A DNA stretch of 64,000 nucleotides from Thermoplasmata archaeon (GTDB lineage Archaea; Thermoplasmatota; Thermoplasmata; Lutacidiplasmatales; UBA184), in NCBI GenBank assembly GCA_021817245.1, contig JAKAVQ010000001.1, positions 276,265 to 340,264 of the forward strand, in the 5' to 3' direction. Positions 1 to 64,000 of the stretch are shown here, in pieces. The notes beneath the pieces are model-generated. The model saw only the letters and a program-made list of their open reading frames with translations. It made no database searches and was not told the DNA's origin. Numbering within the stretch: position 1 is the first letter of the stretch; every line of letters begins with the position of its first letter. A program made the translations under genes and the position numbers.

Positions 1-2
1 GG

Positions 3-311
3 AGCGACCGCGAGGCGCTCGAGGTTCCCGCGCTCGGGAAGGTGCTCGCCGGCACGGAGCTATGGGCCCCGGCCGAAGGGTGGGCCGCGCCGCACCGACT
101 GCTGCTCGTCGAGCTCGCCGAAGGGGTGCGGGCCCTGGTCCTGGTCGAAGGCTCCCTGCCCGGACCGGGCGCGATCGTCGTCGTTCGAAGAGAGGGCGAG
201 GTCTACCGCGCCGGAGCGGAACCCCGAAGTCCCCGCGCAGCACCGGGACGCGGGGAGGGGGAATTTCCGAGGGCCGGGGGCGCCGACCCCTCCTTTGAAC
301 CCCCGAGGTGA
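3..311 (+). CDS. C-terminal part of a probable DUF35 OB-fold protein (5' end outside window)
   Basis: The reading frame is open from the left edge to a TGA ending at 311. The visible residues (pattern aPhrLLLVELaeGvRALVLVeG...PGaiVVVrregeVYRA) resemble the OB-fold half of DUF35 acyl-CoA-associated proteins, which usually assist archaeal thiolase and HMG-CoA synthase. The acyl-CoA genes that follow fit this role. After about base 233 the sequence turns into a low-complexity Arg/Pro/Gly tail that runs through the 3' half of the oppositely oriented tRNA-Ser gene, so the tail is probably not a conserved domain. The zinc-ribbon half expected in the family lies outside the window or is absent. The family call is moderate. 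Confidence 0.5.
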   Translation, partial: SDREALEVPALGKVLAGTELWAPAEGWAAPHRLLLVELAEGVRALVLVEGSLPGPGAIVVVRREGEVYRAGAEPRSPRAAPGRGEGEFPRAGGADPSFEPPR

Positions 312-363
312 AACCACCACTGGATTAGCAATCCAGCGCCTTACCGGGCTGGGCTATCCCCGC
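249..363 (-). tRNA. tRNA-Ser (GCU) with a 31-nt intron in the T loop
   Basis: Read on the minus strand from 363. The 7-bp acceptor GCGGGGA pairs perfectly with TCCCCGC (256-250), and the discriminator is G at 249. The D stem is GCC/GGC. The anticodon arm CTGGA-TTGCTAA-TCCAG gives anticodon GCU. A long variable arm (GGTG/CACC core) marks a class II serine tRNA. The T stem GGGGG (304-300) pairs with CCCCC (261-257) only if the 31 bases 293-263 are removed, which restores a 7-nt TTCAAAT loop. The mature length would be 84 nt. No CCA is encoded. A TATA-like box lies at 389-396. Confidence 0.88.
263..293 (-). other. predicted tRNA intron in the T loop (bulge-helix-bulge-like)
   Basis: The 31-nt insert separates TTCAAA from the last T-loop base. 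Around it the RNA can form the T stem (GGGGG/CCCCC), a short UUC/GAA helix, bulges on both strands, and an intron helix GAGGG/CCCUC (292-288 with 273-269). This resembles a relaxed bulge-helix-bulge, the substrate of archaeal splicing endonuclease. The central helix is only 3 bp plus a mismatch, so the exact cut sites are inferred from the need for a 7-nt T loop. Confidence 0.7.
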
Positions 364-387
364 GCGAACCGGGCGAGCCCGGTCCAC

Positions 388-397
388 GCCTTAAGTC
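388..397 (-). promoter_or_regulatory. TATA-like box of tRNA-Ser
   Basis: The minus strand reads GACTTAAGG here, an A/T-rich hexamer in a very GC-rich context, 25-30 bases upstream of the predicted tRNA 5' end at 363. This is the spacing expected for an archaeal TATA box. Confidence 0.5.
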
Positions 398-510
398 TTC
401 GCGCCGGCTTGCACCGAGAGCGTCGACCGCACCGCTCGCAGGCGCACCGGTATTAGAGAACGGTTCCCAGACTTTTTACCAACGGCACGCTCCCCGCGGA
501 TAGGTCCTCC

Positions 511-1473
511 ATGCGGGTCGCAAAGGCTGGGGTCGTGGGTGCGGGGACGATGGGCGCGGCGATCGCCGAGGTGCTCGCCTTCAACGGGATCGAGGTCGTG
601 TTGAAGGACCTCGATTCGGCGCTCGTCGCGAAGGGGCTCGCCAAGGTCCGGTCGATCGTCGACGAGCTCGTGCAGTTCCATGAGGGTAGGGCCGACAAGG
701 AGCTCGAGCGGATCGGCGCCCTGGTCGGTGAGCTCTCCTCCGAGCAGGTCGCCCGCGCCCGACAGAAGCTGGCTCCCAAAGTCACCCGAACTCGCGGTGA
801 CGAGATCGTCGGTTGGGTCCGTGGCACGACCGACTACTCCGCGTTCGCCGACGTCGATCTCGTCGTCGAGGCGGTCTTCGAGCGTACCGAGGTCAAGCGT
901 CCGGTGCTCGAGGCGCTCGATCGGGCCCTTCCGGAACACGCCGTGCTCGGATCGAACACCTCTTCCCTGTCCATCACCCGGCTGGCCCGGGGCCTGTCGC
1001 ATGCGCGCCAGGCGCTCGTGACGCACTTCTTCAATCCGCCGTACACGCTCCCGCTCGTCGAGGTCTCGGGAGGGGTGGAGACCCGCGAGGACGTCGTCAC
1101 GGAGACCATCGACTTCCTCCAGGGCCTGCGGAACCACCGGTACCCTCTCCTGCCGATTCGCGTGAAGGAAGCGCCGGCGTTCGTCGTGAACCGGCTCCTG
1201 ATCCCGGTCCTGAACGAAGCATGCTTCGCGCTCGATGAGAGCCTTGCCTCCTCGCGCGACATCGACGCGGCGATGAAGGCCGGCGCGGGGATGCCGATGG
1301 GCCCGTTCGAGCTCGCGGACATGATCGGCCTCGACGTCTCGCTGGAGGTCGCGGAGACCCTCTTCCGCGAGTTCGGGGACCCCAAGTACCGCCCCTCGCA
1401 CCTTCTCCGCCGGCTGGTCGACGCGGGGCACCTCGGGCGGAAGACCGGCCAAGGGTTCTACGAGTACTCGTGA
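511..1473 (+). CDS. 3-hydroxyacyl-CoA dehydrogenase
   Basis: 320 residues. An NAD-binding Rossmann fold with GAGTMG at 10-15 is followed by the family signature HFFNPP (His about 172, the catalytic base), the NR motif near 227, and a C-terminal helical domain with PMGPFELADMIGLD and GRKTGQGFYEY. The enzyme oxidises L-3-hydroxyacyl-CoA to 3-ketoacyl-CoA in beta-oxidation. It lacks a fused enoyl-CoA hydratase domain, so it is the stand-alone type. It lies 95 bases upstream of an acyl-CoA dehydrogenase on the same strand and probably shares a transcript with it. An A/T-rich stretch at 472-480 is a possible TATA box. Whether the physiological substrate is a fatty acyl chain or a short-chain intermediate such as 3-hydroxybutyryl-CoA cannot be told from sequence. 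Confidence 0.93.
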   Translation: MRVAKAGVVGAGTMGAAIAEVLAFNGIEVVLKDLDSALVAKGLAKVRSIVDELVQFHEGRADKELERIGALVGELSSEQVARARQKLAPKVTRTRGDEIVGWVRGTTDYSAFADVDLVVEAVFERTEVKRPVLEALDRALPEHAVLGSNTSSLSITRLARGLSHARQALVTHFFNPPYTLPLVEVSGGVETREDVVTETIDFLQGLRNHRYPLLPIRVKEAPAFVVNRLLIPVLNEACFALDESLASSRDIDAAMKAGAGMPMGPFELADMIGLDVSLEVAETLFREFGDPKYRPSHLLRRLVDAGHLGRKTGQGFYEYS

Positions 1474-1568
1474 CGCCGCGGGGTGATCGGGTCCGGGGAG
1501 CGTCGATGCGCCGGAACCGAAGGGCTCTCGAGGGGCGCTGCCTTCCCCTCCGGGCCTAGGGGGCGTGC

Positions 1569-3224
1569 ATGGAACCGGATCGGGTCTACGGTCACCTCTC
1601 GAGCGCGTGGGGGAAGAACCACTTCGAGGTCGACGGGCCGCTCCGCGAGATGCTCCGGCACTTCGCGCCCGCTCTCTCGGACCTCCGTCCCCTGGGTGCG
1701 TTCGCGGGGACCGAGCTTTACGAGATCGCCGACTACGTGGACAAGACCGCCCGCCCACGGCTCCTTACCTGGACGGTCCATGGTGAGCGCGTCGACGACA
1801 TCTGGCTCGACCCGAGCGAGCGACGGGTGCTCGAACGGCTGATTCGAGAGTTCCGAGTGAACCGCGCGCCGTACCGCGGAGGCAGCTGGTTCGAACATTA
1901 CGTCGCGATCTATCTCGTGTCGGACCCGGGTCTCGCGTGCATCCTCACGCTCACGAACCAGACGGCGTACGCCCTCCACAAGTACGGCACCGAGCGGCAG
2001 CGTGCGCTCGTGGCGTCCCTGATCGGCGAGTCGGACCCGGTGCGCTTCGGTGCCACCTGGTTCACCGAGATCCAGGGCGGCAGCGACCTCGGGGCGAATC
2101 GGGTCGAGGCCCGGACCGAAGACGGGGTCGTCCGGATCTTGGGCGACACGAAGTACTTCGCGAGCAATGCGGGGCTCGCCGATTACGCCCTCGTCTCCGC
2201 GCGGCCTCGCGGGGCTCCGGCCGGCGCGAAGGGACTCGGCCTGTATCTCGTTCCGAAGCTCACCCGGGATGGCCGACGGAACTATCGCGTCCGCCGACTC
2301 AAGGAGAAGAGCGCGACCCGCAGCGTGCCGACGGGCGAGGTCGAGCTCGTCGACGCGGAAGCGGAGCCGGTCGGGGACCCTTCGAAGGGGATCTACTACC
2401 TCACGGAGAACCTCCTGGTCTCGCGCCTCGCGAACTCGTTCGGCGCGCTCGGGGTCGCCCGCAAGGCGTACCTCGAGGCCTACTACTACGTCCAACGGCG
2501 GACGAGCTTCGGGCGTCGGTTGATCGACCACCCCCTCGTCCGGCGCGACCTGCTCGACCTCGAAGTGGCCATCGAAGGCTCGCTCGCGCTCGCGCTTCGG
2601 GCGGTGGAGCAGTTCGAGCGTTGTCATCGAGAGGCCCCGCCCTATTCGGACGCGTACCATTACGCCCGGCTCCTGACCCACCTCGCGAAGAACCTCACCG
2701 CCGAGGTCGCGGCGGAAACGACCCGAACGGCGATGGAGCTGTTGGGCGGTCTCGGATTCCTCGAGGAGTATCCGCTCGAGCGGCTGCACCGCGAAGCGCT
2801 GGTGCTGCCGATCTGGGAGGGACCCAGCAACATCCAGGCGCTCGACCTCCTCGAGGTGATCGCCAAGAAGCAGGCCCATCGCAGTCTCGAGCAGGAGCTC
2901 GCCTCCGCGGCCCGCGGGGCCACCGACGGGGCCGACGCGCTTGCCGTGGTGGCCGAGCGGACCCAGGACGCGCTCCGTCGGCTCGAGGCCGCGGACGAGG
3001 CGTCCGCGCAGTTTTTCGCGAAGGACACGCTCGGCGTCCTCGGCCACGGGCTTGCCGCGACGTTGCTGGTCGAACTGGGCCGCTGGCAAGGGCGCCCTCG
3101 GTTCACGGAGGTTGGTCGCCTGTACGCGACCCGGTTCGTCGAGCGCTCCGAGTACCCGCTTTCGGCGCTCGAGGCCGCTATGGAGATCTACGCGATCGAC
3201 GCGCTTCCCCCGGAAGGGAGCTGA
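1569..3224 (+). CDS. acyl-CoA dehydrogenase (large, AidB-like subgroup)
   Basis: 551 residues, longer than the usual 380-residue acyl-CoA dehydrogenase and similar in size to AidB/ACAD11-like members. The flavin-binding strand motif ATWFTEIQGGSDLG is present (about 160-173), as is the C-terminal PIWEGPSNIQ signature with the catalytic-base Glu near residue 417. A helical extension follows the family core. The protein should be an FAD enzyme introducing the 2,3 double bond in acyl-CoA and passing electrons to ETF, though no etf genes are in the window. It sits between the 3-hydroxyacyl-CoA dehydrogenase and an SCP2-like gene, in a fatty-acid or short-chain acyl-CoA cluster. Confidence 0.9.
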   Translation: MEPDRVYGHLSSAWGKNHFEVDGPLREMLRHFAPALSDLRPLGAFAGTELYEIADYVDKTARPRLLTWTVHGERVDDIWLDPSERRVLERLIREFRVNRAPYRGGSWFEHYVAIYLVSDPGLACILTLTNQTAYALHKYGTERQRALVASLIGESDPVRFGATWFTEIQGGSDLGANRVEARTEDGVVRILGDTKYFASNAGLADYALVSARPRGAPAGAKGLGLYLVPKLTRDGRRNYRVRRLKEKSATRSVPTGEVELVDAEAEPVGDPSKGIYYLTENLLVSRLANSFGALGVARKAYLEAYYYVQRRTSFGRRLIDHPLVRRDLLDLEVAIEGSLALALRAVEQFERCHREAPPYSDAYHYARLLTHLAKNLTAEVAAETTRTAMELLGGLGFLEEYPLERLHREALVLPIWEGPSNIQALDLLEVIAKKQAHRSLEQELASAARGATDGADALAVVAERTQDALRRLEAADEASAQFFAKDTLGVLGHGLAATLLVELGRWQGRPRFTEVGRLYATRFVERSEYPLSALEAAMEIYAIDALPPEGS

Positions 3225-3348
3225 TCGCGAGGGCGCGCCGGCGCGCGATCCTCCGGGCCCACGCCATCGTCCCCATCGGGCGGCGGGCGACCCCTGGGTT
3301 TCGCCTCCCTACTCCCAAACCTCTTGAAGCCACCCTCCTCGGGGGGAC

Positions 3349-3747
3349 ATGCCATTCCCATCGGCCGAGTGGGCGAGCGCCTACCAGAAGGCCCTGAACG
3401 CGAACACCGCGTACCAGGAGGCCGCCCAGGCCTGGGTCGGGGATATCCTGCTGCTCGTGCGGCCTTCCGAGCCCGACGCCCCGGCCCCGGGGATCCATCT
3501 CGTGCTGGCCCACGGTGAGTGTTCCGCCGCGACGTACTACCCCGACGCCCGGTCGGTGGCGAGCGAGTTCGTTTACGAAGGCTCGCCGGAGAACTGGCAG
3601 CGGCTGATGCGGCGCGAGGTCGATCCGGTGAAGGCGATCCTCGACGGGACCTTCCGCATCAAGGGCAACCTCGCGAAGGCGATGCGGTTCACGCGCGCCG
3701 CGAGGGAGCTGGTCGATACGGTCTCCCGGGTGCCGAACGACGTCTAG
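3349..3747 (+). CDS. SCP2 sterol-transfer-like lipid-binding protein
   Basis: 132 residues. The pattern of a central amphipathic region, a segment with AxxYYPDARSVASEFVYEGSPENWQRLM, and a C-terminal DPVKAILDGTFRIKGNLAKAMRF resembles the SCP2 fold, where the 'G.l.ikGd...a' stretch near the C-terminus is characteristic. Such proteins bind fatty-acyl chains and are often encoded beside acyl-CoA dehydrogenases, as here. No signal peptide or membrane segment is seen, so it should be cytosolic. A strong purine run (GGGGGGA) precedes ATG, and a weak A/T box CTCTTGAAG lies about 26 bases upstream. Confidence 0.75.
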   Translation: MPFPSAEWASAYQKALNANTAYQEAAQAWVGDILLLVRPSEPDAPAPGIHLVLAHGECSAATYYPDARSVASEFVYEGSPENWQRLMRREVDPVKAILDGTFRIKGNLAKAMRFTRAARELVDTVSRVPNDV

Positions 3748-3775
3748 CCCCGGGCCCTCCGGTCGCGTCGGGCCC

Positions 3776-4846
3776 TCAGGAGGACGACGCCGGCCGCGCG
3801 GCGACCGGTGCCGACGGCTTCGCGCTGGCCCCCGGCGGGGAGAGCGGGACCGGTGAGGCACGAGAGACCGGCGGCGGAGGCGGCCGGGGCGGGGGCGGCA
3901 TCAGCCACTGCTTCAGGAACGACAGCAGCCGGCCCCACGACTCCTCGGCCCTCGCAAGGTCGTAGGCCCGAAGATCGCGCGACAAGAAGTCGTGCCGTGC
4001 CCCCTCGATCGTGGCGAACTCGAACGGTGACTTCGTCTCCCCCCGGACCGCTTCGAGCTGACGGCGCGCGCGTGCCGCGGCGGGGTCCCGGCTCCCCGCG
4101 AGGAAGAACAACGGGGCCGTCACGAGATGGCCGAGGCGGGCCGGGCGCACCGGCACGGGATACGCCAGGGCGACCGCCGTGAGCCGAGTGTCCCGGGCGG
4201 CGACCGCGAGGGCGAGGCTCGCGCCGTACGAGGTTCCGAACACCGCGGACTTCGCGGGGTCTACCATCTCGCGTTCTCGGAGGTACTCGAGCGCGTCCCC
4301 ATAGAGCCGCGTGAGCCGTCCGGCGCGCCCGCTCTCGACGGAGACGCCTCCGCGGAGCATCGCCGTGGACCGCAACGCGACAAGATAGCTCGCCCCTACC
4401 CCGTCGACCTTCGTGAGGTCGGGCAGGAGCACCTCGAACCCCTCCCGAGCGAAGCGGATCCCCGCATCGAGCAGCGTGGTCGTGAGCCCGAAGACGTCGG
4501 GAGTCACGAGGACCACGGGATGCTTCACTACCTTCGTGGGGGAGAGGAGGACCGCGGACGCCCTGCCCGAACCGGTCGTCTCCGTCTCGAACCACACCCG
4601 CTCACTTCGGTAGAGCGGGGCCGGGACGCCCGGCTTCTTGTCGGACTTGATCCAGGTCTTGTTGAGGAAATCGAGGACGCAGAGCTTGAAGCGTTCCTTG
4701 TTGAGGACCACGACGGCCTGACGGGTACCGCAGATGTCGCAGACCCCCACCACTCCGCTGCCGAACTCGACCTCGGGCAGGTCGAGGAGCTTGTCGTCGT
4801 CGCGCACCGGCTCGTCGCTCCCTGTCGGCGCGGTCGAGCCCGGCAC
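3776..4846 (-). CDS. alpha/beta hydrolase (dienelactone-hydrolase-like) with N-terminal Cys motif
   Basis: 356 residues. The hydrolase core has the nucleophile elbow GTSYG (Ser206), Asp254 and His285 (GARHDF) as a plausible catalytic triad. Dienelactone hydrolases normally use Cys at the elbow, so this protein is more likely an esterase or thioesterase. The first 60 residues hold CDICG (Cys36, Cys39) and Cys56 with the look of an incomplete zinc ribbon. The C-terminal 45 residues are a Pro/Ala/Ser-rich tail. No signal peptide is seen. The gene follows the PIN-domain gene by only 5 bases and the acyl-CoA ligase on the same strand, suggesting a three-gene operon and perhaps an acyl-CoA or ester substrate. 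Confidence 0.72.
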   Translation of the reverse strand: MPGSTAPTGSDEPVRDDDKLLDLPEVEFGSGVVGVCDICGTRQAVVVLNKERFKLCVLDFLNKTWIKSDKKPGVPAPLYRSERVWFETETTGSGRASAVLLSPTKVVKHPVVLVTPDVFGLTTTLLDAGIRFAREGFEVLLPDLTKVDGVGASYLVALRSTAMLRGGVSVESGRAGRLTRLYGDALEYLREREMVDPAKSAVFGTSYGASLALAVAARDTRLTAVALAYPVPVRPARLGHLVTAPLFFLAGSRDPAAARARRQLEAVRGETKSPFEFATIEGARHDFLSRDLRAYDLARAEESWGRLLSFLKQWLMPPPPRPPPPPVSRASPVPLSPPGASAKPSAPVAARPASSS

Positions 4847-4851
4847 GCGCT

Positions 4852-5256
4852 TTAACGGCTTCGCCGGGGTCGGCCGAGCGAGGGCGGGCGAGCCCGCGGA
4901 ACCCCCGGGAACCGCTCGAGGCGGTGGCGGTCCCGGGGGGCCAGCACGGTGACGCCTTCGGCGACGAGCCGCTCGCGGAGCGCGCGGTCGGCGGTCACGA
5001 CCCAGGCGCCACTACGTCGCGCGCAGAGCAGGACCGCATCGTCCCCGCGACCGGGGGCGCGGACGACCGGGTAGCGGGCGGCGAGCGCGCGGGCGGCCGC
5101 GGCGTCCGGCGTGCGTCGGAGGACGAGCCGGTCGAGTTCCGCGAGGACCGAGGACGGCACCCCGACGGTGCTTCCGGGTTGGATCCGCACGACCTCCGCC
5201 TCGAGCGGGAACCCGGTTCGGATCGGTAGGAAAAGGGCGTTCGCGTCCACGAGCAC
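4852..5256 (-). CDS. PIN-domain protein (probable RNase, VapC/Fcf1-like)
   Basis: About 134 residues from a GTG at 5256. It opens with VLVDANALFLP, the first acidic strand of PIN nucleases. SSVLAELDRL supplies the second acidic residue, DDAVLLCARR the third, and VVTADRALRERL the last, giving the D-E-D-D metal-binding set. No antitoxin-like small gene lies next to it, and the organisation resembles archaeal housekeeping PIN proteins of the Fcf1/Utp23 type more than a VapBC pair. Longer in-frame extension upstream would overlap the ligase gene and is low-complexity, so I rejected it. The C-terminal 15 residues are Arg/Pro-rich. Confidence 0.7.
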   Translation of the reverse strand: MLVDANALFLPIRTGFPLEAEVVRIQPGSTVGVPSSVLAELDRLVLRRTPDAAAARALAARYPVVRAPGRGDDAVLLCARRSGAWVVTADRALRERLVAEGVTVLAPRDRHRLERFPGVPRARPPSLGRPRRSR

Positions 5257-5281
5257 GAGGCGACGCGCGGCGTCGGGGGAC

Positions 5282-7443
<2,162 letters not shown>

Positions 7444-7508
7444 CGAAGGTCATCGCGTTCGGGGGAAGGGGTTGTGCGAGGCGCCGCGTCGGGATCACCG
7501 ACACGGGG

Positions 7509-8924
7509 CTAGAGGGGCCGGGTCCGTTCGCCCTCGGCTCCCACGGCGCCCTTGGTCGGCGTTGGAGCGCTCTCGCTTGACGGGGCTCCCGGCGCGGGTG
7601 TGCTTCCACCGGTTCCGGTGAAGGCGTGGACGGGTGCGCGGGCGCCGTCGGTCCGCCGACGAGCTGCGCCGCGCCACGCAACGGCGCCCAGGACAAGGAT
7701 CCCCGCCCCCACCGCGGCCACGGCCACGACCCCTAGCAGCCCGATGTTGCCGCCTCCCGGAGAGTTCCCGCCGCTGCCCGGTGCGAGTGAATTCGACTCG
7801 GCCTGCGCCTGAGCGACGCTCATCGGCTGGGCCAGGACGGTGGAGCCCGGGTTGTAGGTGGCGGCCGGGAGCGCACTTCCCAGAGCGGCGGTGTTGGTGT
7901 CGAACGCACCGGTGACCGATCCAAACGTGGTCGTCGCTGCCCCGACCTCGGCGCCGTACGGTCCCGAGCTCACGTACAACGACTGGGCACTGATCTCGGA
8001 AGTGCCGAGCGCGTAGGCGTCGAAGCCCAGGGCCGCGCCGCCGAACAGATCGAAGTCATGGGGGACGAAGAAGAATCCGTCGTAGAGGTCGAACGGACCG
8101 CGGACCACGAGCAGGATGCCCGTGCGCTCCAAGTGGTCGGAGAACCGGCTGTAGAGACCGAGCCGGACGCCGGAGAGGTAGACCGGACCGCTCCCGCGCA
8201 GGCTCCCCTCTTTGGACGATTGGCCCGCCCCGCTTGGGCCGCCGATGCCCTGGCTCGACCAGTCCCACGTAAAGTTCCATCCGGCGGAGACGTTGGCGAC
8301 CGCGGTCGAATTCCACAGCCCGACCCCGGTGAGGCTGCGAGGCATGAGCCCCAGCGCCGGGGCGAACGCCACGTTCGCGTGGCCTTGCCCCGACGCTGTG
8401 AGCGATTCGCTTTCCGTGCTGCCGTCACGCGTGAGTTGGAACGACTGGTCGGTCAGTCCCCGGAAGAAGACGGTCGTGTTGACGATGCCGAGGGCGGGGA
8501 CCGTCCGGTTGTTCACGTAGACGGCGGAGGCGTTCGTGAGGTTTGCGAACGCCGCGTCGAGCTCCTGAGCGTGGTAGGAATACCTCGCCGACGCCTGGGG
8601 AGAAGTGAACGTCGCGGTGATGGTGATGCCCACCGTCCGGTTCGCCTCGATCATCGTGGTGTTCGGTCCCGTGGGAGTCTCACGGAAGATCACATCCCAG
8701 CCGAACGACGCGTTCCACGTCACGGTCGCGTTGCCGATCGTCACCGTCCGGTTCGCCCACCCCATCCCTCCGTAGGCCCACGGGATTCCACCGGACACGG
8801 CGGCCACGCTCGAGGACGGGACCAGCGGAGCGGCGCTCGAGAGCGCCGGGAGCGCCAGGAGGGCCACGAAAAGCACCACGCCCGTCGTCGCCGCCCAGCT
8901 CTTCGACCTACCGATCTTCCCCAT
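7509..8924 (-). CDS. secreted membrane-anchored protein of unknown function
   Basis: 471 residues. A cleavable signal peptide is seen at 1-33 (basic MGKIGRSK, hydrophobic core, ending SSAAP). The large middle part is Ser/Thr/Gly/Asn-rich and beta-like with many N-x-S/T sequons. A Gly/Ser linker leads to a C-terminal membrane helix (about 400-425: GLLGVVAVAAVGAGILVLGAVAW) and a short basic cytoplasmic tail. This is the layout of an archaeal cell-surface protein fixed in the membrane by its C-terminus. I recognise no catalytic motif or family. Confidence 0.72.
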   Translation of the reverse strand: MGKIGRSKSWAATTGVVLFVALLALPALSSAAPLVPSSSVAAVSGGIPWAYGGMGWANRTVTIGNATVTWNASFGWDVIFRETPTGPNTTMIEANRTVGITITATFTSPQASARYSYHAQELDAAFANLTNASAVYVNNRTVPALGIVNTTVFFRGLTDQSFQLTRDGSTESESLTASGQGHANVAFAPALGLMPRSLTGVGLWNSTAVANVSAGWNFTWDWSSQGIGGPSGAGQSSKEGSLRGSGPVYLSGVRLGLYSRFSDHLERTGILLVVRGPFDLYDGFFFVPHDFDLFGGAALGFDAYALGTSEISAQSLYVSSGPYGAEVGAATTTFGSVTGAFDTNTAALGSALPAATYNPGSTVLAQPMSVAQAQAESNSLAPGSGGNSPGGGNIGLLGVVAVAAVGAGILVLGAVAWRGAARRRTDGARAPVHAFTGTGGSTPAPGAPSSESAPTPTKGAVGAEGERTRPL

Positions 8925-9012
8925 GCTTCCTTCCGACGAAGGCGGCTCCGTCGAGAGCCCGATGGGCCGAAGCCCCGTGATAAGGGAAGGGCCCGGAAAC
9001 CATCGGAGAATT

Positions 9013-9041
9013 GGACACCGTGCTAAGGTTTAGCATGGTCC
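9013..9041. repeat. inverted repeat with 3-nt loop between two surface/membrane genes
   Basis: TGCTAA (9021-9026), GGT, TTAGCA (9030-9035) is a perfect 6-bp stem, extended imperfectly by flanking ACC/GGT and GG/CC. It lies about 40 bases after the stop of the zinc-finger gene and 90 bases upstream of the secreted-protein gene. It could be a transcript 3' hairpin or an operator. Confidence 0.35.
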
Positions 9042-9077
9042 ATCGCGAGAAGGCGCTATCCCGCGCTCGGCGCCCCT

Positions 9078-9965
9078 TCAGTTCGAGGGGTGAGGTTGAA
9101 CGCGCGCATCGACAAAGCGGGCACAGTCTACGCAGAGCGGCAGATGCCAGCGTCGGATGTTGGCGCGGGAGCACGGGTCGCAGATCGTACGGCCGCAGGA
9201 GACGCAGTCGGTGGAGACGGAGGCGGGCTCGAGGAGCCTTCCACAGCTCACGCACTTTCCGCGAACGGCGCCGCCCTCCCGGGGACCCTCCGCGGGGTCT
9301 CGGGGGCGGCGCGAGGCCGAGGGAACCGAGGAAATTTCCGGGTCGAAGACTCCCTCGTCCGAGCGCGGTGCGGTTCGGGAGATCCCGGACGCCCAGGTCC
9401 GGTCCGTCCGGCGGGGACCGTCGGCGCCGGGGTCCTGCCGGGCCGGTCGCGCTTCGGGAACTGGCCGACCTCCGAGACGGTCGATGCGGGGAAGGCCTCC
9501 GGCGCGCGACTCGAGGTCCCGCTCGGCCTCGTCGATGCGCTGAAGCATGGCCCCGGACTCCGTGTCCAGCTTCGCCGGGGAGGCGCTCCGCGCATCCCGG
9601 TCCGCTTCGACACTCTCATCCCACGGTTCCGTGAAGGTCACGCCCGAGGGCTCGGGCGCGGAGGCGGGGCGTCGCAGCGCATCCTTCGGGGACGTCATTT
9701 CTCGAAGCGCGAGGATCAGGGCTCGCACCTCCTCCCAGTCGGCCCGGGAGGGGTCCGCCGGCGCGCCTTCGGGCGGGCGGTGGTCGGGGTCAGGGACCGC
9801 GTCGGCCGGCAGCACGGCCACAAGGCTCCCGCCGATGCAGAGAACGGCCCCGATGGCGAGAGCCGGCAAGATGAGCGGGATGCGACCGATCGTATCCGAA
9901 GACCGGGTGATGCCGAGAAACAGCCCGATCACGAGCGCGGCGCCCCCAACGAACAGTAGCGGCAT
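9078..9965 (-). CDS. membrane protein with C-terminal double zinc-finger
   Basis: About 295 residues from ATG 9965. Two adjacent membrane helices (about 1-50: PLLFVGGAALVIGLFLG and IPLILPALAIGAVLCIGGSLVAVL) are followed by a long acidic, disordered stretch. The C-terminal 60 residues have four CxxC-type pairs (CVSCG, CVSCGRTICDPC, CVDC), which look like a B-box/FYVE-like or double zinc-ribbon module on the cytoplasmic side. The frame stays open upstream to 10307, but that part is Arg/Gly/Pro-rich and ends inside the TATA box of the divergent gene, so I place the start at 9965. The function is unknown. Confidence 0.65.
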   Translation of the reverse strand: MPLLFVGGAALVIGLFLGITRSSDTIGRIPLILPALAIGAVLCIGGSLVAVLPADAVPDPDHRPPEGAPADPSRADWEEVRALILALREMTSPKDALRRPASAPEPSGVTFTEPWDESVEADRDARSASPAKLDTESGAMLQRIDEAERDLESRAGGLPRIDRLGGRPVPEARPARQDPGADGPRRTDRTWASGISRTAPRSDEGVFDPEISSVPSASRRPRDPAEGPREGGAVRGKCVSCGRLLEPASVSTDCVSCGRTICDPCSRANIRRWHLPLCVDCARFVDARVQPHPSN

Positions 9966-10264
9966 CGCTTCCGATAGACCCGGCGCTCTCGAAGGCTCGG
10001 GAGCGGGGCGATACGACGCGGAACCGGTGGGCCGAGGTTCCCCGCTCCGGTGGGTGGCCGGGCGGGTCGAGTACGAAGCGACCTCCCCGCGTCCGAGGGT
10101 TCGATCCCTCGCGCCGCTCCTCCCACCGGTCGGCTCCTCTCCCGGTCCGGCCCGCGGGCGGCCGGCAGTGGTCTCGACGGCGAGGGAGCCCCTTCCCCCC
10201 GACCGCTCACCGCCCGCCTCGTGACCCGGGTCCCGCATCGTCCGTCCAATCCGGAAGAATGGTC
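9966..10264. other. 300-base intergenic region rich in inverted repeats, with a T-arm-like hairpin
   Basis: No convincing gene. It holds several perfect stems: GGAGCGGGG (10000-10008) with CCCCGCTCC (10040-10048), enclosing GGAACC/GGTTCC; CCGGTGGG (10047-10054) with CCCACCGG (10122-10129); and CGAGGG-TTCGAT-CCCTCG (10094-10111), which looks like a tRNA T arm with a 6-nt loop. The stems nest into a possible structured RNA. I could not complete a tRNA cloverleaf and see no TATA box at a suitable distance. Confidence 0.35.
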
Positions 10265-10272
10265 TTGAATAC

Positions 10273-10281
10273 GTATAAATA
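10273..10281 (+). promoter_or_regulatory. TATA box
   Basis: GTATAAATA is the clearest TATA box in the window. It would start transcription near 10300, about 35 bases before the ATG at 10337. Confidence 0.7.
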
Positions 10282-10336
10282 CACATAGCGAACATGGAAA
10301 GTGGCACCGGCGAGACCCGCCGTGGAGCAAAGAGCG

Positions 10337-10936
10337 ATGAGTCGAAAAATCGGACGAAAGACAGTGTATGTGGGGACGATCGTCGGGGTGCTGGCCCTCG
10401 TCGCTGGGTTCGCGATGGCGGCGGCGTTCCAAACGGGAACGGTCAACTCGGGCCAGAACGGCTACTCGGCGAACGTCGTCGGCACGATCTGGGCGGGCGG
10501 TGCGACGGGTACGCTCCTGCCGACGCTCGCGCCGGGCGCCTCGAGCAACACTTGCAACGCGGCCCCCGGACCCGTGGCGACCCCCTACGCGAGCTCGTTT
10601 TCGGTGACTACCGGTACATCGTTGACCGAGAGTCTCTACTTCGGCATGAGTGCCAGCGGCTGCAGCGCGAACGACTTCGCGGAAGTCTGGACGTTCACCC
10701 TGCCCCAGTCGGACCTGACGGCGAAGACGTACGTGGACACGTTCACCGTCTCGACCACCTGGACTCCGTCCGGCGGCACGGCGACGACCGCCGTCGCCTC
10801 CGACATCGTCTCGATGACGGTCTCCGCGGGGACCCCGGGTAGCACCACGGTGGTCCTCAACATCGTGGTCGACTACGGGTCGAGCATCCAGCCCACGACG
10901 ATCTCTGACCTGAACGTCGTGGTCAGTGGTGACTAA
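10337..10936 (+). CDS. secreted protein with signal peptide (camelysin/TasA-like or pilin-like)
   Basis: 199 residues from ATG 10337, which has GGAG ten bases upstream. The N-terminus MSRKIGRK plus a hydrophobic stretch (VYVGTIVGVLALVAGFAMAAAF) is a signal or anchor, and the rest is a Ser/Thr/Val-rich beta protein with two cysteines. The hydrophobic core followed by AAAFQTGTVNSG resembles TasA/camelysin-type precursors, but this is weak. A GTG at 10301 in frame is too close to the expected transcription start to be favoured. The strong TATA box suggests high expression, as expected for a surface or fibre protein. Confidence 0.65.
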   Translation: MSRKIGRKTVYVGTIVGVLALVAGFAMAAAFQTGTVNSGQNGYSANVVGTIWAGGATGTLLPTLAPGASSNTCNAAPGPVATPYASSFSVTTGTSLTESLYFGMSASGCSANDFAEVWTFTLPQSDLTAKTYVDTFTVSTTWTPSGGTATTAVASDIVSMTVSAGTPGSTTVVLNIVVDYGSSIQPTTISDLNVVVSGD

Positions 10937-11099
10937 GGGAACGTAGGTCGACCACCCACCCGGGGCGCGGCACCGCGTCCCGGGATAACCACTTCCTGAC
11001 TTTTCGGATCGGTTCGAATCGCGGGAAGCCGACCGGTTCGCCCCTCCCCCGGGGCGCCCGCGGAACGGTCCGGTCCGCGTGGAGGGACGGGCCCGACCG

Positions 11100-12761
11100 T
11101 CAGGGAACGCGAAACCGGGAGTTGCGGGCGATCTTTTGGGACTCCGGGTACCCCGCATCGGCGTGGCGGGCGACTCCGATACCGGGATCGTTGTGGAGTG
11201 CCCTTCCGATCCTTCGTTCCGCCGCGGCGGTTCCGTCCGCGACGATCACGAGCCCCGCGTGGATCGAGTTCCCGATCCCCACCCCGCCCCCATGGTGCAC
11301 CGAGACCCACGTTGCCCCGCTCGCGACGTTGAGCAGGGCGTTCAAGATCGGCCAATCGGCGATCGCGTCCGAGCCGTCCCGCATCGCCTCGGTCTCCCGG
11401 TACGGGCTCGCGACGCTTCCCGTGTCGTGATGATCCCGCCCGATCGCGATCGGCGCAGCGACCTCTTCGTCGTGGACCAGCGCGTTCACGAGATGGCCGA
11501 ACCGCTCCCGTTCCCCGTAGCCCATGTAGCAGATCCGGGCGGGAAGTCCCTGGAACTTGACCCGTTCGGACGCAAGCCGGATCCAGCGGCAGAGGTGCTC
11601 GTTCGACGAGAACTCCGAGAGGATCATCCGGTCGATCCGCCGGATGTCCTCCGGGTCCCCGCTCAGCGCGAGCCAGCGGAACGGTCCGCTGCCGACCGCG
11701 AAGAGCGGTCGGATGTACTTCGGCACGTAGCCGGCGATGTCGAACGCCCGGTCGACTCCCGCGTCCCGCGCCTGCGTGCGGAAGTTGTTGCCGTAGTCGA
11801 ACGCCTTCGATCCGGTGGCGATGAGCTCGAGGATCGCCTGTGCCTCGACCGCGATCGAGGCCTTCACTCGGAGGAGGTAGGCCGGAAGGTCCGAGGCGCG
11901 TGCCCGATCGGCATCTTCGACGGTCATTCCCTGCGGAATGTAACCGACCCGGATGTCGTGCGCAGCCGTCTGGTCGCTCACGATGTCCGGACGGGCCCCC
12001 CGACGGACGAGCTCCGGATAGATGTCCGCCGCGTTGGCGCAGAGTCCTACCGAGAGCGGCTTTCGGTCCCGAACGGCCCCGCGCACGAGCTCGAGGGCCT
12101 CGTCCAGCGAGCCGGCCTCGACGTCGAGGTACCGGTGGCCGAGGCGGCGGGCGAGCGCGCGGGGGTCTACGTCCACGATGAGCCCGACCCCTCCCAGCAG
12201 GGTGATCGCGAGGGGCTGCGCCCCTCCCATCTCGCCGAGTCCTGACGTGAGCATCCAGCGGCCCGCGAGGTCCTGCCCGCCGAACTCGATCCGGGCGAGC
12301 GATGCGAGCGTCTCGTAGGTCCCTTGAAGGATTCCCTGCGTGCCGATGTAGACCCAGCTCCCCGCGGTCATCTGGCCGAACATCGTGAGGCCCCGGCTCT
12401 CGAGGTCCCAGAAGACTTCGTCCGTCGCCCAGCGGGGCACCACGAGGGCGTTCGCGATCAGGACGCGCGGCGCGTCCGAATGCGTCGGGAAGATGCCGAC
12501 CGGCTTACCGGACTGCACCAGCAGGGTCTCCTCATCGGAGAGGGTCGTAAGGGCCGCGACGATGCGGTCGTACGACTCCCAGTCCCGGGCCGCCTTGCCG
12601 CGGCCCCCGTAGACGATCAGATGGTGGGGGTCGCGCGCGACCTCCGGGTCCAGGTTGTTCATCAGCAGGCGGAGCGCCGCTTCGGTCCCCCAGCTGCGAC
12701 AGGTCCGGACCGTACCCCGCGGAGCGTGGATCTCCCGGTCCGACTCGAGCGTTCGCGCCAC
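11100..12761 (-). CDS. hutU: urocanate hydratase (urocanase)
   Basis: 553 residues from GTG 12761, matching the usual 550-560. Diagnostic stretches are [11 protein letters not shown] near the N-terminus, [18 protein letters not shown], the NAD-binding [22 protein letters not shown], and the C-terminal [12 protein letters not shown] block that carries the conserved catalytic-region cysteine, followed by [17 protein letters not shown] and HHGGGVGIG. The enzyme converts urocanate to imidazolonepropionate in histidine breakdown. The frame is open further upstream but crosses the tRNA-Thr gene, so longer starts are wrong. No hutH, hutI or hutG is in the window. Confidence 0.93.
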
Positions 12762-12832
12762 GCGGGGCTCTACTCGGGGGATGTCAAATGCCTTCCGTCG
12801 CCCGGGGGAGACCCGGCCAGCCTCGAGGGATA

Positions 12833-12846
12833 CCCTCTTAAGAGGG
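12833..12846. promoter_or_regulatory. palindromic A/T core between hutU and tRNA-Thr (probable shared promoter)
   Basis: CCCTCTTAAGAGGG is a perfect 14-bp palindrome. Its TTAA centre lies about 30 bases before the tRNA-Thr 5' end (a TATA position) and, on the other strand, about 75 bases before the hutU start. The symmetry would let TBP load for either direction. It could also be an operator for hutU. Confidence 0.45.
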
Positions 12847-12869
12847 GCCGACGAAGTCTCTGGTCGGAC

Positions 12870-12942
12870 GCCGCCGTAGCTCAGTCGGTAGAGCGGCTGA
12901 TTTGTAATCAGCAGGTCGGGAGTTCGATCCTCTCCGGCGGCT
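12870..12942 (+). tRNA. tRNA-Thr (UGU)
   Basis: 73 nt without an intron. Acceptor GCCGCCG pairs with CGGCGGC (12935-12941), discriminator T. The D stem is GCTC/GAGC. The anticodon stem GCTGA/TCAGC encloses TTTGTAA, giving anticodon UGU (codon ACA). The T arm is GGGAG-TTCGATC-CTCTC with one G-U pair. CCA is not encoded. Confidence 0.95.
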
Positions 12943-13024
12943 CCGGACGCGGCCGCTTCCGGGCGCCTCCTACCGAGAGAGGGCGATTCGCGGCTCCGGA
13001 GCGGTGCCCGGACGCTCGGCAAAG

Positions 13025-13034
13025 GCTTTTTGTA
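13025..13034 (+). promoter_or_regulatory. TATA-like box of first pilin-like gene
   Basis: GCTTTTTGTA lies 18-33 bases before the candidate ATG codons 13052 and 13058, at the spacing repeated across this window. Confidence 0.5.
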
Positions 13035-13051
13035 TCAGTTCGTCCGCATAA

Positions 13052-13930
13052 ATGCGCATGGATGCGCCCGCGCACCGTCACCGACGGTGGCGTCACACCC
13101 GGCGTCGCGCCATCGCGGAGATCCTCGGCACGGTCCTCATGGTCGGACTGACCCTGGTCGCCGGAGTCTTGCTGTGGTCCTTCCGCATCTACACTCCGCC
13201 GGCGCCGCCGGACGTGTCGTTCGCGATCCGCTCCGGGGGCAGTAATCCGGTCTGGGGGGACCCGACCGACTGTCAGCCGCGCGGCGCCTGGAGCTATCCG
13301 CTCTCGAGCGGGGCGCTGTCGGCGTGGCAGAGCGCCTGGTGGAAACAGTGCTATCCGCCGTACGTCACGGGGAACTTCTCGATCCTCAACAGCAGTGAGA
13401 TCATCATCTCCCAGGTCTCCTCCACGAACCTCCTCCTCAGCAACGTCATCTTCACGTTCGTCTGCAACAACGCGAGCGGCCCGACGACCCTGGTGCAGGG
13501 GACGCTCGACTCGATGAGCTGGTTCCCCGGCTCGACGAGCGCCCCGGCGGCGAACGCCCCGCTCCTCGGATACTGCGGCAACTTCGACGCCGGCGGTTTC
13601 GGCGGAGGGGCGTACGGCACGCTGTACAACCGGCTCGGTATGTTCGTGCCGTTGAGCCAGAACTCCCCGTACCTCGAGGTCGGCGACACGTTCATCCTGT
13701 ACATCCACAACGGCGGATGGCCGCTCGACTACGAGTGCGTCGCCGGGCTCTACTACTGCCCCGGCGGGAGCCTGACGCCCACGATGGACACGGACGACTA
13801 CCACGGCGCTCCCCCCTGGTGCTTCACCGACATGTCCGCGTGCACCATCTACCTCACCTACAGCGGCAACCCGCAGACCACCCTCGCGACCATCCCGGTC
13901 TACTCGCTGGCGCCACCGACGGGAGCCTAA
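13052..13930 (+). CDS. type IV pilin-like surface protein, Cys-rich (copy 1)
   Basis: 292 residues. After a basic N-terminus comes RRRAIAEILGTVLMVGLTLVAGVLLWSF, the short class III signal of archaeal pilins and archaellins, with probable prepilin-peptidase cleavage before AIAE. The ectodomain begins with PP repeats and SGGSNPVWGD and contains about eight cysteines (TDCQ, KQCY, VCNN, GYCG, ECVAG, YYCPG, WCFT, SACT), likely disulfide-bonded outside the cell, plus several glycosylation sequons. ATG 13052 or 13058 both fit the upstream TATA box, with little or no leader. It is a close tandem paralogue of the next gene. No pilin assembly ATPase or peptidase is in the window. Confidence 0.8.
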   Translation: MRMDAPAHRHRRWRHTRRRAIAEILGTVLMVGLTLVAGVLLWSFRIYTPPAPPDVSFAIRSGGSNPVWGDPTDCQPRGAWSYPLSSGALSAWQSAWWKQCYPPYVTGNFSILNSSEIIISQVSSTNLLLSNVIFTFVCNNASGPTTLVQGTLDSMSWFPGSTSAPAANAPLLGYCGNFDAGGFGGGAYGTLYNRLGMFVPLSQNSPYLEVGDTFILYIHNGGWPLDYECVAGLYYCPGGSLTPTMDTDDYHGAPPWCFTDMSACTIYLTYSGNPQTTLATIPVYSLAPPTGA

Positions 13931-14081
13931 CGCGCGGGCCACGACCGCCTCTTTCCTCGGGGTCGAGGGGGTCGGCGGGCGGAGGCGGTTCGCGGCCGGT
14001 CCCGGACGCTCTCGGGTGGCGCGGGCGTCCCGCGCGGAGCACGTTCCCCCGGGTCGAAGGCTATTTAGCAGGGGGGCGGGC

Positions 14082-14954
14082 ATGACTCCCGCGATGCGCC
14101 GTCCCCGGCACTGGACCCGTGCCCGGCGCCGCGGAATCGCGGAGATCCTCGGCGCGGTCCTGCTCGTCGGCCTGACCCTGATCGCGGGGATCTTGCTCTG
14201 GTCGTTCCGCATCAATACTCCGGCCTCACCCCCCTCGGTGGGGCTGGCAATCCGCTCCGGGGGGAGCAATCCGGTCTGGGGGGACCCGACCGACTGCCAG
14301 CCGCGCGGGGATTGGAGCTACCCGCTCCCGGCCCCGGAACTGAGCGCTTGGCGGACGGACTGGCAGGCGCAGTGCCGTCCGCCGAACGTCTCCGGGAACT
14401 TCTCGCTCCTCAACACGAGCGAGATTATCATCTCCCAGGTCTCGGCCACGAACTTCCTTCTCAGCGACATCGTGTTCAGCTTCGTCTGCAACAACGTCAC
14501 GGGCGCCACCACGCTCGTTCAGGGGACCCTCGATTCGATGAGCTGGTACCCCGGGGCGACGAGCGCCCCGGCGGCGGATGCCCCGCTCCTCGGTTACTGC
14601 GGGAACTTTGACGCCGGGGGGTTCCACAACGGGGCGTTCGGCACCCTGTACAATCGGCTCGGGATGTTTGTGCCCGTGAGCCAGGATGCCCAATACCTCC
14701 AGGTCGGCGATACATACATCCTGTACATCCACAACGGGGGATGGCCGCTCGACTACGGTTGCGTGGTGGGGATCTATCCCTGCCCGTCGAGCGGTCTCTC
14801 GCCGATCCTGGACGCGGACGACTACCACGGCGCGCCGCCCTGGTGCTTCACCACCCCGTCGGCGTGCACGATCTACCTGACCTACACGGGAACTCCCCAG
14901 ACGACGCTCGCGACCATCCCGGTGTACACGCTCGCTCCGCCGACGGGGGCGTGA
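14082..14954 (+). CDS. type IV pilin-like surface protein, Cys-rich (copy 2)
   Basis: About 290 residues from ATG 14082 (14094 is an alternative). It has the same architecture as the preceding gene: a basic head, RRRGIAEILGAVLLVGLTLIAGILLWSF, then an ectodomain roughly three-quarters identical by eye, with all eight cysteines and the block HNGGWPLDY conserved. Variation is concentrated after the PRG(A/D)WSYPL segment and around YYCPG/YPCPS. The copies may be alternative or mixed subunits of one filament. A CTATTTAG box lies at 14061-14068. The next gene starts 88 bases downstream and may belong to the same transcript. Confidence 0.8.
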   Translation: MTPAMRRPRHWTRARRRGIAEILGAVLLVGLTLIAGILLWSFRINTPASPPSVGLAIRSGGSNPVWGDPTDCQPRGDWSYPLPAPELSAWRTDWQAQCRPPNVSGNFSLLNTSEIIISQVSATNFLLSDIVFSFVCNNVTGATTLVQGTLDSMSWYPGATSAPAADAPLLGYCGNFDAGGFHNGAFGTLYNRLGMFVPVSQDAQYLQVGDTYILYIHNGGWPLDYGCVVGIYPCPSSGLSPILDADDYHGAPPWCFTTPSACTIYLTYTGTPQTTLATIPVYTLAPPTGA

Positions 14955-15042
14955 GGCGCCGACCGATGTCGAGGCGGACCGTCCAAGCCCACCGCGGCAG
15001 GCCCGACACGCGCCGGTCGTCCTCGCGCGGGGGGGGGCGCGC

Positions 15043-15516
15043 ATGAGGCCACGCATCCGCCAGCGCGCGATCACCCTCGGGATACTCGTTGCGACGCTCG
15101 TCGTGGTCCTGCTCCTCGTGCTGATCGGGTTCGGGGTGCTCGTGTTGCCGTCGCCGCCGTCGAAGACGATGACGGTGAGCGCTGTCGATTTCACCTTGCA
15201 GCAGGGCACGACCTCCCAAGGGGTCGGCTGGTTCGGCGCGTCCGAGTTCAACTACACCGGGGCCGAGGGGTACCCGACCGAGGTCGCGGTCGGATCGACC
15301 CTCGTCGTCCAGTGGCAGTTCTCGAACTTCGACACGGTGGGCCATACGATCGAGCAGGTGAACGTCACCGGACCGTTCCTCCTCCTCCACTCCGACCCGT
15401 CGCTTCCAATCACCGTTCCGCCGGGGACCGACGACGGTCGGATCGGCTTTACGATCCAGGTGCCGAACGACGCGGGGGCGGACCTGGCGATCGACCTGTC
15501 GGTCAGCACCTCCTAG
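15043..15516 (+). CDS. membrane-anchored extracellular beta protein
   Basis: 157 residues. An N-terminal anchor (about 10-35: TLGILVATLVVVLLLVLIGFGVLVL) is followed by a 120-residue beta-rich ectodomain with F-x-V-Q-W-Q-F-S-N-F-D-T-V-G-H-T and VPPGTDDG. The 'GHT...v..P' pattern is reminiscent of cupredoxin-like folds, but no full copper site is visible. It lies just after the second pilin-like gene, same strand, and may be an accessory or minor component of that surface structure. The function is unknown. Confidence 0.6.
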   Translation: MRPRIRQRAITLGILVATLVVVLLLVLIGFGVLVLPSPPSKTMTVSAVDFTLQQGTTSQGVGWFGASEFNYTGAEGYPTEVAVGSTLVVQWQFSNFDTVGHTIEQVNVTGPFLLLHSDPSLPITVPPGTDDGRIGFTIQVPNDAGADLAIDLSVSTS

Positions 15517-15561
15517 GCGGCATCGCGACCGCCGCGGCCCTGAGGGTCTGCGCTGGCCAGC

Positions 15562-16797
15562 TCAGCGACGTCGAGGCCGCTGCGACGCCCCCGTCGGTTT
15601 CGGCGGTCCGGCCCCGGGGGTACGGCGGACCCAGGTTCCGGCGATGACCCAGGGAGGCTCCGGCCCGATCGGGTCGACCGTCTCCGAGCGGTACTTCTCC
15701 ACCGCCCGCTCGTCGACCTCGATCCCGAGCCCGGGCTTCGACGGGATCGCGAACTCTCCAGAGTCGATCTCGTAGCCCCGCACGAGCGAGCGCTTCCAGT
15801 CCGGCCAGCTCGCCTCGAAGCTCTCCTGGAGGAAGAACGTCGGGAGGACCGCGTCCATCTGGAGCGTGGCGGCCGTCTGGACGGGTCCGAAGGCGTTGTG
15901 GTAGGCGACCGGGGCCCCGTGGGCCGCCGCGACGCCCGCGATCTCCCGCCCGTAGGTGAACCCGCCCGAGTTCGTGATGTCCGGTTGCAGGATGTCGACG
16001 AGGCCGCGGCGGAGGAAGCTTTCGAAGTCCGCGGCGGTCAGCAGCCGCTCTCCGAGCGCGACCGGCGTCCGGACCGCGCGCCGGAACTCGGCGAGGGAGT
16101 CGGTGAGCTCCGGGATCACGGGCTCCTCCATGAAGCGGGGGTGGAATTCGTCGAGCGCCCGGCCGGCCCGGACCGCCGCCTCGGGCAGGAAGCGTCCGTG
16201 GTACTCGATCAAGAGGTCGACCATCTCTCCGACCGCGTGCCGCACGGCGGCGACCCGATCGACCGCCGCCGCGAGGCCCTCGGGGGAAAGGGTCCGGTAC
16301 TGGTCGCCGAACGGGTCGAACTTGAGCGCGCGGAACCCCGAGCGGACCATCGCCCGGGCCTTCTCGGCGAACTCCTGCGGGCGGATCGCGTCCGAGTACC
16401 AACCGTTCGAGTAGGCCCGGACGCGGTCGCGGATCCGACCCCCGAGCAGGGTCGAGATCGGGGCCCCCAGTTCCCGGCCGATCAGGTCGTAGCAGGCGAT
16501 GTCGACCCCCGAGAGGGCGCTGGTCGCCTCCATCGAGCGGGAGCGGTAGAACGAGTACCGCTCGAACTCCCGCAGCGCGGCGTGGTGTTCCGAGAGATCG
16601 CGACCCTCGTAGAAACGGGCGACCTCTCGCACGCTCTCGCGGACCGGGTGGGTCATGAGGGTCGTCGGAGACTCGCCCCAGCCGACCGCTCCGTTCGAGG
16701 TCGTCACCTTCACGAGGATGACGGTCGAGCTCCAGGGCGAGGACAGTTCGTCCGCGGGCGCCGCCACCTCGATCGGTTCGACCGACTGGATCTGCAT
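15562..16797 (-). CDS. enolase-superfamily dehydratase (mandelate racemase/galactonate dehydratase type)
   Basis: 411 residues. An N-terminal capping domain is followed by a modified TIM barrel. The ligand-bearing strand ends LIEYHGR, FMEEPV and LGERL, then QPDITNSGG and the catalytic YHNAFGP are all present. The His of the last motif and the absence of a KxK motif (ALKFDPFG instead) point to sugar-acid dehydratases of the galactonate/gluconate type. Thermoplasma relatives use such an enzyme for the non-phosphorylative Entner-Doudoroff pathway, so gluconate or galactonate is a reasonable but unproven substrate. The C-terminal 30 residues are a basic Pro-rich tail. Confidence 0.82.
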   Translation of the reverse strand: MQIQSVEPIEVAAPADELSSPWSSTVILVKVTTSNGAVGWGESPTTLMTHPVRESVREVARFYEGRDLSEHHAALREFERYSFYRSRSMEATSALSGVDIACYDLIGRELGAPISTLLGGRIRDRVRAYSNGWYSDAIRPQEFAEKARAMVRSGFRALKFDPFGDQYRTLSPEGLAAAVDRVAAVRHAVGEMVDLLIEYHGRFLPEAAVRAGRALDEFHPRFMEEPVIPELTDSLAEFRRAVRTPVALGERLLTAADFESFLRRGLVDILQPDITNSGGFTYGREIAGVAAAHGAPVAYHNAFGPVQTAATLQMDAVLPTFFLQESFEASWPDWKRSLVRGYEIDSGEFAIPSKPGLGIEVDERAVEKYRSETVDPIGPEPPWVIAGTWVRRTPGAGPPKPTGASQRPRRR

Positions 16798-16875
16798 CGT
16801 GGGTGCTCCGTGACCGGCGAGTAGACGGAGAGTGGATTAGACGGTTCCGCGCGGTTTTCGACCGCGTGAGCCGCG

Positions 16876-17334
16876 CTACGTCGGTCCCGGTGCGCGGTCC
16901 CCGGCGAGCCGCTCGACCGCGCCCTTCACGTGCGGACGGGGGGAGACCCCCTCGAGGACCTCCGTCACGCGCCCCTCGGCATCGAGAAGGAACGTCACGC
17001 GCTTCGCGATCCCGAGCAGGCCGACCACGCCGTAGCGCCTCGCGATCGCCCGGTCGCGGTCCGCGATGAGCGGGAAGGGGATCGCGTACTTCTCCTGGAA
17101 CCGGTGCTGGGCCTCGACCGAGTCGACGCTGACGCCGACCACCTGGACCCCGGCGGCCGAGAGCTCGGGATAGTGCTCGGTGAACCCCCGGGCCTCGATC
17201 GTGCATCCCATCGTGTTCGCCTTGGGGTAGAAGTACAGGACGACCGGCCGGCCCCGCAGCGAGGAGAGCGTGAAGGCAGCGCCCTCGGCGGTCGTACCGG
17301 TAAAGTCCGGCGCAACGTCCCCGACCCCGATCAT
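16876..17334 (-). CDS. peroxiredoxin (BCP/PrxQ family), apparently 1-Cys
   Basis: 152 residues. A thioredoxin-fold protein with APDF near the N-terminus and YFYPKANTMGCTIEARGF, where the Cys after MG is the peroxidatic residue. Typical PrxQ proteins have a second Cys five residues later; here that position is Arg and no other Cys is present, so it should act as a 1-Cys enzyme needing an external thiol. It reduces peroxides in the cytosol. A GAAATACG box lies on the minus strand at about 17353-17360, overlapping the 3' end of the next gene upstream. Confidence 0.9.
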   Translation of the reverse strand: MIGVGDVAPDFTGTTAEGAAFTLSSLRGRPVVLYFYPKANTMGCTIEARGFTEHYPELSAAGVQVVGVSVDSVEAQHRFQEKYAIPFPLIADRDRAIARRYGVVGLLGIAKRVTFLLDAEGRVTEVLEGVSPRPHVKGAVERLAGDRAPGPT

Positions 17335-17359
17335 GGTCGGTCAGGCACTCGTGCGTATT

Positions 17360-18319
17360 TCACCGCACCGGGGCGGAGGAGCTCCGTGGTTCGATGGCGT
17401 CGCCCGAGAGGCGACGGAGCTCCTCATGGGACAGCTCGGGGACGCGGGGGCCTTCGCGGTACTCCTCCCAGCGGTCGGCGCGGGGCTCGGGAAGGAGAAC
17501 GCTCACGACGCCCGGCCGGTCGAGGAGGTATCGGATTGCGGCCTGGGCGAGGGTACGATGGCGCTCGCGGGTCAGAAAGCCCAGACGAAGGACCGGCTCG
17601 AACTCTCGATGCAGCGTCCGCAGGTTCCACGGTCCTCCCGCGGGGGGGCGATGGGCGAGGTCCGGGGCGAACCGGGTCCCGTCGAGCCGTCCTTCAGCGA
17701 ACGGGTCCCGCACGAGGTACGCGGACCCGGCGCCGCTCTCCGGACCGGCCGCTGTAGAGAGCGGACCCGGACTCAGCAGGGACGCGGCGACCGACTCGAG
17801 CGCCGGTCGCGCGCCCGGGGTCCGATCGGGCGCCCGGGTCCCGGCGGGGAAGCGGACCGCCCATGCCGCGATCCGCTGCGCCTGCCGGAGACTCTCGAGA
17901 GTCTCTAGGGTCGAAGGGCGCTGGTCCTCCGTAAGTCGGGCGACGTCGGCCTCGACGACCAGACGCGTCGCCGTGCCGAACCGGGTTCGAAGACGCTCCA
18001 CGGCGCGCTCGAGCTCCCCGGCCGAGGCTCGGAGGCCGGGGTACGGCACGACGACCACGAGGTCCGGCGCGGGCGCCGGGAACGCGAGGGCGAGCAGACG
18101 CTCCGCGATCTCGGGCTGGGGCGACTCGATCGTCGCGAAGAGATTCACCCCGTCGTGGTACGCCCGGCGCAGGAGTTCCACACGGGAGCGCTCCGCGACC
18201 GGCCCGGCCCGGCCCGCCGGATCGACCGACCATCCGAGGACCGAGACCTCGAGCGGGGTGTCGGGGACGTTCCGGCGAGCCAGCGAACCGGCGCTAGGGC
18301 TCGGGGCCGGTTCGGTCAT
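17360..18319 (-). CDS. aldo/keto-reductase-like protein lacking the usual catalytic residues
   Basis: 319 residues from ATG 18319. The overall plan follows aldo/keto reductases: an N-terminal LGWSV, a 'hdGvNlF' strand, a C-terminal helix-strand pair ending LDRPGVVSVLLP, and EYREGPRVPELSHEELRRL. But the FDTAxxY segment reads FATIES, the conserved TK strand reads VVVVPYPG, and no LxxxH strand is seen. The Asp-Tyr-Lys-His tetrad is thus missing and the protein is probably not an oxidoreductase of the usual kind. It is the only gene separating the peroxiredoxin from the divergent RfcL gene. Confidence 0.6.
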   Translation of the reverse strand: MTEPAPSPSAGSLARRNVPDTPLEVSVLGWSVDPAGRAGPVAERSRVELLRRAYHDGVNLFATIESPQPEIAERLLALAFPAPAPDLVVVVPYPGLRASAGELERAVERLRTRFGTATRLVVEADVARLTEDQRPSTLETLESLRQAQRIAAWAVRFPAGTRAPDRTPGARPALESVAASLLSPGPLSTAAGPESGAGSAYLVRDPFAEGRLDGTRFAPDLAHRPPAGGPWNLRTLHREFEPVLRLGFLTRERHRTLAQAAIRYLLDRPGVVSVLLPEPRADRWEEYREGPRVPELSHEELRRLSGDAIEPRSSSAPVR

Positions 18320-18411
18320 GCCTCGCGCCCGCGAGGCCCCTCGGGTAGAGAACGGTTCTCCCTCGAAGTGCGGTAGAGAGACCTCATTAGCCACCCGCCC
18401 GGTGACGGGGC

Positions 18412-20091
18412 GTGCCACCCGCGGACTCGAACCTGCCCCTCGCCGAACGGCGACGTCCGACGCATCTCAAGGACGTGGTCGGCAACCCGCGGGCGAAGGC
18501 CGAGCTCCGTGCGTGGGCCGAGTCCTGGCAGGGGCCCGCCCCCCCGGCCCGTCGCGCGGCCGTCCTCTCGGGACCGGCCGGCGTGGGGAAGACCAGCGCG
18601 GCGCTCGCGCTGGCGAACGACTTCGGATGGACCGTGGTCGAGATGAACGCCTCCGACGCGCGGAACGAGCGGGCGATCAACCAGGTGGCCGGCCGGGCCT
18701 CGATCACGCACACGCTCGGAGAGACGGCCCGGGGGGGAAACACTCGCCACGCGCTGATCCTTCTCGACGAGGCCGACTGCCTGACCGGACGGGTCACCGA
18801 GGCCGCACCCCCGAAGCCGCCGGCGGCCCTGCGCGATTTCCTGCGGGATCGCTACGGGACGATCGAGGCCCTGAACGCCGCATATGGCCTCACGCCGTCG
18901 GCCAAGCCACCGCCCTTCGCCGACTGGGACGCCGTGCCGAGGTCCCCCGGGAACTTCGCGTGGGCCCGACGCCCGGAGGCACGGAGGGACATCGACGACT
19001 GGCGGGGCGCGGAAAAGGCGCTCGACCTTTCCGACCGGGGCGGGCTCGGAGCCATCGCGCGGCTGGTCCGTACGACCCGCCAACCGCTCGTGCTGACGGT
19101 CAACGACGAACGGGTCCTTACCCGCTATTCTCCCCTATTCCGGACCGCGGTCGTCCGGGTCCGGTTCTCTCCGATCTCCAATATCGAGGTCCACCGGACG
19201 CTCGAGCTCCTCGCCCGCGCGGAGCAGATCGCGCTCGCAACCGGGGCGATCGAGGCGATCGTACGGAGGGCGCGCGGTGATCTCCGGGCCGCCGCGAACG
19301 ATCTCGATGCGATCTCACCCTTGCCCGCCGGTCCGGTACAGCTTGGGGTCCTCGGCGTGCGGGACATCGGCGCCGACTTCGCCGCCCTGACCGAGGAGGT
19401 CCTCACCTCGCCGCGGTACTATCGGTCGGTGGAGATCCAGAACCGACTCGATGCCCCCCCGGACGACCTCCTTCCCTGGATCGAGGAGAATCTCGCGTTC
19501 TTCGCCCCGGACGCGGCGCACCGGGCTTCGGCGTTCGACGTGCTGGCGGCCGCCGACCGGTGCCTTTCCCGGGCCCGCCGCTGGCGGGTCTGGAGCCAAT
19601 GGAGCTACGGAGGGGAGCTCCTGACGGGCGGTGTGAGCCTCGCCGTCCGCGAGCATTCGATACCGGTCTCGGGGGAGGCGATGTTCCCCCAGTTCCTCGG
19701 CGAGATGGGCCGGTCGCGAGGCATGCGCGGTGTGCGTGACGGGATCGTCGCGAAAGCGGGGGCCCGGTTCCATCTCTCCCGGGCGAAGTCGCGGGACGTC
19801 TACCTCTCCTTCCTCGAGGAGGTCTTTGCCGGCGCCGCCCGGGCGGGTCCGGCACGCCCCCGCCTGCTCGAACTGGCCCGGCTCGCGACGCGAGAGCTCG
19901 AGCTCTCGGAAGACGAGGTCGGCTTCTTGGCCCGTTTCGAGCCGGACTCACGGGCGGTCCGGGAGATCCTCGACCGTCGGCCGGTCACCGAGCCGACGAC
20001 CGCACCGCAGTCCGACCTCGCGGAGGAAGCTCCCGCGCCGGCGCGCGACGCCCGCCGCCGGCAGCGCCAGCTGAGCGAGTTCGGCCCGTAG
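18412..20091 (+). CDS. rfcL: replication factor C large subunit with an inserted segment
   Basis: 559 residues, GTG start. Walker A GPAGVGKT is at 54-61, the MNASDARN motif at 78-85, and Walker B ILLDEAD at 116-122. Sensor 1 LTVND (about 228-232) normally follows Walker B within about 40 residues, but here roughly 75 extra residues (about 128-205) intervene. The C-terminus ends QRQLSEFGP, a PCNA-interacting peptide (Q-x-x-L-x-x-F). RfcL pairs with RfcS to load the PCNA clamp at the replication fork; rfcS is not in the window. The gene diverges from the aldo/keto-reductase-like gene with about 90 bases between start codons. Confidence 0.93.
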   Translation: MPPADSNLPLAERRRPTHLKDVVGNPRAKAELRAWAESWQGPAPPARRAAVLSGPAGVGKTSAALALANDFGWTVVEMNASDARNERAINQVAGRASITHTLGETARGGNTRHALILLDEADCLTGRVTEAAPPKPPAALRDFLRDRYGTIEALNAAYGLTPSAKPPPFADWDAVPRSPGNFAWARRPEARRDIDDWRGAEKALDLSDRGGLGAIARLVRTTRQPLVLTVNDERVLTRYSPLFRTAVVRVRFSPISNIEVHRTLELLARAEQIALATGAIEAIVRRARGDLRAAANDLDAISPLPAGPVQLGVLGVRDIGADFAALTEEVLTSPRYYRSVEIQNRLDAPPDDLLPWIEENLAFFAPDAAHRASAFDVLAAADRCLSRARRWRVWSQWSYGGELLTGGVSLAVREHSIPVSGEAMFPQFLGEMGRSRGMRGVRDGIVAKAGARFHLSRAKSRDVYLSFLEEVFAGAARAGPARPRLLELARLATRELELSEDEVGFLARFEPDSRAVREILDRRPVTEPTTAPQSDLAEEAPAPARDARRRQRQLSEFGP

Positions 20092-20129
20092 TCCGAGCCC
20101 GGCCCGAGGGCACGGGCGATCGCGGGCTC

Positions 20130-20570
20130 CTACGGCTCGAGCTTCGCCTCGACCGAGATCGCCACGTTCCCCTTCAGGGCGCCCGAGATCGGACAGCCCT
20201 GGCCGGCCGCTTTGGCCGCCGCCTCGAACTCGGCGGCGGTGAGACCGGGCACCGTGCCGGTCACATGAAGCTCCATGGTCGTGACCTTCCATCCGTCTCC
20301 GACCTTGTCGAACGTCGCCGTGGCGCGGACGCTGAGGTGCCGGGGGGGCTTCTGCTGCCGCCCGAGTCCCGCCGAAAGGGCCATGCAGAAGCAGGAGGCG
20401 TGGGCGGCCGCAAGGAGCTCCTCGGGGCTCGTCTTCCCGTCCGAGCTCTCGGTGCGCGCCGCCCAACTGACGGGAAGCGCACCGAACGCTCCGCTCGTGC
20501 TCTGGACCGTCCCGTGGCCGTGGATCAGGTCGTTCTCCCACACCGCTTGGGCCGTCCGTTTCGCTGCCAT
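20130..20570 (-). CDS. OsmC/Ohr family peroxide-detoxifying protein
   Basis: 146 residues. The two redox cysteines of the family are present in HASCFCM and QGCPIS, with PEELLAAAHA in front of the first. The SWAARTES segment indicates the OsmC rather than the Ohr branch. The family reduces organic hydroperoxides using thiols. TTAAAT on the minus strand at about 20595-20600, 25-30 bases upstream, is a likely TATA box and suggests a leaderless mRNA. Confidence 0.9.
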   Translation of the reverse strand: MAAKRTAQAVWENDLIHGHGTVQSTSGAFGALPVSWAARTESSDGKTSPEELLAAAHASCFCMALSAGLGRQQKPPRHLSVRATATFDKVGDGWKVTTMELHVTGTVPGLTAAEFEAAAKAAGQGCPISGALKGNVAISVEAKLEP

Positions 20571-20672
20571 CGGAGGCGCCGAAGTTTCCGACGCGATTTA
20601 ATGTCGCCCCTCCGCCGCGGTCGGCGTCCACTGGCGACCAAGCCTTTTCTCATCCGGTGCGGTCGACGCCGC

Positions 20673-21068
20673 GTGTCGGTGACCCTCTCCTCGCTGCCGC
20701 GCTACGTCGTGATCGAGCCGGATTCGACCCTGCGGGTCGATATCGAGCTCGAGGCACCGGCCTGTGAGATCGATGTCGCGCTCGATAGCCCGGCGCCGGG
20801 GCGCTCGGTGGTATTGATGATCGGCGCTCCGGGGGGCCCGTACGCCCAGCGGGTGCGCCTCGCGGGCCGCGCCCGGATCTACTTCGACCCCGAGGCACCG
20901 GGGAAGTACACGCTCCTCCTCGCGAACCCGGATTCCCAGCCGACCGTCCTGCGCCTCAAGGGGCGGGGGCTCGGTGGTCCGCGTACCGCCGCCGGATCCC
21001 GGCGGAAGGCGCGCCGTACCGGCTCCCCGGGGACGGCCCCGCGCCGACGATCTCGGTCTTCGAAGTAG
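20673..21068 (+). CDS. small beta-rich protein of unknown function
   Basis: About 131 residues from GTG 20673. I chose this start because a CCTTTT box lies 24-31 bases upstream. An ATG at 20601 in frame adds 24 Arg-rich residues and has no box at the right distance. The protein is an Ig-like or C2-like beta sandwich by pattern (TLRVDIELEAPACEIDVALDSPAPG; GPYAQRVRLAG; GKYTLLLANP), followed by a basic Gly/Arg/Ser tail typical of nucleic-acid contact. There is no signal peptide. I do not recognise the family. Confidence 0.5.
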   Translation: MSVTLSSLPRYVVIEPDSTLRVDIELEAPACEIDVALDSPAPGRSVVLMIGAPGGPYAQRVRLAGRARIYFDPEAPGKYTLLLANPDSQPTVLRLKGRGLGGPRTAAGSRRKARRTGSPGTAPRRRSRSSK

Positions 21069-21138
21069 CGCTGCCCCCCGGTCCCCCTCACGGACGATCT
21101 CGGTCAAGCGGTATCTTCCCCCGCCCGCTCCCGCCGAC

Positions 21139-21915
21139 ATGACACCGCTCGACGTTCGACTATCACCCCGGGCCGCCCGTGCCTGGCGCCGGCGCTGGGA
21201 CCTGCAGCAGGAACGGCACGTCCCGGACCGGGAGGCCCGGTTCGCGGCGATCACGGAGACGCTGGCGACCGTGGCGGGTCCGGAGCCCCGAGTGCTCGAT
21301 CTCGGGTGCGGGACGGGGTCGCTCACCGAGCGGGTACTCCGCCGACTCCCTCGGGCGAAGGTCGTGGCTGTCGACTTCGATACGGTGACCCTCGCGATCG
21401 GTCGCGCCGGACTCGGGAGCCTCGGCGGCCGTCTCACCTGGGTCGAGACCGACCTCCGCGAACCGCACTGGGAGACGGCACTTCCGCCCGGCAGGTTCGA
21501 TGCGGCCGTGTCCACGACCGCGTTGCACTGGCTCACCGGGGCCCAGCTCGCCCGCGTCTACGGGGTCCTTGGCCGACGGATCCGCCGCGGAGGGATCTTC
21601 CTCAACGGGGACTTCCTGGGCTTCGACGAGCGATCTCTCCGGCTCGCCGAGGCCGACCGTCTCGCGCGCAAGAGCGGGGCGTCCGGGCGGCGGGGGCGCG
21701 GCGAGTCCTGGTCCGACTGGTGGGCGGCGGTACGGCGAGAGCCGACGCTGCGGGCCGAGGTCCGCCTCCGCCGCTCCCGCTTTCCCGGCGTCCATACCCG
21801 GGTTCGGGTGCCGAACCTGGCCGGGCACGTGGACCGGCTGCAACGGGCCGGCTTTTCGGAGACCGAGGTCGTCTGGTCGCGCGGTCAGAACCGCGTGCTC
21901 GCCGCCGTCCGCTAG
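21139..21915 (+). CDS. SAM-dependent methyltransferase
   Basis: 258 residues from ATG 21139. Class I fold: motif I VLDLGCGTGSLTERVL near residue 53, the acidic end of beta 2 VVAVDFD, motif IV FDAAVSTTALHWLT, and IRRGGIFLNGDF. The HW of motif IV is typical of trans-aconitate and ubiquinone/SAM small-molecule methyltransferases. The substrate is unknown. A GGTATCTT box lies about 25-30 bases upstream. Confidence 0.82.
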   Translation: MTPLDVRLSPRAARAWRRRWDLQQERHVPDREARFAAITETLATVAGPEPRVLDLGCGTGSLTERVLRRLPRAKVVAVDFDTVTLAIGRAGLGSLGGRLTWVETDLREPHWETALPPGRFDAAVSTTALHWLTGAQLARVYGVLGRRIRRGGIFLNGDFLGFDERSLRLAEADRLARKSGASGRRGRGESWSDWWAAVRREPTLRAEVRLRRSRFPGVHTRVRVPNLAGHVDRLQRAGFSETEVVWSRGQNRVLAAVR

Positions 21916-22006
21916 TGCGGGCGGAGGCGCCGGGGTGTCTCCGAAGGCTTGAAAGGCTCGGACGCTCCCGGGACCGCCGCGGGGGGCCGGACGGCGGCAC
22001 GGGGGA

Positions 22007-22642
22007 ATGTCGGAGCTCGCCTTCTATGCCGCGGTCATCGTCAGCCTCTTCGCGATCGTGGACCCGATCGGAACGCTGCCGTTCTTCGTCGCGCTCACCG
22101 ACGGCTTCAGCGAGGAGGACCGCGGGATCATCCTTCGCCGGGCGCTCATGGTCCTGGGGGGGCTCCTCACGATCTTCGCGCTCGTGGGACGATTCCTCTT
22201 CGCCGCGTTCGGGTTCACGCTCGGGGCGTTCGAGATCGCGGGCGGGATCCTGCTCTTCACCGTCGCCTACGACATGCTCCACGGAGAGATGGCGCGGACG
22301 CGGCTTTCGACCGAGGACCGGGAGGAGGCGATCGCCCGGCGTGACGAGCTGTCGGTCGTTCCGCTCGGGATCCCGCTGCTCGCCGGGCCGGGCGCGATCT
22401 CCACCGTGATGATCTATGAGGGGGCCGCCGGGAGCGACCTCCTCCTGATCTTCGCGACGTTCGTGGGGGTCGCGGTGGTCACGGTCACGACGTACATCGT
22501 GCTGCACTACGGCCAGCGGATCCTCCGCTCGCTCGGCCGGGTCGGGATTATGGCGATGACGCGGGTCCTCGGTCTCCTGCTGGCGGCCGTCGGGGTGCAG
22601 TTCGTGATCAACGGCGCGCTCGCCGTCGCGCCCCACCTTTAG
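22007..22642 (+). CDS. MarC family integral membrane protein
   Basis: 211 residues with six hydrophobic helices. IVDPIGTLPFFVALT in helix 1 and VPLGIPLLAGPGAISTVMI in the middle are the two half-repeat signatures of the MarC (UPF0056) family. Despite its name the family has no proven role in multiple antibiotic resistance. It overlaps the convergent DUF1684 gene by 35 bases at the 3' end. Confidence 0.92.
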   Translation: MSELAFYAAVIVSLFAIVDPIGTLPFFVALTDGFSEEDRGIILRRALMVLGGLLTIFALVGRFLFAAFGFTLGAFEIAGGILLFTVAYDMLHGEMARTRLSTEDREEAIARRDELSVVPLGIPLLAGPGAISTVMIYEGAAGSDLLLIFATFVGVAVVTVTTYIVLHYGQRILRSLGRVGIMAMTRVLGLLLAAVGVQFVINGALAVAPHL

Positions 22643-23303
22643 GGGGGGCGCGACGTGTCCGGCTCCGGGCCGGTCGGGCCGGCGCGGGGGTGGGACGGAG
22701 CCGGCCCTGCCGGGCGAGGACGAGACTCGAGGGGGTCCGGGGGTTCCGCTCGGCGGCCCAGACCTTCTCCCCCGCGCGCACGGCGACCGGGAGGTCGTTC
22801 TCCGCCGGCGGGAACCCGCACTCGTACTCGTCCGTGTAGGCGCAGTACGGATTGAACGCCCGGTTGAAGTCGAGGTCGTAGACGTCAGCCTCGTTCAGTT
22901 CGAGCGTCAGGTAGCGACCGGGGCCGTAGCTCTCCCGACCGCTCGTCGCGTCGCGGAACGGGACGAAGACGGACGTCCCGACGCCCTCTCCCGCATGGTA
23001 GACGCGCAAGCGAAGGGATCGGCCGCCGATCGAGAAGAGGAGGTCGCCGAGGTAGCGCATGACGGCCTGGTTGTCCCGGTTGGTCCGAAGGTACGCCTCC
23101 TCGGGAACGGCCGGGCGCTCGAGCGTGGCCCGGACCCGGAACTTCGGCTCGATCGGGAAGTAGACGAGGGAGTGGAACGGCACCCGCCCCGAGACGAACG
23201 GCGACTCCGGATGCCGTCCCATGAACTCGTCCTTCATCGCCCGTTCGGTCTCGATCTCCTTCCTCCAGGCGGCGAGATCGTCGGCGCGGCTCGGTGAGCT
23301 CAC
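22608..23303 (-). CDS. DUF1684 family protein
   Basis: 231 residues. The family block YDLDFNRAFNPYCAYTDEYECGFPP with PAENDLPVAVRAGEK is intact near the C-terminus, and the N-terminal DLAAWRKEIETER also fits. A 35-residue Arg/Pro/Ala tail follows and covers the overlap with marC. The biochemical role of the family is not established. The start codon overlaps the stop of the GNAT gene (TGA/ATG at 23300-23303), so the two are translationally coupled. Confidence 0.88.
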   Translation of the reverse strand: MSSPSRADDLAAWRKEIETERAMKDEFMGRHPESPFVSGRVPFHSLVYFPIEPKFRVRATLERPAVPEEAYLRTNRDNQAVMRYLGDLLFSIGGRSLRLRVYHAGEGVGTSVFVPFRDATSGRESYGPGRYLTLELNEADVYDLDFNRAFNPYCAYTDEYECGFPPAENDLPVAVRAGEKVWAAERNPRTPSSLVLARQGRLRPTPAPARPARSRTRRAPPKGGARRRARR

Positions 23304-23857
23304 AGATCCCTCCGTGCCGATACGTCGCCCGGTCGGTCGAGTTCGAGCACCATTTGATCCGCGTCGAAGTATCGGTTCCCCCGCTTGATCAGGCGCGGTA
23401 CGTGGCCCGAGAGGACGAAGCCGAACCGCTCGTAGAGCTGCTTCGCCCGGGTGTTCGTGGAAAACACGTCGAGCCGGACGATCCCGAACTTGGCGCGAGC
23501 CGCGTCGAGCGCGTGCGCGAGCAGCGCGCTCCCGATCCCGTGTCCCCGATGGCCACGGCGGACCAGGATGCCGAGGGTCCCGACGTGCGCGGTCTCCGAG
23601 CTCGCGGTCGCCCCTAACCGGTCGATCGTGCAGCTGCCCACGGCACGGCCGTCGACCTCGGCGGCGGACCAGATCAGGTCGCCGTCGAGCATCCGCCGGT
23701 ACGATCGCGCCATCCAGCCGACCTCATCGGCCGGTGACGGTCGCTCGGCAAGGAGCCCGATCCCGATCTCCTCCCCGCGGTCCCGCTCGTCATAGAGGGC
23801 GTAGTAGGTCTCCACCAGGTCGTCGAAATCCGACCAACGCACGCTCCGGACCTGCAC
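23300..23857 (-). CDS. GNAT family N-acetyltransferase
   Basis: 185 residues. The acetyl-CoA binding motif A is seen as LGILVRRGHRGHGIGSALLAHAL, followed by VRLDVFSTNTRAKQLYERFGFVLSGH (motif B), the classical GNAT arrangement with a Tyr in the ARQLYE-like helix. The substrate is unknown. It is the first gene of a two-gene unit with the DUF1684 gene. Confidence 0.87.
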   Translation of the reverse strand: MQVRSVRWSDFDDLVETYYALYDERDRGEEIGIGLLAERPSPADEVGWMARSYRRMLDGDLIWSAAEVDGRAVGSCTIDRLGATASSETAHVGTLGILVRRGHRGHGIGSALLAHALDAARAKFGIVRLDVFSTNTRAKQLYERFGFVLSGHVPRLIKRGNRYFDADQMVLELDRPGDVSARRDL

Positions 23858-23953
23858 GCCGGTCTCGGACGGTCCGCTCCCTATCTAGCTTTCGGAGGGG
23901 CGCCCTGCCCGCGCCGGCCGGCCGAACGCACGGCCCCGATCGTCCCGACGGCT

Positions 23954-26332
23954 CTAGCGGGGTCGGGGGCCCGGTCCCGTGGACGGGGCGCCGACGAAGA
24001 GGGTACTCGTGCGGAACGCCCAGAGTTTCACCCGATCGAGCACGAGTGCGCAGCCCGCGACCAGGGCGAGGAGGGCGAGGACGACGAGGGGGTCGACCGG
24101 CGCCATCAGGATCCCGAAGGTGGCGAGGAGGCCCATCGTGAGAAGGTCGAGCCCGGAGGCGACGATCATGGTCGTGCTGGGACGGGACGCATAGAAAGGG
24201 CCCCGCTCCCGCATGAGGAACAGGGTCGCCTGGCCGCTGAAGACGAGCTCGAGGAAGACGACCGACTGCAGGGTCGCCTGCGGCCAGTGGACCACGTAGA
24301 CCCCGACCAGGACGACCCCGAAGGACACGGCGAGCCAGCCGGAGGCGGTCGCCACGCCGACGCCGATCAGGCGTCGGACGTCCCAGCGGTCCGGCCCGGT
24401 CGAGATGCGGGCGCGGTCCGTCCCTACCGACATCACGACGAAATCGTTCGCGAAGATCATCAGGAGGATCAGCAGCGGGGTCGTCACGAAGAGCCCCGTG
24501 ACGACGAACGCCAGCGACAGCAGGACCACCTGCTCGATCGTCTTCGCGATCTTGTTGAGCATCCAGGTGAGCATCCTCCGGTACACGCGCCGGCCCGACT
24601 CGACCGCGGTGACGATCCCCCCGAGGCCGGGTCGGGTCAGGACGAGCTTCGCGGAGGCCTTCGCGACGTCGGTCGCGTTCGCCACCGCGATCCCCACCTC
24701 CGCCTGCTTGAGCGCGGGCGCGTCATTGACCCCGTCCCCGGTCATCCCGACGATGCGGTGGTGAGCCTGGAGGCTTCGGACGAGCGCGAACTTGTCCTCG
24801 GGGTACACCCCGGCGAATCCGGAGAAGCCGGGGGAGGCGCGCGCGAGGTCGTCGCGGCTCCCGATCGGGCCGGGAAGCCCGAGCGACCGCGCGACCGAGC
24901 GCGCGGTCGGCACGGCATCCCCGGTCACCAGGACGACCTGGATCCCCATCTCCCCGAGCCGATGGAGGAGGCCGGGGGCGTCGTCCCGGATCGGGTCCTG
25001 GAGGGCGATGAGGCCGGAAAGGCGGAGGTCGTGGTCCGGGCCGGCACCGACCGCGAGGATACGGTAGCCTTCTTCGGAACGGCGTTCGAGCCACTCGTCG
25101 GCCCCCGCGGGGGTGGCCATCAGGCGCGCGACCACCGAGGGCTGACCGAGGACCACCCGCCACTCCTCGTCCCCGTGGAGGATGCGCGCCTCCGACCGCT
25201 TGTTCGCCGGGTCGAACGGCAGGAACGCTCGGCGCTCGTACCGGGGCACCGCTCGCGCGGCCCCGGCGGCCAGGATCGCGAGGTCGATCGGATCCTGTGT
25301 CGACGCGTCGCAGGCCGCCGTTGCGAGCGCGAGGAGCTCGGCCTCCGCGCCCGGGACGAGCGATCTCAGGTCGCCCACGGTCTGCCGGTTCTGGGTCAGC
25401 GTGCCGGTCTTGTCCGAGCAGAGAAGGTCCATGCCCGCCGCGTCCTCCACCGCCGAGAGACCGGTCACGAGGACCCCTTCCTCGACCAGCCGTCGCGACT
25501 CGAGCGAGGAGGCGACCGTGAACGTCGCCGGGAGCGCGACCGGGACCGAAGCGATCAGGAGGATCAGGACGAACGGAGCCAGGAGGGCCAGGTTCACGCC
25601 GCGCAGAAGCCCGTCGCCAACGAAGATCCCGACGAGGACGACGTCGAGGACCAGCAGGTACCGCACGACCGTCAGCATGAGTTCCTCGAGATGACTGTGG
25701 GCGCGCGCCGACCGTACCAGCTCCGCAGTCCGGCCGAAATAGGTCCGCGTGCCGGTCGCCGTGACGATCCCGGTCGCTTCGCCCCGTCGGACGATGGAGC
25801 TCGAGAAGAGAGACTCGGTCGGCCCCCGATCGACGCTCGTCGACTCTCCGGTCAGCATCGACTGGTCGACTTCGACCGAGCCCTCCTCGATCTGCGCGTC
25901 GGCCGGCACGATGTCGCCCATGCGCACGTGGACCCGGTCGCCGGGCACGAGCTCGCGGGCGGGCCGCGTCGTCCAGACCCCGTCGCGCTGGACCCGCGCA
26001 ATGACCTCGAGCCGGTGGCGGAGGAGGTCGACGGCCGTGCGGGCCCGCCGTTCCTCCGAGGTAGCGAGGACCGAGTTCAGGACGAGCAGCCCCGCGAGGA
26101 TGATCGCCTCCGGGAGGTGGTCGAGGAGGAGCTCGAGCGCCAGCGCCCCTTCGAGCATCCAGGGCACCGGTCCCCACAGTTGGCCGAGGAGGAGCCGGAT
26201 CGTGCGGGGAGGCTCTTCGCGGACCTCGTTGGGGCCGAACTGGCGAAGTCGTTCGGCCGCCTCCGCGCCCCCGAGGCCGCCGCTCGGCGCCGGAGTCGAC
26301 GTCGGCACGGTGGCGCTCCTCCTACCCGTCAC
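23954..26332 (-). CDS. plasma-membrane proton-translocating P-type ATPase (P3A)
   Basis: 792 residues. Actuator motif LTGES, phosphorylation loop CSDKTGTLTQN, VTGDAVPTARSVARSLGL, and hinge MTGDGVNDAPALKQAEVGIAVANATDVAKASA are intact. About ten membrane helices flank them, and the N-terminal cation-ATPase domain has LRQFGPNEV. The short N-terminus, the lack of heavy-metal domains and the size match archaeal and fungal/plant P3A proton pumps. It would export protons at the cost of ATP, fitting life in acidic or energy-variable settings. Confidence 0.9.
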   Translation of the reverse strand: MTGRRSATVPTSTPAPSGGLGGAEAAERLRQFGPNEVREEPPRTIRLLLGQLWGPVPWMLEGALALELLLDHLPEAIILAGLLVLNSVLATSEERRARTAVDLLRHRLEVIARVQRDGVWTTRPARELVPGDRVHVRMGDIVPADAQIEEGSVEVDQSMLTGESTSVDRGPTESLFSSSIVRRGEATGIVTATGTRTYFGRTAELVRSARAHSHLEELMLTVVRYLLVLDVVLVGIFVGDGLLRGVNLALLAPFVLILLIASVPVALPATFTVASSLESRRLVEEGVLVTGLSAVEDAAGMDLLCSDKTGTLTQNRQTVGDLRSLVPGAEAELLALATAACDASTQDPIDLAILAAGAARAVPRYERRAFLPFDPANKRSEARILHGDEEWRVVLGQPSVVARLMATPAGADEWLERRSEEGYRILAVGAGPDHDLRLSGLIALQDPIRDDAPGLLHRLGEMGIQVVLVTGDAVPTARSVARSLGLPGPIGSRDDLARASPGFSGFAGVYPEDKFALVRSLQAHHRIVGMTGDGVNDAPALKQAEVGIAVANATDVAKASAKLVLTRPGLGGIVTAVESGRRVYRRMLTWMLNKIAKTIEQVVLLSLAFVVTGLFVTTPLLILLMIFANDFVVMSVGTDRARISTGPDRWDVRRLIGVGVATASGWLAVSFGVVLVGVYVVHWPQATLQSVVFLELVFSGQATLFLMRERGPFYASRPSTTMIVASGLDLLTMGLLATFGILMAPVDPLVVLALLALVAGCALVLDRVKLWAFRTSTLFVGAPSTGPGPRPR

Positions 26333-26426
26333 GCCCGGGATCGACTCGGATCCCGGTGCGCGCGGCCCACCGGAAGGGGAACCCCGCGACCGGTGGCGTC
26401 ACAAGCCTCCGGCGGCGCGAGCCCCG

Positions 26427-26807
26427 CTAGGCGTACCCGAATTGACGCTTCGCGAACTCGCTCATCCGTTCCGGGGTCCAGGGCGGGTCCCACGTCATCT
26501 CGACGGTCGCCGACTTCACCTCGGGGACCTTCTCGATCGCGAGCTTCACCTCTTCGGCGAGGATGCCCGCGACGGGGCAACCCGGGGCGGTGAGCGTCAT
26601 CTTGAGCGTGACATCGTCCCCGGACCACTCGAACCCGTAGACGAGCCCGAGGTCCACGATGTTCATCGGGATCTCGGGGTCGTAGATCTGCTTCAGATTC
26701 TCCGTGATCAGGCGCTCGCGCTCGGCGTACGGGCCCGAGGCGACGGGCGCCGGACCGCTCCCCGAGGCCGGGGAGGACGAGGGCGTCGATGGGCTCGTCT
26801 CCGTCAT
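26427..26807 (-). CDS. MIP18/DUF59 family iron-sulfur assembly protein (SufT-like)
   Basis: 126 residues from ATG 26807. The DUF59 core reads YDPEIPMNIVDLGLVYG, then LTAPGCPVAGILAEEVKLAIEKV and WDPPWTPERMSEFAKRQFGY, with the conserved Cys in the GCP loop. The family helps mature Fe-S proteins or acts in the PaaD context; no paa genes are present, so SufT-like is preferred. Start: a TTATAC box on the minus strand at about 26830-26839 lies 26 bases upstream, which excludes the ATG at 26828. The N-terminal 30 residues are a Ser/Pro linker. Confidence 0.85.
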   Translation of the reverse strand: MTETSPSTPSSSPASGSGPAPVASGPYAERERLITENLKQIYDPEIPMNIVDLGLVYGFEWSGDDVTLKMTLTAPGCPVAGILAEEVKLAIEKVPEVKSATVEMTWDPPWTPERMSEFAKRQFGYA

Positions 26808-26916
26808 CCACTTTGGCACGCCGGCCAAGAGTATAAGGATGCGGCGGGGACCGGGAGGTTACCTTGGCGCTACGCGCCCCGAACGCCCTTAAGCGCCCCC
26901 CCTCGTTGCCTCGCCG

Positions 26917-27825
26917 ATGAAGGACGTCCACGCGATGGCCCCCGCCCAGGGGAACCTCCGACTCCGCTCGGTCGGTCTCTCGGGGATCCGCAAGCCGCTC
27001 GTCGTGCAGCGGGCGGAACGGCAGAACGTCCTCGCGGTGACGTTCCGGGTGGGGGTCGACCTCCCATCGGACCGCAAGGGATCCGACCTCTCCCGCAACG
27101 CGGAGATCCTCGCGGAGATCGTCGACACGACCGTGACCCGTCCCGTCGACAGTCTCGAGTCGGCCTGCTCGTCGATCGTGCGCGAGCTGCTCGTGCGCCA
27201 TCCCTACGCCCGGGAGGCGGCGGTCGAGGCATCCGCCGAGTACTTCCTGCAAAAGGGGGTCTCCGAGGAGCGACGCAGCTTCGAGGACTACACCCTCATC
27301 GCCGAGGCACGGGCGACCCGGGGTCCCGGCGGCGAGGTCGAGCTCGGCCGAGCGGTCGGCGCCGAAGCGGTCGGGATGACCGCCTGTCCCTGTGCGATGG
27401 AGACGTGCCGGGCCGAACTCGTCCGGGAGTTCCCCGAGCTTGCCGCGTCAAAGTTCGAGTCACTGCCGATGATCACGCACAACCAGCGGAACCGTACGCG
27501 GCTGGTCTTCGAGCTCGAGGACGGCGGGGACGTGGAGGTCGACGACGTGATCGACACGATCGAAGCCTCGGCGTCGAGCCCGACGTACGCGATCCTGAAG
27601 CGCGGCGACGAAGGCGCGGTGGTGCTGCGGGCCCACCGGCGGCCGAAGTTCGTCGAGGACGTCCTCCGCGACCTGCTCGCGAGCCTGCCCGCTCGGTTTC
27701 CGCAGCTCTCCGACCGGACCGGCGTGCGGGCGACCACCGTGAGCGAGGAGTCGATCCACAAGTACAACGTAGAAGCCTCCCATCGGGTCTCCCTGGGCGA
27801 ACTCCGGCAGGGCCTCGAGACCTAG
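26917..27825 (+). CDS. mptA: GTP cyclohydrolase, MptA/FolE2 family
   Basis: 302 residues. The metal and active-site block GMTACPCAMETC is intact, as are LPMITHNQRNRT and the C-terminal ESIHKYNVEA. The family opens GTP to a dihydroneopterin phosphate, the first step of archaeal tetrahydromethanopterin-type pterin synthesis and, in other organisms, of folate and queuosine. A CTTAAG box at about 26888 gives the usual 26-30 base spacing to ATG. The ABC permease gene starts 18 bases downstream with its own GGAGGA site and may be co-transcribed. Confidence 0.92.
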   Translation: MKDVHAMAPAQGNLRLRSVGLSGIRKPLVVQRAERQNVLAVTFRVGVDLPSDRKGSDLSRNAEILAEIVDTTVTRPVDSLESACSSIVRELLVRHPYAREAAVEASAEYFLQKGVSEERRSFEDYTLIAEARATRGPGGEVELGRAVGAEAVGMTACPCAMETCRAELVREFPELAASKFESLPMITHNQRNRTRLVFELEDGGDVEVDDVIDTIEASASSPTYAILKRGDEGAVVLRAHRRPKFVEDVLRDLLASLPARFPQLSDRTGVRATTVSEESIHKYNVEASHRVSLGELRQGLET

Positions 27826-27843
27826 GAGCGTACGGAGGAAGCG

Positions 27844-29139
27844 GTGGCGTACGCGTTCGACGCGATCCGCCGGCGGCCCCGCCGCTCGGCGCTCACCGCG
27901 CTCGGTATTGGTCTCGCGGTCGGTCTCGTGGTCATGCTGCTCGCGCTCTCGAACGGGATCACCGCGAGCGCTTCCCAGCTCGCCACCGCGAGCGGCGTCG
28001 ACCTCATCGCCGCGAGCGCCAACACGTCGCTGTCGTCGCCGCAATTTCCCCCGGTGACCGGCGCGCATCGGCTCGCGGTCGAGATCCCGCGGGCCGACTC
28101 GAACGTGGTGACCGCCAGCCCCTGGCTGGTCTCGAATCTGGTCTTCGGGAACGCCTCGCTCTGGGCGAGGGCGAACTCAAGTTCCGTTCCGTCCGACTGG
28201 GGTCCCACCGGCTGCGGGACCGTCGGCTGGCTTCCGTCGGACAATGCGGGGATCCAGGTACCGACCCTCTACAACGGCACCGGGTTCACCTGGCCCGGCG
28301 ATCCCCACTACGCGAACGGGAGCTACACCGGTCCGCTGACCCACGAGATCGTGCTCGACCAGGCGCTCGCCTTCGTCCTCCACGTGGGGATCGGCGACGA
28401 GGTCTGGGCGAGCCCGGTCACGCCGATATCCAGCGCCGCGCTCCCGGGCTGGTACTCCAACGCGACCAGCTTCGTCGTCGTCGGGATCTCGGGACCGTTC
28501 TGGCTGATCCCGTCCGCGCTCCTCGCGTTCACGTACCTTTCCGAGCTGCAGACGCTCGTCGGCGGGGCGAGCGCTTCGACCGACTACGCTTCGCTCGTGC
28601 TCATCCACCTGCGGGACCCGACCGCGGTCGCCGCCGACCAGTCGCGGATCGAGAGCGCGTTCCCCGGCCTCACGGTCTTCTCGCTCTCGGACCTCCTCGG
28701 GGCGATCCAGCACGTGGTCGACCTTTACCGGACCTTCGGTACGTTGATCGGCGTGATCGGGGTCGTCGTGGCGGCCCTGTTCACGACGACCGTCCTCCAG
28801 ATGTCCGTCGATGATCGCAGCCGGGAGCTCGCCCTCTTGCGTGCGGTGGGACATACCCGGGCGGCGATCGGTCTCACGGTCGTCGAGGAGTCGCTTCTGA
28901 TCGCCGGACTCGGGCTCGCGGTCGGCCTTCCGGTCGCCTACCTCGGGACCGAGGCGATGAACTCGTTCCTCCTGCGCTTCGTGAACGGGCTGCCGTCGTC
29001 GTTCTCTTTCGTGGGCTTCGACGCCTCGGTGATCGTCACGGGGATCCTGGTGGTCCTCGCGGTCGGGCTCGTCGCGGCGATCGCCCCGGCCGCGCGGGCG
29101 ATGCAGCTTCCCGTCGCGGAGGAGCTCCGGGCACCATGA
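27844..29139 (+). CDS. ABC transporter permease (MacB/FtsX type), first subunit
   Basis: 431 residues, GTG start with GGAGGA upstream. One membrane helix near the N-terminus (RSALTALGIGLAVGLVVMLLAL), a large extracellular MacB_PCD-like domain (about 40-285) rich in Asn/Ser, then three C-terminal helices (about 295-430) with RELALLRAVGHTR, the coupling segment typical of FtsX-like permeases. It should pair with the next gene and the ATPase at 30380 as an exporter or lipoprotein-type mechanotransmission machine; the cargo is unknown. The stop overlaps the next ATG. Confidence 0.88.
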   Translation: MAYAFDAIRRRPRRSALTALGIGLAVGLVVMLLALSNGITASASQLATASGVDLIAASANTSLSSPQFPPVTGAHRLAVEIPRADSNVVTASPWLVSNLVFGNASLWARANSSSVPSDWGPTGCGTVGWLPSDNAGIQVPTLYNGTGFTWPGDPHYANGSYTGPLTHEIVLDQALAFVLHVGIGDEVWASPVTPISSAALPGWYSNATSFVVVGISGPFWLIPSALLAFTYLSELQTLVGGASASTDYASLVLIHLRDPTAVAADQSRIESAFPGLTVFSLSDLLGAIQHVVDLYRTFGTLIGVIGVVVAALFTTTVLQMSVDDRSRELALLRAVGHTRAAIGLTVVEESLLIAGLGLAVGLPVAYLGTEAMNSFLLRFVNGLPSSFSFVGFDASVIVTGILVVLAVGLVAAIAPAARAMQLPVAEELRAP

Positions 29140-30383
29140 GGTGGCGCCCCGCAGGGCGTTCCCTGAGGCACTCGCGCCTGCAGCGCGTGCTCGCGGTGGC
29201 GGCGATCGCGGCGGCAGTCGCCTTGCCGGTCATCCTGATCAGTGTGGGCGGCGGCGTCTCGGCGCACGAGCTCGCGAACCTGCAGAACGCCGGCTACCAA
29301 CTGGTCGTCAGCGCCTCGGGGGTGCACGGCATCGCACAGGCCCACCGTCTGAGCCTGCAGATCGATGCGCTCGGCGGGGTCACGGCCGCCTCGCCCATCC
29401 TGAGCGTGCCGATCGATGCCTATTCGGGGCGGGCGACGCCGACCCCCGTCCTCGCCGAAGGGGTCGTCCCCGGAGCGTTCGGTCCGACCTTGAGCCCGGC
29501 CGAGGGTGGGCTCTTCCCGTCCCCGCTGCCGCTCGGGGACCCGACGGACCTCGTCCACTACGCGAACGGCACGTACCGCGGCCCGGCGACCAACAGTGTC
29601 CTGATCTCGACGCCGTACGCCCTCGCGGACCACATCGGCATCGGGACCCAGATCCGGCTCGCGCCGACCGCGAACCTGAGCCTCGCCGTCGCGTACAACG
29701 TGACCGGCCTCTTCGGCATCCCGCCGACGTTCCTCGGCCCGACCGGTGCCTTCTCGATCCTCCTGCCCCTGTCGAACCTCCAGGAGATGACCGGGTACGG
29801 GGCCGCTCCGACCGCCGTCGTCCCGGACGCCGCCGACACGATCCAGGTCGCGGTGGGGGGGGACATCTCGCGCAGTCCGTCCGCCCTCGCGGGGGTGCAG
29901 AGCGAGATCCGGGCGCTCGTCCCGTACTACACCGTCACCTCGCTCACGCAGGAGGCCGAGCAGCTCCAGTCGGCCGCCGCGGTCCTGACCGGCTTCTACC
30001 TCGCGCTCTCGTCGGTGGGGCTCACGGTCGGCCTCCTGTTCCTCGCGCTGGTCCTCCTGCGACGCGTCGAGTCGGACCAGCGGTCGATCGGGATCCGTCG
30101 GGCGCTCGGGCTCCCGGGTTGGTCGATCGCAACCGGGATCCTCTGGGAGGGACTCGTCCTCGCGCTGCTCGGCTCCCTGTTCGGCATCCTGGTCGGGTAC
30201 GGGGTGGTGGAAGGTCTCGCGATGTGGGCGACCGCTACCGTACAGGAGGCAGCCCAGCTCGCGGATTTCGTGCCGCTGACGTTGCTCGAGATCGTCGGAG
30301 GGGTCGCCGGGCTCTCGCTTCTGGCGAGCGCGGTCGCGAGCCGTTCGGCATTGCGTCTAGAGATCGGGGAGGCGCTGCGATGA
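29136..30383 (+). CDS. ABC transporter permease (MacB/FtsX type), second subunit
   Basis: 415 residues. Same fold plan as the preceding protein: an N-terminal helix (VLAVAAIAAAVALPVILISVGGG), an external domain, and three C-terminal helices with QRSIGIRRALGLPGWS. It starts four bases inside the previous gene and overlaps the ATPase start (ATGA), so the three are translationally coupled. The two permeases are different enough to form a heterodimer. Confidence 0.88.
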   Translation: MRWRPAGRSLRHSRLQRVLAVAAIAAAVALPVILISVGGGVSAHELANLQNAGYQLVVSASGVHGIAQAHRLSLQIDALGGVTAASPILSVPIDAYSGRATPTPVLAEGVVPGAFGPTLSPAEGGLFPSPLPLGDPTDLVHYANGTYRGPATNSVLISTPYALADHIGIGTQIRLAPTANLSLAVAYNVTGLFGIPPTFLGPTGAFSILLPLSNLQEMTGYGAAPTAVVPDAADTIQVAVGGDISRSPSALAGVQSEIRALVPYYTVTSLTQEAEQLQSAAAVLTGFYLALSSVGLTVGLLFLALVLLRRVESDQRSIGIRRALGLPGWSIATGILWEGLVLALLGSLFGILVGYGVVEGLAMWATATVQEAAQLADFVPLTLLEIVGGVAGLSLLASAVASRSALRLEIGEALR

Positions 30384-31096
30384 ACACGGTCTCCCCGGAC
30401 GTGCCGGTCATCCGGCTCGCCGGGGTCTCGCGTACCTACTTCCCCGACACTCCCGAGGAGGTCCGGGCGCTGCGCGGCATCGACCTCACGCTCGAGGCGG
30501 GGGAGTTCGTCTCCGTCGAGGGGCCGAGCGGCTGCGGCAAGACCACGCTGCTGAACCTGCTCGGGCTGCTCGACGCGCCGACCGGGGGGGATCTCCGCTG
30601 GGACGGGCGGTCGGTCGGGACCCTCTCCGACCGGGAGCGGGCGCGCCTCCGCCTGCGCGCCGTCGGGTTCATCTTTCAGCGGTTCTACCTGCTCCCGACC
30701 TTGACCGCGCGCGAGAACGTCGAACTGCCGATGCGTGCGCTCGGGGTCCCCCGTGCGGAACGGACCCGCCAGGCCTCCGACCTCCTCGGCGAGGTCGGCC
30801 TCTCCGGCCGCGAGCGGGCGTATCCGCACCAGCTCTCGGGCGGGGAAGAGCAGCGGGTCGCCGTTGCCCGGGCGCTCGCGAACCGGCCGGGCCTCCTTCT
30901 CGCCGACGAGCCGACCGGCGAACTCGACAGCGCGAACACCCGGGCGATCCTCGACCTCCTGGTTCGGGTCCGGGAGTCGCGCTCGGCGACGCTCCTCCTC
31001 GTCACCCACAACCCCGAGGTCGCCGCCCGAGCCTCCCGACACCTTGCGATGCGGGACGGCCAGGTCGTCTCGGACGTCGGGGGGAGCCGGCCCTGA
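30380..31096 (+). CDS. ABC transporter ATPase (MacB/LolD type)
   Basis: 238 residues. Walker A GPSGCGKTT, Q-loop FIFQRFYLLP, signature LSGGEEQRVAVARAL (Glu where many LolD proteins have Gln), Walker B LLLADEPTGELD and H-loop VTHNPEVA. It energises the two permeases just upstream. Its TGA stop at 31094-31096 overlaps the probable CTG start of ABCE1. Confidence 0.93.
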   Translation: MNTVSPDVPVIRLAGVSRTYFPDTPEEVRALRGIDLTLEAGEFVSVEGPSGCGKTTLLNLLGLLDAPTGGDLRWDGRSVGTLSDRERARLRLRAVGFIFQRFYLLPTLTARENVELPMRALGVPRAERTRQASDLLGEVGLSGRERAYPHQLSGGEEQRVAVARALANRPGLLLADEPTGELDSANTRAILDLLVRVRESRSATLLLVTHNPEVAARASRHLAMRDGQVVSDVGGSRP

Positions 31097-32871
31097 CGCG
31101 CATCGCGATCCTGCTCGCCGACCGGTGCCACCCCAAGGAGTGCCGGTGGGAGTGCCAGTCGTACTGCCCGCCGGTCCGGATGGGCCAGGAGTGCATCGTC
31201 GAGGGGCCGAACGGGAAGCCGGTCATCTCGGAGTCGCTGTGCATCGGTTGCGGGATCTGTGTCCACAAGTGTCCGTTCGACGCGATCAAGATCCTGAACA
31301 CCCCCCAGGCGGACGAGGCCGAGATCGTGCATCGCTACGGGTACAACGGCTTCCGGCTCTACCGCCTCCCGATGCCGCCCCCGGTCGGCATCACCGGGCT
31401 CTTGGGCCCGAACGGAACCGGCAAGTCGACCGCGCTCCGGCTGCTCGCGGGCGTGGAGGTCCCGAACCTCGGCGATTTCGGGGCCCCGGGGGACTGGGCA
31501 AAGGTGCTCGAGCACTTCCGCGGAACCGCGCTTCGCGCCCACTTCGAGCGGGTCGCGAAAGGCGAGCTCGTGAGCGTGCTGAAGCCGCAGTACGTCGACG
31601 GCCTTGCCGAGACCCCCGGCACGACGGCGGAGTACGTGATCGCCGGCGGCGGCAACGCCCAGCGGGCGATCGAGGAGGTCGGGATCTCGTCGTTCGGGGA
31701 CCGGCCGCTCTCCGAGCTCTCGGGAGGGCAGCTGCAGCTCGCCGCCATCGCGCGCACGCTCGCGACCGAGGCGGACTTCTATCTGATCGACGAGCCGTCG
31801 AGCTACCTCGACATCATTCACCGGATGCGCATCGCCCGCGTCCTTCGTCGCCTCGGGGCATCGAAGAGCGTCCTGGTGGTCGAGCACGACCTCGGGCTCT
31901 TCGACTACCTTGCCGATGAGGCGCACCTCCTCTACGGCGAGGCCTCCGCCTTCGGGGTCATCAGCCACCCGATGCCGATGCGCACCGCGATCAACACCTA
32001 CCTCAACGGTTACCTCAAGGACGAGAACGTCCGCTTCCGCACCGAGCCGGTGCGGTTCGTCGCCCATCCTCCGAGGCCGCCGGCACGACAGCGCGCCCTC
32101 GTGGAGTTCCCCGACCTCGCGAAGGAGTTCCCGCAGTTCTCGCTCTCCGTCGGGGCCGGCGTCCTCGCGAAAGGGGAGACGGTCGGGATCGTCGGACCGA
32201 ACGCGACCGGGAAGACGACCTTCGTGCGCATGCTGGCCGGCGTCGAGCCCCCTTCCCACGGCGCTCCGCCGCCCGGCGTGACCGTCAGTTACAAGCCGCA
32301 GTACCTGCGCGCGACCCAGCCGGCGAGCTTGCGGGAGCGGATGGAGGCGCTGGCGGGCGATCCCACCTTCGACGCGAAGCTCCTCGAGCGCGAGCTCGTT
32401 CCGGGCCTGCACCTCGACAGCATCCTCGACGTCCCGCTGCCCGACCTGTCGGGCGGCGAGCTCCAACGCGCGGCCGTGGCGCTCGCCCTCGCCCGGCCCG
32501 CGACGCTCTACCTCCTTGACGAGCCGTCCGCGTACCTGGACGCCGACGAGCGGATGGCGATGGCTCGGTTGATCCGTCGCCAGGTCGAGCGCCAGGCGGT
32601 CTCGGCCCTCGTCGCGGACCATGACGTCTACTTCCTCGACCTCGCGTGCGACGCGCTGATGGTCTTCCGCCCGACGGCCGCGGACGGTTCGCGGGGACGG
32701 GGCGACGGGCCGTTCGCGATGCGCGAAGGGATGAACCGCCTCCTCAAAGAGGTCGACATCACCTTCCGCCGGGACAACGAGACCCTGCGTCCCAGGATCA
32801 ATCGGGAGGGCTCCGCCCTCGATCGGGAGCAGCGGGCGAAGGGCGAGTACTACTACGAAGCCGCGGCATGA
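31093..32871 (+). CDS. ABCE1/RLI ribosome-recycling ATPase, probable CTG start
   Basis: 592 residues if begun at CTG 31093, the normal ABCE1 length. An unusual ferredoxin-like N-terminus carries Cys12, 17, 21, 25 (CHPKEC-RWEC-QSYC) and Cys34, 50, 53, 56, 60 (CIGCGICVHKCP). Two ABC cassettes follow: Walker A GPNGTGKST and GPNATGKTT, signatures LSGGQLQLAAIA and LSGGELQRAAVA, and Walker B LIDEPSSYLD and LLDEPSAYLD. The first ATG (31180) would delete the first cysteine row, and no ATG, GTG or TTG lies in frame above it. The CTG overlaps the upstream TGA as CTGA. The protein splits terminated ribosomes. Confidence 0.93.
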   Translation: MTRIAILLADRCHPKECRWECQSYCPPVRMGQECIVEGPNGKPVISESLCIGCGICVHKCPFDAIKILNTPQADEAEIVHRYGYNGFRLYRLPMPPPVGITGLLGPNGTGKSTALRLLAGVEVPNLGDFGAPGDWAKVLEHFRGTALRAHFERVAKGELVSVLKPQYVDGLAETPGTTAEYVIAGGGNAQRAIEEVGISSFGDRPLSELSGGQLQLAAIARTLATEADFYLIDEPSSYLDIIHRMRIARVLRRLGASKSVLVVEHDLGLFDYLADEAHLLYGEASAFGVISHPMPMRTAINTYLNGYLKDENVRFRTEPVRFVAHPPRPPARQRALVEFPDLAKEFPQFSLSVGAGVLAKGETVGIVGPNATGKTTFVRMLAGVEPPSHGAPPPGVTVSYKPQYLRATQPASLRERMEALAGDPTFDAKLLERELVPGLHLDSILDVPLPDLSGGELQRAAVALALARPATLYLLDEPSAYLDADERMAMARLIRRQVERQAVSALVADHDVYFLDLACDALMVFRPTAADGSRGRGDGPFAMREGMNRLLKEVDITFRRDNETLRPRINREGSALDREQRAKGEYYYEAAA

Positions 32872-33293
32872 TGCCGGTGCCCCTTTCCTCGCCGTAGGCG
32901 GTCGAGCGCGCGGGCGAGTGCCCTGGGATCCCCCGGAGCGACGGCCGGGAGGGAACCGCGTTCCAGTCGGGCGGCGGGAGGTGTACGCCCGCTCCTCCCG
33001 CCGTCTGGTGCTTTGATCTCCCGACAGGGGCGGGAACGGTCAGGGCCCCTCGCAGAGTCCGAGCGGCCCGCGGCCGCGCGAGAGACCATACGGCCACAGC
33101 GAATCTATTTGACGGGCTCCGCGTACGAACGGGCGCCCGACCCCGAAGGGTCGAGCGAGAAGGAGGAGGCCCGACGCAGCCCGCGAGCGCGGAGGAAACG
33201 ACCCCGAACGCCGCGGCCGGAGGCTCGACGGGGGCGATCGATCGCCAGGGACGGTACGTCGACGGCGGAACCATCTCGTACGGCATCGTCGGG
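32872..33293. other. 420-base stretch without a confirmed gene
   Basis: Between ABCE1 and the membrane protein. It contains one A/T-rich box, AATCTATTTGA, at about 33102-33112. The frame of the downstream gene is open from about 33108 and encodes plausible disordered sequence (QPASAEETTPNAAAGGST), but has no ATG, GTG or TTG before 33294. Either this is a leader or the protein starts at a non-standard codon. No RNA structure was evident. Confidence 0.4.
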
Positions 33294-33785
33294 ATGTACG
33301 GCTTCTTGTTGATCATCGTGGCCGTGCTTGTCTCTCGGGGCGTCCCCGGAGGATACTGGTGGCTTCCGTACGTCCTCACGGCCCTCGTCGCGGGGTCACT
33401 AGGGCGGTACCTCTCGACCCGCTACTGGATCGACGATCAGTACCTGCACGCCTGGCGGCTGCTCGGAGGCGTCCGCATTCGGCTCGACCGGGTGCGCCGC
33501 ATCGAGTACGTCTCCCTGCGCGATCTCTCCCCCGGGGGCATGTTCGGTTCGTGGGGGTGGCGGGGACGGATGTGGAGCCCCCGCATCGGCCATTTCGACT
33601 CGATCTACACGGACGCGGCCCGGGGAGTCCTCGTGACGGCGGGCGAGGTACCGCTCTACGTCTCGCCCCGGAACCGGGAGGCGTTCGCCCGCGAGCTGTC
33701 CCGGCGCGTCCGGTCGTACTCGGGGCGGCTCACGGTCGACGTCGGCGATCCGCTCCAGGCTGCCGGCGCCCCGTCCCAGATCTGA
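33294..33785 (+). CDS. membrane protein with bacterial-PH-like domain
   Basis: 163 residues from the only in-frame ATG. Two membrane helices (about 1-20 and 25-45: GFLLIIVAVLVS, WWLPYVLTALVAGSLGRYL) precede a domain with YWIDDQYLHAWRLLGGVRIRLDRVRRIEYVSLRD and AARGVLVTAGEVPLYVSPRNREAFARELSRR, the pattern of membrane-linked PH-like (DUF304-type) domains, where the last helix begins 'sP.n.e.f...l'. The function is not established. An upstream extension is possible (see the previous entry). Confidence 0.65.
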   Translation: MYGFLLIIVAVLVSRGVPGGYWWLPYVLTALVAGSLGRYLSTRYWIDDQYLHAWRLLGGVRIRLDRVRRIEYVSLRDLSPGGMFGSWGWRGRMWSPRIGHFDSIYTDAARGVLVTAGEVPLYVSPRNREAFARELSRRVRSYSGRLTVDVGDPLQAAGAPSQI

Positions 33786-33822
33786 CCGTACCGACTCGAT
33801 CCGACCTCCGGCGGCCCGGAGA

Positions 33823-35313
33823 TCAATACTGGGGCAGGTCCGGGTCGACGCGATCCGCCCAGGCGTGGATCCCGCCCTTCAAGTTCCGGACCTGGGTGAA
33901 GCCGAGGTCGAGCAAGAGCCGTGCGGCATGGGCCGACCGGGAGCCCGACGTGCAGTAGAGGACGAGCGCCCGCGCCCGAGTGACCTCGTCGACCCGTTCG
34001 GGCAGCTCGCGGCGGGGGATCAGCACGGCCTCGGGAAGGTGGGCGATCGCCCATTCCTCTGGCTCGCGCACGTCGATCAGGAGCGGTGGGTCGTCCGACC
34101 GGAGCTCCTTGGCGAGCGCTTCGGGCTCGACCGACGGCACGGAGGCGTCCCCCGATTCCGCGCCCGCCGGGGGAACGCCGCAGAACGCCGGGTAGTCGAT
34201 CAGGCCCTTCTGGGTCGCTTCCGCCGAGCAGAGGACGCAGTGGGGATTCTTGCGGAGCTTCAGCTCGCGGAACGAGAGCTCGAGGGCGTCGAACAAGAGG
34301 AGCCGCCCGACGAGCGACGTTCCCTGGCCGAGGAGGAGCTTTACCGCCTCGGTCGCCTGGAGGACCCCGACCAGGCCCGGCAGGACTCCGAGCACCCCGG
34401 CCTCGGCGCACGAGGGGACGAGGTCGGCGGGCGGCGGCTCGGGATAGAGACAGCGATAGCAGGGACCGTGGCGGGCGTCGAAGACGCTCACCTGGCCCTC
34501 GAAGCGGTAGATCGAGCCGTACACGTCCGGCTTCCCGAGGAGCACGGCCGCGTCGTTGAGGAGGTAGCGGGTCGGGAAGTTGTCGGTCCCGTCGAGGACG
34601 ATGTCGTAGGGCCGGAGGACCTCGATCGCATTGTCCGAGGTCAGCCGTTCCGGGTGGACGCGCACGCTCACCCCGGGGTTCAGCGCCTCCAGGCGGGCTT
34701 TCGCGGCCTCGAGCTTCGGTCGCCCGACGTCCGGGGTCGTGTACAGGACCTGGCGCTGGAGGTTCGAGAGATCGACCGCGTCGAAGTCGACGAGGCCGAT
34801 CTCCCCGACGCCGGCGGCCGCGAGGTAGAGGGCCGCGGGCGCGCCCAGACCACCGGCACCGACCAGGAGGACCTTCGAGCGACGGAGCTTCTTCTGGCCC
34901 GCGATCCCGACCTCGGGGAGGAGGAGGTGTCGGCTGTACCGACGCAGCTCGTCGCGAGAGAAGGCCGGCCCTCCGTCGGCGATCGCATCGGCCGGCCGGC
35001 CGTGTCCCGCCGAAGGCTCGCTCGTGGAGCCGCCGGCGATCGCGGGAACGATCGCGACGACGTCGCCGTCGGCGACCGGGGTCGCTTCCTTGCCCAGGTA
35101 CCGGATGTCCTCGTCGTTGAGATAGACGGTGACCGACCCCCGAAGATGGCCGTCCGAGGTGACGAGGTGACGTGCGAGCGGCGGGTACTGCCGGGCGAGC
35201 CCCTGGACGACCGCGCCGACCGTCGTCGCTCCGTCGAACGCGACCTCGGCGCGGCCCTCCGTCAGAGAGCGCAGCGGCGTCGGCACCCGGACCGTGACTC
35301 GACCCATCGTCAC
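33823..35313 (-). CDS. three-domain fusion: MoaD/ThiS ubiquitin-like, MoeB/ThiF E1-like, rhodanese
   Basis: 496 residues. Residues 1-95 form a beta-grasp MoaD/ThiS-like domain ending VPAIAGG (Gly94-Gly95), the diglycine that is normally the free C-terminus but here continues through a 20-residue Ser/Gly/Ala linker. Residues 118-365 are an E1-like adenylating enzyme: GAGGLG nucleotide loop, DFDAVDLSNLQRQ, GTDNFPTRYLLND, zinc pairs CYRC and CVLC. Residues about 385-496 are rhodanese with active-site YCTSGSRSA. The E1 would adenylate the diglycine and the rhodanese would donate sulfur. The gene follows a JAMM protease by 21 bases, so cleavage after Gly95 is a plausible maturation step. Confidence 0.9.
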   Translation of the reverse strand: MTMGRVTVRVPTPLRSLTEGRAEVAFDGATTVGAVVQGLARQYPPLARHLVTSDGHLRGSVTVYLNDEDIRYLGKEATPVADGDVVAIVPAIAGGSTSEPSAGHGRPADAIADGGPAFSRDELRRYSRHLLLPEVGIAGQKKLRRSKVLLVGAGGLGAPAALYLAAAGVGEIGLVDFDAVDLSNLQRQVLYTTPDVGRPKLEAAKARLEALNPGVSVRVHPERLTSDNAIEVLRPYDIVLDGTDNFPTRYLLNDAAVLLGKPDVYGSIYRFEGQVSVFDARHGPCYRCLYPEPPPADLVPSCAEAGVLGVLPGLVGVLQATEAVKLLLGQGTSLVGRLLLFDALELSFRELKLRKNPHCVLCSAEATQKGLIDYPAFCGVPPAGAESGDASVPSVEPEALAKELRSDDPPLLIDVREPEEWAIAHLPEAVLIPRRELPERVDEVTRARALVLYCTSGSRSAHAARLLLDLGFTQVRNLKGGIHAWADRVDPDLPQY

Positions 35314-35334
35314 TCCCCTAACTCCGGCCCTCTC

Positions 35335-35817
35335 TCATACCTTCTCACCAGGGGTCGCCGCCCCGACCGAACCGTCACCGATCTCGGCGAGGAGCCGCAC
35401 GGGGCGGAACTCGAGCGAGTCCGGGTCGAGCTCGAACGCCCGGAGCTCGGTCGCCTGCGCCGCGTCCACGTGGATCACGAGGTAGCTGTATCCCGGCCAG
35501 GCATTCTCCTGGTCGAGCCGGGAGGGGCGCGCCGGACGATCGGGATGCGAGTGGTAGAATCCGACCACCGCACGTCCCCCCGCCTCCGCCCGGCGGTCCG
35601 CCGCGCGCAGCTCCTGCGGTCGCAAGAGGAAACGGGTCGATCGGCCTCCCTCGAAAGCGTTCTCGGCCGGCTCGCTCGCGACCAGGGTCCGGGGAGCGGA
35701 CGGGTCGCGGAGATCCGGTCCGGCGATGAGGAACCCGCAGCATTCGTCGGGGTAGCTGGCGCGAGCGTGCGCGGCCACCTCCTCTAAGATGGTCTCGGAA
35801 GCGCGGAGCGATCGCAT
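35335..35817 (-). CDS. JAMM/MPN metalloprotease (ubiquitin-like processing type)
   Basis: 160 residues, a stand-alone JAB domain. The full zinc site is present: Glu25 in PDECCGFLI, then H89-S-H91-P...S99..D102 (HSHPDRPARPSRLD), i.e. H-x-H-x7-S-x2-D. Archaeal and bacterial relatives cleave after the diglycine of ubiquitin-like or ThiS/MoaD-like proteins, releasing them from conjugates or fusions. It lies between the SufR-like regulator and the MoaD-E1-rhodanese fusion on the same strand, and the fusion's internal diglycine is an obvious candidate substrate. Confidence 0.9.
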   Translation of the reverse strand: MRSLRASETILEEVAAHARASYPDECCGFLIAGPDLRDPSAPRTLVASEPAENAFEGGRSTRFLLRPQELRAADRRAEAGGRAVVGFYHSHPDRPARPSRLDQENAWPGYSYLVIHVDAAQATELRAFELDPDSLEFRPVRLLAEIGDGSVGAATPGEKV

Positions 35818-35907
35818 GCTCTTCTCCGTGCCGCACCAGGGCCTCTCGAACCCCCAACCGCCCCCTCGTTCTGCCGCGGGCCGAACCCGGTACCGACGGC
35901 CCCTACC

Positions 35908-36642
35908 CTAGTCGAGTCCCAGTCGGCCGTGCGACGGCTCCGGCGCGCCGCGTTCGGGGCGAGCGAGGCGGGAGTCTCCCGCACGGGCCGGCTGACCCGA
36001 GAGCAGTTGGATCAGATGGGTGCACCGGACCCCGCCCCGCCCGATCGAATCCTGGAGGTCGACACCGACCTGTCCAAGGAGCGCCTCGGTGAGGTGCTTA
36101 TCGAAGACATCGCAGAGGAGGTACGGATGCGACAGGGCATTGTGCCGGAAGACGCAGTTGGTGCGCACGATGCGCATCGTCCCGTCCGGCATCTCCTCCG
36201 CCGTGCAGCGGAATCCGAGCCGGTTCAGTGCCGCGACAAGGTTCCGGACGCGGTCGGGCGCGCTGCCCCCCTTCGGGATCTCCTTCGCGACCTCGCGCGC
36301 CATCCGGCGCGCGGCCTCGGCAAAGAGCGCGCTCACGTACCCCTCGCCCTCGCGCTCGAGCAGCTCGTCGACCACCGTGTCGAGGATGAGGTCGTACTTC
36401 TTCGGAAAGAGGTCCTGGGCCTGGGCCGTCAGGACGTACCGCTTGCGGGGGCGCCCGACCCCCTCCCGTCGGAAGGAGGGAACGACGAGCCCACGGTCCT
36501 CCATGCGATCGAGATGTCCGCGGGCGGCGCTCTCCTGGATCCCGAGCTTCCGCGCGAGATCCCGGGCGGTGCGTGGCGCGAGGGCGAGCTCCTCCAGGAT
36601 CTGACCTCGCGTCCCTTCGAGCAGGTCTTCGGTAGCCGTCAT
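35908..36642 (-). CDS. sufR: SufR-like iron-sulfur transcriptional regulator
   Basis: About 244 residues from ATG 36642, which has GAGGAGG upstream. An N-terminal winged helix (ILEELALAPRTARDLARKLGIQESAARGHLDRMEDRGLV, basic wing RREGVGRPRKRY) is followed by a sensory part with NCVFRHNALSHPYLLC and RCTHLI, a C-x13-C...C arrangement like the Fe-S ligands of cyanobacterial SufR. It diverges from sufCSB and heads the run with the JAMM and E1-fusion genes. Known SufR proteins repress suf genes while their cluster is intact. A GTG at 36687 in frame is possible but lies at the expected transcription start. Confidence 0.85.
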   Translation of the reverse strand: MTATEDLLEGTRGQILEELALAPRTARDLARKLGIQESAARGHLDRMEDRGLVVPSFRREGVGRPRKRYVLTAQAQDLFPKKYDLILDTVVDELLEREGEGYVSALFAEAARRMAREVAKEIPKGGSAPDRVRNLVAALNRLGFRCTAEEMPDGTMRIVRTNCVFRHNALSHPYLLCDVFDKHLTEALLGQVGVDLQDSIGRGGVRCTHLIQLLSGQPARAGDSRLARPERGAPEPSHGRLGLD

Positions 36643-36675
36643 GGGATCCTCCTCGGTGCGCCGGTCCGGGCCGTT

Positions 36676-36686
36676 CGATTTACACA
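36676..36686 (-). promoter_or_regulatory. half-site of the putative SufR operator
   Basis: The minus strand reads GTGTGTAAATC, the same 11-mer as one arm of the palindrome at the sufD-like gene. It lies between the divergent TATA region and the regulator start, where a bound repressor could affect transcription of the regulator and perhaps of sufC. Confidence 0.5.
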
Positions 36687-36701
36687 CCGCGCCATGCTTA
36701 A

Positions 36702-36713
36702 ATAACGGTATCG
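36702..36713. promoter_or_regulatory. A/T box serving divergent sufR and sufC promoters
   Basis: GCTTAAATAACG is A/T-rich on both strands. On plus it is 23-33 bases before the sufC ATG (36735), the leaderless spacing. On minus it would start transcription near 36678, within the GTGTGTAAATC half-site. Confidence 0.55.
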
Positions 36714-36734
36714 GCTCGTATCCGGTCGATCGGT

Positions 36735-37508
36735 ATGACCACCACGCCGTCGCAACATACCCTCGTCATCGAAGATCTTCACGCGGAAGTCGCCGGAAAG
36801 CAGATCCTCCGCGGGGTCAACCTCACGCTGAAAAGCGGCGAGCTCACCGCGCTCATGGGACCGAACGGATCCGGGAAGAGCACGCTCGCTTATGCGCTCA
36901 TGGGTCACCCGAAGTACCGCGTAACCCAGGGCCGAGCGCTCCTCGACGGGCAGGACCTCCTCAAGCTCAGCGTCGACCAGCGCTCGAAGGCCGGCCTCTT
37001 CCTCGGTTTCCAATACCCTCAGGAGGTCTCGGGGCTCTCGCTCTCGAAGTTCCTCTGGACCGCCTACATGCAGCGCCACACCGCCCAGAACGCGGACACG
37101 ACCGCCTACGACCGGGAGCTCCAGACCCATCTCAATTACCTCGGCATGGACCCGGCGCTCCTCAAGCGGTCGCTCAATGAGGGATTCTCGGGCGGCGAGA
37201 AGAAGCGGGTCGAAGTGCTCCAGATGGCCACGCTCCATCCGATCTTCACGATCCTGGACGAGCCCGATTCGGGCCTCGACATCGACGCGGTGCGTGCCGT
37301 CGGGGAGACGGTCGCAAAGCTCCACCGTCCGGATGCGGGGATCCTCGTGATCACCCACTACCAGCGGATCCTGAAGTACCTCCAGCCGGATCGTGTCCAC
37401 GTGATGGTCGACGGCGCGATCGCCCGCTCGGGCGGACGGGAGCTCGCCGAGGAGCTCGAGCAGAAGGGCTACGAGTTCATTCGCGGCGCCGCGCCCCTGC
37501 CCTCCTAA
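36735..37508 (+). CDS. sufC: SufC Fe-S assembly ATPase
   Basis: 257 residues. Walker A GPNGSGKST, Q-loop GFQYPQEVSG, signature FSGGEKKRVE, Walker B FTILDEPDSGLDID and H-loop VITHYQR: all SufC hallmarks, including the specific YPxEVxG segment. SufC binds SufB-SufD and drives Fe-S cluster assembly in the cytosol. It is the first gene of the rightward suf run; sufS starts 38 bases after it. Confidence 0.95.
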   Translation: MTTTPSQHTLVIEDLHAEVAGKQILRGVNLTLKSGELTALMGPNGSGKSTLAYALMGHPKYRVTQGRALLDGQDLLKLSVDQRSKAGLFLGFQYPQEVSGLSLSKFLWTAYMQRHTAQNADTTAYDRELQTHLNYLGMDPALLKRSLNEGFSGGEKKRVEVLQMATLHPIFTILDEPDSGLDIDAVRAVGETVAKLHRPDAGILVITHYQRILKYLQPDRVHVMVDGAIARSGGRELAEELEQKGYEFIRGAAPLPS

Positions 37509-37546
37509 GTAGGCGGGGGGTCTACCGACCCGACGGGGGTCGGGCG

Positions 37547-38806
37547 ATGGACGTCGAACGGATTCGCCGAGACTTCCCGCTCTTGGGGCGGAGCGACCAG
37601 GGTCGACCCATCGTCTATCTCGACTCGGCGGCGACGTCGCAGAAGCCGGCGTCGGTGATTGCCGCCGAGGCGACGTTCTACGAGCGGCAGAACGCGAACG
37701 TCCACCGGGGCGTCTACGAGCTGAGCGTCGAGGCGACCGACGCCTACGAGGCCGCGCGGGAGCGCGTGGCCCGGTTCCTGCGGGCCCGGTCGCCGAAGGA
37801 GGTCGTCTTCCTGCGGGGAACGACGGAGGCGCTCAACGTGCTCGCGACGAGCCTCGGGCGCTCCCGGCTCCGACGGGGGGACACGGTCGTCACGACGGTG
37901 ATGGAGCACCACTCGAACATCGTGCCCTGGCACTTCCTGCGGCAGTATCTCGGCATCGATCTGCAGTTCGTCGACGTCGACGACGAGGGGCGGCTCCGGC
38001 TTGACGAGCTGGATCGACGGCTCGCCGCGCGACCGAAGGTCGTCACGATCACCCACGTCTCGAACGTGCTCGGTACGGTCAATCCGGTCCGGGAGATCGC
38101 CGACCGGGCGCATGCGGCCGGCGCGCTCGTGGTGGTCGATGCCGCGCAGTCCGCTCCTCACCTTAGGCTCGACGTCCGCGCGCTCGGCGCCGACTTCCTC
38201 GCGTTCTCCGGGCACAAGACCCTCGGGCCGATGGGGATCGGCGTCCTCTGGGGCCGCGAGGAGCTGCTCGAGGAGCTTCCGCCGTCGCTCGGGGGCGGTG
38301 AGATGATCCGCGAGGTCCATCAGGACCGGGTCAGCTTCGCCGATGTCCCGCAGAAGTTCGAAGCGGGCACGCCGAACGTGGGCGGTGCGGTCGCGCTTGC
38401 CGTAGCGCTCGACTATCTCGACGCCATTGGCTGGGAGGAGCTCGGCCGCTACGAGCGGAAGCTGCAATCGACCGCGCTGCGCCTCGCGGAGGAGCGGCTG
38501 GGGCGTCGCGTGAAGATCTTCGGCCCTCCGAACGCGGCCGACCGCGAAGCGGTCCTCTCGTTCCGGCTCGAGGGCGTCCATCCCCACGATGTCGCGAGCC
38601 TTCTCGACGCGAGAGGGATCTGCATTCGCGCCGGACATCACTGTGCTCAGCCGCTGATGGAACGCCTCGGCGTGGCGGCGCTCTCCCGGGCCAGCCCGTA
38701 CCTCTACAACACCGAGGCCGAGCTCGAGCAGCTGTTTGACGCCCTTGCCGAGATCACCCGGCTCTTCGAGCGACCGGCGGCGGCATCCCCGCCCCGTTCC
38801 GGCTGA
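37547..38806 (+). CDS. sufS: cysteine desulfurase SufS
   Basis: 419 residues. Class V aminotransferase fold: PLP lysine in FSGHKTLGPMGIG, TxEAxN motif (GTTEALNVLA), HHSNIVPW, and the persulfide-carrying Cys in RAGHHCAQPLM, the conserved loop of group II desulfurases. It mobilises sulfur from cysteine for SufBCD and may also charge the nearby rhodanese domain. The presence of sufS in the operon together with an IscU-type scaffold at 46.6 kb means two scaffold types could draw on it. Confidence 0.94.
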   Translation: MDVERIRRDFPLLGRSDQGRPIVYLDSAATSQKPASVIAAEATFYERQNANVHRGVYELSVEATDAYEAARERVARFLRARSPKEVVFLRGTTEALNVLATSLGRSRLRRGDTVVTTVMEHHSNIVPWHFLRQYLGIDLQFVDVDDEGRLRLDELDRRLAARPKVVTITHVSNVLGTVNPVREIADRAHAAGALVVVDAAQSAPHLRLDVRALGADFLAFSGHKTLGPMGIGVLWGREELLEELPPSLGGGEMIREVHQDRVSFADVPQKFEAGTPNVGGAVALAVALDYLDAIGWEELGRYERKLQSTALRLAEERLGRRVKIFGPPNAADREAVLSFRLEGVHPHDVASLLDARGICIRAGHHCAQPLMERLGVAALSRASPYLYNTEAELEQLFDALAEITRLFERPAAASPPRSG

Positions 38807-38934
38807 GCGTTTCCGAGCGGACGACGGCGCCGGCCCGGGGGCCCGCCCACGCCGTGTCGCTGCGGTGGTGACGCCGCCCGAAGTTCGCCGAGCCGGCCGA
38901 GGAGGAAGCGCTGTCGCGCCGTCGGCGACCTCTC

Positions 38935-38945
38935 ATTTAAATACA
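38935..38945 (+). promoter_or_regulatory. TATA box of sufB
   Basis: ATTTAAATACA lies 32-42 bases before the sufB ATG, with a GAGGGA ribosome-binding site at 38965-38970. sufB may therefore have its own promoter as well as read-through from sufCS. Confidence 0.55.
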
Positions 38946-38976
38946 TCGGAGTGATGGAATTCCCGAGGGAAGCAGC

Positions 38977-40386
38977 ATGGCCCAGTCGAGCGAGGTCACT
39001 CCTCTCGATTACACCCGGTACGACTTCAAGAACCCTGAGACGTACCGACTTCGCATCGCCAAGGGACTCTCCCGGGAGGTCGTCGAGCAGATCTCCCGCT
39101 TCAAGAACGAGCCGGACTGGATGCTCGAGTACCGCCTGCGCGCCTACCAGCACTTTGTCGAGCGGCCGATGCCGGACTGGGGACCGAGCCTCGCCGAGAT
39201 CGACTTCGATGCGTACACCTACTACGCGAACCCCCTGCTCGAAGGGGAGACCAAGCGGAAGTGGGAGGACCTTCCGGCCGACATCCGCAACACCTTCGAC
39301 AAGCTCGGGATTCCGAAGGCGGAACGGGAGTACTTCGGCGGCGTCGGGGCCCAGTACGACAGCGGCACGGTCTACCACAAGATCCGCGAGGACCTCGCCG
39401 CGAAGGGTGTCATCTTCTGCGACACCGACACCGCGGTCAAGGAGCATCCCGAGATCGTGCGGAAGTACTTCGGCAAGATCGTCCCGTACAACGACAACAA
39501 GTTCTCTGCCCTGAACAGCGCGGTCTGGTCGGGCGGCAGCTTCGTCTACGTGCCGCCGGGCGTCGACGCGGGGATCCCGCTCCAGGCGTACTTCCGCATC
39601 AACGCGAAGAACGTCGGCCAGTTCGAGCGAACGCTGATCATCGCCGACAAGGGCGCGAAGCTCCACTACATCGAAGGGTGCACGGCCCCGATCTACTCGA
39701 CCGACTCGCTGCACGCGGCCGTCGTCGAGGTCGTCGCCGAGCCGTACGCCAAGGTCCGCTACACGACCGTCCAGAACTGGTCGAAGAACGTGTACAACCT
39801 CGTCACGAAGCGCGCGGTCGCCTACGAGGGCGCCCTCGTCGAGTGGGTCGATGGGAACATGGGCTCCAAGATCACGATGAAGTACCCGTCGGTGTACCTG
39901 AAGGGTCGGGGCGCGCGCGCCGACATCCTGTCGGTCGCGTTCGCGAGCCAGGGCCAGATCATCGACTCCGGCGCCAAGGCCGTCCACTCCGCTCCCGACA
40001 CGTCGAGCAAGATCATCTCGAAGTCCATCGCCATCCGGGGCGGCCAGACGAGCTACCGGGGACTCCTCCACGTCTCTCCCGGCGCCACCGGCGTCAAGGC
40101 AGCCGTGCGCTGCGACGCGCTCCTTCCGGACGAGAGCGGCCGTTCCGACACGTATCCGTACAACGAGATCCACGAGGAGGACGCGACGATCACGCACGAG
40201 GCCGTCGTCGGGAAGATCGGCGAGGAGCAGATCTTCTACCTCATGAGCCGCGGGCTCAACGAGTCGGACGCCATCCACCTGATCCTGATGGGATTCCTCG
40301 CGGAGTTCGCGAAGGAGCTCCCGGTCGACTACGCGCTCGAGCTGAACCGCCTGATCCAGCTCGAGATGACCGGGGCGGTCGGGTAG
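38977..40386 (+). CDS. sufB: SufB Fe-S cluster assembly scaffold
   Basis: 469 residues, the normal length. Family stretches include GGVGAQYDSGTVYH, WSGGSFVYVPPG, LHYIEGCTAPIYS with the conserved Cys, the beta-helix core, SGRSDTYPYNEIHEEDATITHEAVVGKIGEEQIFYLMSRGL and DAIHLILMGF. SufB forms the SufBC2D scaffold on which nascent Fe-S clusters are built. It has its own TATA box and Shine-Dalgarno site. The partner SufD-like gene is not downstream in the same direction but convergent at 40459. Confidence 0.95.
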   Translation: MAQSSEVTPLDYTRYDFKNPETYRLRIAKGLSREVVEQISRFKNEPDWMLEYRLRAYQHFVERPMPDWGPSLAEIDFDAYTYYANPLLEGETKRKWEDLPADIRNTFDKLGIPKAEREYFGGVGAQYDSGTVYHKIREDLAAKGVIFCDTDTAVKEHPEIVRKYFGKIVPYNDNKFSALNSAVWSGGSFVYVPPGVDAGIPLQAYFRINAKNVGQFERTLIIADKGAKLHYIEGCTAPIYSTDSLHAAVVEVVAEPYAKVRYTTVQNWSKNVYNLVTKRAVAYEGALVEWVDGNMGSKITMKYPSVYLKGRGARADILSVAFASQGQIIDSGAKAVHSAPDTSSKIISKSIAIRGGQTSYRGLLHVSPGATGVKAAVRCDALLPDESGRSDTYPYNEIHEEDATITHEAVVGKIGEEQIFYLMSRGLNESDAIHLILMGFLAEFAKELPVDYALELNRLIQLEMTGAVG

Positions 40387-40458
40387 ACCGGCACCGACTC
40401 CGGTCGCACCGAATTCGCGGAGTCCGAACGGTAGGATCCCCTCGAGCCGTTCGACGCC

Positions 40459-41853
40459 TCAGCGAAGCTTGGTATCGAACCGCCACTCCGGCGCCGCTGC
40501 GGTGCCGGCGACGGAGAGCTCGGGCAGGGTCGGGTACGCGTCCGCGCTCCAGCGGACGTCCTTCCCCTCCCAGCGACGGGCCAGAAGCGGATAGAGGATC
40601 TCCCGGAGCCCCGCGATCGGGGCCCGCTCGTGGACGTAGGCGAGGAACCCTTCCCCGATCATCCGTACGGCCTCAGGCTCGGTCATGCCGCGGGACTCGA
40701 GGTAGAAGACCTTCTCGGGGTCGACGGGCGCGACCGACGTCGAGTGGGTCGCCTTGACGTCCCGGCAAAGGATCTCGAGGATCGGGATCGTGTCGGACCG
40801 CGCTCCTCGGGAGAGGAGCATCGCATGCTCGGAGACGTACGCGATGGTCTTCCGGGCGTCCGGCTCGATGCGGACGAGCCCTCGGCTCATCCCGCGCGCG
40901 TCATCGGTGAAGACGCCGCGGGTGATCGACTGCGCGTGGGTGTCGGTTGACCGGTGCGTCACGTCGACCGAGCTGTCGTACGACTGGTCCTTCGCGCCGT
41001 AGAACGTCTGGAGATCGTCGGCCGCCGAACCGCGGCCCGTGAGCGTCGTCTGGTTGCGGACCCGAGTGCGGAACCCGCCGAGCCCGTTCCACAGCCAAGC
41101 GATCCGCGCGTCGTCCCCGGTCGTGGCGGTGCGCCGGTAGACGGAAACGGTGCGCAGGTCGGGTGCGTGGACCGTCAGCACGGCGACCTTCGACCGCTCG
41201 CCGAGGTCGAGGTCGATCGACGAGCCGTAGAACCGCTGGTCGGAGGTATTGGACGGGGTCGCATAGACCTCCTCGCTGAGAAGCAACTGAGTACCGACCC
41301 CGGCCCGGACGCTCCGTCGGACCGACAGCGCCTCATGGGGCCGAGAAAGGATCGCGAGCTCCTGCACCCGGATCGGGACCCGATAGTCGTCCGGCACATC
41401 GAGCCGGTACCCCCGGTTGAGCAGGGTCGCCGCGAGCGCCGACAGTCGGTCGGTCTCGGTCTCCGAGCCGCGCAGGAACGTCGCGAGGCTCCCGTTGCTG
41501 GCGGTCCAGAGCTCCTCGAGGGAGTTGACCCGGACTCCGGCGTCTGCCAGGTCCCGCGGGAGCTCGGTCCGGGTCCCCGCGCCGTCGTGGACGATGCGGA
41601 TCGCGCCGGGGATCGTCGGGGGAAGGTCGACCGGGGCCGTCCGTCGCGCCGGATCGAGTCCCGTAAGATCGACCCCCGCGAGATAACCGTACCCCCGATA
41701 GAGCGGGTTCGGCTCCAGCGGCAACTGCCGGAACCGCTCGAACGCCTCCTCGCGGTGCCGACGGAACTCGGCGGGGTCGCGGAGGGCTTCCGAGAGCTCA
41801 CCGACCTGCTCCTTCGAGAGCCATTCCGTGAATCGCGGCGCCGCCGTCGCCAT
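40459..41853 (-). CDS. sufD: SufD-like Fe-S assembly protein
   Basis: 464 residues from ATG 41853. The C-terminal half has the SufB/SufD signature: SSVDVTHRSTDTHAQS, GVFTDDARGMSRGLVRIEPDARKTIAYVSEHAMLLS, SDTIPILEILCRDVKATHSTSVAPVDPEKVFYLESRGMTEPEAVRMIGEGFL. The N-terminal half is divergent, as usual for SufD. It completes SufBCD. It is transcribed toward sufB from a separate promoter whose TATA box (minus GTTATAAAC, 41876-41884) and palindrome suggest individual control. The frame is open further upstream but passes through the promoter, so longer starts are rejected. Confidence 0.9.
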   Translation of the reverse strand: MATAAPRFTEWLSKEQVGELSEALRDPAEFRRHREEAFERFRQLPLEPNPLYRGYGYLAGVDLTGLDPARRTAPVDLPPTIPGAIRIVHDGAGTRTELPRDLADAGVRVNSLEELWTASNGSLATFLRGSETETDRLSALAATLLNRGYRLDVPDDYRVPIRVQELAILSRPHEALSVRRSVRAGVGTQLLLSEEVYATPSNTSDQRFYGSSIDLDLGERSKVAVLTVHAPDLRTVSVYRRTATTGDDARIAWLWNGLGGFRTRVRNQTTLTGRGSAADDLQTFYGAKDQSYDSSVDVTHRSTDTHAQSITRGVFTDDARGMSRGLVRIEPDARKTIAYVSEHAMLLSRGARSDTIPILEILCRDVKATHSTSVAPVDPEKVFYLESRGMTEPEAVRMIGEGFLAYVHERAPIAGLREILYPLLARRWEGKDVRWSADAYPTLPELSVAGTAAAPEWRFDTKLR

Positions 41854-41860
41854 CGGATTT

Positions 41861-41876
41861 ACACACTCGGGTGTGT
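41861..41876. promoter_or_regulatory. perfect palindrome in the sufD promoter (candidate SufR operator)
   Basis: ACACACTCGGGTGTGT: 6-bp arms around a 4-base centre, flanked by ATTT and TTAT. It lies between the TATA box and the ATG at 41853, over the expected transcription start, the usual place for an archaeal repressor. One arm (GTGTGTAAATC on the minus strand) recurs in front of the SufR-like gene. Confidence 0.6.
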
Positions 41877-41987
41877 TTATAACGTGAACGGCCGCACCGC
41901 GCCGGACCACCCGCCAGCGCGGTATCCCTCCCGGGCTCCTCGCGAAACGGTTAAGACGGACCGCCTCGAGATACGGAGCCCGATTCG

Positions 41988-44891
41988 ATGCATTCTGCTG
42001 CACCTCCGGTCCTGCGCGGACCGGTCCGGGACCCTGCGGGGAGCGTCTCCCTGGTGCTCGTCGGTCTCTCCCTCCTCCTGGCCGCGAGTTTCTTGCCGAC
42101 GGTCACGACCCCCCTCGGAGGTAACGCCCTCATCGCAGCGGCCCCGCCGGCGGGAGTTGGGAGCGCGAGCGGGGCCCTGGGGGTCCGCTCGGGCTCGGCC
42201 CATCTGTTCCCGATCCGTCCGTCTGGTGCGAGCGCCGCCGCCGTTGCCCCGAGCGGCAACCAGACCTGCAACCCTCAGACCCAGTGCGGGCCCCTCCTGT
42301 ACAACGGCGGACCGGTCATGCACGATCCCCGCGTAGTGCTCGTCTTTTGGCAGCCGAACGGGACGACCTACGAGAACGCCACCTCGGACCCGTACGCGAT
42401 CCAGCCGTCGAGCGCCAACTTCCGCTCGATCATGCGGGGCTTTTTCGTCAGCGCGAACGGGAGCTACTGGATAGGGATCGCGCAGCAGTACACCGACAGT
42501 CTCGGTCCGCCCGGGACGTCCGTCTCCGTCTGGGGGTCCCTCGTCGACTCGCACGCGTTCCCCTGCGGTGCCTGCGGGAATTCGACCCCGCTCGAGGACT
42601 CCCAGGTCCAGAGCGAGGTCCAGCGCCTCATCACGGACAATCGCACTCCGACCGGTACGAACGTCGAGTACTTCGTCTTCCTTCCGCTCAATGTCCACGA
42701 GTGCCTGGGTTCGAACTGCTCGTTCACCTCGTTCTGCGCGTACCACAGCGACTTCGTCGACGCGGCGGGCGCCCCCGTGATCTACGCGGTGATGCCGGAC
42801 GTTGGGACGAACTTCCCGGCCTGCGCTTCCTTCTCCGATACGGCCTACCCGTACGGGCCGAACGGCGACCAGGTCGCCGATTGGGAACTCAACGTCGTCT
42901 CCCACGAATTCATGGAGAGCATCACCGATCCCGAGCCGTCGAGCGGGTGGGTCGCCGCTTCGGGCTACGAGATCGGAGACATCTGCGCCTGGGTCTGGAC
43001 GGCCCCGCCGAGCTACCAGGATTTCACCGACTTCGTGCTTGACGGCCACCCGTACTTCCTCCAGCCGGAGTGGTCGAACTCGGCCAACAACTGCCAGCAG
43101 GAACCCCTGCCGTCGCCGGCCGTGCCGTCGTTCACGGTGCACCTGCCCAGCGCGGTGGCGATCGGAAGGACGGCCGACGTTTTCGTGAATGCCACCGTCA
43201 CGGGGGGTACCGCGGACTGGGGGAACGTTTCGGTCGAGTTCCCGAGCGAGCCCCCGCTCTCGAGCATCTCGATCGTGGCCGCCGGCACGACGTTCCCGGT
43301 CTCGACGGTCGTCTCGACGGGCCAAGGCGTGACCGGATGCTACTCCCTTTGCGCCGCGAGCGCGAGCGCTCCAATGGTCGTCGCCGAGGCGACCGGCTGG
43401 CCGGCGACCCGCGAGTACTCGCTCGAGGTCGCGCTCTCCCTTCCCACGGTGGGGTCCTTCCCGCTCTACGTCAAGGCCGTCGCCGCCTCGGGACCCAGCG
43501 AGTTCGCCACCAACTGGGGACCGACCGGGACGAATCTCACCGATGGGCTCCACGAGAACGTCTCGAGCTACCGCTTCGATGTCGTGGGGAGCGGTTACTA
43601 TCCGGTGGACTTCAATGAGTCCGGGCTATCGTCGGACACGCTCTGGTCCCTAGGGTGGAACGGCCAGAACTACTCGACCACGGCGGCGAACCTCACGGTC
43701 GACGCGAAGAACGGCACCTATCCCTACGCCGTGGCCTCCGCCGGCTGGACCGCCTCGCCCCCGAACGGGACCCTCACCGTCCAGGGCGCGGGAATCGCGC
43801 AATCGATCTCCTTCACCCGGGTCCTCTATCCGGTCACCGTCACCGAGACCGGGCTACCGAACGGCACCCGCTGGTGGTTCAACGTGACGGGTGGCGGGTC
43901 GTTCTCGACCGTAGGGAGCTCGATCGTGCTTTCCGAGCCGAACGGATCCTACGCGTTCCAGACGAAGTCGGCGAACGCGACGTACGTCTTCACCTCTGCC
44001 GCTTCCTTCACGGTGAACGGCGGGGCACTGGACCTTCCGCTCCCGTTCCACCCGTTCGAGTACTCGGTGAAGGCCACCGCATCCGGCGCGCCGTCCGGCA
44101 CCGAGTGGTGGTGGAACGTCTCGGGGGCGCCGTCCCTACACACCAACGGAACCTCGCTCGCGCTCTCCGTGCCCAGCGGGACGTACTCCTACCTCGCCCA
44201 CAGCGTCGACGCGGCCTTGCGCGACGTTACGGGCGCGTTTCGGGTCCAGGGCGCCCCCGCCGCGGTGACGATCTCCTTTGTCCCGGAGACGTTCCCGGTC
44301 ACGTTCGATGAGATCGGCCTCCCCACCGGCAGCATGTGGTGGACCAACCTGTCGTCCGCCCGGCCGACCGGCGCGTCCACCACCGTGTCGCTGCCCAACG
44401 GCAGCTATTCGTTCTCCGCGGGGTCGGCCAACTCCTCGTTCGCCGCTCCTCCCGGCCGGTGCGTCGTGAGCGGAGGTCCCGAGACCGTTTCCATCGATTT
44501 CTCGCTCGTCACCTTCTCCGTCGTGATCGACGAACGCGGACTTCCCTCGGGGACGAACTGGTCGGTGACGCTCGGGGGCGGGTCCGAGAGTTCGACCTCG
44601 GGTTCGCTCACCTTCCAGGAGCCCAACGGGTCCGACGGGTTCGCGGTCGGCAAGGTACCCGGGTACGTTGCTTCCCCCTCGTCGGGCCGGGCGAACGTCT
44701 CGGGGGGCCCGGTCGAGATCACGGTCGTTTTCGCCCGCTCCACAACCCCGGCCGGCGGCGAATGGCTCGGCCTCGGTGGCTACTCGCTCGACCTCTTCCT
44801 GGTCTTGGGAGCGGTCGTTCTGGCCGCGGGGGTCATCGCCCTCGCCCGTCGCCAAAGGCGGGACCCTGCTTCCCGGCCGCCGGTCCGGTAG
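41988..44891 (+). CDS. large secreted metalloprotease-like protein with five surface repeats and C-terminal anchor
   Basis: 967 residues. A signal sequence lies in 1-55, followed by a globular domain (about 85-370) with VVLVFWQPNG, HECLGSNC, and SHEFMESITDPEPSSGW...GYEIGDICAW. The HEFME plus GD(I/L)C pattern resembles secreted HExxx metallopeptidase-like proteins, though a full HExxH is not present. Five degenerate repeats of about 75 residues (FxVxFxExGLPxGTxWxxxL ... LxEPNGSYxF ... FxVxGG) follow at about 537-920, as in thermopsin-type proteins of Thermoplasmata. A final helix (LDLFLVLGAVVLAAGVIALA) and basic tail anchor it. It has many sequons. Proteolytic activity is an inference. Confidence 0.75.
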   Translation: MHSAAPPVLRGPVRDPAGSVSLVLVGLSLLLAASFLPTVTTPLGGNALIAAAPPAGVGSASGALGVRSGSAHLFPIRPSGASAAAVAPSGNQTCNPQTQCGPLLYNGGPVMHDPRVVLVFWQPNGTTYENATSDPYAIQPSSANFRSIMRGFFVSANGSYWIGIAQQYTDSLGPPGTSVSVWGSLVDSHAFPCGACGNSTPLEDSQVQSEVQRLITDNRTPTGTNVEYFVFLPLNVHECLGSNCSFTSFCAYHSDFVDAAGAPVIYAVMPDVGTNFPACASFSDTAYPYGPNGDQVADWELNVVSHEFMESITDPEPSSGWVAASGYEIGDICAWVWTAPPSYQDFTDFVLDGHPYFLQPEWSNSANNCQQEPLPSPAVPSFTVHLPSAVAIGRTADVFVNATVTGGTADWGNVSVEFPSEPPLSSISIVAAGTTFPVSTVVSTGQGVTGCYSLCAASASAPMVVAEATGWPATREYSLEVALSLPTVGSFPLYVKAVAASGPSEFATNWGPTGTNLTDGLHENVSSYRFDVVGSGYYPVDFNESGLSSDTLWSLGWNGQNYSTTAANLTVDAKNGTYPYAVASAGWTASPPNGTLTVQGAGIAQSISFTRVLYPVTVTETGLPNGTRWWFNVTGGGSFSTVGSSIVLSEPNGSYAFQTKSANATYVFTSAASFTVNGGALDLPLPFHPFEYSVKATASGAPSGTEWWWNVSGAPSLHTNGTSLALSVPSGTYSYLAHSVDAALRDVTGAFRVQGAPAAVTISFVPETFPVTFDEIGLPTGSMWWTNLSSARPTGASTTVSLPNGSYSFSAGSANSSFAAPPGRCVVSGGPETVSIDFSLVTFSVVIDERGLPSGTNWSVTLGGGSESSTSGSLTFQEPNGSDGFAVGKVPGYVASPSSGRANVSGGPVEITVVFARSTTPAGGEWLGLGGYSLDLFLVLGAVVLAAGVIALARRQRRDPASRPPVR
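43597..44750 (+). repeat. five degenerate 75-residue thermopsin-type repeats within the secreted protein
   Basis: Repeat starts are recognisable as YPVDFNESGL, YPVTVTETGLPNG, EYSVKATASGAPSG, FPVTFDEIGLPTG and FSVVIDERGLPSG. Each is followed by an aromatic W strand, an 'xPNGSY' turn and a closing hydrophobic strand. They are protein-level repeats, not recent DNA duplications. Confidence 0.7.
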
Positions 44892-45010
44892 TACTCATCG
44901 CCCCGCCGGTCTCGGTCCTCGAATCCTCCGCGCCGCTCCGGGGGCGCACGGTGCCCGCGTGAGGAACCCGAGCGCGCGACTCCGCGCACGACCAACCCTC
45001 CGAACGTGCC

Positions 45011-46408
45011 TCAAGGTCCGTGGGGGGCCGTCGGCGGAGTGGCCCCCTTCGGGCGAAATCGGGCCGTGAAGTGCGGAAGTCGCTCGGGGCGGTAGGTCAT
45101 CTCGAGACCCCCGATCTGCTCGCGGCGCGCGTAGACGCGGACGATGACGTCGGCGACGTAGGCGAGGTGGCTCACCGAGTAGGTCCTCCGTGGGATGGCC
45201 AGCCGGACGAGCTCGATCGATCGCCGGCCGGGGACGCTCTCCAAGGGGAACATGATCGCGCCGATCTCGACCGTACGGACCCCGCCCTCCCGGTACAGTT
45301 CGACCGCGAGCGCCTGCCCCGGCAGCTCTTCGGGAGGGAGGTGGGGGAGGAAGCGGTTCACGTCGAGGTAGATCCCGTGGCCGCCCGGGGGCCGGAAGTA
45401 CGGGACGCCGGCCCGATCGAGCCGGTCGGCGAGGAAGCGCACCTGAGCGATGCGGTGCTCGAGGTAGTCGATCTCCGTCGCCTCCTCGAGCCCGATCGCG
45501 AGCGCCTCGAGGTCCCGGCGGGCGAGTCCGCCGTAGGTCGGGAAGCCCTCGTAGAGGATCAGGAGCTCTTTCAGGCGCTCGGCCAGCCCGTCGTCCCGGG
45601 TCGCGACGAACCCGCCGATGTTGACGAGTCCGTCCTTCTTCGCGCTCATCGTGGCCCCGTCGGCGAGGTCGAAGAAGTCGCGCCCGATCTCGAGCGGCGT
45701 GCGTCCGGCCTGCCCCGGTTCCCGTTCTCGGACGAGGTAGGCGTTCTCCGCCCACCGGCACATGTCGAGATAGAGCGGGGTACGATGCGCCCGCGCGACG
45801 CGCGCGACCTCGCGGAGGTTCGCCAGCGAGACCGGCTGGCCGCCGCCGGTGTTGTTCGTGATCGTCACCATCACGAGCGGCACGGGGTCCGGACCGCGCA
45901 GGACCTGCTCGAGCGCGGCGACGTCGACGTTCCCCTTGAAGGGGAAGTCGCTGTTGGGGTCGTAGGCCTCGGGAACGGCGAGGTTGACCGGCTTCGCTCC
46001 CTGGTGGAGCACGTGCGCCTGGGTCGTGTCGAAGTGCATGTTGTTCGGGACCACGTCGCCGGGGCGGCAGAGCGCGGAGAAGAGCAGGTTCTCGGCGGCG
46101 CGGCCCTGGTGGGTGGGCAACACGTGCGGATAGCCGGTCATGGACCGGACGACCCTCTCGAACCGTGCGAAGTTGCGGCTGCCCGCGTACGTCTCGTCGC
46201 CGACCATGAGGCCAGCCCACTGACGGTCGCTCATCGCGCCGGTGCCGGAGTCGGTCAGGAGATCGATGCGGATCTCATCGGAAGTGAGGTTGAACAGGTT
46301 GTAGTGCGCCCGGTCGAGGGCCTTCTCCCGCTCCTCGCGCGAGGGGTTCGGGATCCGCTCCACGACCTTCGTGCGGTACGGCTCGAACGGGAGCTCGGAA
46401 TCGGGCAT
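45011..46408 (-). CDS. tryptophanase / tyrosine phenol-lyase family PLP enzyme
   Basis: 465 residues from ATG 46408. Fold-type I beta-eliminating lyase: PLP lysine in SAKKDGLVNIGGF (about 255), ITNNTGGGQPVS, DMCRWAENAYLV, FPTYGGLARRDLEALAIGL, and RLAIPRRTYSVSHLAYV with the carboxylate-binding Arg. It cleaves tryptophan or tyrosine to indole or phenol plus pyruvate and ammonia; the two activities cannot be separated with confidence by eye. A TCAAATAC box on the minus strand at 46429-46436 lies about 25 bases upstream, supporting this start over the longer open frame. Confidence 0.88.
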   Translation of the reverse strand: MPDSELPFEPYRTKVVERIPNPSREEREKALDRAHYNLFNLTSDEIRIDLLTDSGTGAMSDRQWAGLMVGDETYAGSRNFARFERVVRSMTGYPHVLPTHQGRAAENLLFSALCRPGDVVPNNMHFDTTQAHVLHQGAKPVNLAVPEAYDPNSDFPFKGNVDVAALEQVLRGPDPVPLVMVTITNNTGGGQPVSLANLREVARVARAHRTPLYLDMCRWAENAYLVREREPGQAGRTPLEIGRDFFDLADGATMSAKKDGLVNIGGFVATRDDGLAERLKELLILYEGFPTYGGLARRDLEALAIGLEEATEIDYLEHRIAQVRFLADRLDRAGVPYFRPPGGHGIYLDVNRFLPHLPPEELPGQALAVELYREGGVRTVEIGAIMFPLESVPGRRSIELVRLAIPRRTYSVSHLAYVADVIVRVYARREQIGGLEMTYRPERLPHFTARFRPKGATPPTAPHGP

Positions 46409-46644
46409 CGGTCGTGGAGCGGCCGGGCGTATTTGACCCCAAGCGCGCGCCGCCCATTTCGCGGGAGATGCGGGGCGTCGCGAGGACGGTCCCGTCGGCC
46501 TCCGCTCCGAAAGCGCCGGGACGGAGCGTCTCGAGGGCCGGCGAGGTCCCCCGGGGCCTGACCGCTCGCCGGGTCGCCGCCGTGGCCGGGCGCCCGTGGC
46601 AAGCCGTTTAGTAGGATTGTGGGGGTCTCCCATCGGGCAGCGCG

Positions 46645-47037
46645 ATGGCGTTCGACATGTACCAGGAGGTCATCCTCCAGCACTACCGGACTCCCCACAA
46701 CTTCGGTCCGCTCGTCGAGGCCGATCGGGAGGGGGAGGAGTCGAACCCGCTCTGCGGCGACCACATCACGCTCCGGCTGAAGGTCGACCCGGCCTCGCAG
46801 AAGATCACGTCCGTCCGGTTTGAAGGGGACGGCTGTGCGATCAGCGTCGCGTCGACGTCGATGCTCACCGACAAGCTCGCCGGCCTCACCGTGGAGGAAG
46901 CGTCGGCGCTCACCCAGGAGGATGTGCTGAAGCTGCTCGGCATCCCGCTCTCACCGGTGCGGATCAAGTGCGCGCTCACCGGCTTTGCGGCGCTCGGCCA
47001 CGCGCTCCACCCTGCGGCGTCGCTCCCTCCGAGCTGA
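46645..47037 (+). CDS. IscU/SufU-type Fe-S scaffold protein
   Basis: 130 residues. The NifU-N/IscU fold has the three cluster cysteines in NPLCGDHI, GDGCAISVASTSML and RIKCAL, with the Asp after the first. The LPPVK chaperone-recognition motif of IscU is absent, which favours SufU-type or archaeal stand-alone forms. It receives sulfur from a desulfurase, presumably SufS at 37.5 kb, and passes clusters or zinc. The ferredoxin gene begins 32 bases downstream in the same direction. Confidence 0.9.
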   Translation: MAFDMYQEVILQHYRTPHNFGPLVEADREGEESNPLCGDHITLRLKVDPASQKITSVRFEGDGCAISVASTSMLTDKLAGLTVEEASALTQEDVLKLLGIPLSPVRIKCALTGFAALGHALHPAASLPPS

Positions 47038-47068
47038 GCGGAGCGGGCCGCCCGAGGGTTTCCCGAGC

Positions 47069-47272
47069 ATGGCCGTCGTCGTGGATGAGGACGTCTGTGT
47101 GCTCTGTGGCCTTTGCGTCGGCGTCTGCCCCCCGAACGCGATGGAGCTCACGATGACCCGACTGGTCGTGCTCCCGAACTGCACCGACTGCGGCTGGTGC
47201 GTTCCGTACTGCCCGGTCGGCGCGATATCGGGCGGGCGGCCCCTTCCCCGCCGGGGCAAACGTTCGGAATGA
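47069..47272 (+). CDS. 2[4Fe-4S] ferredoxin
   Basis: 67 residues from ATG 47069. Two complete cluster motifs: Cys10-13-16-20 (CVLCGLCVGVCP) and Cys38-41-44-48 (CTDCGWCVPYCP). A short basic tail follows. It is a soluble low-potential electron carrier. Its position directly after the IscU-like scaffold suggests electron supply for cluster assembly, as ferredoxin does in ISC systems; this is inference. Confidence 0.93.
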   Translation: MAVVVDEDVCVLCGLCVGVCPPNAMELTMTRLVVLPNCTDCGWCVPYCPVGAISGGRPLPRRGKRSE

Positions 47273-47289
47273 TCTACCGGGGCGCCGGC

Positions 47290-47406
47290 TCACGCCGTGG
47301 GTCGGCCGTGGATCGGGCAGGGTTTCTTGAGTCGGCAGAGCCGGCACTTCTCGCGCGTTACCGGCGGGATCGGCTTCTGCATGTGACCGTACTTGCGCCG
47401 GGGCAT
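47290..47406 (-). CDS. 38-residue zinc-finger-like microprotein
   Basis: Basic N-terminus MPRRKYGHMQKPIPP, then a compact C-x2-C-x5-C-x2-H module (CRLC...CPIH) and a GRP tail. It ends 18 bases from the convergent ferredoxin stop and lies in front of the divergent aldo/keto reductase. A GAAATGC box on the minus strand at about 47437-47444 gives a plausible promoter. The composition (Lys/Arg plus regular Cys/His spacing) is unlike the shadow frames around it. I do not recognise a family. A second ATG at 47427 would add seven residues. Confidence 0.5.
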   Translation of the reverse strand: MPRRKYGHMQKPIPPVTREKCRLCRLKKPCPIHGRPTA

Positions 47407-47515
47407 CGAGGAAGGACCAGGAGGCATCACCGCAACGCATTTCAGGGTGACGCGGCCGGCTCCAGGGACCGGGTCCCTCCGGTCCCCTTTTGAGCACCGT
47501 TCCTCCTCGCCGACC

Positions 47516-48622
47516 GTGCCGCTCATTGCCGGCCGGACGACCCCGGAGGGATCCGTGCGCTTCCGGGACCGGGCCGTCCGGGACCGTCGGTTGCCCCCCG
47601 AGCACTTCCGCAAGTCGCCGGGCGGCCTCCGGCTCTCTTCGCTGGGCCTCGGGACGTACATTGGCCCGCCCGACGGGGCCACCGACCTCCTGGTCGAGCA
47701 AGCGGTGACGATCGGGCTCACCTCGGGCCGGATCAACGTGCTCGACACGGCGATCAACTACCGCTATCAGCGGGCCGAGCGAAGCGTCGGTCGCGCGATC
47801 GCTCGTCTCGTGGAGCGGGGCGAGATCGCTCGGGACGAGGTCTTCGTCGCGACGAAGAACGGCTATCTCGCGCCGGACGCAGAGTCCCGGACGCCGCCCG
47901 AGCGCTGGGTCGAGGAGGAGCTCGTGCGACCCGGCATCCTGGACCCGGCGGACGTCGTGGACGGCTGCCACGCGATGAGCCGCGCGTATCTCCGCGACCA
48001 GTTCGCCCGCAGTCGCGCGAACCTCGGCCTCGAGACGATCGACCTCCTCTATCTCCACAACGGGCCGGACGCCCAGCTCCCGACGGTGGGCCGGGAGGGA
48101 TTCCTCGCGCGGCTCGAGGAGGCGTTCCGGCTCTTCGAGGAGTTCCGGGACCAAGGCACGCTCGGCTACTACGGTCTCGCCACCTGGGACTGCCTGCGCG
48201 CCCGGCGCTCGGAGCCCGGCTACCTCGCGCTCGAAGAGGCCTGCCGCATCGCGCGCAAGGTGGGGGGGGCCGACCACGGGTTCCGCTTCGTGCAGTTTCC
48301 CTTCAACGTCGCGATGCCCGAGGCGGCCACGGCGCGGAACCAGTCCGTCGGCGGGGAACTCCAGACCCTGTTCGACTCGGCCCGCGGGCTCGGCCTCGGC
48401 TGCTTCACGAGCGTGCCGCTCTTCCAGGGGCAGCTCGCGCGGTCCGGACCTAAGCGGAGCGGCCTCTCGGCCGCCCAGACGGCGCTCCAGTTCGCCCGGA
48501 GTGCCCCGGGCAACCTGGGGCCGCTGTTCGGCGCGAAGCGTCCGGAGCACCTCTCGGAGAACTTGGAGTTGGCCGGTCGGATCCCCTGGGACAACGGTTC
48601 GTTCGGCGCGCTCCTGTCCTAG
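47516..48622 (+). CDS. aldo/keto reductase
   Basis: 368 residues from GTG 47516, chosen because a CCTTTTG box lies 25-30 bases upstream. The catalytic set is present: Asp and Tyr in LDTAINYRYQRAE, Lys in VATKNGY and His in LLYLHNGPDA. The C-terminal AKR signature (TALQFARSAPGNLGPLFGAK) is also there. It should be an NAD(P)H-dependent oxidoreductase of the class that includes Gcy/L-glyceraldehyde reductases, but with several loop insertions. The substrate is unknown. Confidence 0.85.
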   Translation: MPLIAGRTTPEGSVRFRDRAVRDRRLPPEHFRKSPGGLRLSSLGLGTYIGPPDGATDLLVEQAVTIGLTSGRINVLDTAINYRYQRAERSVGRAIARLVERGEIARDEVFVATKNGYLAPDAESRTPPERWVEEELVRPGILDPADVVDGCHAMSRAYLRDQFARSRANLGLETIDLLYLHNGPDAQLPTVGREGFLARLEEAFRLFEEFRDQGTLGYYGLATWDCLRARRSEPGYLALEEACRIARKVGGADHGFRFVQFPFNVAMPEAATARNQSVGGELQTLFDSARGLGLGCFTSVPLFQGQLARSGPKRSGLSAAQTALQFARSAPGNLGPLFGAKRPEHLSENLELAGRIPWDNGSFGALLS

Positions 48623-51234
48623 GTCGCGGAACGCGGGCCGGGTGCCGAGCCCGACGGTGGGGGGTCGTCGTCGGGCGTGCCGTTCCCCACAGCGGGAGGA
48701 CTGCCGTTGCGTCCCGTGAGGACGGAGCGTCCGTCGCGCTTCTCGACGCGCACCACCCGGTCGGCGATGCCGGCAAGCTCTCCCTCGTGGGAGACGATCA
48801 CCACCTGGGGGAGCGCGAGCTCGTCGAGCAGCTCGCCCATCCGGACCACCTGTTCCGGAGAGAAGCCGTCCGTCGGCTCATCGAGAAGGATCGTCTCGAG
48901 GCGAAGGCTCCCGAGCTGCCGGACGACCTGGGAGAGCGCGAGCCGGAAGGCGAGCGCAAGGCTCGTCCTCTCCCCGCCGCTGAGCGCGTCGGCGGGGGTC
49001 CATTCGCCCTCGATCGTCACGGCCGGAGTGAAGGCGACATCGGTCCGGGCGACGAGCGCCGGGTCGTCGATCAGGGAGGCGAAGTAGCGGGCGAAGTTCC
49101 GCTCGAAGGCGACTTGGGCGTGGGCGAGCAGCTTCTGCTCCATCGCGAGCAGGGCTTTGCGGAACGGCCCCGCGACCCACTCGGCCTTCTGCTCGAGGTC
49201 GTCGGCCTCCGCGAGCAGCGTCGCGCGCTCCCGGCGTCCTCGCTCGGCCGAGCGGGTCCGTCGGGCCGAGTCCTCGAGGCGGGCGTCGAGCCGCGCGGCG
49301 ACGACGGTGTCGTTCTCGAGCTGCCGGCGGACCTCCGCGAGCGCGGTCTCCGCGATGGCCCGGGCGCGGACGCGCTCCTCCGAGCCGCGAAGCGTCTCTC
49401 CGAGCGTCGCCCGACGGGCGGTGCGGGCCGTCGCACGCTCGACGAGCTCCGCAAGGTCTCGGTCGAGACGGGCGACCTCGGTCGAGAGCGCGGCGTGCGC
49501 CGCACGGGCTGCCTTCTCCCGCTCCACGGCCCGTAGCGTCTCCGTGACCCGCTCGCTATGAGCGCGCGCCTCACTCTCGGCCGCCGCAAGTTCGGCGCGA
49601 CGGCGCCTCTCCTCCGGCTCGGTGGTCGCCAGCTCGAGCACCCGACGCTCCACGGCGCGCCGCTGAGCCTCCACCTCGTCTCGGGCCGTGGTGGCACGCC
49701 GCAGTTCCTCCTCGATTCGGTCGATCCGCGACCGCGCGAGGGCGCGCCGCTTCTCGACCTCGCTCCAGCGGTCGTGGGCGCGTTCCCATCGCTCGCGCGA
49801 GCGTCGTTCGGTCTCGAGCGCCTCCCGGGCGTGGGCCGCGGCGGCGAGAGTCTCCTCGAGGGCGCGTACCGAGGCCCGTGCCTCCTCACGATGGCCCTCG
49901 AACTCTGTCGCGCGGACCTCCTGATGGCAGCGGGGACACCGTCCGGCCGCAAGGAGCTCGTCGAGCTCGCCGAGGGCGCTCTGGCCCCGAGAGAGCTCCG
50001 CGACGCGGGAGGCCTCCGCGCGCCTCGCCTCCCCGAGCGCGAGATCGATCTCGGAGAGCGACCGCGCGGTCGGGGCCGGGGGCTCCCGCGTCGGGCCCTC
50101 CTTCTCGAGGGCCTCCAACTGCTCCGCGCTCTCCGTACGGTCGGTGACCGCGCGGGCGAGCGTCGTCTCGGTCTCGGCGCGATGCCGGGTCACCGCCGCG
50201 AGCTCGGCCCGGGCCTCGGCGAGCGCACGGAGGCTGCCTCCGAGGCGATCCGTTTCGGCCCGGAGCGCCTCCCGTCTCCGCTCGGCCTCGACGAGCGCGT
50301 TCCTGCGATCCTCGAGGGAGCGTGCGAGCGTCCCGGTCTCCTCGGCCTCCCGGGACTGCCGGTCGAGTTCGCGGACGCGCTCCTCACGATCGGACGCTGC
50401 TTGGGCCCGGCGCCGCGCCTCGGAAGCCTCCTCGCGTTCGAGGCCTTCGAGCTCGCGTCGGTCGGCCTCGCTCTGGCGGAGCGACCCCTCCGCCGCGGCG
50501 AGCTCGCGCGAGGTTCGGTCGACCTCCGCCGTCCGCTCGGCGATCGTGCGGGAGAGGGATTGCCGCTCGACGAGCCAGCGGTCGGAATCCGCGGTCGCCT
50601 CCGCGAACTCGCTCTCGAAATGCCGGAGCCGGTCCGCCTCGGCCCGCCGCTGCCGGGCGGTCCGACGGAGATCGCTCCCGAGCAGCTCGGCGTTCTCCGC
50701 CGCGACGCGGTAGCGCTCGACGCCGAGCGCCTTGCGGACCGTCTCGAGCCGGTCCTGGGGTTTCGCCCCCAGGATGTCGCGCATCCGTTCCTGCGGGACG
50801 TAGACCGCCCAGCGCCAGAGGTCGGAATGGGCCTGTGGGTTCGGGTTGTCGGGGAACCCGAGGAGCTCGATCACCCGCTGCCGGAGCTCGGTGGCGGAGT
50901 ACGTCGTCTCGGCGCCGTCCACCCGGAACGAGATCTTCTCCGGCTCGAAGGTCTCCTTCCCCTTCCGTCGGACCCGGCGGAACCGTCGGGAGATGCGGTA
51001 GCGATGGTCGGGATCCTCGAGTTCGACCTCGACCTCGGCGTGCCCGGCCCCGTGCCGGACGAGGTAGGCCGCGTCGACCTCAGCCACCCCGAAGAGCGCC
51101 ATCTCGATCGCATAGAGGAGGCTCGTCTTTCCCGCGCCGACGTCGCCCGAGAGGAGCGTCGTGCCGGTGGTGAAGTCGACCTCCCCGGACTCGTAGCTGC
51201 GGATGTTCCGGACCCGGAGCCGGCGCAGCTGCAC
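48619..51234 (-). CDS. rad50: Rad50 DNA double-strand-break repair ATPase
   Basis: 871 residues. N-terminal Walker A GDVGAGKTS (30-38) and Q-loop YVPQERMRDIL, then two long heptad-rich coiled coils separated by the zinc hook CPRCH at about residue 431. The C-terminal part has the ABC signature LSGGERTSLALAFRL, Walker B ILLDEPTDGFSPEQ and VSHE. With Mre11 it tethers and processes DNA ends. Its start lies 15 bases after the Mre11 stop, and it ends four bases inside the convergent aldo/keto reductase gene. A Pro/Ser/Gly tail of 25 residues ends the protein. Confidence 0.96.
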   Translation of the reverse strand: MQLRRLRVRNIRSYESGEVDFTTGTTLLSGDVGAGKTSLLYAIEMALFGVAEVDAAYLVRHGAGHAEVEVELEDPDHRYRISRRFRRVRRKGKETFEPEKISFRVDGAETTYSATELRQRVIELLGFPDNPNPQAHSDLWRWAVYVPQERMRDILGAKPQDRLETVRKALGVERYRVAAENAELLGSDLRRTARQRRAEADRLRHFESEFAEATADSDRWLVERQSLSRTIAERTAEVDRTSRELAAAEGSLRQSEADRRELEGLEREEASEARRRAQAASDREERVRELDRQSREAEETGTLARSLEDRRNALVEAERRREALRAETDRLGGSLRALAEARAELAAVTRHRAETETTLARAVTDRTESAEQLEALEKEGPTREPPAPTARSLSEIDLALGEARRAEASRVAELSRGQSALGELDELLAAGRCPRCHQEVRATEFEGHREEARASVRALEETLAAAAHAREALETERRSRERWERAHDRWSEVEKRRALARSRIDRIEEELRRATTARDEVEAQRRAVERRVLELATTEPEERRRRAELAAAESEARAHSERVTETLRAVEREKAARAAHAALSTEVARLDRDLAELVERATARTARRATLGETLRGSEERVRARAIAETALAEVRRQLENDTVVAARLDARLEDSARRTRSAERGRRERATLLAEADDLEQKAEWVAGPFRKALLAMEQKLLAHAQVAFERNFARYFASLIDDPALVARTDVAFTPAVTIEGEWTPADALSGGERTSLALAFRLALSQVVRQLGSLRLETILLDEPTDGFSPEQVVRMGELLDELALPQVVIVSHEGELAGIADRVVRVEKRDGRSVLTGRNGSPPAVGNGTPDDDPPPSGSAPGPRSAT

Positions 51235-51249
51235 GGTCCCTCGCCTCCC

Positions 51250-52530
51250 CTACGTCCCCGCGTCGTCGCGGACCCCGAGGAGGCGCCGCGATCCGAGGAG
51301 CCGGGCGTTCGAGTAGTCCTGCCGGGACTCCCCGTCGGCCTTCGGGATGCCGAGCTCGCGCAGGAGCTCCCGGACGCGGCGCTCGCCTTCGGCCCCCTCG
51401 AGCCATGGGGAACCGGGGCGGGTCTCCGCAAGGAGTCCCGCGAGCTCCCGACTCTCGACGTCGCTCTCCGTCGTTGCCGGTCCGCCCTCGGGCAGGGCCG
51501 GAACGAGATCTCGCACGTCCCAGTGCACGGTGCCGGCCTCTCGTCCGACGCTCCGCGAGACCTCCGAGAGCGCGAGGCTCGCGAGCGAGCCATCGGAGAG
51601 CGTGCCATGAACCCGAGGGAACACGAGCGTGCCCGGTGCGGCTTCGGCGCGAACGCGGTCCCGCAGCTCCTCGCGGGCCTCGTCGGCCGACTTTCCCGAG
51701 ACGTCGACATCGACGAGCCGGAGCGCTTCGCGCGGGGCCGTATCGACGTACTCCGCCCGGGGGCGGCCTCCCTGGACGGTCACGAGCACGATCCCCTGGT
51801 GGGTACGGCCGGCGAGACCGTTCTCGAGGTCGGTACGGCTGGTCCCGAAGACCGGCCCGGGGTTCACGAGGAGCCCCCCGCCCGGTCCGCTTCCTTCGTA
51901 GGTGTAATGGATATGCCCGCCCGCATAGTAGTCGCAGCCGGCCGGCAGGTCGTCGACCCGGATCCCGTGGATGTGGGCCCGAAGGGAGGGAGGCAGATAG
52001 TCCTCGACCGCGGCGTGGAACTGGAAGATCTTGAACCCCGGCGCGGCGCGGAACGCCTCGGAGTCCACGGCGCGGAAGTACTCCCGGTCCAGGCCGTGGG
52101 AGCGGCCCGAGATCCCCGCGATGCGGGCCCCGGTCGGTTCGTCGACGAGGAACGGGAGCGTCCACCGGGTCCCTTCGGTCCGGACCGCCTCCGGTGCGAC
52201 CCGGAGGAAGACCCCGGTTTCCGCGAGGACGTCGAGCCAGCTCGTCCGGTGGGCGACGTAGTCGTGGGAACCGTAGATGACGTAGATGCGGCGCCCCGCC
52301 GCGACGAGCCGGCGCAGCGCGGCAGCGACCGGGGCGACCTCTCCCGGGTCCGGCACCGGGGTGTGGAAGAGATCGCCCGAAACGAGGAGGAATTCCACGC
52401 CATGCTCCTCGGCGACCGCGAGCGCCTTCAGGAGGCTCTCCCGGAGCGCGCTGCGGATCGCGGGGTCGCGGGGCCAGGCGCCGACGTGCGCGTCCGCGAG
52501 ATGGGCGAAGGTGAAGCGGTCGGGGGCCAT
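51250..52530 (-). CDS. mre11: Mre11 nuclease
   Basis: 426 residues. Calcineurin-like phosphoesterase motifs in order: LADAHVG, SGDLFHTP, YGSHDY (Ser in place of the usual Asn), FQFHAA and GGHIHYTYEG. A capping domain and a C-terminal helical segment that would clamp the Rad50 coiled-coil base follow. It is a manganese-dependent exo/endonuclease, co-transcribed with rad50 (15-base gap). HerA and NurA, usual archaeal partners, are not in the window. Confidence 0.95.
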   Translation of the reverse strand: MAPDRFTFAHLADAHVGAWPRDPAIRSALRESLLKALAVAEEHGVEFLLVSGDLFHTPVPDPGEVAPVAAALRRLVAAGRRIYVIYGSHDYVAHRTSWLDVLAETGVFLRVAPEAVRTEGTRWTLPFLVDEPTGARIAGISGRSHGLDREYFRAVDSEAFRAAPGFKIFQFHAAVEDYLPPSLRAHIHGIRVDDLPAGCDYYAGGHIHYTYEGSGPGGGLLVNPGPVFGTSRTDLENGLAGRTHQGIVLVTVQGGRPRAEYVDTAPREALRLVDVDVSGKSADEAREELRDRVRAEAAPGTLVFPRVHGTLSDGSLASLALSEVSRSVGREAGTVHWDVRDLVPALPEGGPATTESDVESRELAGLLAETRPGSPWLEGAEGERRVRELLRELGIPKADGESRQDYSNARLLGSRRLLGVRDDAGT

Positions 52531-52539
52531 CGGGGTGCC

Positions 52540-52947
52540 CTACCGGGAGGAACCGGGAGCGGCCGACTTGCCGACGGTCGGCGCGGGCGCCGTCCCGCCG
52601 TCCTGGATCCGCTTCGTCATCGCGGCGAGGAGCCCGGCACCGGCTCCCATCGCCATGATGCCGAGAAGAAAGAAGTCGTCCCCCGTCCCGGCCGCCGGCG
52701 CGGCCGATGGCGGCCGCGCGGGAGCGGCGACCGGGGGAGGCGGCAGGGAGGCCGAGGGCCGGGCCATCGCGAGGCGGGCCGTCTCGCTCGCCCGGAGCAT
52801 GGCGTCCATCAGCGCAAACAGCTCGGTCGCCTCTTCCATCGTCATCTGCCGATTGCGGAGCCGGGCGATGAGGTAGGTGTACCGCTGGTTGCGCGCGGGC
52901 GCTCCCGCGGCTCCCGAGGCGGAGCCGGCGGCCGGTTCGGGGATCAC
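52540..52947 (-). CDS. small helical protein with C-terminal membrane segment, upstream of mre11
   Basis: About 135 residues from GTG 52947. A helical N-terminal part (RYTYLIARLRNRQMTMEEATELFALMDAML, about 25-60) is joined by a Pro/Ala linker to a single membrane helix (about 95-115: FFLLGIMAMGAGAGLLAAM), then a short polar tail. The stop is 10 bases before the mre11 ATG, so the gene heads the mre11-rad50 operon. The longer open frame upstream is a shadow of the gene at 53038. I do not recognise the family; a membrane tether for Mre11-Rad50 is speculative. Confidence 0.55.
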   Translation of the reverse strand: MIPEPAAGSASGAAGAPARNQRYTYLIARLRNRQMTMEEATELFALMDAMLRASETARLAMARPSASLPPPPVAAPARPPSAAPAAGTGDDFFLLGIMAMGAGAGLLAAMTKRIQDGGTAPAPTVGKSAAPGSSR

Positions 52948-53037
52948 GGAAGGGCCAAGGCTCGCGGGTTCTTGAAGGGTGCCCGCGACCGCTCGACGGT
53001 CCGGGTCGTTATAGCGACCCCGTTCATCGCTGCACCG

Positions 53038-53400
53038 ATGACCGAGTCCGAACCCTCTTCGGGTGGCACCGAGCGGGACCGCCACCTCCACGTCCGGCTC
53101 ACGGACGAGCGCAGCTCGATCTACGACCTCATCACCGAATATCTCCAGGCGTCCGGGAAGGCCCCCGACTGGTACTGGCGCACCGCGGGCCGGCTCGAGG
53201 GGAACGAGGCCGACAACTTCGAGGAGATCCTCTCGAGCGCGTTCGAGGCCGGCGCGTTCATGGCGCACGACCACCCCGAGGACGTCGAGTTCCGCTGGGT
53301 CACGGAAGAGGAGTGCGAGCGGGAGCGGCGGCGCGAGGAGCGGGGCGCCCAGGGCGAGGCGGCTCGGAAGGAACGCTCGAGCCTGAGCCACTACGCCTAG
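53038..53400 (+). CDS. small acidic-basic protein of unknown function
   Basis: 120 residues from ATG 53038. A GTTATAG box at about 53008-53014 lies 25-30 bases upstream, so a leaderless start is likely. The middle part (LHVRLTDERSSIYDLITEYLQASGKAPDWYWRTAGRLEGNEADNFEEILSSAFEAG) is a well-formed mixed alpha/beta region, and the C-terminus is a charged Arg/Glu helix. No signal or membrane segment. The family is not recognised. Confidence 0.7.
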   Translation: MTESEPSSGGTERDRHLHVRLTDERSSIYDLITEYLQASGKAPDWYWRTAGRLEGNEADNFEEILSSAFEAGAFMAHDHPEDVEFRWVTEEECERERRREERGAQGEAARKERSSLSHYA

Positions 53401-53439
53401 GCGGTCCCGGTCGCGCGGCCTTCGGACGCCGCGAGCGAC

Positions 53440-54219
53440 CTAGCGCTCGAGTCCGATCCGCCAGGCGAGGAGCTCTCCGCCGTCGACCGCCACCGTCTCC
53501 CCGGTGATGAACCGAGCCCCGTCCGAGGCGAGGAACAGCACCCCGCTCGCGATGTCCTCGGGCTCCCCCCAGCGACCGCGGGGGATGGCGCGTTCGATCG
53601 CGCCGCGGGCGCGGGGATCGTCGTACAGGGCTCGGGTGAGATCGGTCCGGACCCACCCCGGCGCGATCGCGTTCACCCGGACCTCGGGGGCGAGCGCGAA
53701 CGCAAGACTGCGCGCGAGCGAGATCGTACCGGCCTTGACCGTGGCGTACGCGATCTCCTCGGGGTAGGCCAGTAGCCCGGCGATCGAGGCGACGAGAACG
53801 GCCGAGCCCTTCGTGCGTCGCAGATGGGGGGCCGCGGCGCGGACCGTCGCGTACGGTCCGACGACGTGCGTCCGGAAGAGTCCCGTCCACTCCTCCGCCC
53901 GGGGAACTTCCCATCCGATCGAGCCGGTTCCACCGGCGCTCGTGACCACACAGTCGAGGCGTCCGAGCTCCCGGGCGGCCTCGTCGACCCACCCGGCGGC
54001 CGCCTCGAGGTCCGCTGAGTCGCTCTGGCGCACGACCGCCCGCCGCCCGAGCTCCTCGACCGCGCGGGCCACGGCGTCGGCCGACCGACGGTCCTGCCGG
54101 AAGGAGAAGGCGACGTCGGCGCCGGCCCGCGCGAAGGCGAGGACGACGGCGCGACCGATGCCGCGCGAACCTCCGGTGACGAGGACCCCCCGGCCCGCGA
54201 ACGGCGCGTCGGGGGTCAT
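53440..54219 (-). CDS. short-chain dehydrogenase/reductase
   Basis: 259 residues from ATG 54219. Classical SDR: TGGSRGIG cofactor loop, NAG-like TSAGG, catalytic Ser in ASIAG, YATVK (Tyr-x3-Lys), and the C-terminal PRGRWGEPEDIASGVLFLASD followed by TGETVAVDGG. The Arg after the glycine loop suggests NADP(H). It overlaps the upstream SDR by four bases (ATGA) and is its likely paralogue. This could be a 3-oxoacyl-ACP/CoA reductase or a sugar or alcohol dehydrogenase. Confidence 0.88.
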   Translation of the reverse strand: MTPDAPFAGRGVLVTGGSRGIGRAVVLAFARAGADVAFSFRQDRRSADAVARAVEELGRRAVVRQSDSADLEAAAGWVDEAARELGRLDCVVTSAGGTGSIGWEVPRAEEWTGLFRTHVVGPYATVRAAAPHLRRTKGSAVLVASIAGLLAYPEEIAYATVKAGTISLARSLAFALAPEVRVNAIAPGWVRTDLTRALYDDPRARGAIERAIPRGRWGEPEDIASGVLFLASDGARFITGETVAVDGGELLAWRIGLER

Positions 54220-54968
54220 CGCAGCGGCAGCCCCCCGTCGATGCCGAGGACGAGGCCGGTCACCCAGTCGGCCTCCCGGCTCAGGAGGAAACGGACCGCC
54301 GGAGCGATGTCCTCGGGTTCCCCCCAGCGTCCGAGAGGCGTCGCCCGGGCGACCTTGGCGGAGAAGACGGGGTCCTCGTGCCCCGCGCGGTTGATGTCGG
54401 TCCGGACGAAACCGGGCGCGACGGAGTTCACGCGGGTCCCGGGCGCGAGCTCGAGGGAGAGCGCCCGCGTCATCTGCTCGATCGCCGCCTTCGCCATCTG
54501 GTACGCCGCGCCTCCGATGGCGGCGTGCGCACCGAGGATCGACGAGAGGGTGACGACCGCCGGTCGGTCCCCCTTTCGCAGCCACGGAAGCGCGGACCGC
54601 ACGGTCCAGAAGGAACCCTCCAGGTCGGTCCGGATCACTTTCTGCCACTCCTCCGCGTCGACCTCGTCGACCGTCGGCCCCCGGTAGATCCCCGCGGAGG
54701 TGACCAGTCCCTCGAGGCGGCCGGACCACGCCCCGACCGCTTCGAGGAGCCGGACGACCTGATCGGGCTCGGTGACGTCGGCGGCGAAGGCTTTCGCTTC
54801 GACCCCCCGATCGTGCAGCCGGGCGACGACCTCCTCGGCGCTTTCCCTCCGCTCCCGATAATGGACGCCGACCCGGGCACCGGCCGCTCCGAGCTCGAGA
54901 GCGATCGCGCGTCCGATCCCGCGCGACCCCCCGGTCACGAGGATCGTGCGGCCCGTCAGGTCGAACAT
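54216..54968 (-). CDS. short-chain dehydrogenase/reductase
   Basis: 250 residues from ATG 54968, which has a GGGGAAG site before it. TGGSRGIG, TSAGI, catalytic Ser in LSSILG, YQMAK and TPLGRWGEPEDIAPAVRFLLS followed by TGLVLGIDGG. The core resembles FabG. It is coupled to the next SDR gene; the pair may act on related substrates or form a hetero-oligomer. The two are only moderately similar, so the duplication is old. Confidence 0.88.
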   Translation of the reverse strand: MFDLTGRTILVTGGSRGIGRAIALELGAAGARVGVHYRERRESAEEVVARLHDRGVEAKAFAADVTEPDQVVRLLEAVGAWSGRLEGLVTSAGIYRGPTVDEVDAEEWQKVIRTDLEGSFWTVRSALPWLRKGDRPAVVTLSSILGAHAAIGGAAYQMAKAAIEQMTRALSLELAPGTRVNSVAPGFVRTDINRAGHEDPVFSAKVARATPLGRWGEPEDIAPAVRFLLSREADWVTGLVLGIDGGLPLR

Positions 54969-55095
54969 GCGACGTACTTCCCCGGGGCCCACCGGACGGA
55001 CGGTTCGGGGGGCCATCGAACGGGTTCCGGCTCCGCGCCGGGAAGAGGTTGGGTACTACCGAAGCGAAGCGCGAGGACCAAACGGGTCCCCGGGG

Positions 55096-55137
55096 CTACG
55101 GCCTCTTCTTCGACTTGCACCCGCAGGTGTCGCACAT
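55096..55137 (-). CDS. 13-residue Cys-rich microprotein candidate
   Basis: MCDTCGCKSKKRP followed by TAG. The CxxCGC head resembles metal-binding N-termini such as that of HypB, and the Lys/Arg tail is not what the surrounding GC-rich frames produce. A CTTGATAA box on the minus strand at 55171-55178 lies 34-41 bases upstream. It is too short to judge by codon use, so this is a candidate only. Confidence 0.35.
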   Translation of the reverse strand: MCDTCGCKSKKRP

Positions 55138-55229
55138 CGAGGGACCTCGGTCGGGGATAGTCGGGGGGGCTTATCAAGGGCGTGGCACCGTCGCGCGACA
55201 CGCGGCGAGGTCCCGCGGACGCGCCCGCC

Positions 55230-57356
55230 CTAGATCGGGATTACCGCGTGCGCGACGATGAGCGCGATGAACAGGATCGAGATCGTGTTCACGACCTTGA
55301 TGAGCGGGTTAATCGCCGGTCCCGCCGTGTCCTTGGTCGCATCGCCCACCGTGTCGCCGACGATGGCCGCCTTGTGCGCCTCGGAGCGCTTGCCACCGTA
55401 GTGGCCGCTCTCGATGTACTTCTTGCCGTTGTCCCACGCCGCTCCGCCGGTGGTCATCATCAGCGCAAGCGGGAACCCGGAGACGATCGTGCCGAGGAGG
55501 AGGCCCGCGAGCGCGACCGGCCCCAAGAGGAACCCGACCGCGAGCGGGGTCGCAACGGCGATGAGCGCGGGGACGGCCAGTTGCTGGAGGGCCGTCAGGG
55601 TGACGATGTCGACGCACTTCCCGTAGTCCGGCTTCGCCTTCCCCTCGAGGAGGCCGGCGATCTCGTGGAACTGCCGCCGGATCTCGAAGACCATCTTCTC
55701 GGCCGCGATGCCGACCGCGCGCATGAGGAACGAGGTGAAGAAGAACGGCAGCACGGCGCCGATCACGAGGCCCGCAACGACGAGCGGCTGCGAGAGCGTC
55801 AGGAGGCCGGTGAACTCTCCCCACGAGTGACCCCACTGGGCGGCCGCGGCGAACGTGTAGGCGGCGAACAGCGCGAGCGCCGCGAGCACCGCCGACCCGA
55901 TCGCGTATCCCTTCGTGATCGCCTTCGTGGTGTTCCCGACCGCGTCGAGCGGGTCGGTGATCGCCCGGGCCTGCTCGGGGAGCTGCGCCATCTCGGCGAT
56001 CCCTCCCGCGTTGTCGGTGATCGGACCGAAGGCGTCGATCGAGATGATCATCCCCGTGACCGAAAGCATGCTCGCGGCGGCCAGGCCGATCCCGTAGAGC
56101 CCGACGTAGGAGTCCGGGCTCTGGCCGGAGTACCCGTTGTACCAGCCGGCCGCGGCGTACGCGACAAGGGTCCCCGCGATGATCACGAGGCCGGGGATCC
56201 ACGCGGATTCGAGGCCGACCGCGAGTCCGCTGATGACCGTGGGCCCCGCGCCCGCCTGGGAGGCCTCCGCGATCTTCTGCACCGGGCGGTAGCGCGTGCC
56301 CGTGTAGTAGTCGGTGGAGACGACGATCAGCACCATCACGATCAGGCCGACCGCGGTGGCGACGAAGATCCCGAGGTTCCCGTTCATGAAGTAATAGTCG
56401 AGCAGATAGAGTCCGAGCAGCCCGACGACGGTCGTCGCGGCGAGCCCCTGGTAGAGGGCCCCCATGATCGACCCGCCGGCCCGCATGCGGACGAACAGGG
56501 TCCCGACGATCGTTGCGACGATCGCCCACGCGCAGACGAGGAGCGGGAAGAGGATCGCGTTCGGGAAGAGCGCGAGGAGCGGGGTCGCGGGTGCGGCGAG
56601 CCGTCCGATCAGGTAGGCGAGGAGCATCGCGCTGAGCGCGGTGACGACGTACGTCTCGAACAGGTCGGCCGCCATGCCGGCGCAGTCGCCGACGTTGTCG
56701 CCGACGTTGTCGGCGATGACCCCCGGGTTGCGCGGGTCGTCCTCGGGGATCCCCGCCTCGACCTTGCCGACGAGGTCGGTCCCGACGTCGGCGCCTTTCG
56801 TGTAGATCCCGCCGCCGACCCGGGCGAACAGGCTCATCAGCGAGGCTCCGAAGAGGACCCCGACCATGTCCAGGACGTTCCCGCCGAACGCCCAGTAGAA
56901 TCCGATGAGTTCGATCAGCGCCAGGCTCGCGACCGACATCCCGGTCACGCTGCCTCCGCGGAAGGCGAAGGCCATCGTCGCGGGCAGGCTGCCCTTGCGG
57001 GCGTGCGCGGCGGTGCGGACGTTCGCGCGGATGCTCACCAGCATGCCGACCGCCCCGGCAAGCGCGCTCCCGGCGACGCCGAAGATGAATCCGATCGCGA
57101 GGTCTCCGCCGATCCCGCCGATCCCGAAGGCGATCGCGATGATCGCGGCGAGGATCACCGCGACGATAAAGACGAACGTGTACTCCCGGCGCAGGAACGC
57201 GACCGCGCCTTCGCGGATCGCCTTCGAAATCTCCTTCATCCGCTCGTCGCCCTCGTCCTCCCGGAGCACGAGCGCGGTCTGGACGGCCGCGTAGACGAGT
57301 CCGAAGGCGCCGGCGAGGAAGATCAGAAGCTCCAACTGTCCGGTACTGAGTCCCAT
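55230..57356 (-). CDS. hppA: membrane proton-pumping pyrophosphatase, K+-independent type
   Basis: 708 residues with about 16 membrane helices. The pyrophosphate-binding motif DVGTDLVGKVEAGIPEDDPRN and DNVGDNVGDCAGMAADLFE are intact, as is the second acidic block DNAGGIAEM. The determinant segment reads GNTTKAITKGYAIGSA: Lys rather than Ala after TT marks the potassium-independent, proton-pumping subfamily. It couples PPi hydrolysis to proton export. On the minus strand TTTAATTA at about 57397-57404 is the likely TATA box. Confidence 0.95.
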   Translation of the reverse strand: MGLSTGQLELLIFLAGAFGLVYAAVQTALVLREDEGDERMKEISKAIREGAVAFLRREYTFVFIVAVILAAIIAIAFGIGGIGGDLAIGFIFGVAGSALAGAVGMLVSIRANVRTAAHARKGSLPATMAFAFRGGSVTGMSVASLALIELIGFYWAFGGNVLDMVGVLFGASLMSLFARVGGGIYTKGADVGTDLVGKVEAGIPEDDPRNPGVIADNVGDNVGDCAGMAADLFETYVVTALSAMLLAYLIGRLAAPATPLLALFPNAILFPLLVCAWAIVATIVGTLFVRMRAGGSIMGALYQGLAATTVVGLLGLYLLDYYFMNGNLGIFVATAVGLIVMVLIVVSTDYYTGTRYRPVQKIAEASQAGAGPTVISGLAVGLESAWIPGLVIIAGTLVAYAAAGWYNGYSGQSPDSYVGLYGIGLAAASMLSVTGMIISIDAFGPITDNAGGIAEMAQLPEQARAITDPLDAVGNTTKAITKGYAIGSAVLAALALFAAYTFAAAAQWGHSWGEFTGLLTLSQPLVVAGLVIGAVLPFFFTSFLMRAVGIAAEKMVFEIRRQFHEIAGLLEGKAKPDYGKCVDIVTLTALQQLAVPALIAVATPLAVGFLLGPVALAGLLLGTIVSGFPLALMMTTGGAAWDNGKKYIESGHYGGKRSEAHKAAIVGDTVGDATKDTAGPAINPLIKVVNTISILFIALIVAHAVIPI

Positions 57357-57443
57357 GGCGGATCCCTCAACGATGGCGGGCGCTCATGGGACCACCTAAT
57401 TAAAGGTTGCCCGACGTGCCGCCGACCCTCCTGTCCGGCATCG

Positions 57444-57452
57444 ATTCTATAG
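57444..57452 (+). promoter_or_regulatory. TATA-like box of small zinc-finger gene
   Basis: ATTCTATAG lies 24-32 bases before GTG 57476, the same spacing seen for other leaderless genes here. Confidence 0.45.
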
Positions 57453-57475
57453 GGAGCCAAGTACCGCTCCCGTCC

Positions 57476-57670
57476 GTGCAGGCGACGGTGGCGCGCGACT
57501 CGAGCTACCGTCGCCAGCGGGTCGGCTGCCGGATTTGCGGCCGACCGGTCGAGCTCGCGCGGATGCGCGATCATCTGCGCGCGGAGCACCAGGTCGACTC
57601 CTCGACCCTCGAACGGCAGTACCTCGACGCGCGGATCGAGGCCCGCCGCGCGCGACGGACCCGGCCCTAG
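57476..57670 (+). CDS. small C2H2-type zinc-finger protein
   Basis: 64 residues from GTG 57476. CRICGRPVELARMRDHLRAEH gives Cys-x2-Cys-x12-His-x4-His, a classical C2H2 finger, with basic arms on both sides and a C-terminal Arg-rich helix (DARIEARRARRTRP), consistent with nucleic-acid binding. A TTG at 57407 extends the frame but lies at or before the expected transcription start. The stop overlaps the convergent threonyl-tRNA synthetase stop by four bases. Confidence 0.7.
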   Translation: MQATVARDSSYRRQRVGCRICGRPVELARMRDHLRAEHQVDSSTLERQYLDARIEARRARRTRP

Positions 57671-59583
57671 GGGTCGAACTCGCGGCGGCGGACCCGCTCG
57701 CGGACGTGCTCGGTGAACTCCGGGCGGGACATCGCCCGGTTCTGCTTCTGGCCCCGCACTCGGACCGCGACGGTCCCCTCGGCAAGCTCCCGCTCGCCCA
57801 GGACGCCGATGTACGGGATCCGGTCGAGCTCGGCCGAGCGGACCCGCTTCGCGAGGGACTCCTCGGTGCCGGCGACCTCGGCCCGGACGCCGGCGGCTTC
57901 GAGCTCCGCGCCGAGACCCGCCGCGCCGGCGGCCTGCGCCTCGGTCACCGGGAGGATGCGGACCTGCACCGGGGACAGCCAGGGGGGGAATCGTCCCGCG
58001 CAGTGCTCGACGAGCACGCCGAGGAACCGCTCCCAGGTCCCCAGGATCGTGCGATGGATGACGACCGGGGCGTGCAGCTGGCCGTCGGGACCCTGATACG
58101 CGAGCTGGAAGCGCTGCGGCTGCTGGTAGTCGAGCTGGATCGTGCCGGTCTGCCACGGCCGGCCGAGCGAGTCGCGGATGTGGATGTCGATCTTCGGCCC
58201 ATAGAACGCCCCCTCGCCGGCCGCGACGCGGTACTCGACCTTCGACTCCCGGAGCAGCTTATCCAGGATCGCCTCGGCATGGTCCCACTGGGCGGCCTCC
58301 CCGAGGAACTTCTCCGGCCGGGTCGAGAGCTCGTACGACCAGTCGAAGCGGAAGGTGGAGAACGCCTCCCGGATCCACTCGAGGAGGACCCGGACCTCGG
58401 CCTCGATCTGCTCCTCGGTAACGAAGATGTGGGCGTCGTCCTGGACGAACTCGCGGACCCGGGTGAGGCCGTGGAGCGTGCCGCTCGCTTCGAGACGGTG
58501 GAGCGGAGCGAACTCGGCGAGACGCAGCGGGAGTTCCCGATAGCTGCGGGCCCGCGAGCGAAAGACGAGCATCGAGCCCGGGCAGTTCATCGGCTTCCAG
58601 CCGAAGACGCGGTCCTCGATAGTCGATAGGAACATGTCCTCCCGGTAATGGTCCCAATGCCCGCTCGTGACGTAGACCGACTGCGGGAAGAGCATCGGGG
58701 TGCGGATCTCGGCGTAGCCCGCCTTCTTGAGGTGCTCCGTGACGAACTTCTCGAGCTCGCGGACCATCACCATGCCCTTCGGAAGCCAGATCGGGAATCC
58801 CGGCGCCTCCTCGAGGAACAGGAACAGCTCCTGGCGGGCGCCGATCGTCCGGTGGTCGCGGGCCTCGGCCTCCGCGCGGAGCTTGAGGTACCGATCGAGC
58901 TCGACCCGGGTCGGGAAGCCCACCCCGCGCACCCGCTGCAGCGGCGCCGCCTCGGGCGAATCCGGGGTGATCGCCGAGAACCCGAGGATATGGATGCCTT
59001 CGAGCCAGCCGGTGTCCGGGACGTGCGGTCCTCGGCAAAGGTCGGTGAAGTCGCCGGTGTCGTAAACCGAGATCGGCTCACCCGGAGCGGCCTCGCCGAT
59101 GTACTTGAGCTTGTAACGGTTCGCGGCGAACGCATGTCGCGCCTCGTCGACGGAGAGCTCTCGTCGGACGAACGGCTCGCGCGCCCGCACCGCGCGCTCC
59201 ATCGCGGTTCGGACCGCGTCGAGGTCGTTCGGGGTGAGCGGCCGCACGTCAAAATCGTAGTAGAACCCCTCCTCTGTCGGCGGGCCGACGGTGGGCCGAG
59301 CCTCGGGGATCGTCGCGACGAGCGCTTTGGCGACGAGGTGCGCGGAGGAGTGCTCGAGGATGTCGCGCCCCGCCCGGTCCGCAAAGGTCAGCGGCGCGAG
59401 GTCGCCCGGGATCTCGAGGGGGGAGGCGAGGTCGACGGGGCGACCGTTCCAGAGGGCGGCGAGGAACGCCGGGGCGTGCGCCGGGTCCCAGCGCGCGAGC
59501 GCGGCGCCGGCCGTCGTTCCCCGGGGCACCTCGAGATGCCGCCCGTCCGGGAACGCGACCTTCACCTCCGCCTCTTCCGACAT
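57667..59583 (-). CDS. thrS: threonyl-tRNA synthetase, bacterial-type architecture
   Basis: 638 residues from ATG 59583. Domain order: TGS (about 6-66), the N2 editing domain with HSSAH (78-82) and the DLCRGPH motif, a class II core with zinc ligands in MNCPGSM, HGLTRVREF and VIHRTILG, then the anticodon-binding domain. Archaeal ThrRS usually has a D-tyrosyl-deacylase-like editing domain instead; this one has the bacterial/eukaryotic editing domain, as in some Thermoplasmata. It should charge the tRNA-Thr(UGU) at 12.9 kb. Confidence 0.95.
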   Translation of the reverse strand: MSEEAEVKVAFPDGRHLEVPRGTTAGAALARWDPAHAPAFLAALWNGRPVDLASPLEIPGDLAPLTFADRAGRDILEHSSAHLVAKALVATIPEARPTVGPPTEEGFYYDFDVRPLTPNDLDAVRTAMERAVRAREPFVRRELSVDEARHAFAANRYKLKYIGEAAPGEPISVYDTGDFTDLCRGPHVPDTGWLEGIHILGFSAITPDSPEAAPLQRVRGVGFPTRVELDRYLKLRAEAEARDHRTIGARQELFLFLEEAPGFPIWLPKGMVMVRELEKFVTEHLKKAGYAEIRTPMLFPQSVYVTSGHWDHYREDMFLSTIEDRVFGWKPMNCPGSMLVFRSRARSYRELPLRLAEFAPLHRLEASGTLHGLTRVREFVQDDAHIFVTEEQIEAEVRVLLEWIREAFSTFRFDWSYELSTRPEKFLGEAAQWDHAEAILDKLLRESKVEYRVAAGEGAFYGPKIDIHIRDSLGRPWQTGTIQLDYQQPQRFQLAYQGPDGQLHAPVVIHRTILGTWERFLGVLVEHCAGRFPPWLSPVQVRILPVTEAQAAGAAGLGAELEAAGVRAEVAGTEESLAKRVRSAELDRIPYIGVLGERELAEGTVAVRVRGQKQNRAMSRPEFTEHVRERVRRREFDP

Positions 59584-59755
59584 GGTCCCTCGGGACATCT
59601 CGACCCGCGGACCTCCCAAAAAGCCTTCGCCGACACCGCGCCGGGCGCCGTCGGGAGAGAGGCTTAGTCTCCGAGACCGACCGCGTCGCCCGCCGGAGCG
59701 GCGCGCACCGCGGCCGAACGAGCCTTTAAGTGGGCGAAGAAACCAGCGTAGGCCG

Positions 59756-60193
59756 ATGAACACCGTTCAGGGGCTCGCGCTGTTCTACGCGATCCCGATC
59801 GCGCTCTGGCTCGGGCTCCTGGCGATTCTCTTCCGGGTCTGGTGGAGCCACAAACTCGAGGACAGCCTCGCGTACCTCGTCTTCCTGCGCGAGCGCAAGG
59901 TCCTGTTCATCTCGCTCCTGGCCGCGCTGACCGTGCTGCACGTGATCGTGGAGTTCGTGAACCTCGTGAACGGCCTCGGCGGACTCCCGGATTCCTTCGC
60001 CCTCGGCCTCGGGCTCGTCGCGACGATCGTCGGCGCACTGATCGTCTTCCTCTTCGCCTGGTTCCTGCTCCGGGGAGCCGCCGGGCCGCACCGGTCGCCG
60101 GTGGTGCTCGATCTGCCGGAGCACCTCGCCTATTCCCTCGGCGTGCTCGATCGCGCCGAAAGCGAGTCCTCCCCTCCGAAAGGCGCTGCCTGA
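59756..60193 (+). CDS. three-helix membrane protein of unknown function
   Basis: 145 residues. Membrane helices at about 8-30, 48-71 and 80-106 (ALFYAIPIALWLGLLAILF, VLFISLLAALTVLHVIVEFVNLV, ALGLGLVATIVGALIVFLFAWFLL) and a 40-residue soluble C-terminus. A CTTTAAG box at about 59722-59728 lies 28-34 bases before ATG. It diverges from thrS. No family recognised. Confidence 0.7.
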   Translation: MNTVQGLALFYAIPIALWLGLLAILFRVWWSHKLEDSLAYLVFLRERKVLFISLLAALTVLHVIVEFVNLVNGLGGLPDSFALGLGLVATIVGALIVFLFAWFLLRGAAGPHRSPVVLDLPEHLAYSLGVLDRAESESSPPKGAA

Positions 60194-60492
60194 GCCGTCC
60201 GTTCCGCCCACGGCCGGCGCCGGTAAAAGACCGTTCTCGCCCCGTCCGCGAAGAGCGACCGGGCACTGATCGGATCCCGCGATCCTCGCGAGTCGACCGG
60301 TGGGGCAGCGGCGACGAAAAAGGTCTAATCCCGCGCTTCCGCTCGCCGCCTCACGGCCATGCGCGGTCTCTCGGAAGTGTTCGGCAGGGTCCCGCCGATC
60401 GCGCCGCTTTCGGCGCGGACGACCTCGGGGGCCTGGGAACGAGAGCGGGGGCCACGGTCGGCCCATCGGACCCGCCCCACGGGGAAGGGTCG
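60194..60492. other. 300-base leader region before the ABC permease
   Basis: Contains an A/T-rich box GAAAAAGGTCTAATCC at about 60313-60330 that could start a transcript near 60345, giving a leader of about 150 bases. A 45-codon frame (60359-60496) overlaps the permease start as ATGA but is Arg/Pro-rich and has no recognisable features. No other gene or strong RNA structure was seen. Confidence 0.35.
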
Positions 60493-61689
60493 ATGAGTTC
60501 GGACGCGCCGCTCGTTGCCGGCGGGCCGCTGCCGCTCCCCGAGCCGTCGAAGCGGGAGGACCCGGGCGGGCGCGCGGAGCACCGGCCGAACCCCCTGTGG
60601 AACCAGTACCGGCGGACCTGGTACTTCTTCCGTCAGAACCGGCTCGCGCTCATCGGCACCGCGATCCTCATCTTCTTCGTCTTCGCCTTCGTCTACGGCG
60701 TCCTCTCGCCCGCGAACCCGACCGCGCTCCAGATCTACTGCGGCACCAACGGGGCGCCGTCGCTCGGCAGCTGCGGCACCGGCGTCCCGACGGTCTGCAC
60801 GTATCCGGAGAATACGATCTCCCCGGGTCCGGGCTGCTATCCGACGCCGGTCGTGAACGGAGTGGGCTACGCCAACCTGATCGCTCCGACTCTATCGGTG
60901 GATCCGCCGCGGCTGGGACCGCTGCCGTTCGGTTCGTTCGTCGCCTCGGGACAGTTCGGTCAGCCGTACTTCTACAATCTCTTCGACGGCATGGTGAAGG
61001 GCTCCGTCTGGTCGCTGTCGATCTCCGTGCTGATCGTCGGGGTCGGCGCCCTGGCGGGACTCCTCCTCGGGACGGTCGCGGGATACTACGGCTCGCTGGT
61101 CGACGAGGTCCTGATGCGGGTCACGGACATCTTCCTCTCGATCCCCGGGATCCTGCTCGTGATCGTCGTCATCCTCGCGGGGGTCGAGCTCGGGCTCTCG
61201 TCGTTCACGGACCGGATCTACCTCATGGTCGGGGCGTTCGCCGTCCAGTGGTGGCCGACCTACGCGCGCATCACGCGAGGGCAGGTGCTGGTCATCCGGG
61301 AGCAAAAGTACGTCGAAGCGGCCCGAGCGAGCGGAGCGACCGACGGTCGGATCCTGCGCCGGCACATCCTCCCGAACAGCCTCTATCCGGTCTTCGTGCA
61401 GCTCTCGCTCGACGTCGGGAGCGTGCCGCTCGCCATCGCCGCGATCGTCTTCATCGGCTTCCCGATCGTCCCGAACCCGCTCTGGCCGGAGTGGGGCTCG
61501 CTCGCGGCCGAAGGGACCGTCTCCTTCCCCGCCCTCCTGCAAGAGTGCGCGATCCTCGGGAGCGGGTACTGCCCGGTCCCGTGGTGGCAGGCGCTGTTCC
61601 CGGGGGCCGCGCTGTTCTTCTTCGCGATCAGCGTCAACTTCGTCGCGGACGGTCTCCGCGACGCCCTGGATCCGCGCCTGCGGCGGTAG
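60493..61689 (+). CDS. peptide/nickel-type ABC transporter permease (DppC family)
   Basis: 398 residues. The N-terminal helix preceded by WYFFRQNRLALIGTAI is typical of DppC/OppC. A roughly 100-residue extracellular insert with Cys-containing loops (YCGTNG, SCGTG, VCTYP, GCYP) follows, then five more helices. The EAA coupling motif reads EAARASGATDGRILRRHILPN. It would form a heterodimer with a DppB-type permease and use DppD/F ATPases and a binding protein, none of which is in the window. GGGGAAGGG is the ribosome-binding site. The long insert with Cys residues is unusual for the family. Confidence 0.88.
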   Translation: MSSDAPLVAGGPLPLPEPSKREDPGGRAEHRPNPLWNQYRRTWYFFRQNRLALIGTAILIFFVFAFVYGVLSPANPTALQIYCGTNGAPSLGSCGTGVPTVCTYPENTISPGPGCYPTPVVNGVGYANLIAPTLSVDPPRLGPLPFGSFVASGQFGQPYFYNLFDGMVKGSVWSLSISVLIVGVGALAGLLLGTVAGYYGSLVDEVLMRVTDIFLSIPGILLVIVVILAGVELGLSSFTDRIYLMVGAFAVQWWPTYARITRGQVLVIREQKYVEAARASGATDGRILRRHILPNSLYPVFVQLSLDVGSVPLAIAAIVFIGFPIVPNPLWPEWGSLAAEGTVSFPALLQECAILGSGYCPVPWWQALFPGAALFFFAISVNFVADGLRDALDPRLRR

Positions 61690-61848
61690 GTACGGACCTG
61701 GGCGGAGCGAGCGTCCCGGCCGGTACGGGCACGGCCGGTCCGCCCGGGGTGCGCTCAGCTCGCCCATCACTCATCATGCGTCAGCTGGTTCTGGTCTCAT
61801 CATCGCGCCCCCGGCGCGGCCGGTCCGGACCGTGCGATACGACTTGGT

Positions 61849-62568
61849 TCACTCCTCCCAGTGGTCGAGCGCGTCGTTGAGATGGAAGATCCCGCCCGCG
61901 GCCCCAACCTCGCCGAGGCGCGGGGCCAGTTCCCGGGAGAAGCTTCCGTCGACCCACGTCGGTCCCCCGGCCGCGATCGACCGCACCATCGACCAGTCCG
62001 GGTCGTCCTCGCGGGGGGAGACGATGAGGTGGTCTGGCCCGGCGGCGCGGACGGTGCGCGCGAGTTCGAGCGGGTCGGCGGTTCCCCAGGCCTCGTGGAC
62101 CGGACCCAGCTGTCCGTGGGTGATCTCGAGCTCGAAAACGAGCTCGGAGGAGAGCTTCCAGGCTCGCGAGAGCTGCTTCGGGCCCCGCAGGTATGCGCTC
62201 GACAGGACGGCTCGGCGGGCTCCCGCGACGAGGATGTCGATCGCTTGATCGGCGGTGCGGACCCCCCCGTCGACCCAGAGGGCCATGTCGCGAGAGATCT
62301 CCTGCAGGTAGTCGAGCTGCGGGTCCGCGCGCTCGATCCCGTCCAGGTCGACGACGTACAGCAGCGAGTACTCCGGGGCCAGCCGGTCGACCACATCGAA
62401 CGGGTCGAACGGTACTCCCGAGGCGGAACGGGCGAGGACCGGACCTTCGGGACCGGGCCGGTAGACCTGTCCGCCCTTCAGCAAGAGGCACGGAACGAGT
62501 CCCGGCGTCGCGGGGTCGGAGGAGGAGATCGGGGCCCTTCGGGAGGTCGGCACGATCCGCCGCGACAC
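61849..62568 (-). CDS. HisA-like TIM-barrel protein
   Basis: 239 residues. A (beta/alpha)8 protein with HisA/HisF features: LLKGGQVYRPG near the N-terminus, YVVDLDGIER (acidic catalytic position), LWVDGGVRTADQAIDILVAGARRAVLSSAYLRG, and a C-terminal WVDGSFSRE. Archaea encode HisA paralogues of unassigned function, and the phosphate-binding loops are only partly conserved, so true ProFAR isomerase activity is doubtful. No other his genes are nearby. The first 20 residues are basic and may not be translated. Confidence 0.7.
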   Translation of the reverse strand: MSRRIVPTSRRAPISSSDPATPGLVPCLLLKGGQVYRPGPEGPVLARSASGVPFDPFDVVDRLAPEYSLLYVVDLDGIERADPQLDYLQEISRDMALWVDGGVRTADQAIDILVAGARRAVLSSAYLRGPKQLSRAWKLSSELVFELEITHGQLGPVHEAWGTADPLELARTVRAAGPDHLIVSPREDDPDWSMVRSIAAGGPTWVDGSFSRELAPRLGEVGAAGGIFHLNDALDHWEE

Positions 62569-62690
62569 GGCGCGGGCTTTTCGGTCTTTGCCCCCCTCGC
62601 AGAGGGTTATCGGGAGCGCGCGCCTCGGGGCCGCACGATGGTAGCCCGCGGCGCAGCGTCGGCGACCGGTCGCTGGGAACCGGCCCGGAG

Positions 62691-64000
62691 ATGACGGAGG
62701 GGGCCAACGGCCGAACGACGCCGTGGGAGGCGGTCGGCTCGATCGCCGTCATTGCCGTCGCGCTCGGCCTCGCGACGGCGGCGCTCGCGGTCTCGCCCGG
62801 AGCAATTCCGGCCGCCCCGACGTGCGCCCGCTCCTGGGTGGCCAGCCCTCCGACCGCGACCCCGATCCGGCACCTTTTCGTGATCGTCAAGGAGAACCAT
62901 GCCTTCGAGAACTACTTCGGGGCCCGACCGGGGGTCCTCGGGTACCCTCCGAACGCCTCGTTGCCCACCTCGTTGAACGGTACGGGGCCGATCCTCCATC
63001 CGTATCCGCTGAGCGGCTACTCCACCCCGGATCTGCCGCACGACGGCTACTCGGCGTCCGTCGACTTCAATGGCGGTCAGAACAATCTGTTCGTCGCGCA
63101 GGCGGCCGCCCTCGGCTATCCGGACCCTGCCGCGGCGGCAGGATATTACTCGGCGCGCCAGATCCCAGCGTATTATGCCTACGCGAGCTACTACGCGCTC
63201 GGCGACCGGTTCTTCACCGGGGTGCTCGGGCCGACCCAGCCGAACCGGGTGTTCGACATCTCGAGCTACGTGGGCGCCTGGAACGCCGACTCCATCCCGC
63301 CGCCGGACGTGACCGACCGTCCGACGATCCTCGGGCAGCTGACCGGCGCCAACATCCCGTGGAACTATGATTACCTCGGCCCCCGGGCCACGCTCGCGCC
63401 GCTGTACTATCCGGCGCTGACCGGGGACCCGTGCAGCGCGGCCCGCATCGCTCCGGCCGCAGATCTCGCGAGCCAGCTCGCGAACGGGACGGCCCCGTCG
63501 GTCGTCTATCTCGACCCGTCGAACAGCCAGGTCTACAGCGAGCACCCGCCCGAGAACGTCACGGTCGGCGAGGAGTGGACCGTCGCGGCGGTCAACACGA
63601 TCTTCTCGAGCCCCGTCGCGAGCTCCTCGGCGGTCCTGATCTTCTATGACGAAAACGGTGGCTACTGGGACCCGGTGCCCCCCCCGATGACGACGACGGG
63701 ACGGGACGGATTCCGAGTGCCGTTCCTCGTCCTCTCTCCCTGGACCCCGGCCGGTCGGGTCTGCAGCACAACGAACGACCCCGCGTCGGTCCTCGCGTTC
63801 ATCGACTCCAACTGGGGCCTGCCGTTCCTCACCCCGCGCGTCGCGGGCGCGGCCAATCTCTCCTGCTTCTTCGACTTCGCCGCGCCCCCCCGGGCTCCGC
63901 TCCTGCTGCCGACCAACGTGTCGTTGACGGGCGGCGCTCCGCTCGCCGGGTCGCTCTCCGGACCGTCCGCCTCGCCCGGATCCGATCCCCCCGCTCGGAG
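62691..64000 (+). CDS. secreted phosphoesterase (phospholipase C/acid phosphatase family), 3' end outside window
   Basis: At least 436 residues, open to the right edge. A signal sequence (about 12-38: AVGSIAVIAVALGLATAALAV) precedes the phosphoesterase domain. Family motifs: FVIVKENHAFENYFG (metal ligands and nucleophile region), GPTQPNR, EHPPENVTVGEEWT, and IFYDENGGYWDPVPPP. In classical members the last motif reads YDExGGxxDHVxPP; here His is replaced by Pro. The protein would release phosphate from phospholipids or phosphomonoesters outside the cell. Near the end it turns into a Ser/Pro/Gly linker, suggesting a following surface domain or anchor. Confidence 0.88.
   Translation, partial: MTEGANGRTTPWEAVGSIAVIAVALGLATAALAVSPGAIPAAPTCARSWVASPPTATPIRHLFVIVKENHAFENYFGARPGVLGYPPNASLPTSLNGTGPILHPYPLSGYSTPDLPHDGYSASVDFNGGQNNLFVAQAAALGYPDPAAAAGYYSARQIPAYYAYASYYALGDRFFTGVLGPTQPNRVFDISSYVGAWNADSIPPPDVTDRPTILGQLTGANIPWNYDYLGPRATLAPLYYPALTGDPCSAARIAPAADLASQLANGTAPSVVYLDPSNSQVYSEHPPENVTVGEEWTVAAVNTIFSSPVASSSAVLIFYDENGGYWDPVPPPMTTTGRDGFRVPFLVLSPWTPAGRVCSTTNDPASVLAFIDSNWGLPFLTPRVAGAANLSCFFDFAAPPRAPLLLPTNVSLTGGAPLAGSLSGPSASPGSDPPAR

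Follow-up and report, generated by a model that had tools for sequence, protein, structure and literature searches.

A glycosidase-like segment inserted in the AAA+ core of the replication factor C large subunit in one family of Lutacidiplasmatales archaea

Background

Clamp loaders are conserved across the whole of life, and a replication factor C large subunit (RfcL) carrying extra residues between Walker B and sensor 1 raises two questions: where did those residues come from, and what do they do there? The loop that holds them, running from Walker B to substrate-coupling helix 2, belongs to the unit coupling ATP to DNA and clamp. The insert also provides a natural test of how far that unit can be altered. 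A sugar-enzyme subdomain fixed family-wide in core replication machinery would be an unusual fragment capture. RfcL itself is known; the added domain is unreported in the open-licence papers that we searched, a limited set in which no earlier account of a GH42-like insert in RfcL was found. The 64,000-nucleotide stretch analysed here (the window) belongs to the order Ca. Lutacidiplasmatales, whose named relatives include L115, Ca. Lutacidiplasma silvani, and whose members live in acidic soils as well as in other acidic habitats (PMC9287336).

An additional segment between Walker B and sensor 1

The open reading frame in question is an archaeal RfcL by its match to family models over both the AAA+ domain and the collar. 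Its matches to the NCBIfam RfcL models reach E = 8e-72 and fall into two parts, interrupted at residues ~127 and 207, and NF003229 (E = 8e-72), divided around the insert, scores 242 bits, below its curated cut-off of 280. Walker A, Walker B and sensor 1 are all present in the sequence and in alignment A3, and the protein has in common with archaeal RfcL and eukaryotic Rfc1 the DEAD form of Walker B, sensor 2 (GDLRAA), the lid and the collar, as well as a C-terminal QRQLSEFG that resembles a PIP box, as in those proteins. One RfcL only was found in the window's genome.

Comparison with yeast Rfc1 by phmmer pairs residues 14-126 with Rfc1 302-431 and residues 207-303 with Rfc1 432-526. These two blocks are contiguous in yeast Rfc1, and therefore about 80 residues of the archaeal protein have no yeast equivalent; they all lie at a single site, between Walker B and substrate-coupling helix 2. 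An earlier sequence-only reading had proposed an insertion between Walker B and sensor 1 at 18793-19026, which corresponds to residues 128-205; the phmmer split bears this out, the interval is contained in the insert as we delimit it (residues 127-206), and the motifs it quoted (FLRDRYGTIEALNAAYG, ADWDAVPRSP and IDDWRGAEK) are all present there. The existence of an extra segment between Walker B and the helix preceding sensor 1 is thereby confirmed (Table 1). An insertion in the small subunit was also considered and rejected, since the RfcS of the same genome (L002) has an ordinary short loop.

Table 1. Features of the RfcL gene and its insert (positions in the window)
Feature	Position	Strand	Basis
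RfcL, replication factor C large subunit, 559 aa	18412..20091	+	GTG start as listed; open frame
Walker A, GPAGVGKT, residues 54-61	18571..18594	+	Sequence; G54, G57, G59, K60 and T61 invariant in A3
Walker B tail, DEAD, residues 119-122	18766..18777	+	Sequence; D119 and D122 invariant
Whole insert, residues 127-206	18790..19029	+	Gap between phmmer stretches; comparison with other families
Variable Pro/Ala-rich linker, residues 127-137	18790..18822	+	pLDDT < 50 at 127-132; pairwise identity 0.33 (126-137)
GH42 subdomain-H-like segment, residues 138-178 (LRDFLRDRYGTIEALNAAYGL...FADWDAVPRS)	18823..18945	+	hhalign, PDB profile search, Pfam
Insert helix 1, residues 140-148	18829..18855	+	AlphaFold2, block pLDDT ~95
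Insert helix 2, residues 151-157	18862..18882	+	AlphaFold2, block pLDDT ~96
Second half of insert core, residues 179-202, with helix 188-200	18946..19017	+	AlphaFold2; conserved within family
Post-insert helix, residues 208-221 (DRGGLGAIARLVRT)	19033..19074	+	phmmer alignment; AlphaFold2 helix 208-221
Sensor 1, LTVND, residues 228-232	19093..19107	+	Sequence, alignment A3

Resemblance to subdomain H of GH42 glycosidases

When the fragment from Walker B to the helix was scanned alone against Pfam, GH42 was the sole family found. Because the single-sequence matches were sub-significant (E = 0.027 in Pfam and 0.07 in the PDB), profiles were used. Among inserts from relatives, 18 of 27 matched the Pfam GH42 model, the best at 6.4e-4, and two from a divergent genus (g24) scored 23.1 and 23.9 bits when scanned alone, above the gathering score of 21, and 19.5 and 20.1 bits, slightly below it, within the whole open reading frame. 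Alignment of the insert profile with GH42 segments by hhalign gave a score of 61.1 (P = 6e-11), as compared with 20.1 for the best of 1000 column shuffles and 11.6 for the reversed profile, and when the full RfcL alignment served as query the strongest match covered residues 138-178. A search of PDB sequences with the insert profile placed 1kwg first (E = 9.6e-5), and 18 of the 19 hits up to E = 10 were to a GH42, agarase, beta-1,2-glucosyltransferase or beta-amylase domain. A tblastn search of all plasmids (7.3 Gb) with one divergent-genus insert ranked rhizobial DNA first (E = 0.005), annotated, where annotated at all, as beta-galactosidase, although many of these hits are near-identical copies from one species; the one rhizobial record examined (L174) is GH42-like, with an NEY motif upstream.

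The earlier suggestion of a GH42 resemblance thus stands for residues 138-178, where the profile match is significant and nearly exclusive to GH-A type glycosidases, but is not shown for the part containing IDDWRGAEK. Residues 179-206 carry no sequence signal toward GH42, 19 of 200 shuffles scoring as high, and homology over the whole insert is therefore not supported by sequence. The identity of the fragment can also be refined: the piece matched is the region of subdomain H, not the catalytic site. It corresponds to Pfam GH42 positions ~149-197 only, and does not amount to the complete (beta/alpha)8 barrel, a domain of 376 positions.

With subdomain H of GH42 beta-galactosidases such as that of T. 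thermophilus A4 (PDB 1KWG) the insert shares the motif F-x2-W-L-x2-R-Y-G-T-I-E-A-L-N-E-A-W-G ... Y-x-x-F-x-E-V and, by prediction, a pair of helices followed by a strap; in the enzyme, too, the subdomain has been inserted into an alpha/beta fold behind one of its strands. Unlike 1KWG, the insert has no TIM barrel and no catalytic Glu, and its second half cannot be aligned by sequence. In GH42 the acid/base NE motif precedes the matched segment, and nothing in the insert corresponds to it; the nucleophile Glu is far outside the matched part, and the conserved FWSQ stretch is replaced in the aligned RfcL inserts by a Gly/Pro-rich loop. Going by residue numbers, we take the GH42 tryptophan that extends to the neighbouring active site to lie in this FWSQ stretch. 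Judged by its residues, the module is not an enzyme, because it has neither the catalytic glutamates nor the tryptophan tip that contacts the sugar. Agarases and other GH-A relatives (PDB 4BQ2 and 5Z6P) have the same motif and were also matched by Foldseek (5Z6P with an rmsd of 2.6 Å over 64 columns), but are enzymes of 700 or more residues and give sequence scores below those of GH42.

The AlphaFold2 model of RfcL, built with 46 sequences, assigns residues 141-200 a block pLDDT of about 87-96 and places helices in the insert at the three positions given in Table 1 and at residues 183-186; modelled alone, the insert folds similarly (mean pLDDT 81). Among the 50 Foldseek matches of this model listed from the PDB, all are GH-A type or related glycosidases, namely GH42, agarase, beta-amylase, carrageenase-type GH42 and beta-1,2-glucosyltransferase entries. 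Alignments span 63-79 columns in most of the GH42 and agarase matches listed. Individual E-values are weak (0.05-2.2), and the Foldseek and AlphaFold evidence depends in part on the sequence motif itself.

Capture or convergence

The sequence-only reading had left open whether the segment was captured or convergent. The data favour capture: we consider the insert quite probably a captured fragment of a GH-A/GH42 subdomain H, because of the very high profile-profile score, the near-exclusive match to clan GH-A and the matching predicted fold. Under convergence, the loop would have grown from RfcL's own sequence and come by chance upon the same helix-pair-and-strap peptide as GH-A enzymes, and a structural spacer or contact role could still hold. 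The similar stretch is indeed short (~40 residues), no donor gene was found in the order, and the loop is variable elsewhere in the order, as described below. We nevertheless regard convergence as unlikely, given a profile-profile score three times as high as the best shuffle, PDB matches nearly exclusive to GH-A type glycosidases, Pfam matches nearly all to GH42, and the fixed spacing F-x2-F/W-L-x2-R-Y-G-T-I-E-x-L-N-x-A-W-G ... F/Y-x-x-W/F-x-x-V/I maintained across two helices and a strap.

As to the source of a captured fragment, the order's 106 genomes yielded no full GH42 gene, only partial matches apart from those to RfcL, and in the window's own genome the insert profile matched nothing except RfcL; a local donor was therefore rejected. 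A search for a phage source gave no significant match. The notion that the ancestral insert was more GH42-like is likewise unsupported, mean scores against the GH42 segment model being 23.9 bits in g24 and 21.6 bits in the window's genus. Four open reading frames of 876-929 aa in g24 and g26 (L122, L123, L126 and L132) match Pfam GH42 positions ~7-64 above the cut-off, and are possible GH-A type enzymes.

Distribution and constraint

The insert profile matches 87 of the 106 genomes of the order, covering all seven genera of the window's family, and the genomes of that family without a match are mostly incomplete. No RfcL gene was found in the four non-matching family genomes that were checked (G061, G071, G073 and G095). 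These are rated 91-98% complete, and three of them did yield an RfcS gene; the RfcL gene may fall in a gap of the assembly, have diverged strongly or have been lost.

In the sister families f2 and f3 the profile gives no match. The RfcL of f2 (L033, L034) has a longer acidic loop of ~24 residues at the insert site, and that of f3 (L032, G038) has, at the same point, an unrelated Lys/Glu-rich insert of ~80 residues, which the profile does not match even without filters. The region between Walker B and sensor 1 thus looks like an insertion hot spot in the order, and, being variable in f2 and f3, the loop tolerates expansion. In a sample of 390 Thermoplasmatota the profile finds the RfcL of the family and five weak matches, two of which (L193 and L197) lie in large open reading frames that by eye resemble GH-A type enzymes, although Pfam assigned no family to the L193 stretch. 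Among the RfcLs examined the module is limited to one family, being absent from those of the sister families and of other Thermoplasmatota (L041, from another Thermoplasmata family, has a short loop, NLSGNADRGG), and is not a general feature of archaeal RfcL.

Within the family, the insert core has 64-66 residues in 44 RfcLs, and its mean pairwise identity (0.47) may be compared with 0.58 and 0.60 in the AAA+ flanks, 0.45 in the lid and 0.49 in the collar. Arg25, Tyr26, Leu38 and Asp71 are invariant in the insert alignment A4. Random variation between strains, the other outcome that would have spoken against the earlier proposal, is ruled out by this conservation of sequence and core length across seven genera. 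The same observations bear on the view that the insert is a tolerated passenger, a stable folded spacer with no selected function, kept because its deletion would disturb the loop. The sugar-binding residues of the glycosidase have been lost, and neighbouring families manage without the module, as a passenger would predict; its fixed core length, an identity equal to that of lid and collar, and its presence in all seven genera make this account very improbable.

Possible role in the clamp loader

The origin of the module is well supported; its function we infer. Helices at this site form a "central coupler" linking ATP, DNA and clamp (PMC8121543), and the side chain of yeast Rfc1 Arg434 enters the DNA minor groove (PMC9359705). 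In the phmmer alignment R209, three residues past the insert end at 206, aligns with Arg434, although an arginine at this position is not conserved in all relatives. An extra domain had been expected on the ATPase face of the loader; it is better placed in the loop leading into substrate-coupling helix 2, on the DNA-facing side, where it adjoins R209.

From this loop between Walker B and the DNA-touching substrate-coupling helix, a folded module would be able to reach DNA, PCNA or the next subunit. We propose that it may serve subunit A as a brace with no enzymatic activity, touching an adjacent RfcS subunit, PCNA or the duplex close to the clamp, and that such contact would stabilise the complex of loader, clamp and DNA or its gate. 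In the GH42 trimer the subdomain H region makes contact with the adjoining subunit (PMC7105311), and since this counterpart makes inter-subunit contacts, an inter-subunit contact would be the simplest reuse, for which reason the brace is favoured. Taken by itself, the brace function is a tentative proposal, with chances somewhat short of even; a captured GH-A module with a putative brace role, taken together, is the explanation that we moderately prefer.

The main functional rival to the brace is a chamber plug or DNA reader, in which the module would project into the central chamber, touch or narrow the DNA path and alter the DNA ends accepted, as do elements of other loaders. The upper loop of Rad24 and the plug of Rfc5 (E-plug) narrow the chamber to 12 Å (PMC9010301), and the Elg1 plug fills it (PMC10906927); the Rad24 and Elg1 elements, together with the Elg1 locking loops and the CTF18 beta-hairpin (PMC11067034), are additions to an RFC-type large subunit that tune contacts with DNA, with the clamp or between subunits, and added elements are known to change the substrate (PMC9010301, PMC10906927). 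They differ from the present case in belonging to eukaryotic alternative loaders and in being different elements, at other sites where a site is stated, the Elg1 plug lying in the collar and the CTF18 hairpin at the N-terminus, and in the excerpts of these papers none of the Rad24, Elg1 and CTF18 elements is described as a glycosidase fragment. For the insert itself, proximity to the Arg434 equivalent, with its link to the minor groove, is suggestive only, and net charge ranges from 0 to +5 and is mostly positive, but this charge is weak, is not conserved and presents no strong DNA-binding signature. Moreover, because no other RfcL was found in the genome, the RfcL with the insert must still load clamps on primer-template DNA, and we consider a plug rather unlikely. 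That an exapted glycosidase subdomain has become a chamber-facing element changing which DNA ends receive PCNA is a long shot; if true, one archaeal loader would have gained a specificity that eukaryotes assigned to separate alternative loaders.

Variation in the ATPase motifs and neighbouring genes

In the RfcLs of L092, L094 and L096 (g26 and g27) the Walker B DEAD is changed to DDVD or DDAD, so that the catalytic Glu is Asp, and in these three and in L099 (g24) Val, Thr or Leu takes the place of the sensor-1 Asn. Because of these changes to the Walker B Glu and the sensor-1 Asn, the RfcL ATPase may be weakened in g24, g26 and g27, while the insert is kept.

In the window, the rfcL region is flanked by genes at 16876-17334 and 20130-20570, both on the minus strand, which, judged by eye, resemble genes for a Bcp/AhpC-type peroxiredoxin and an OsmC-type protein.
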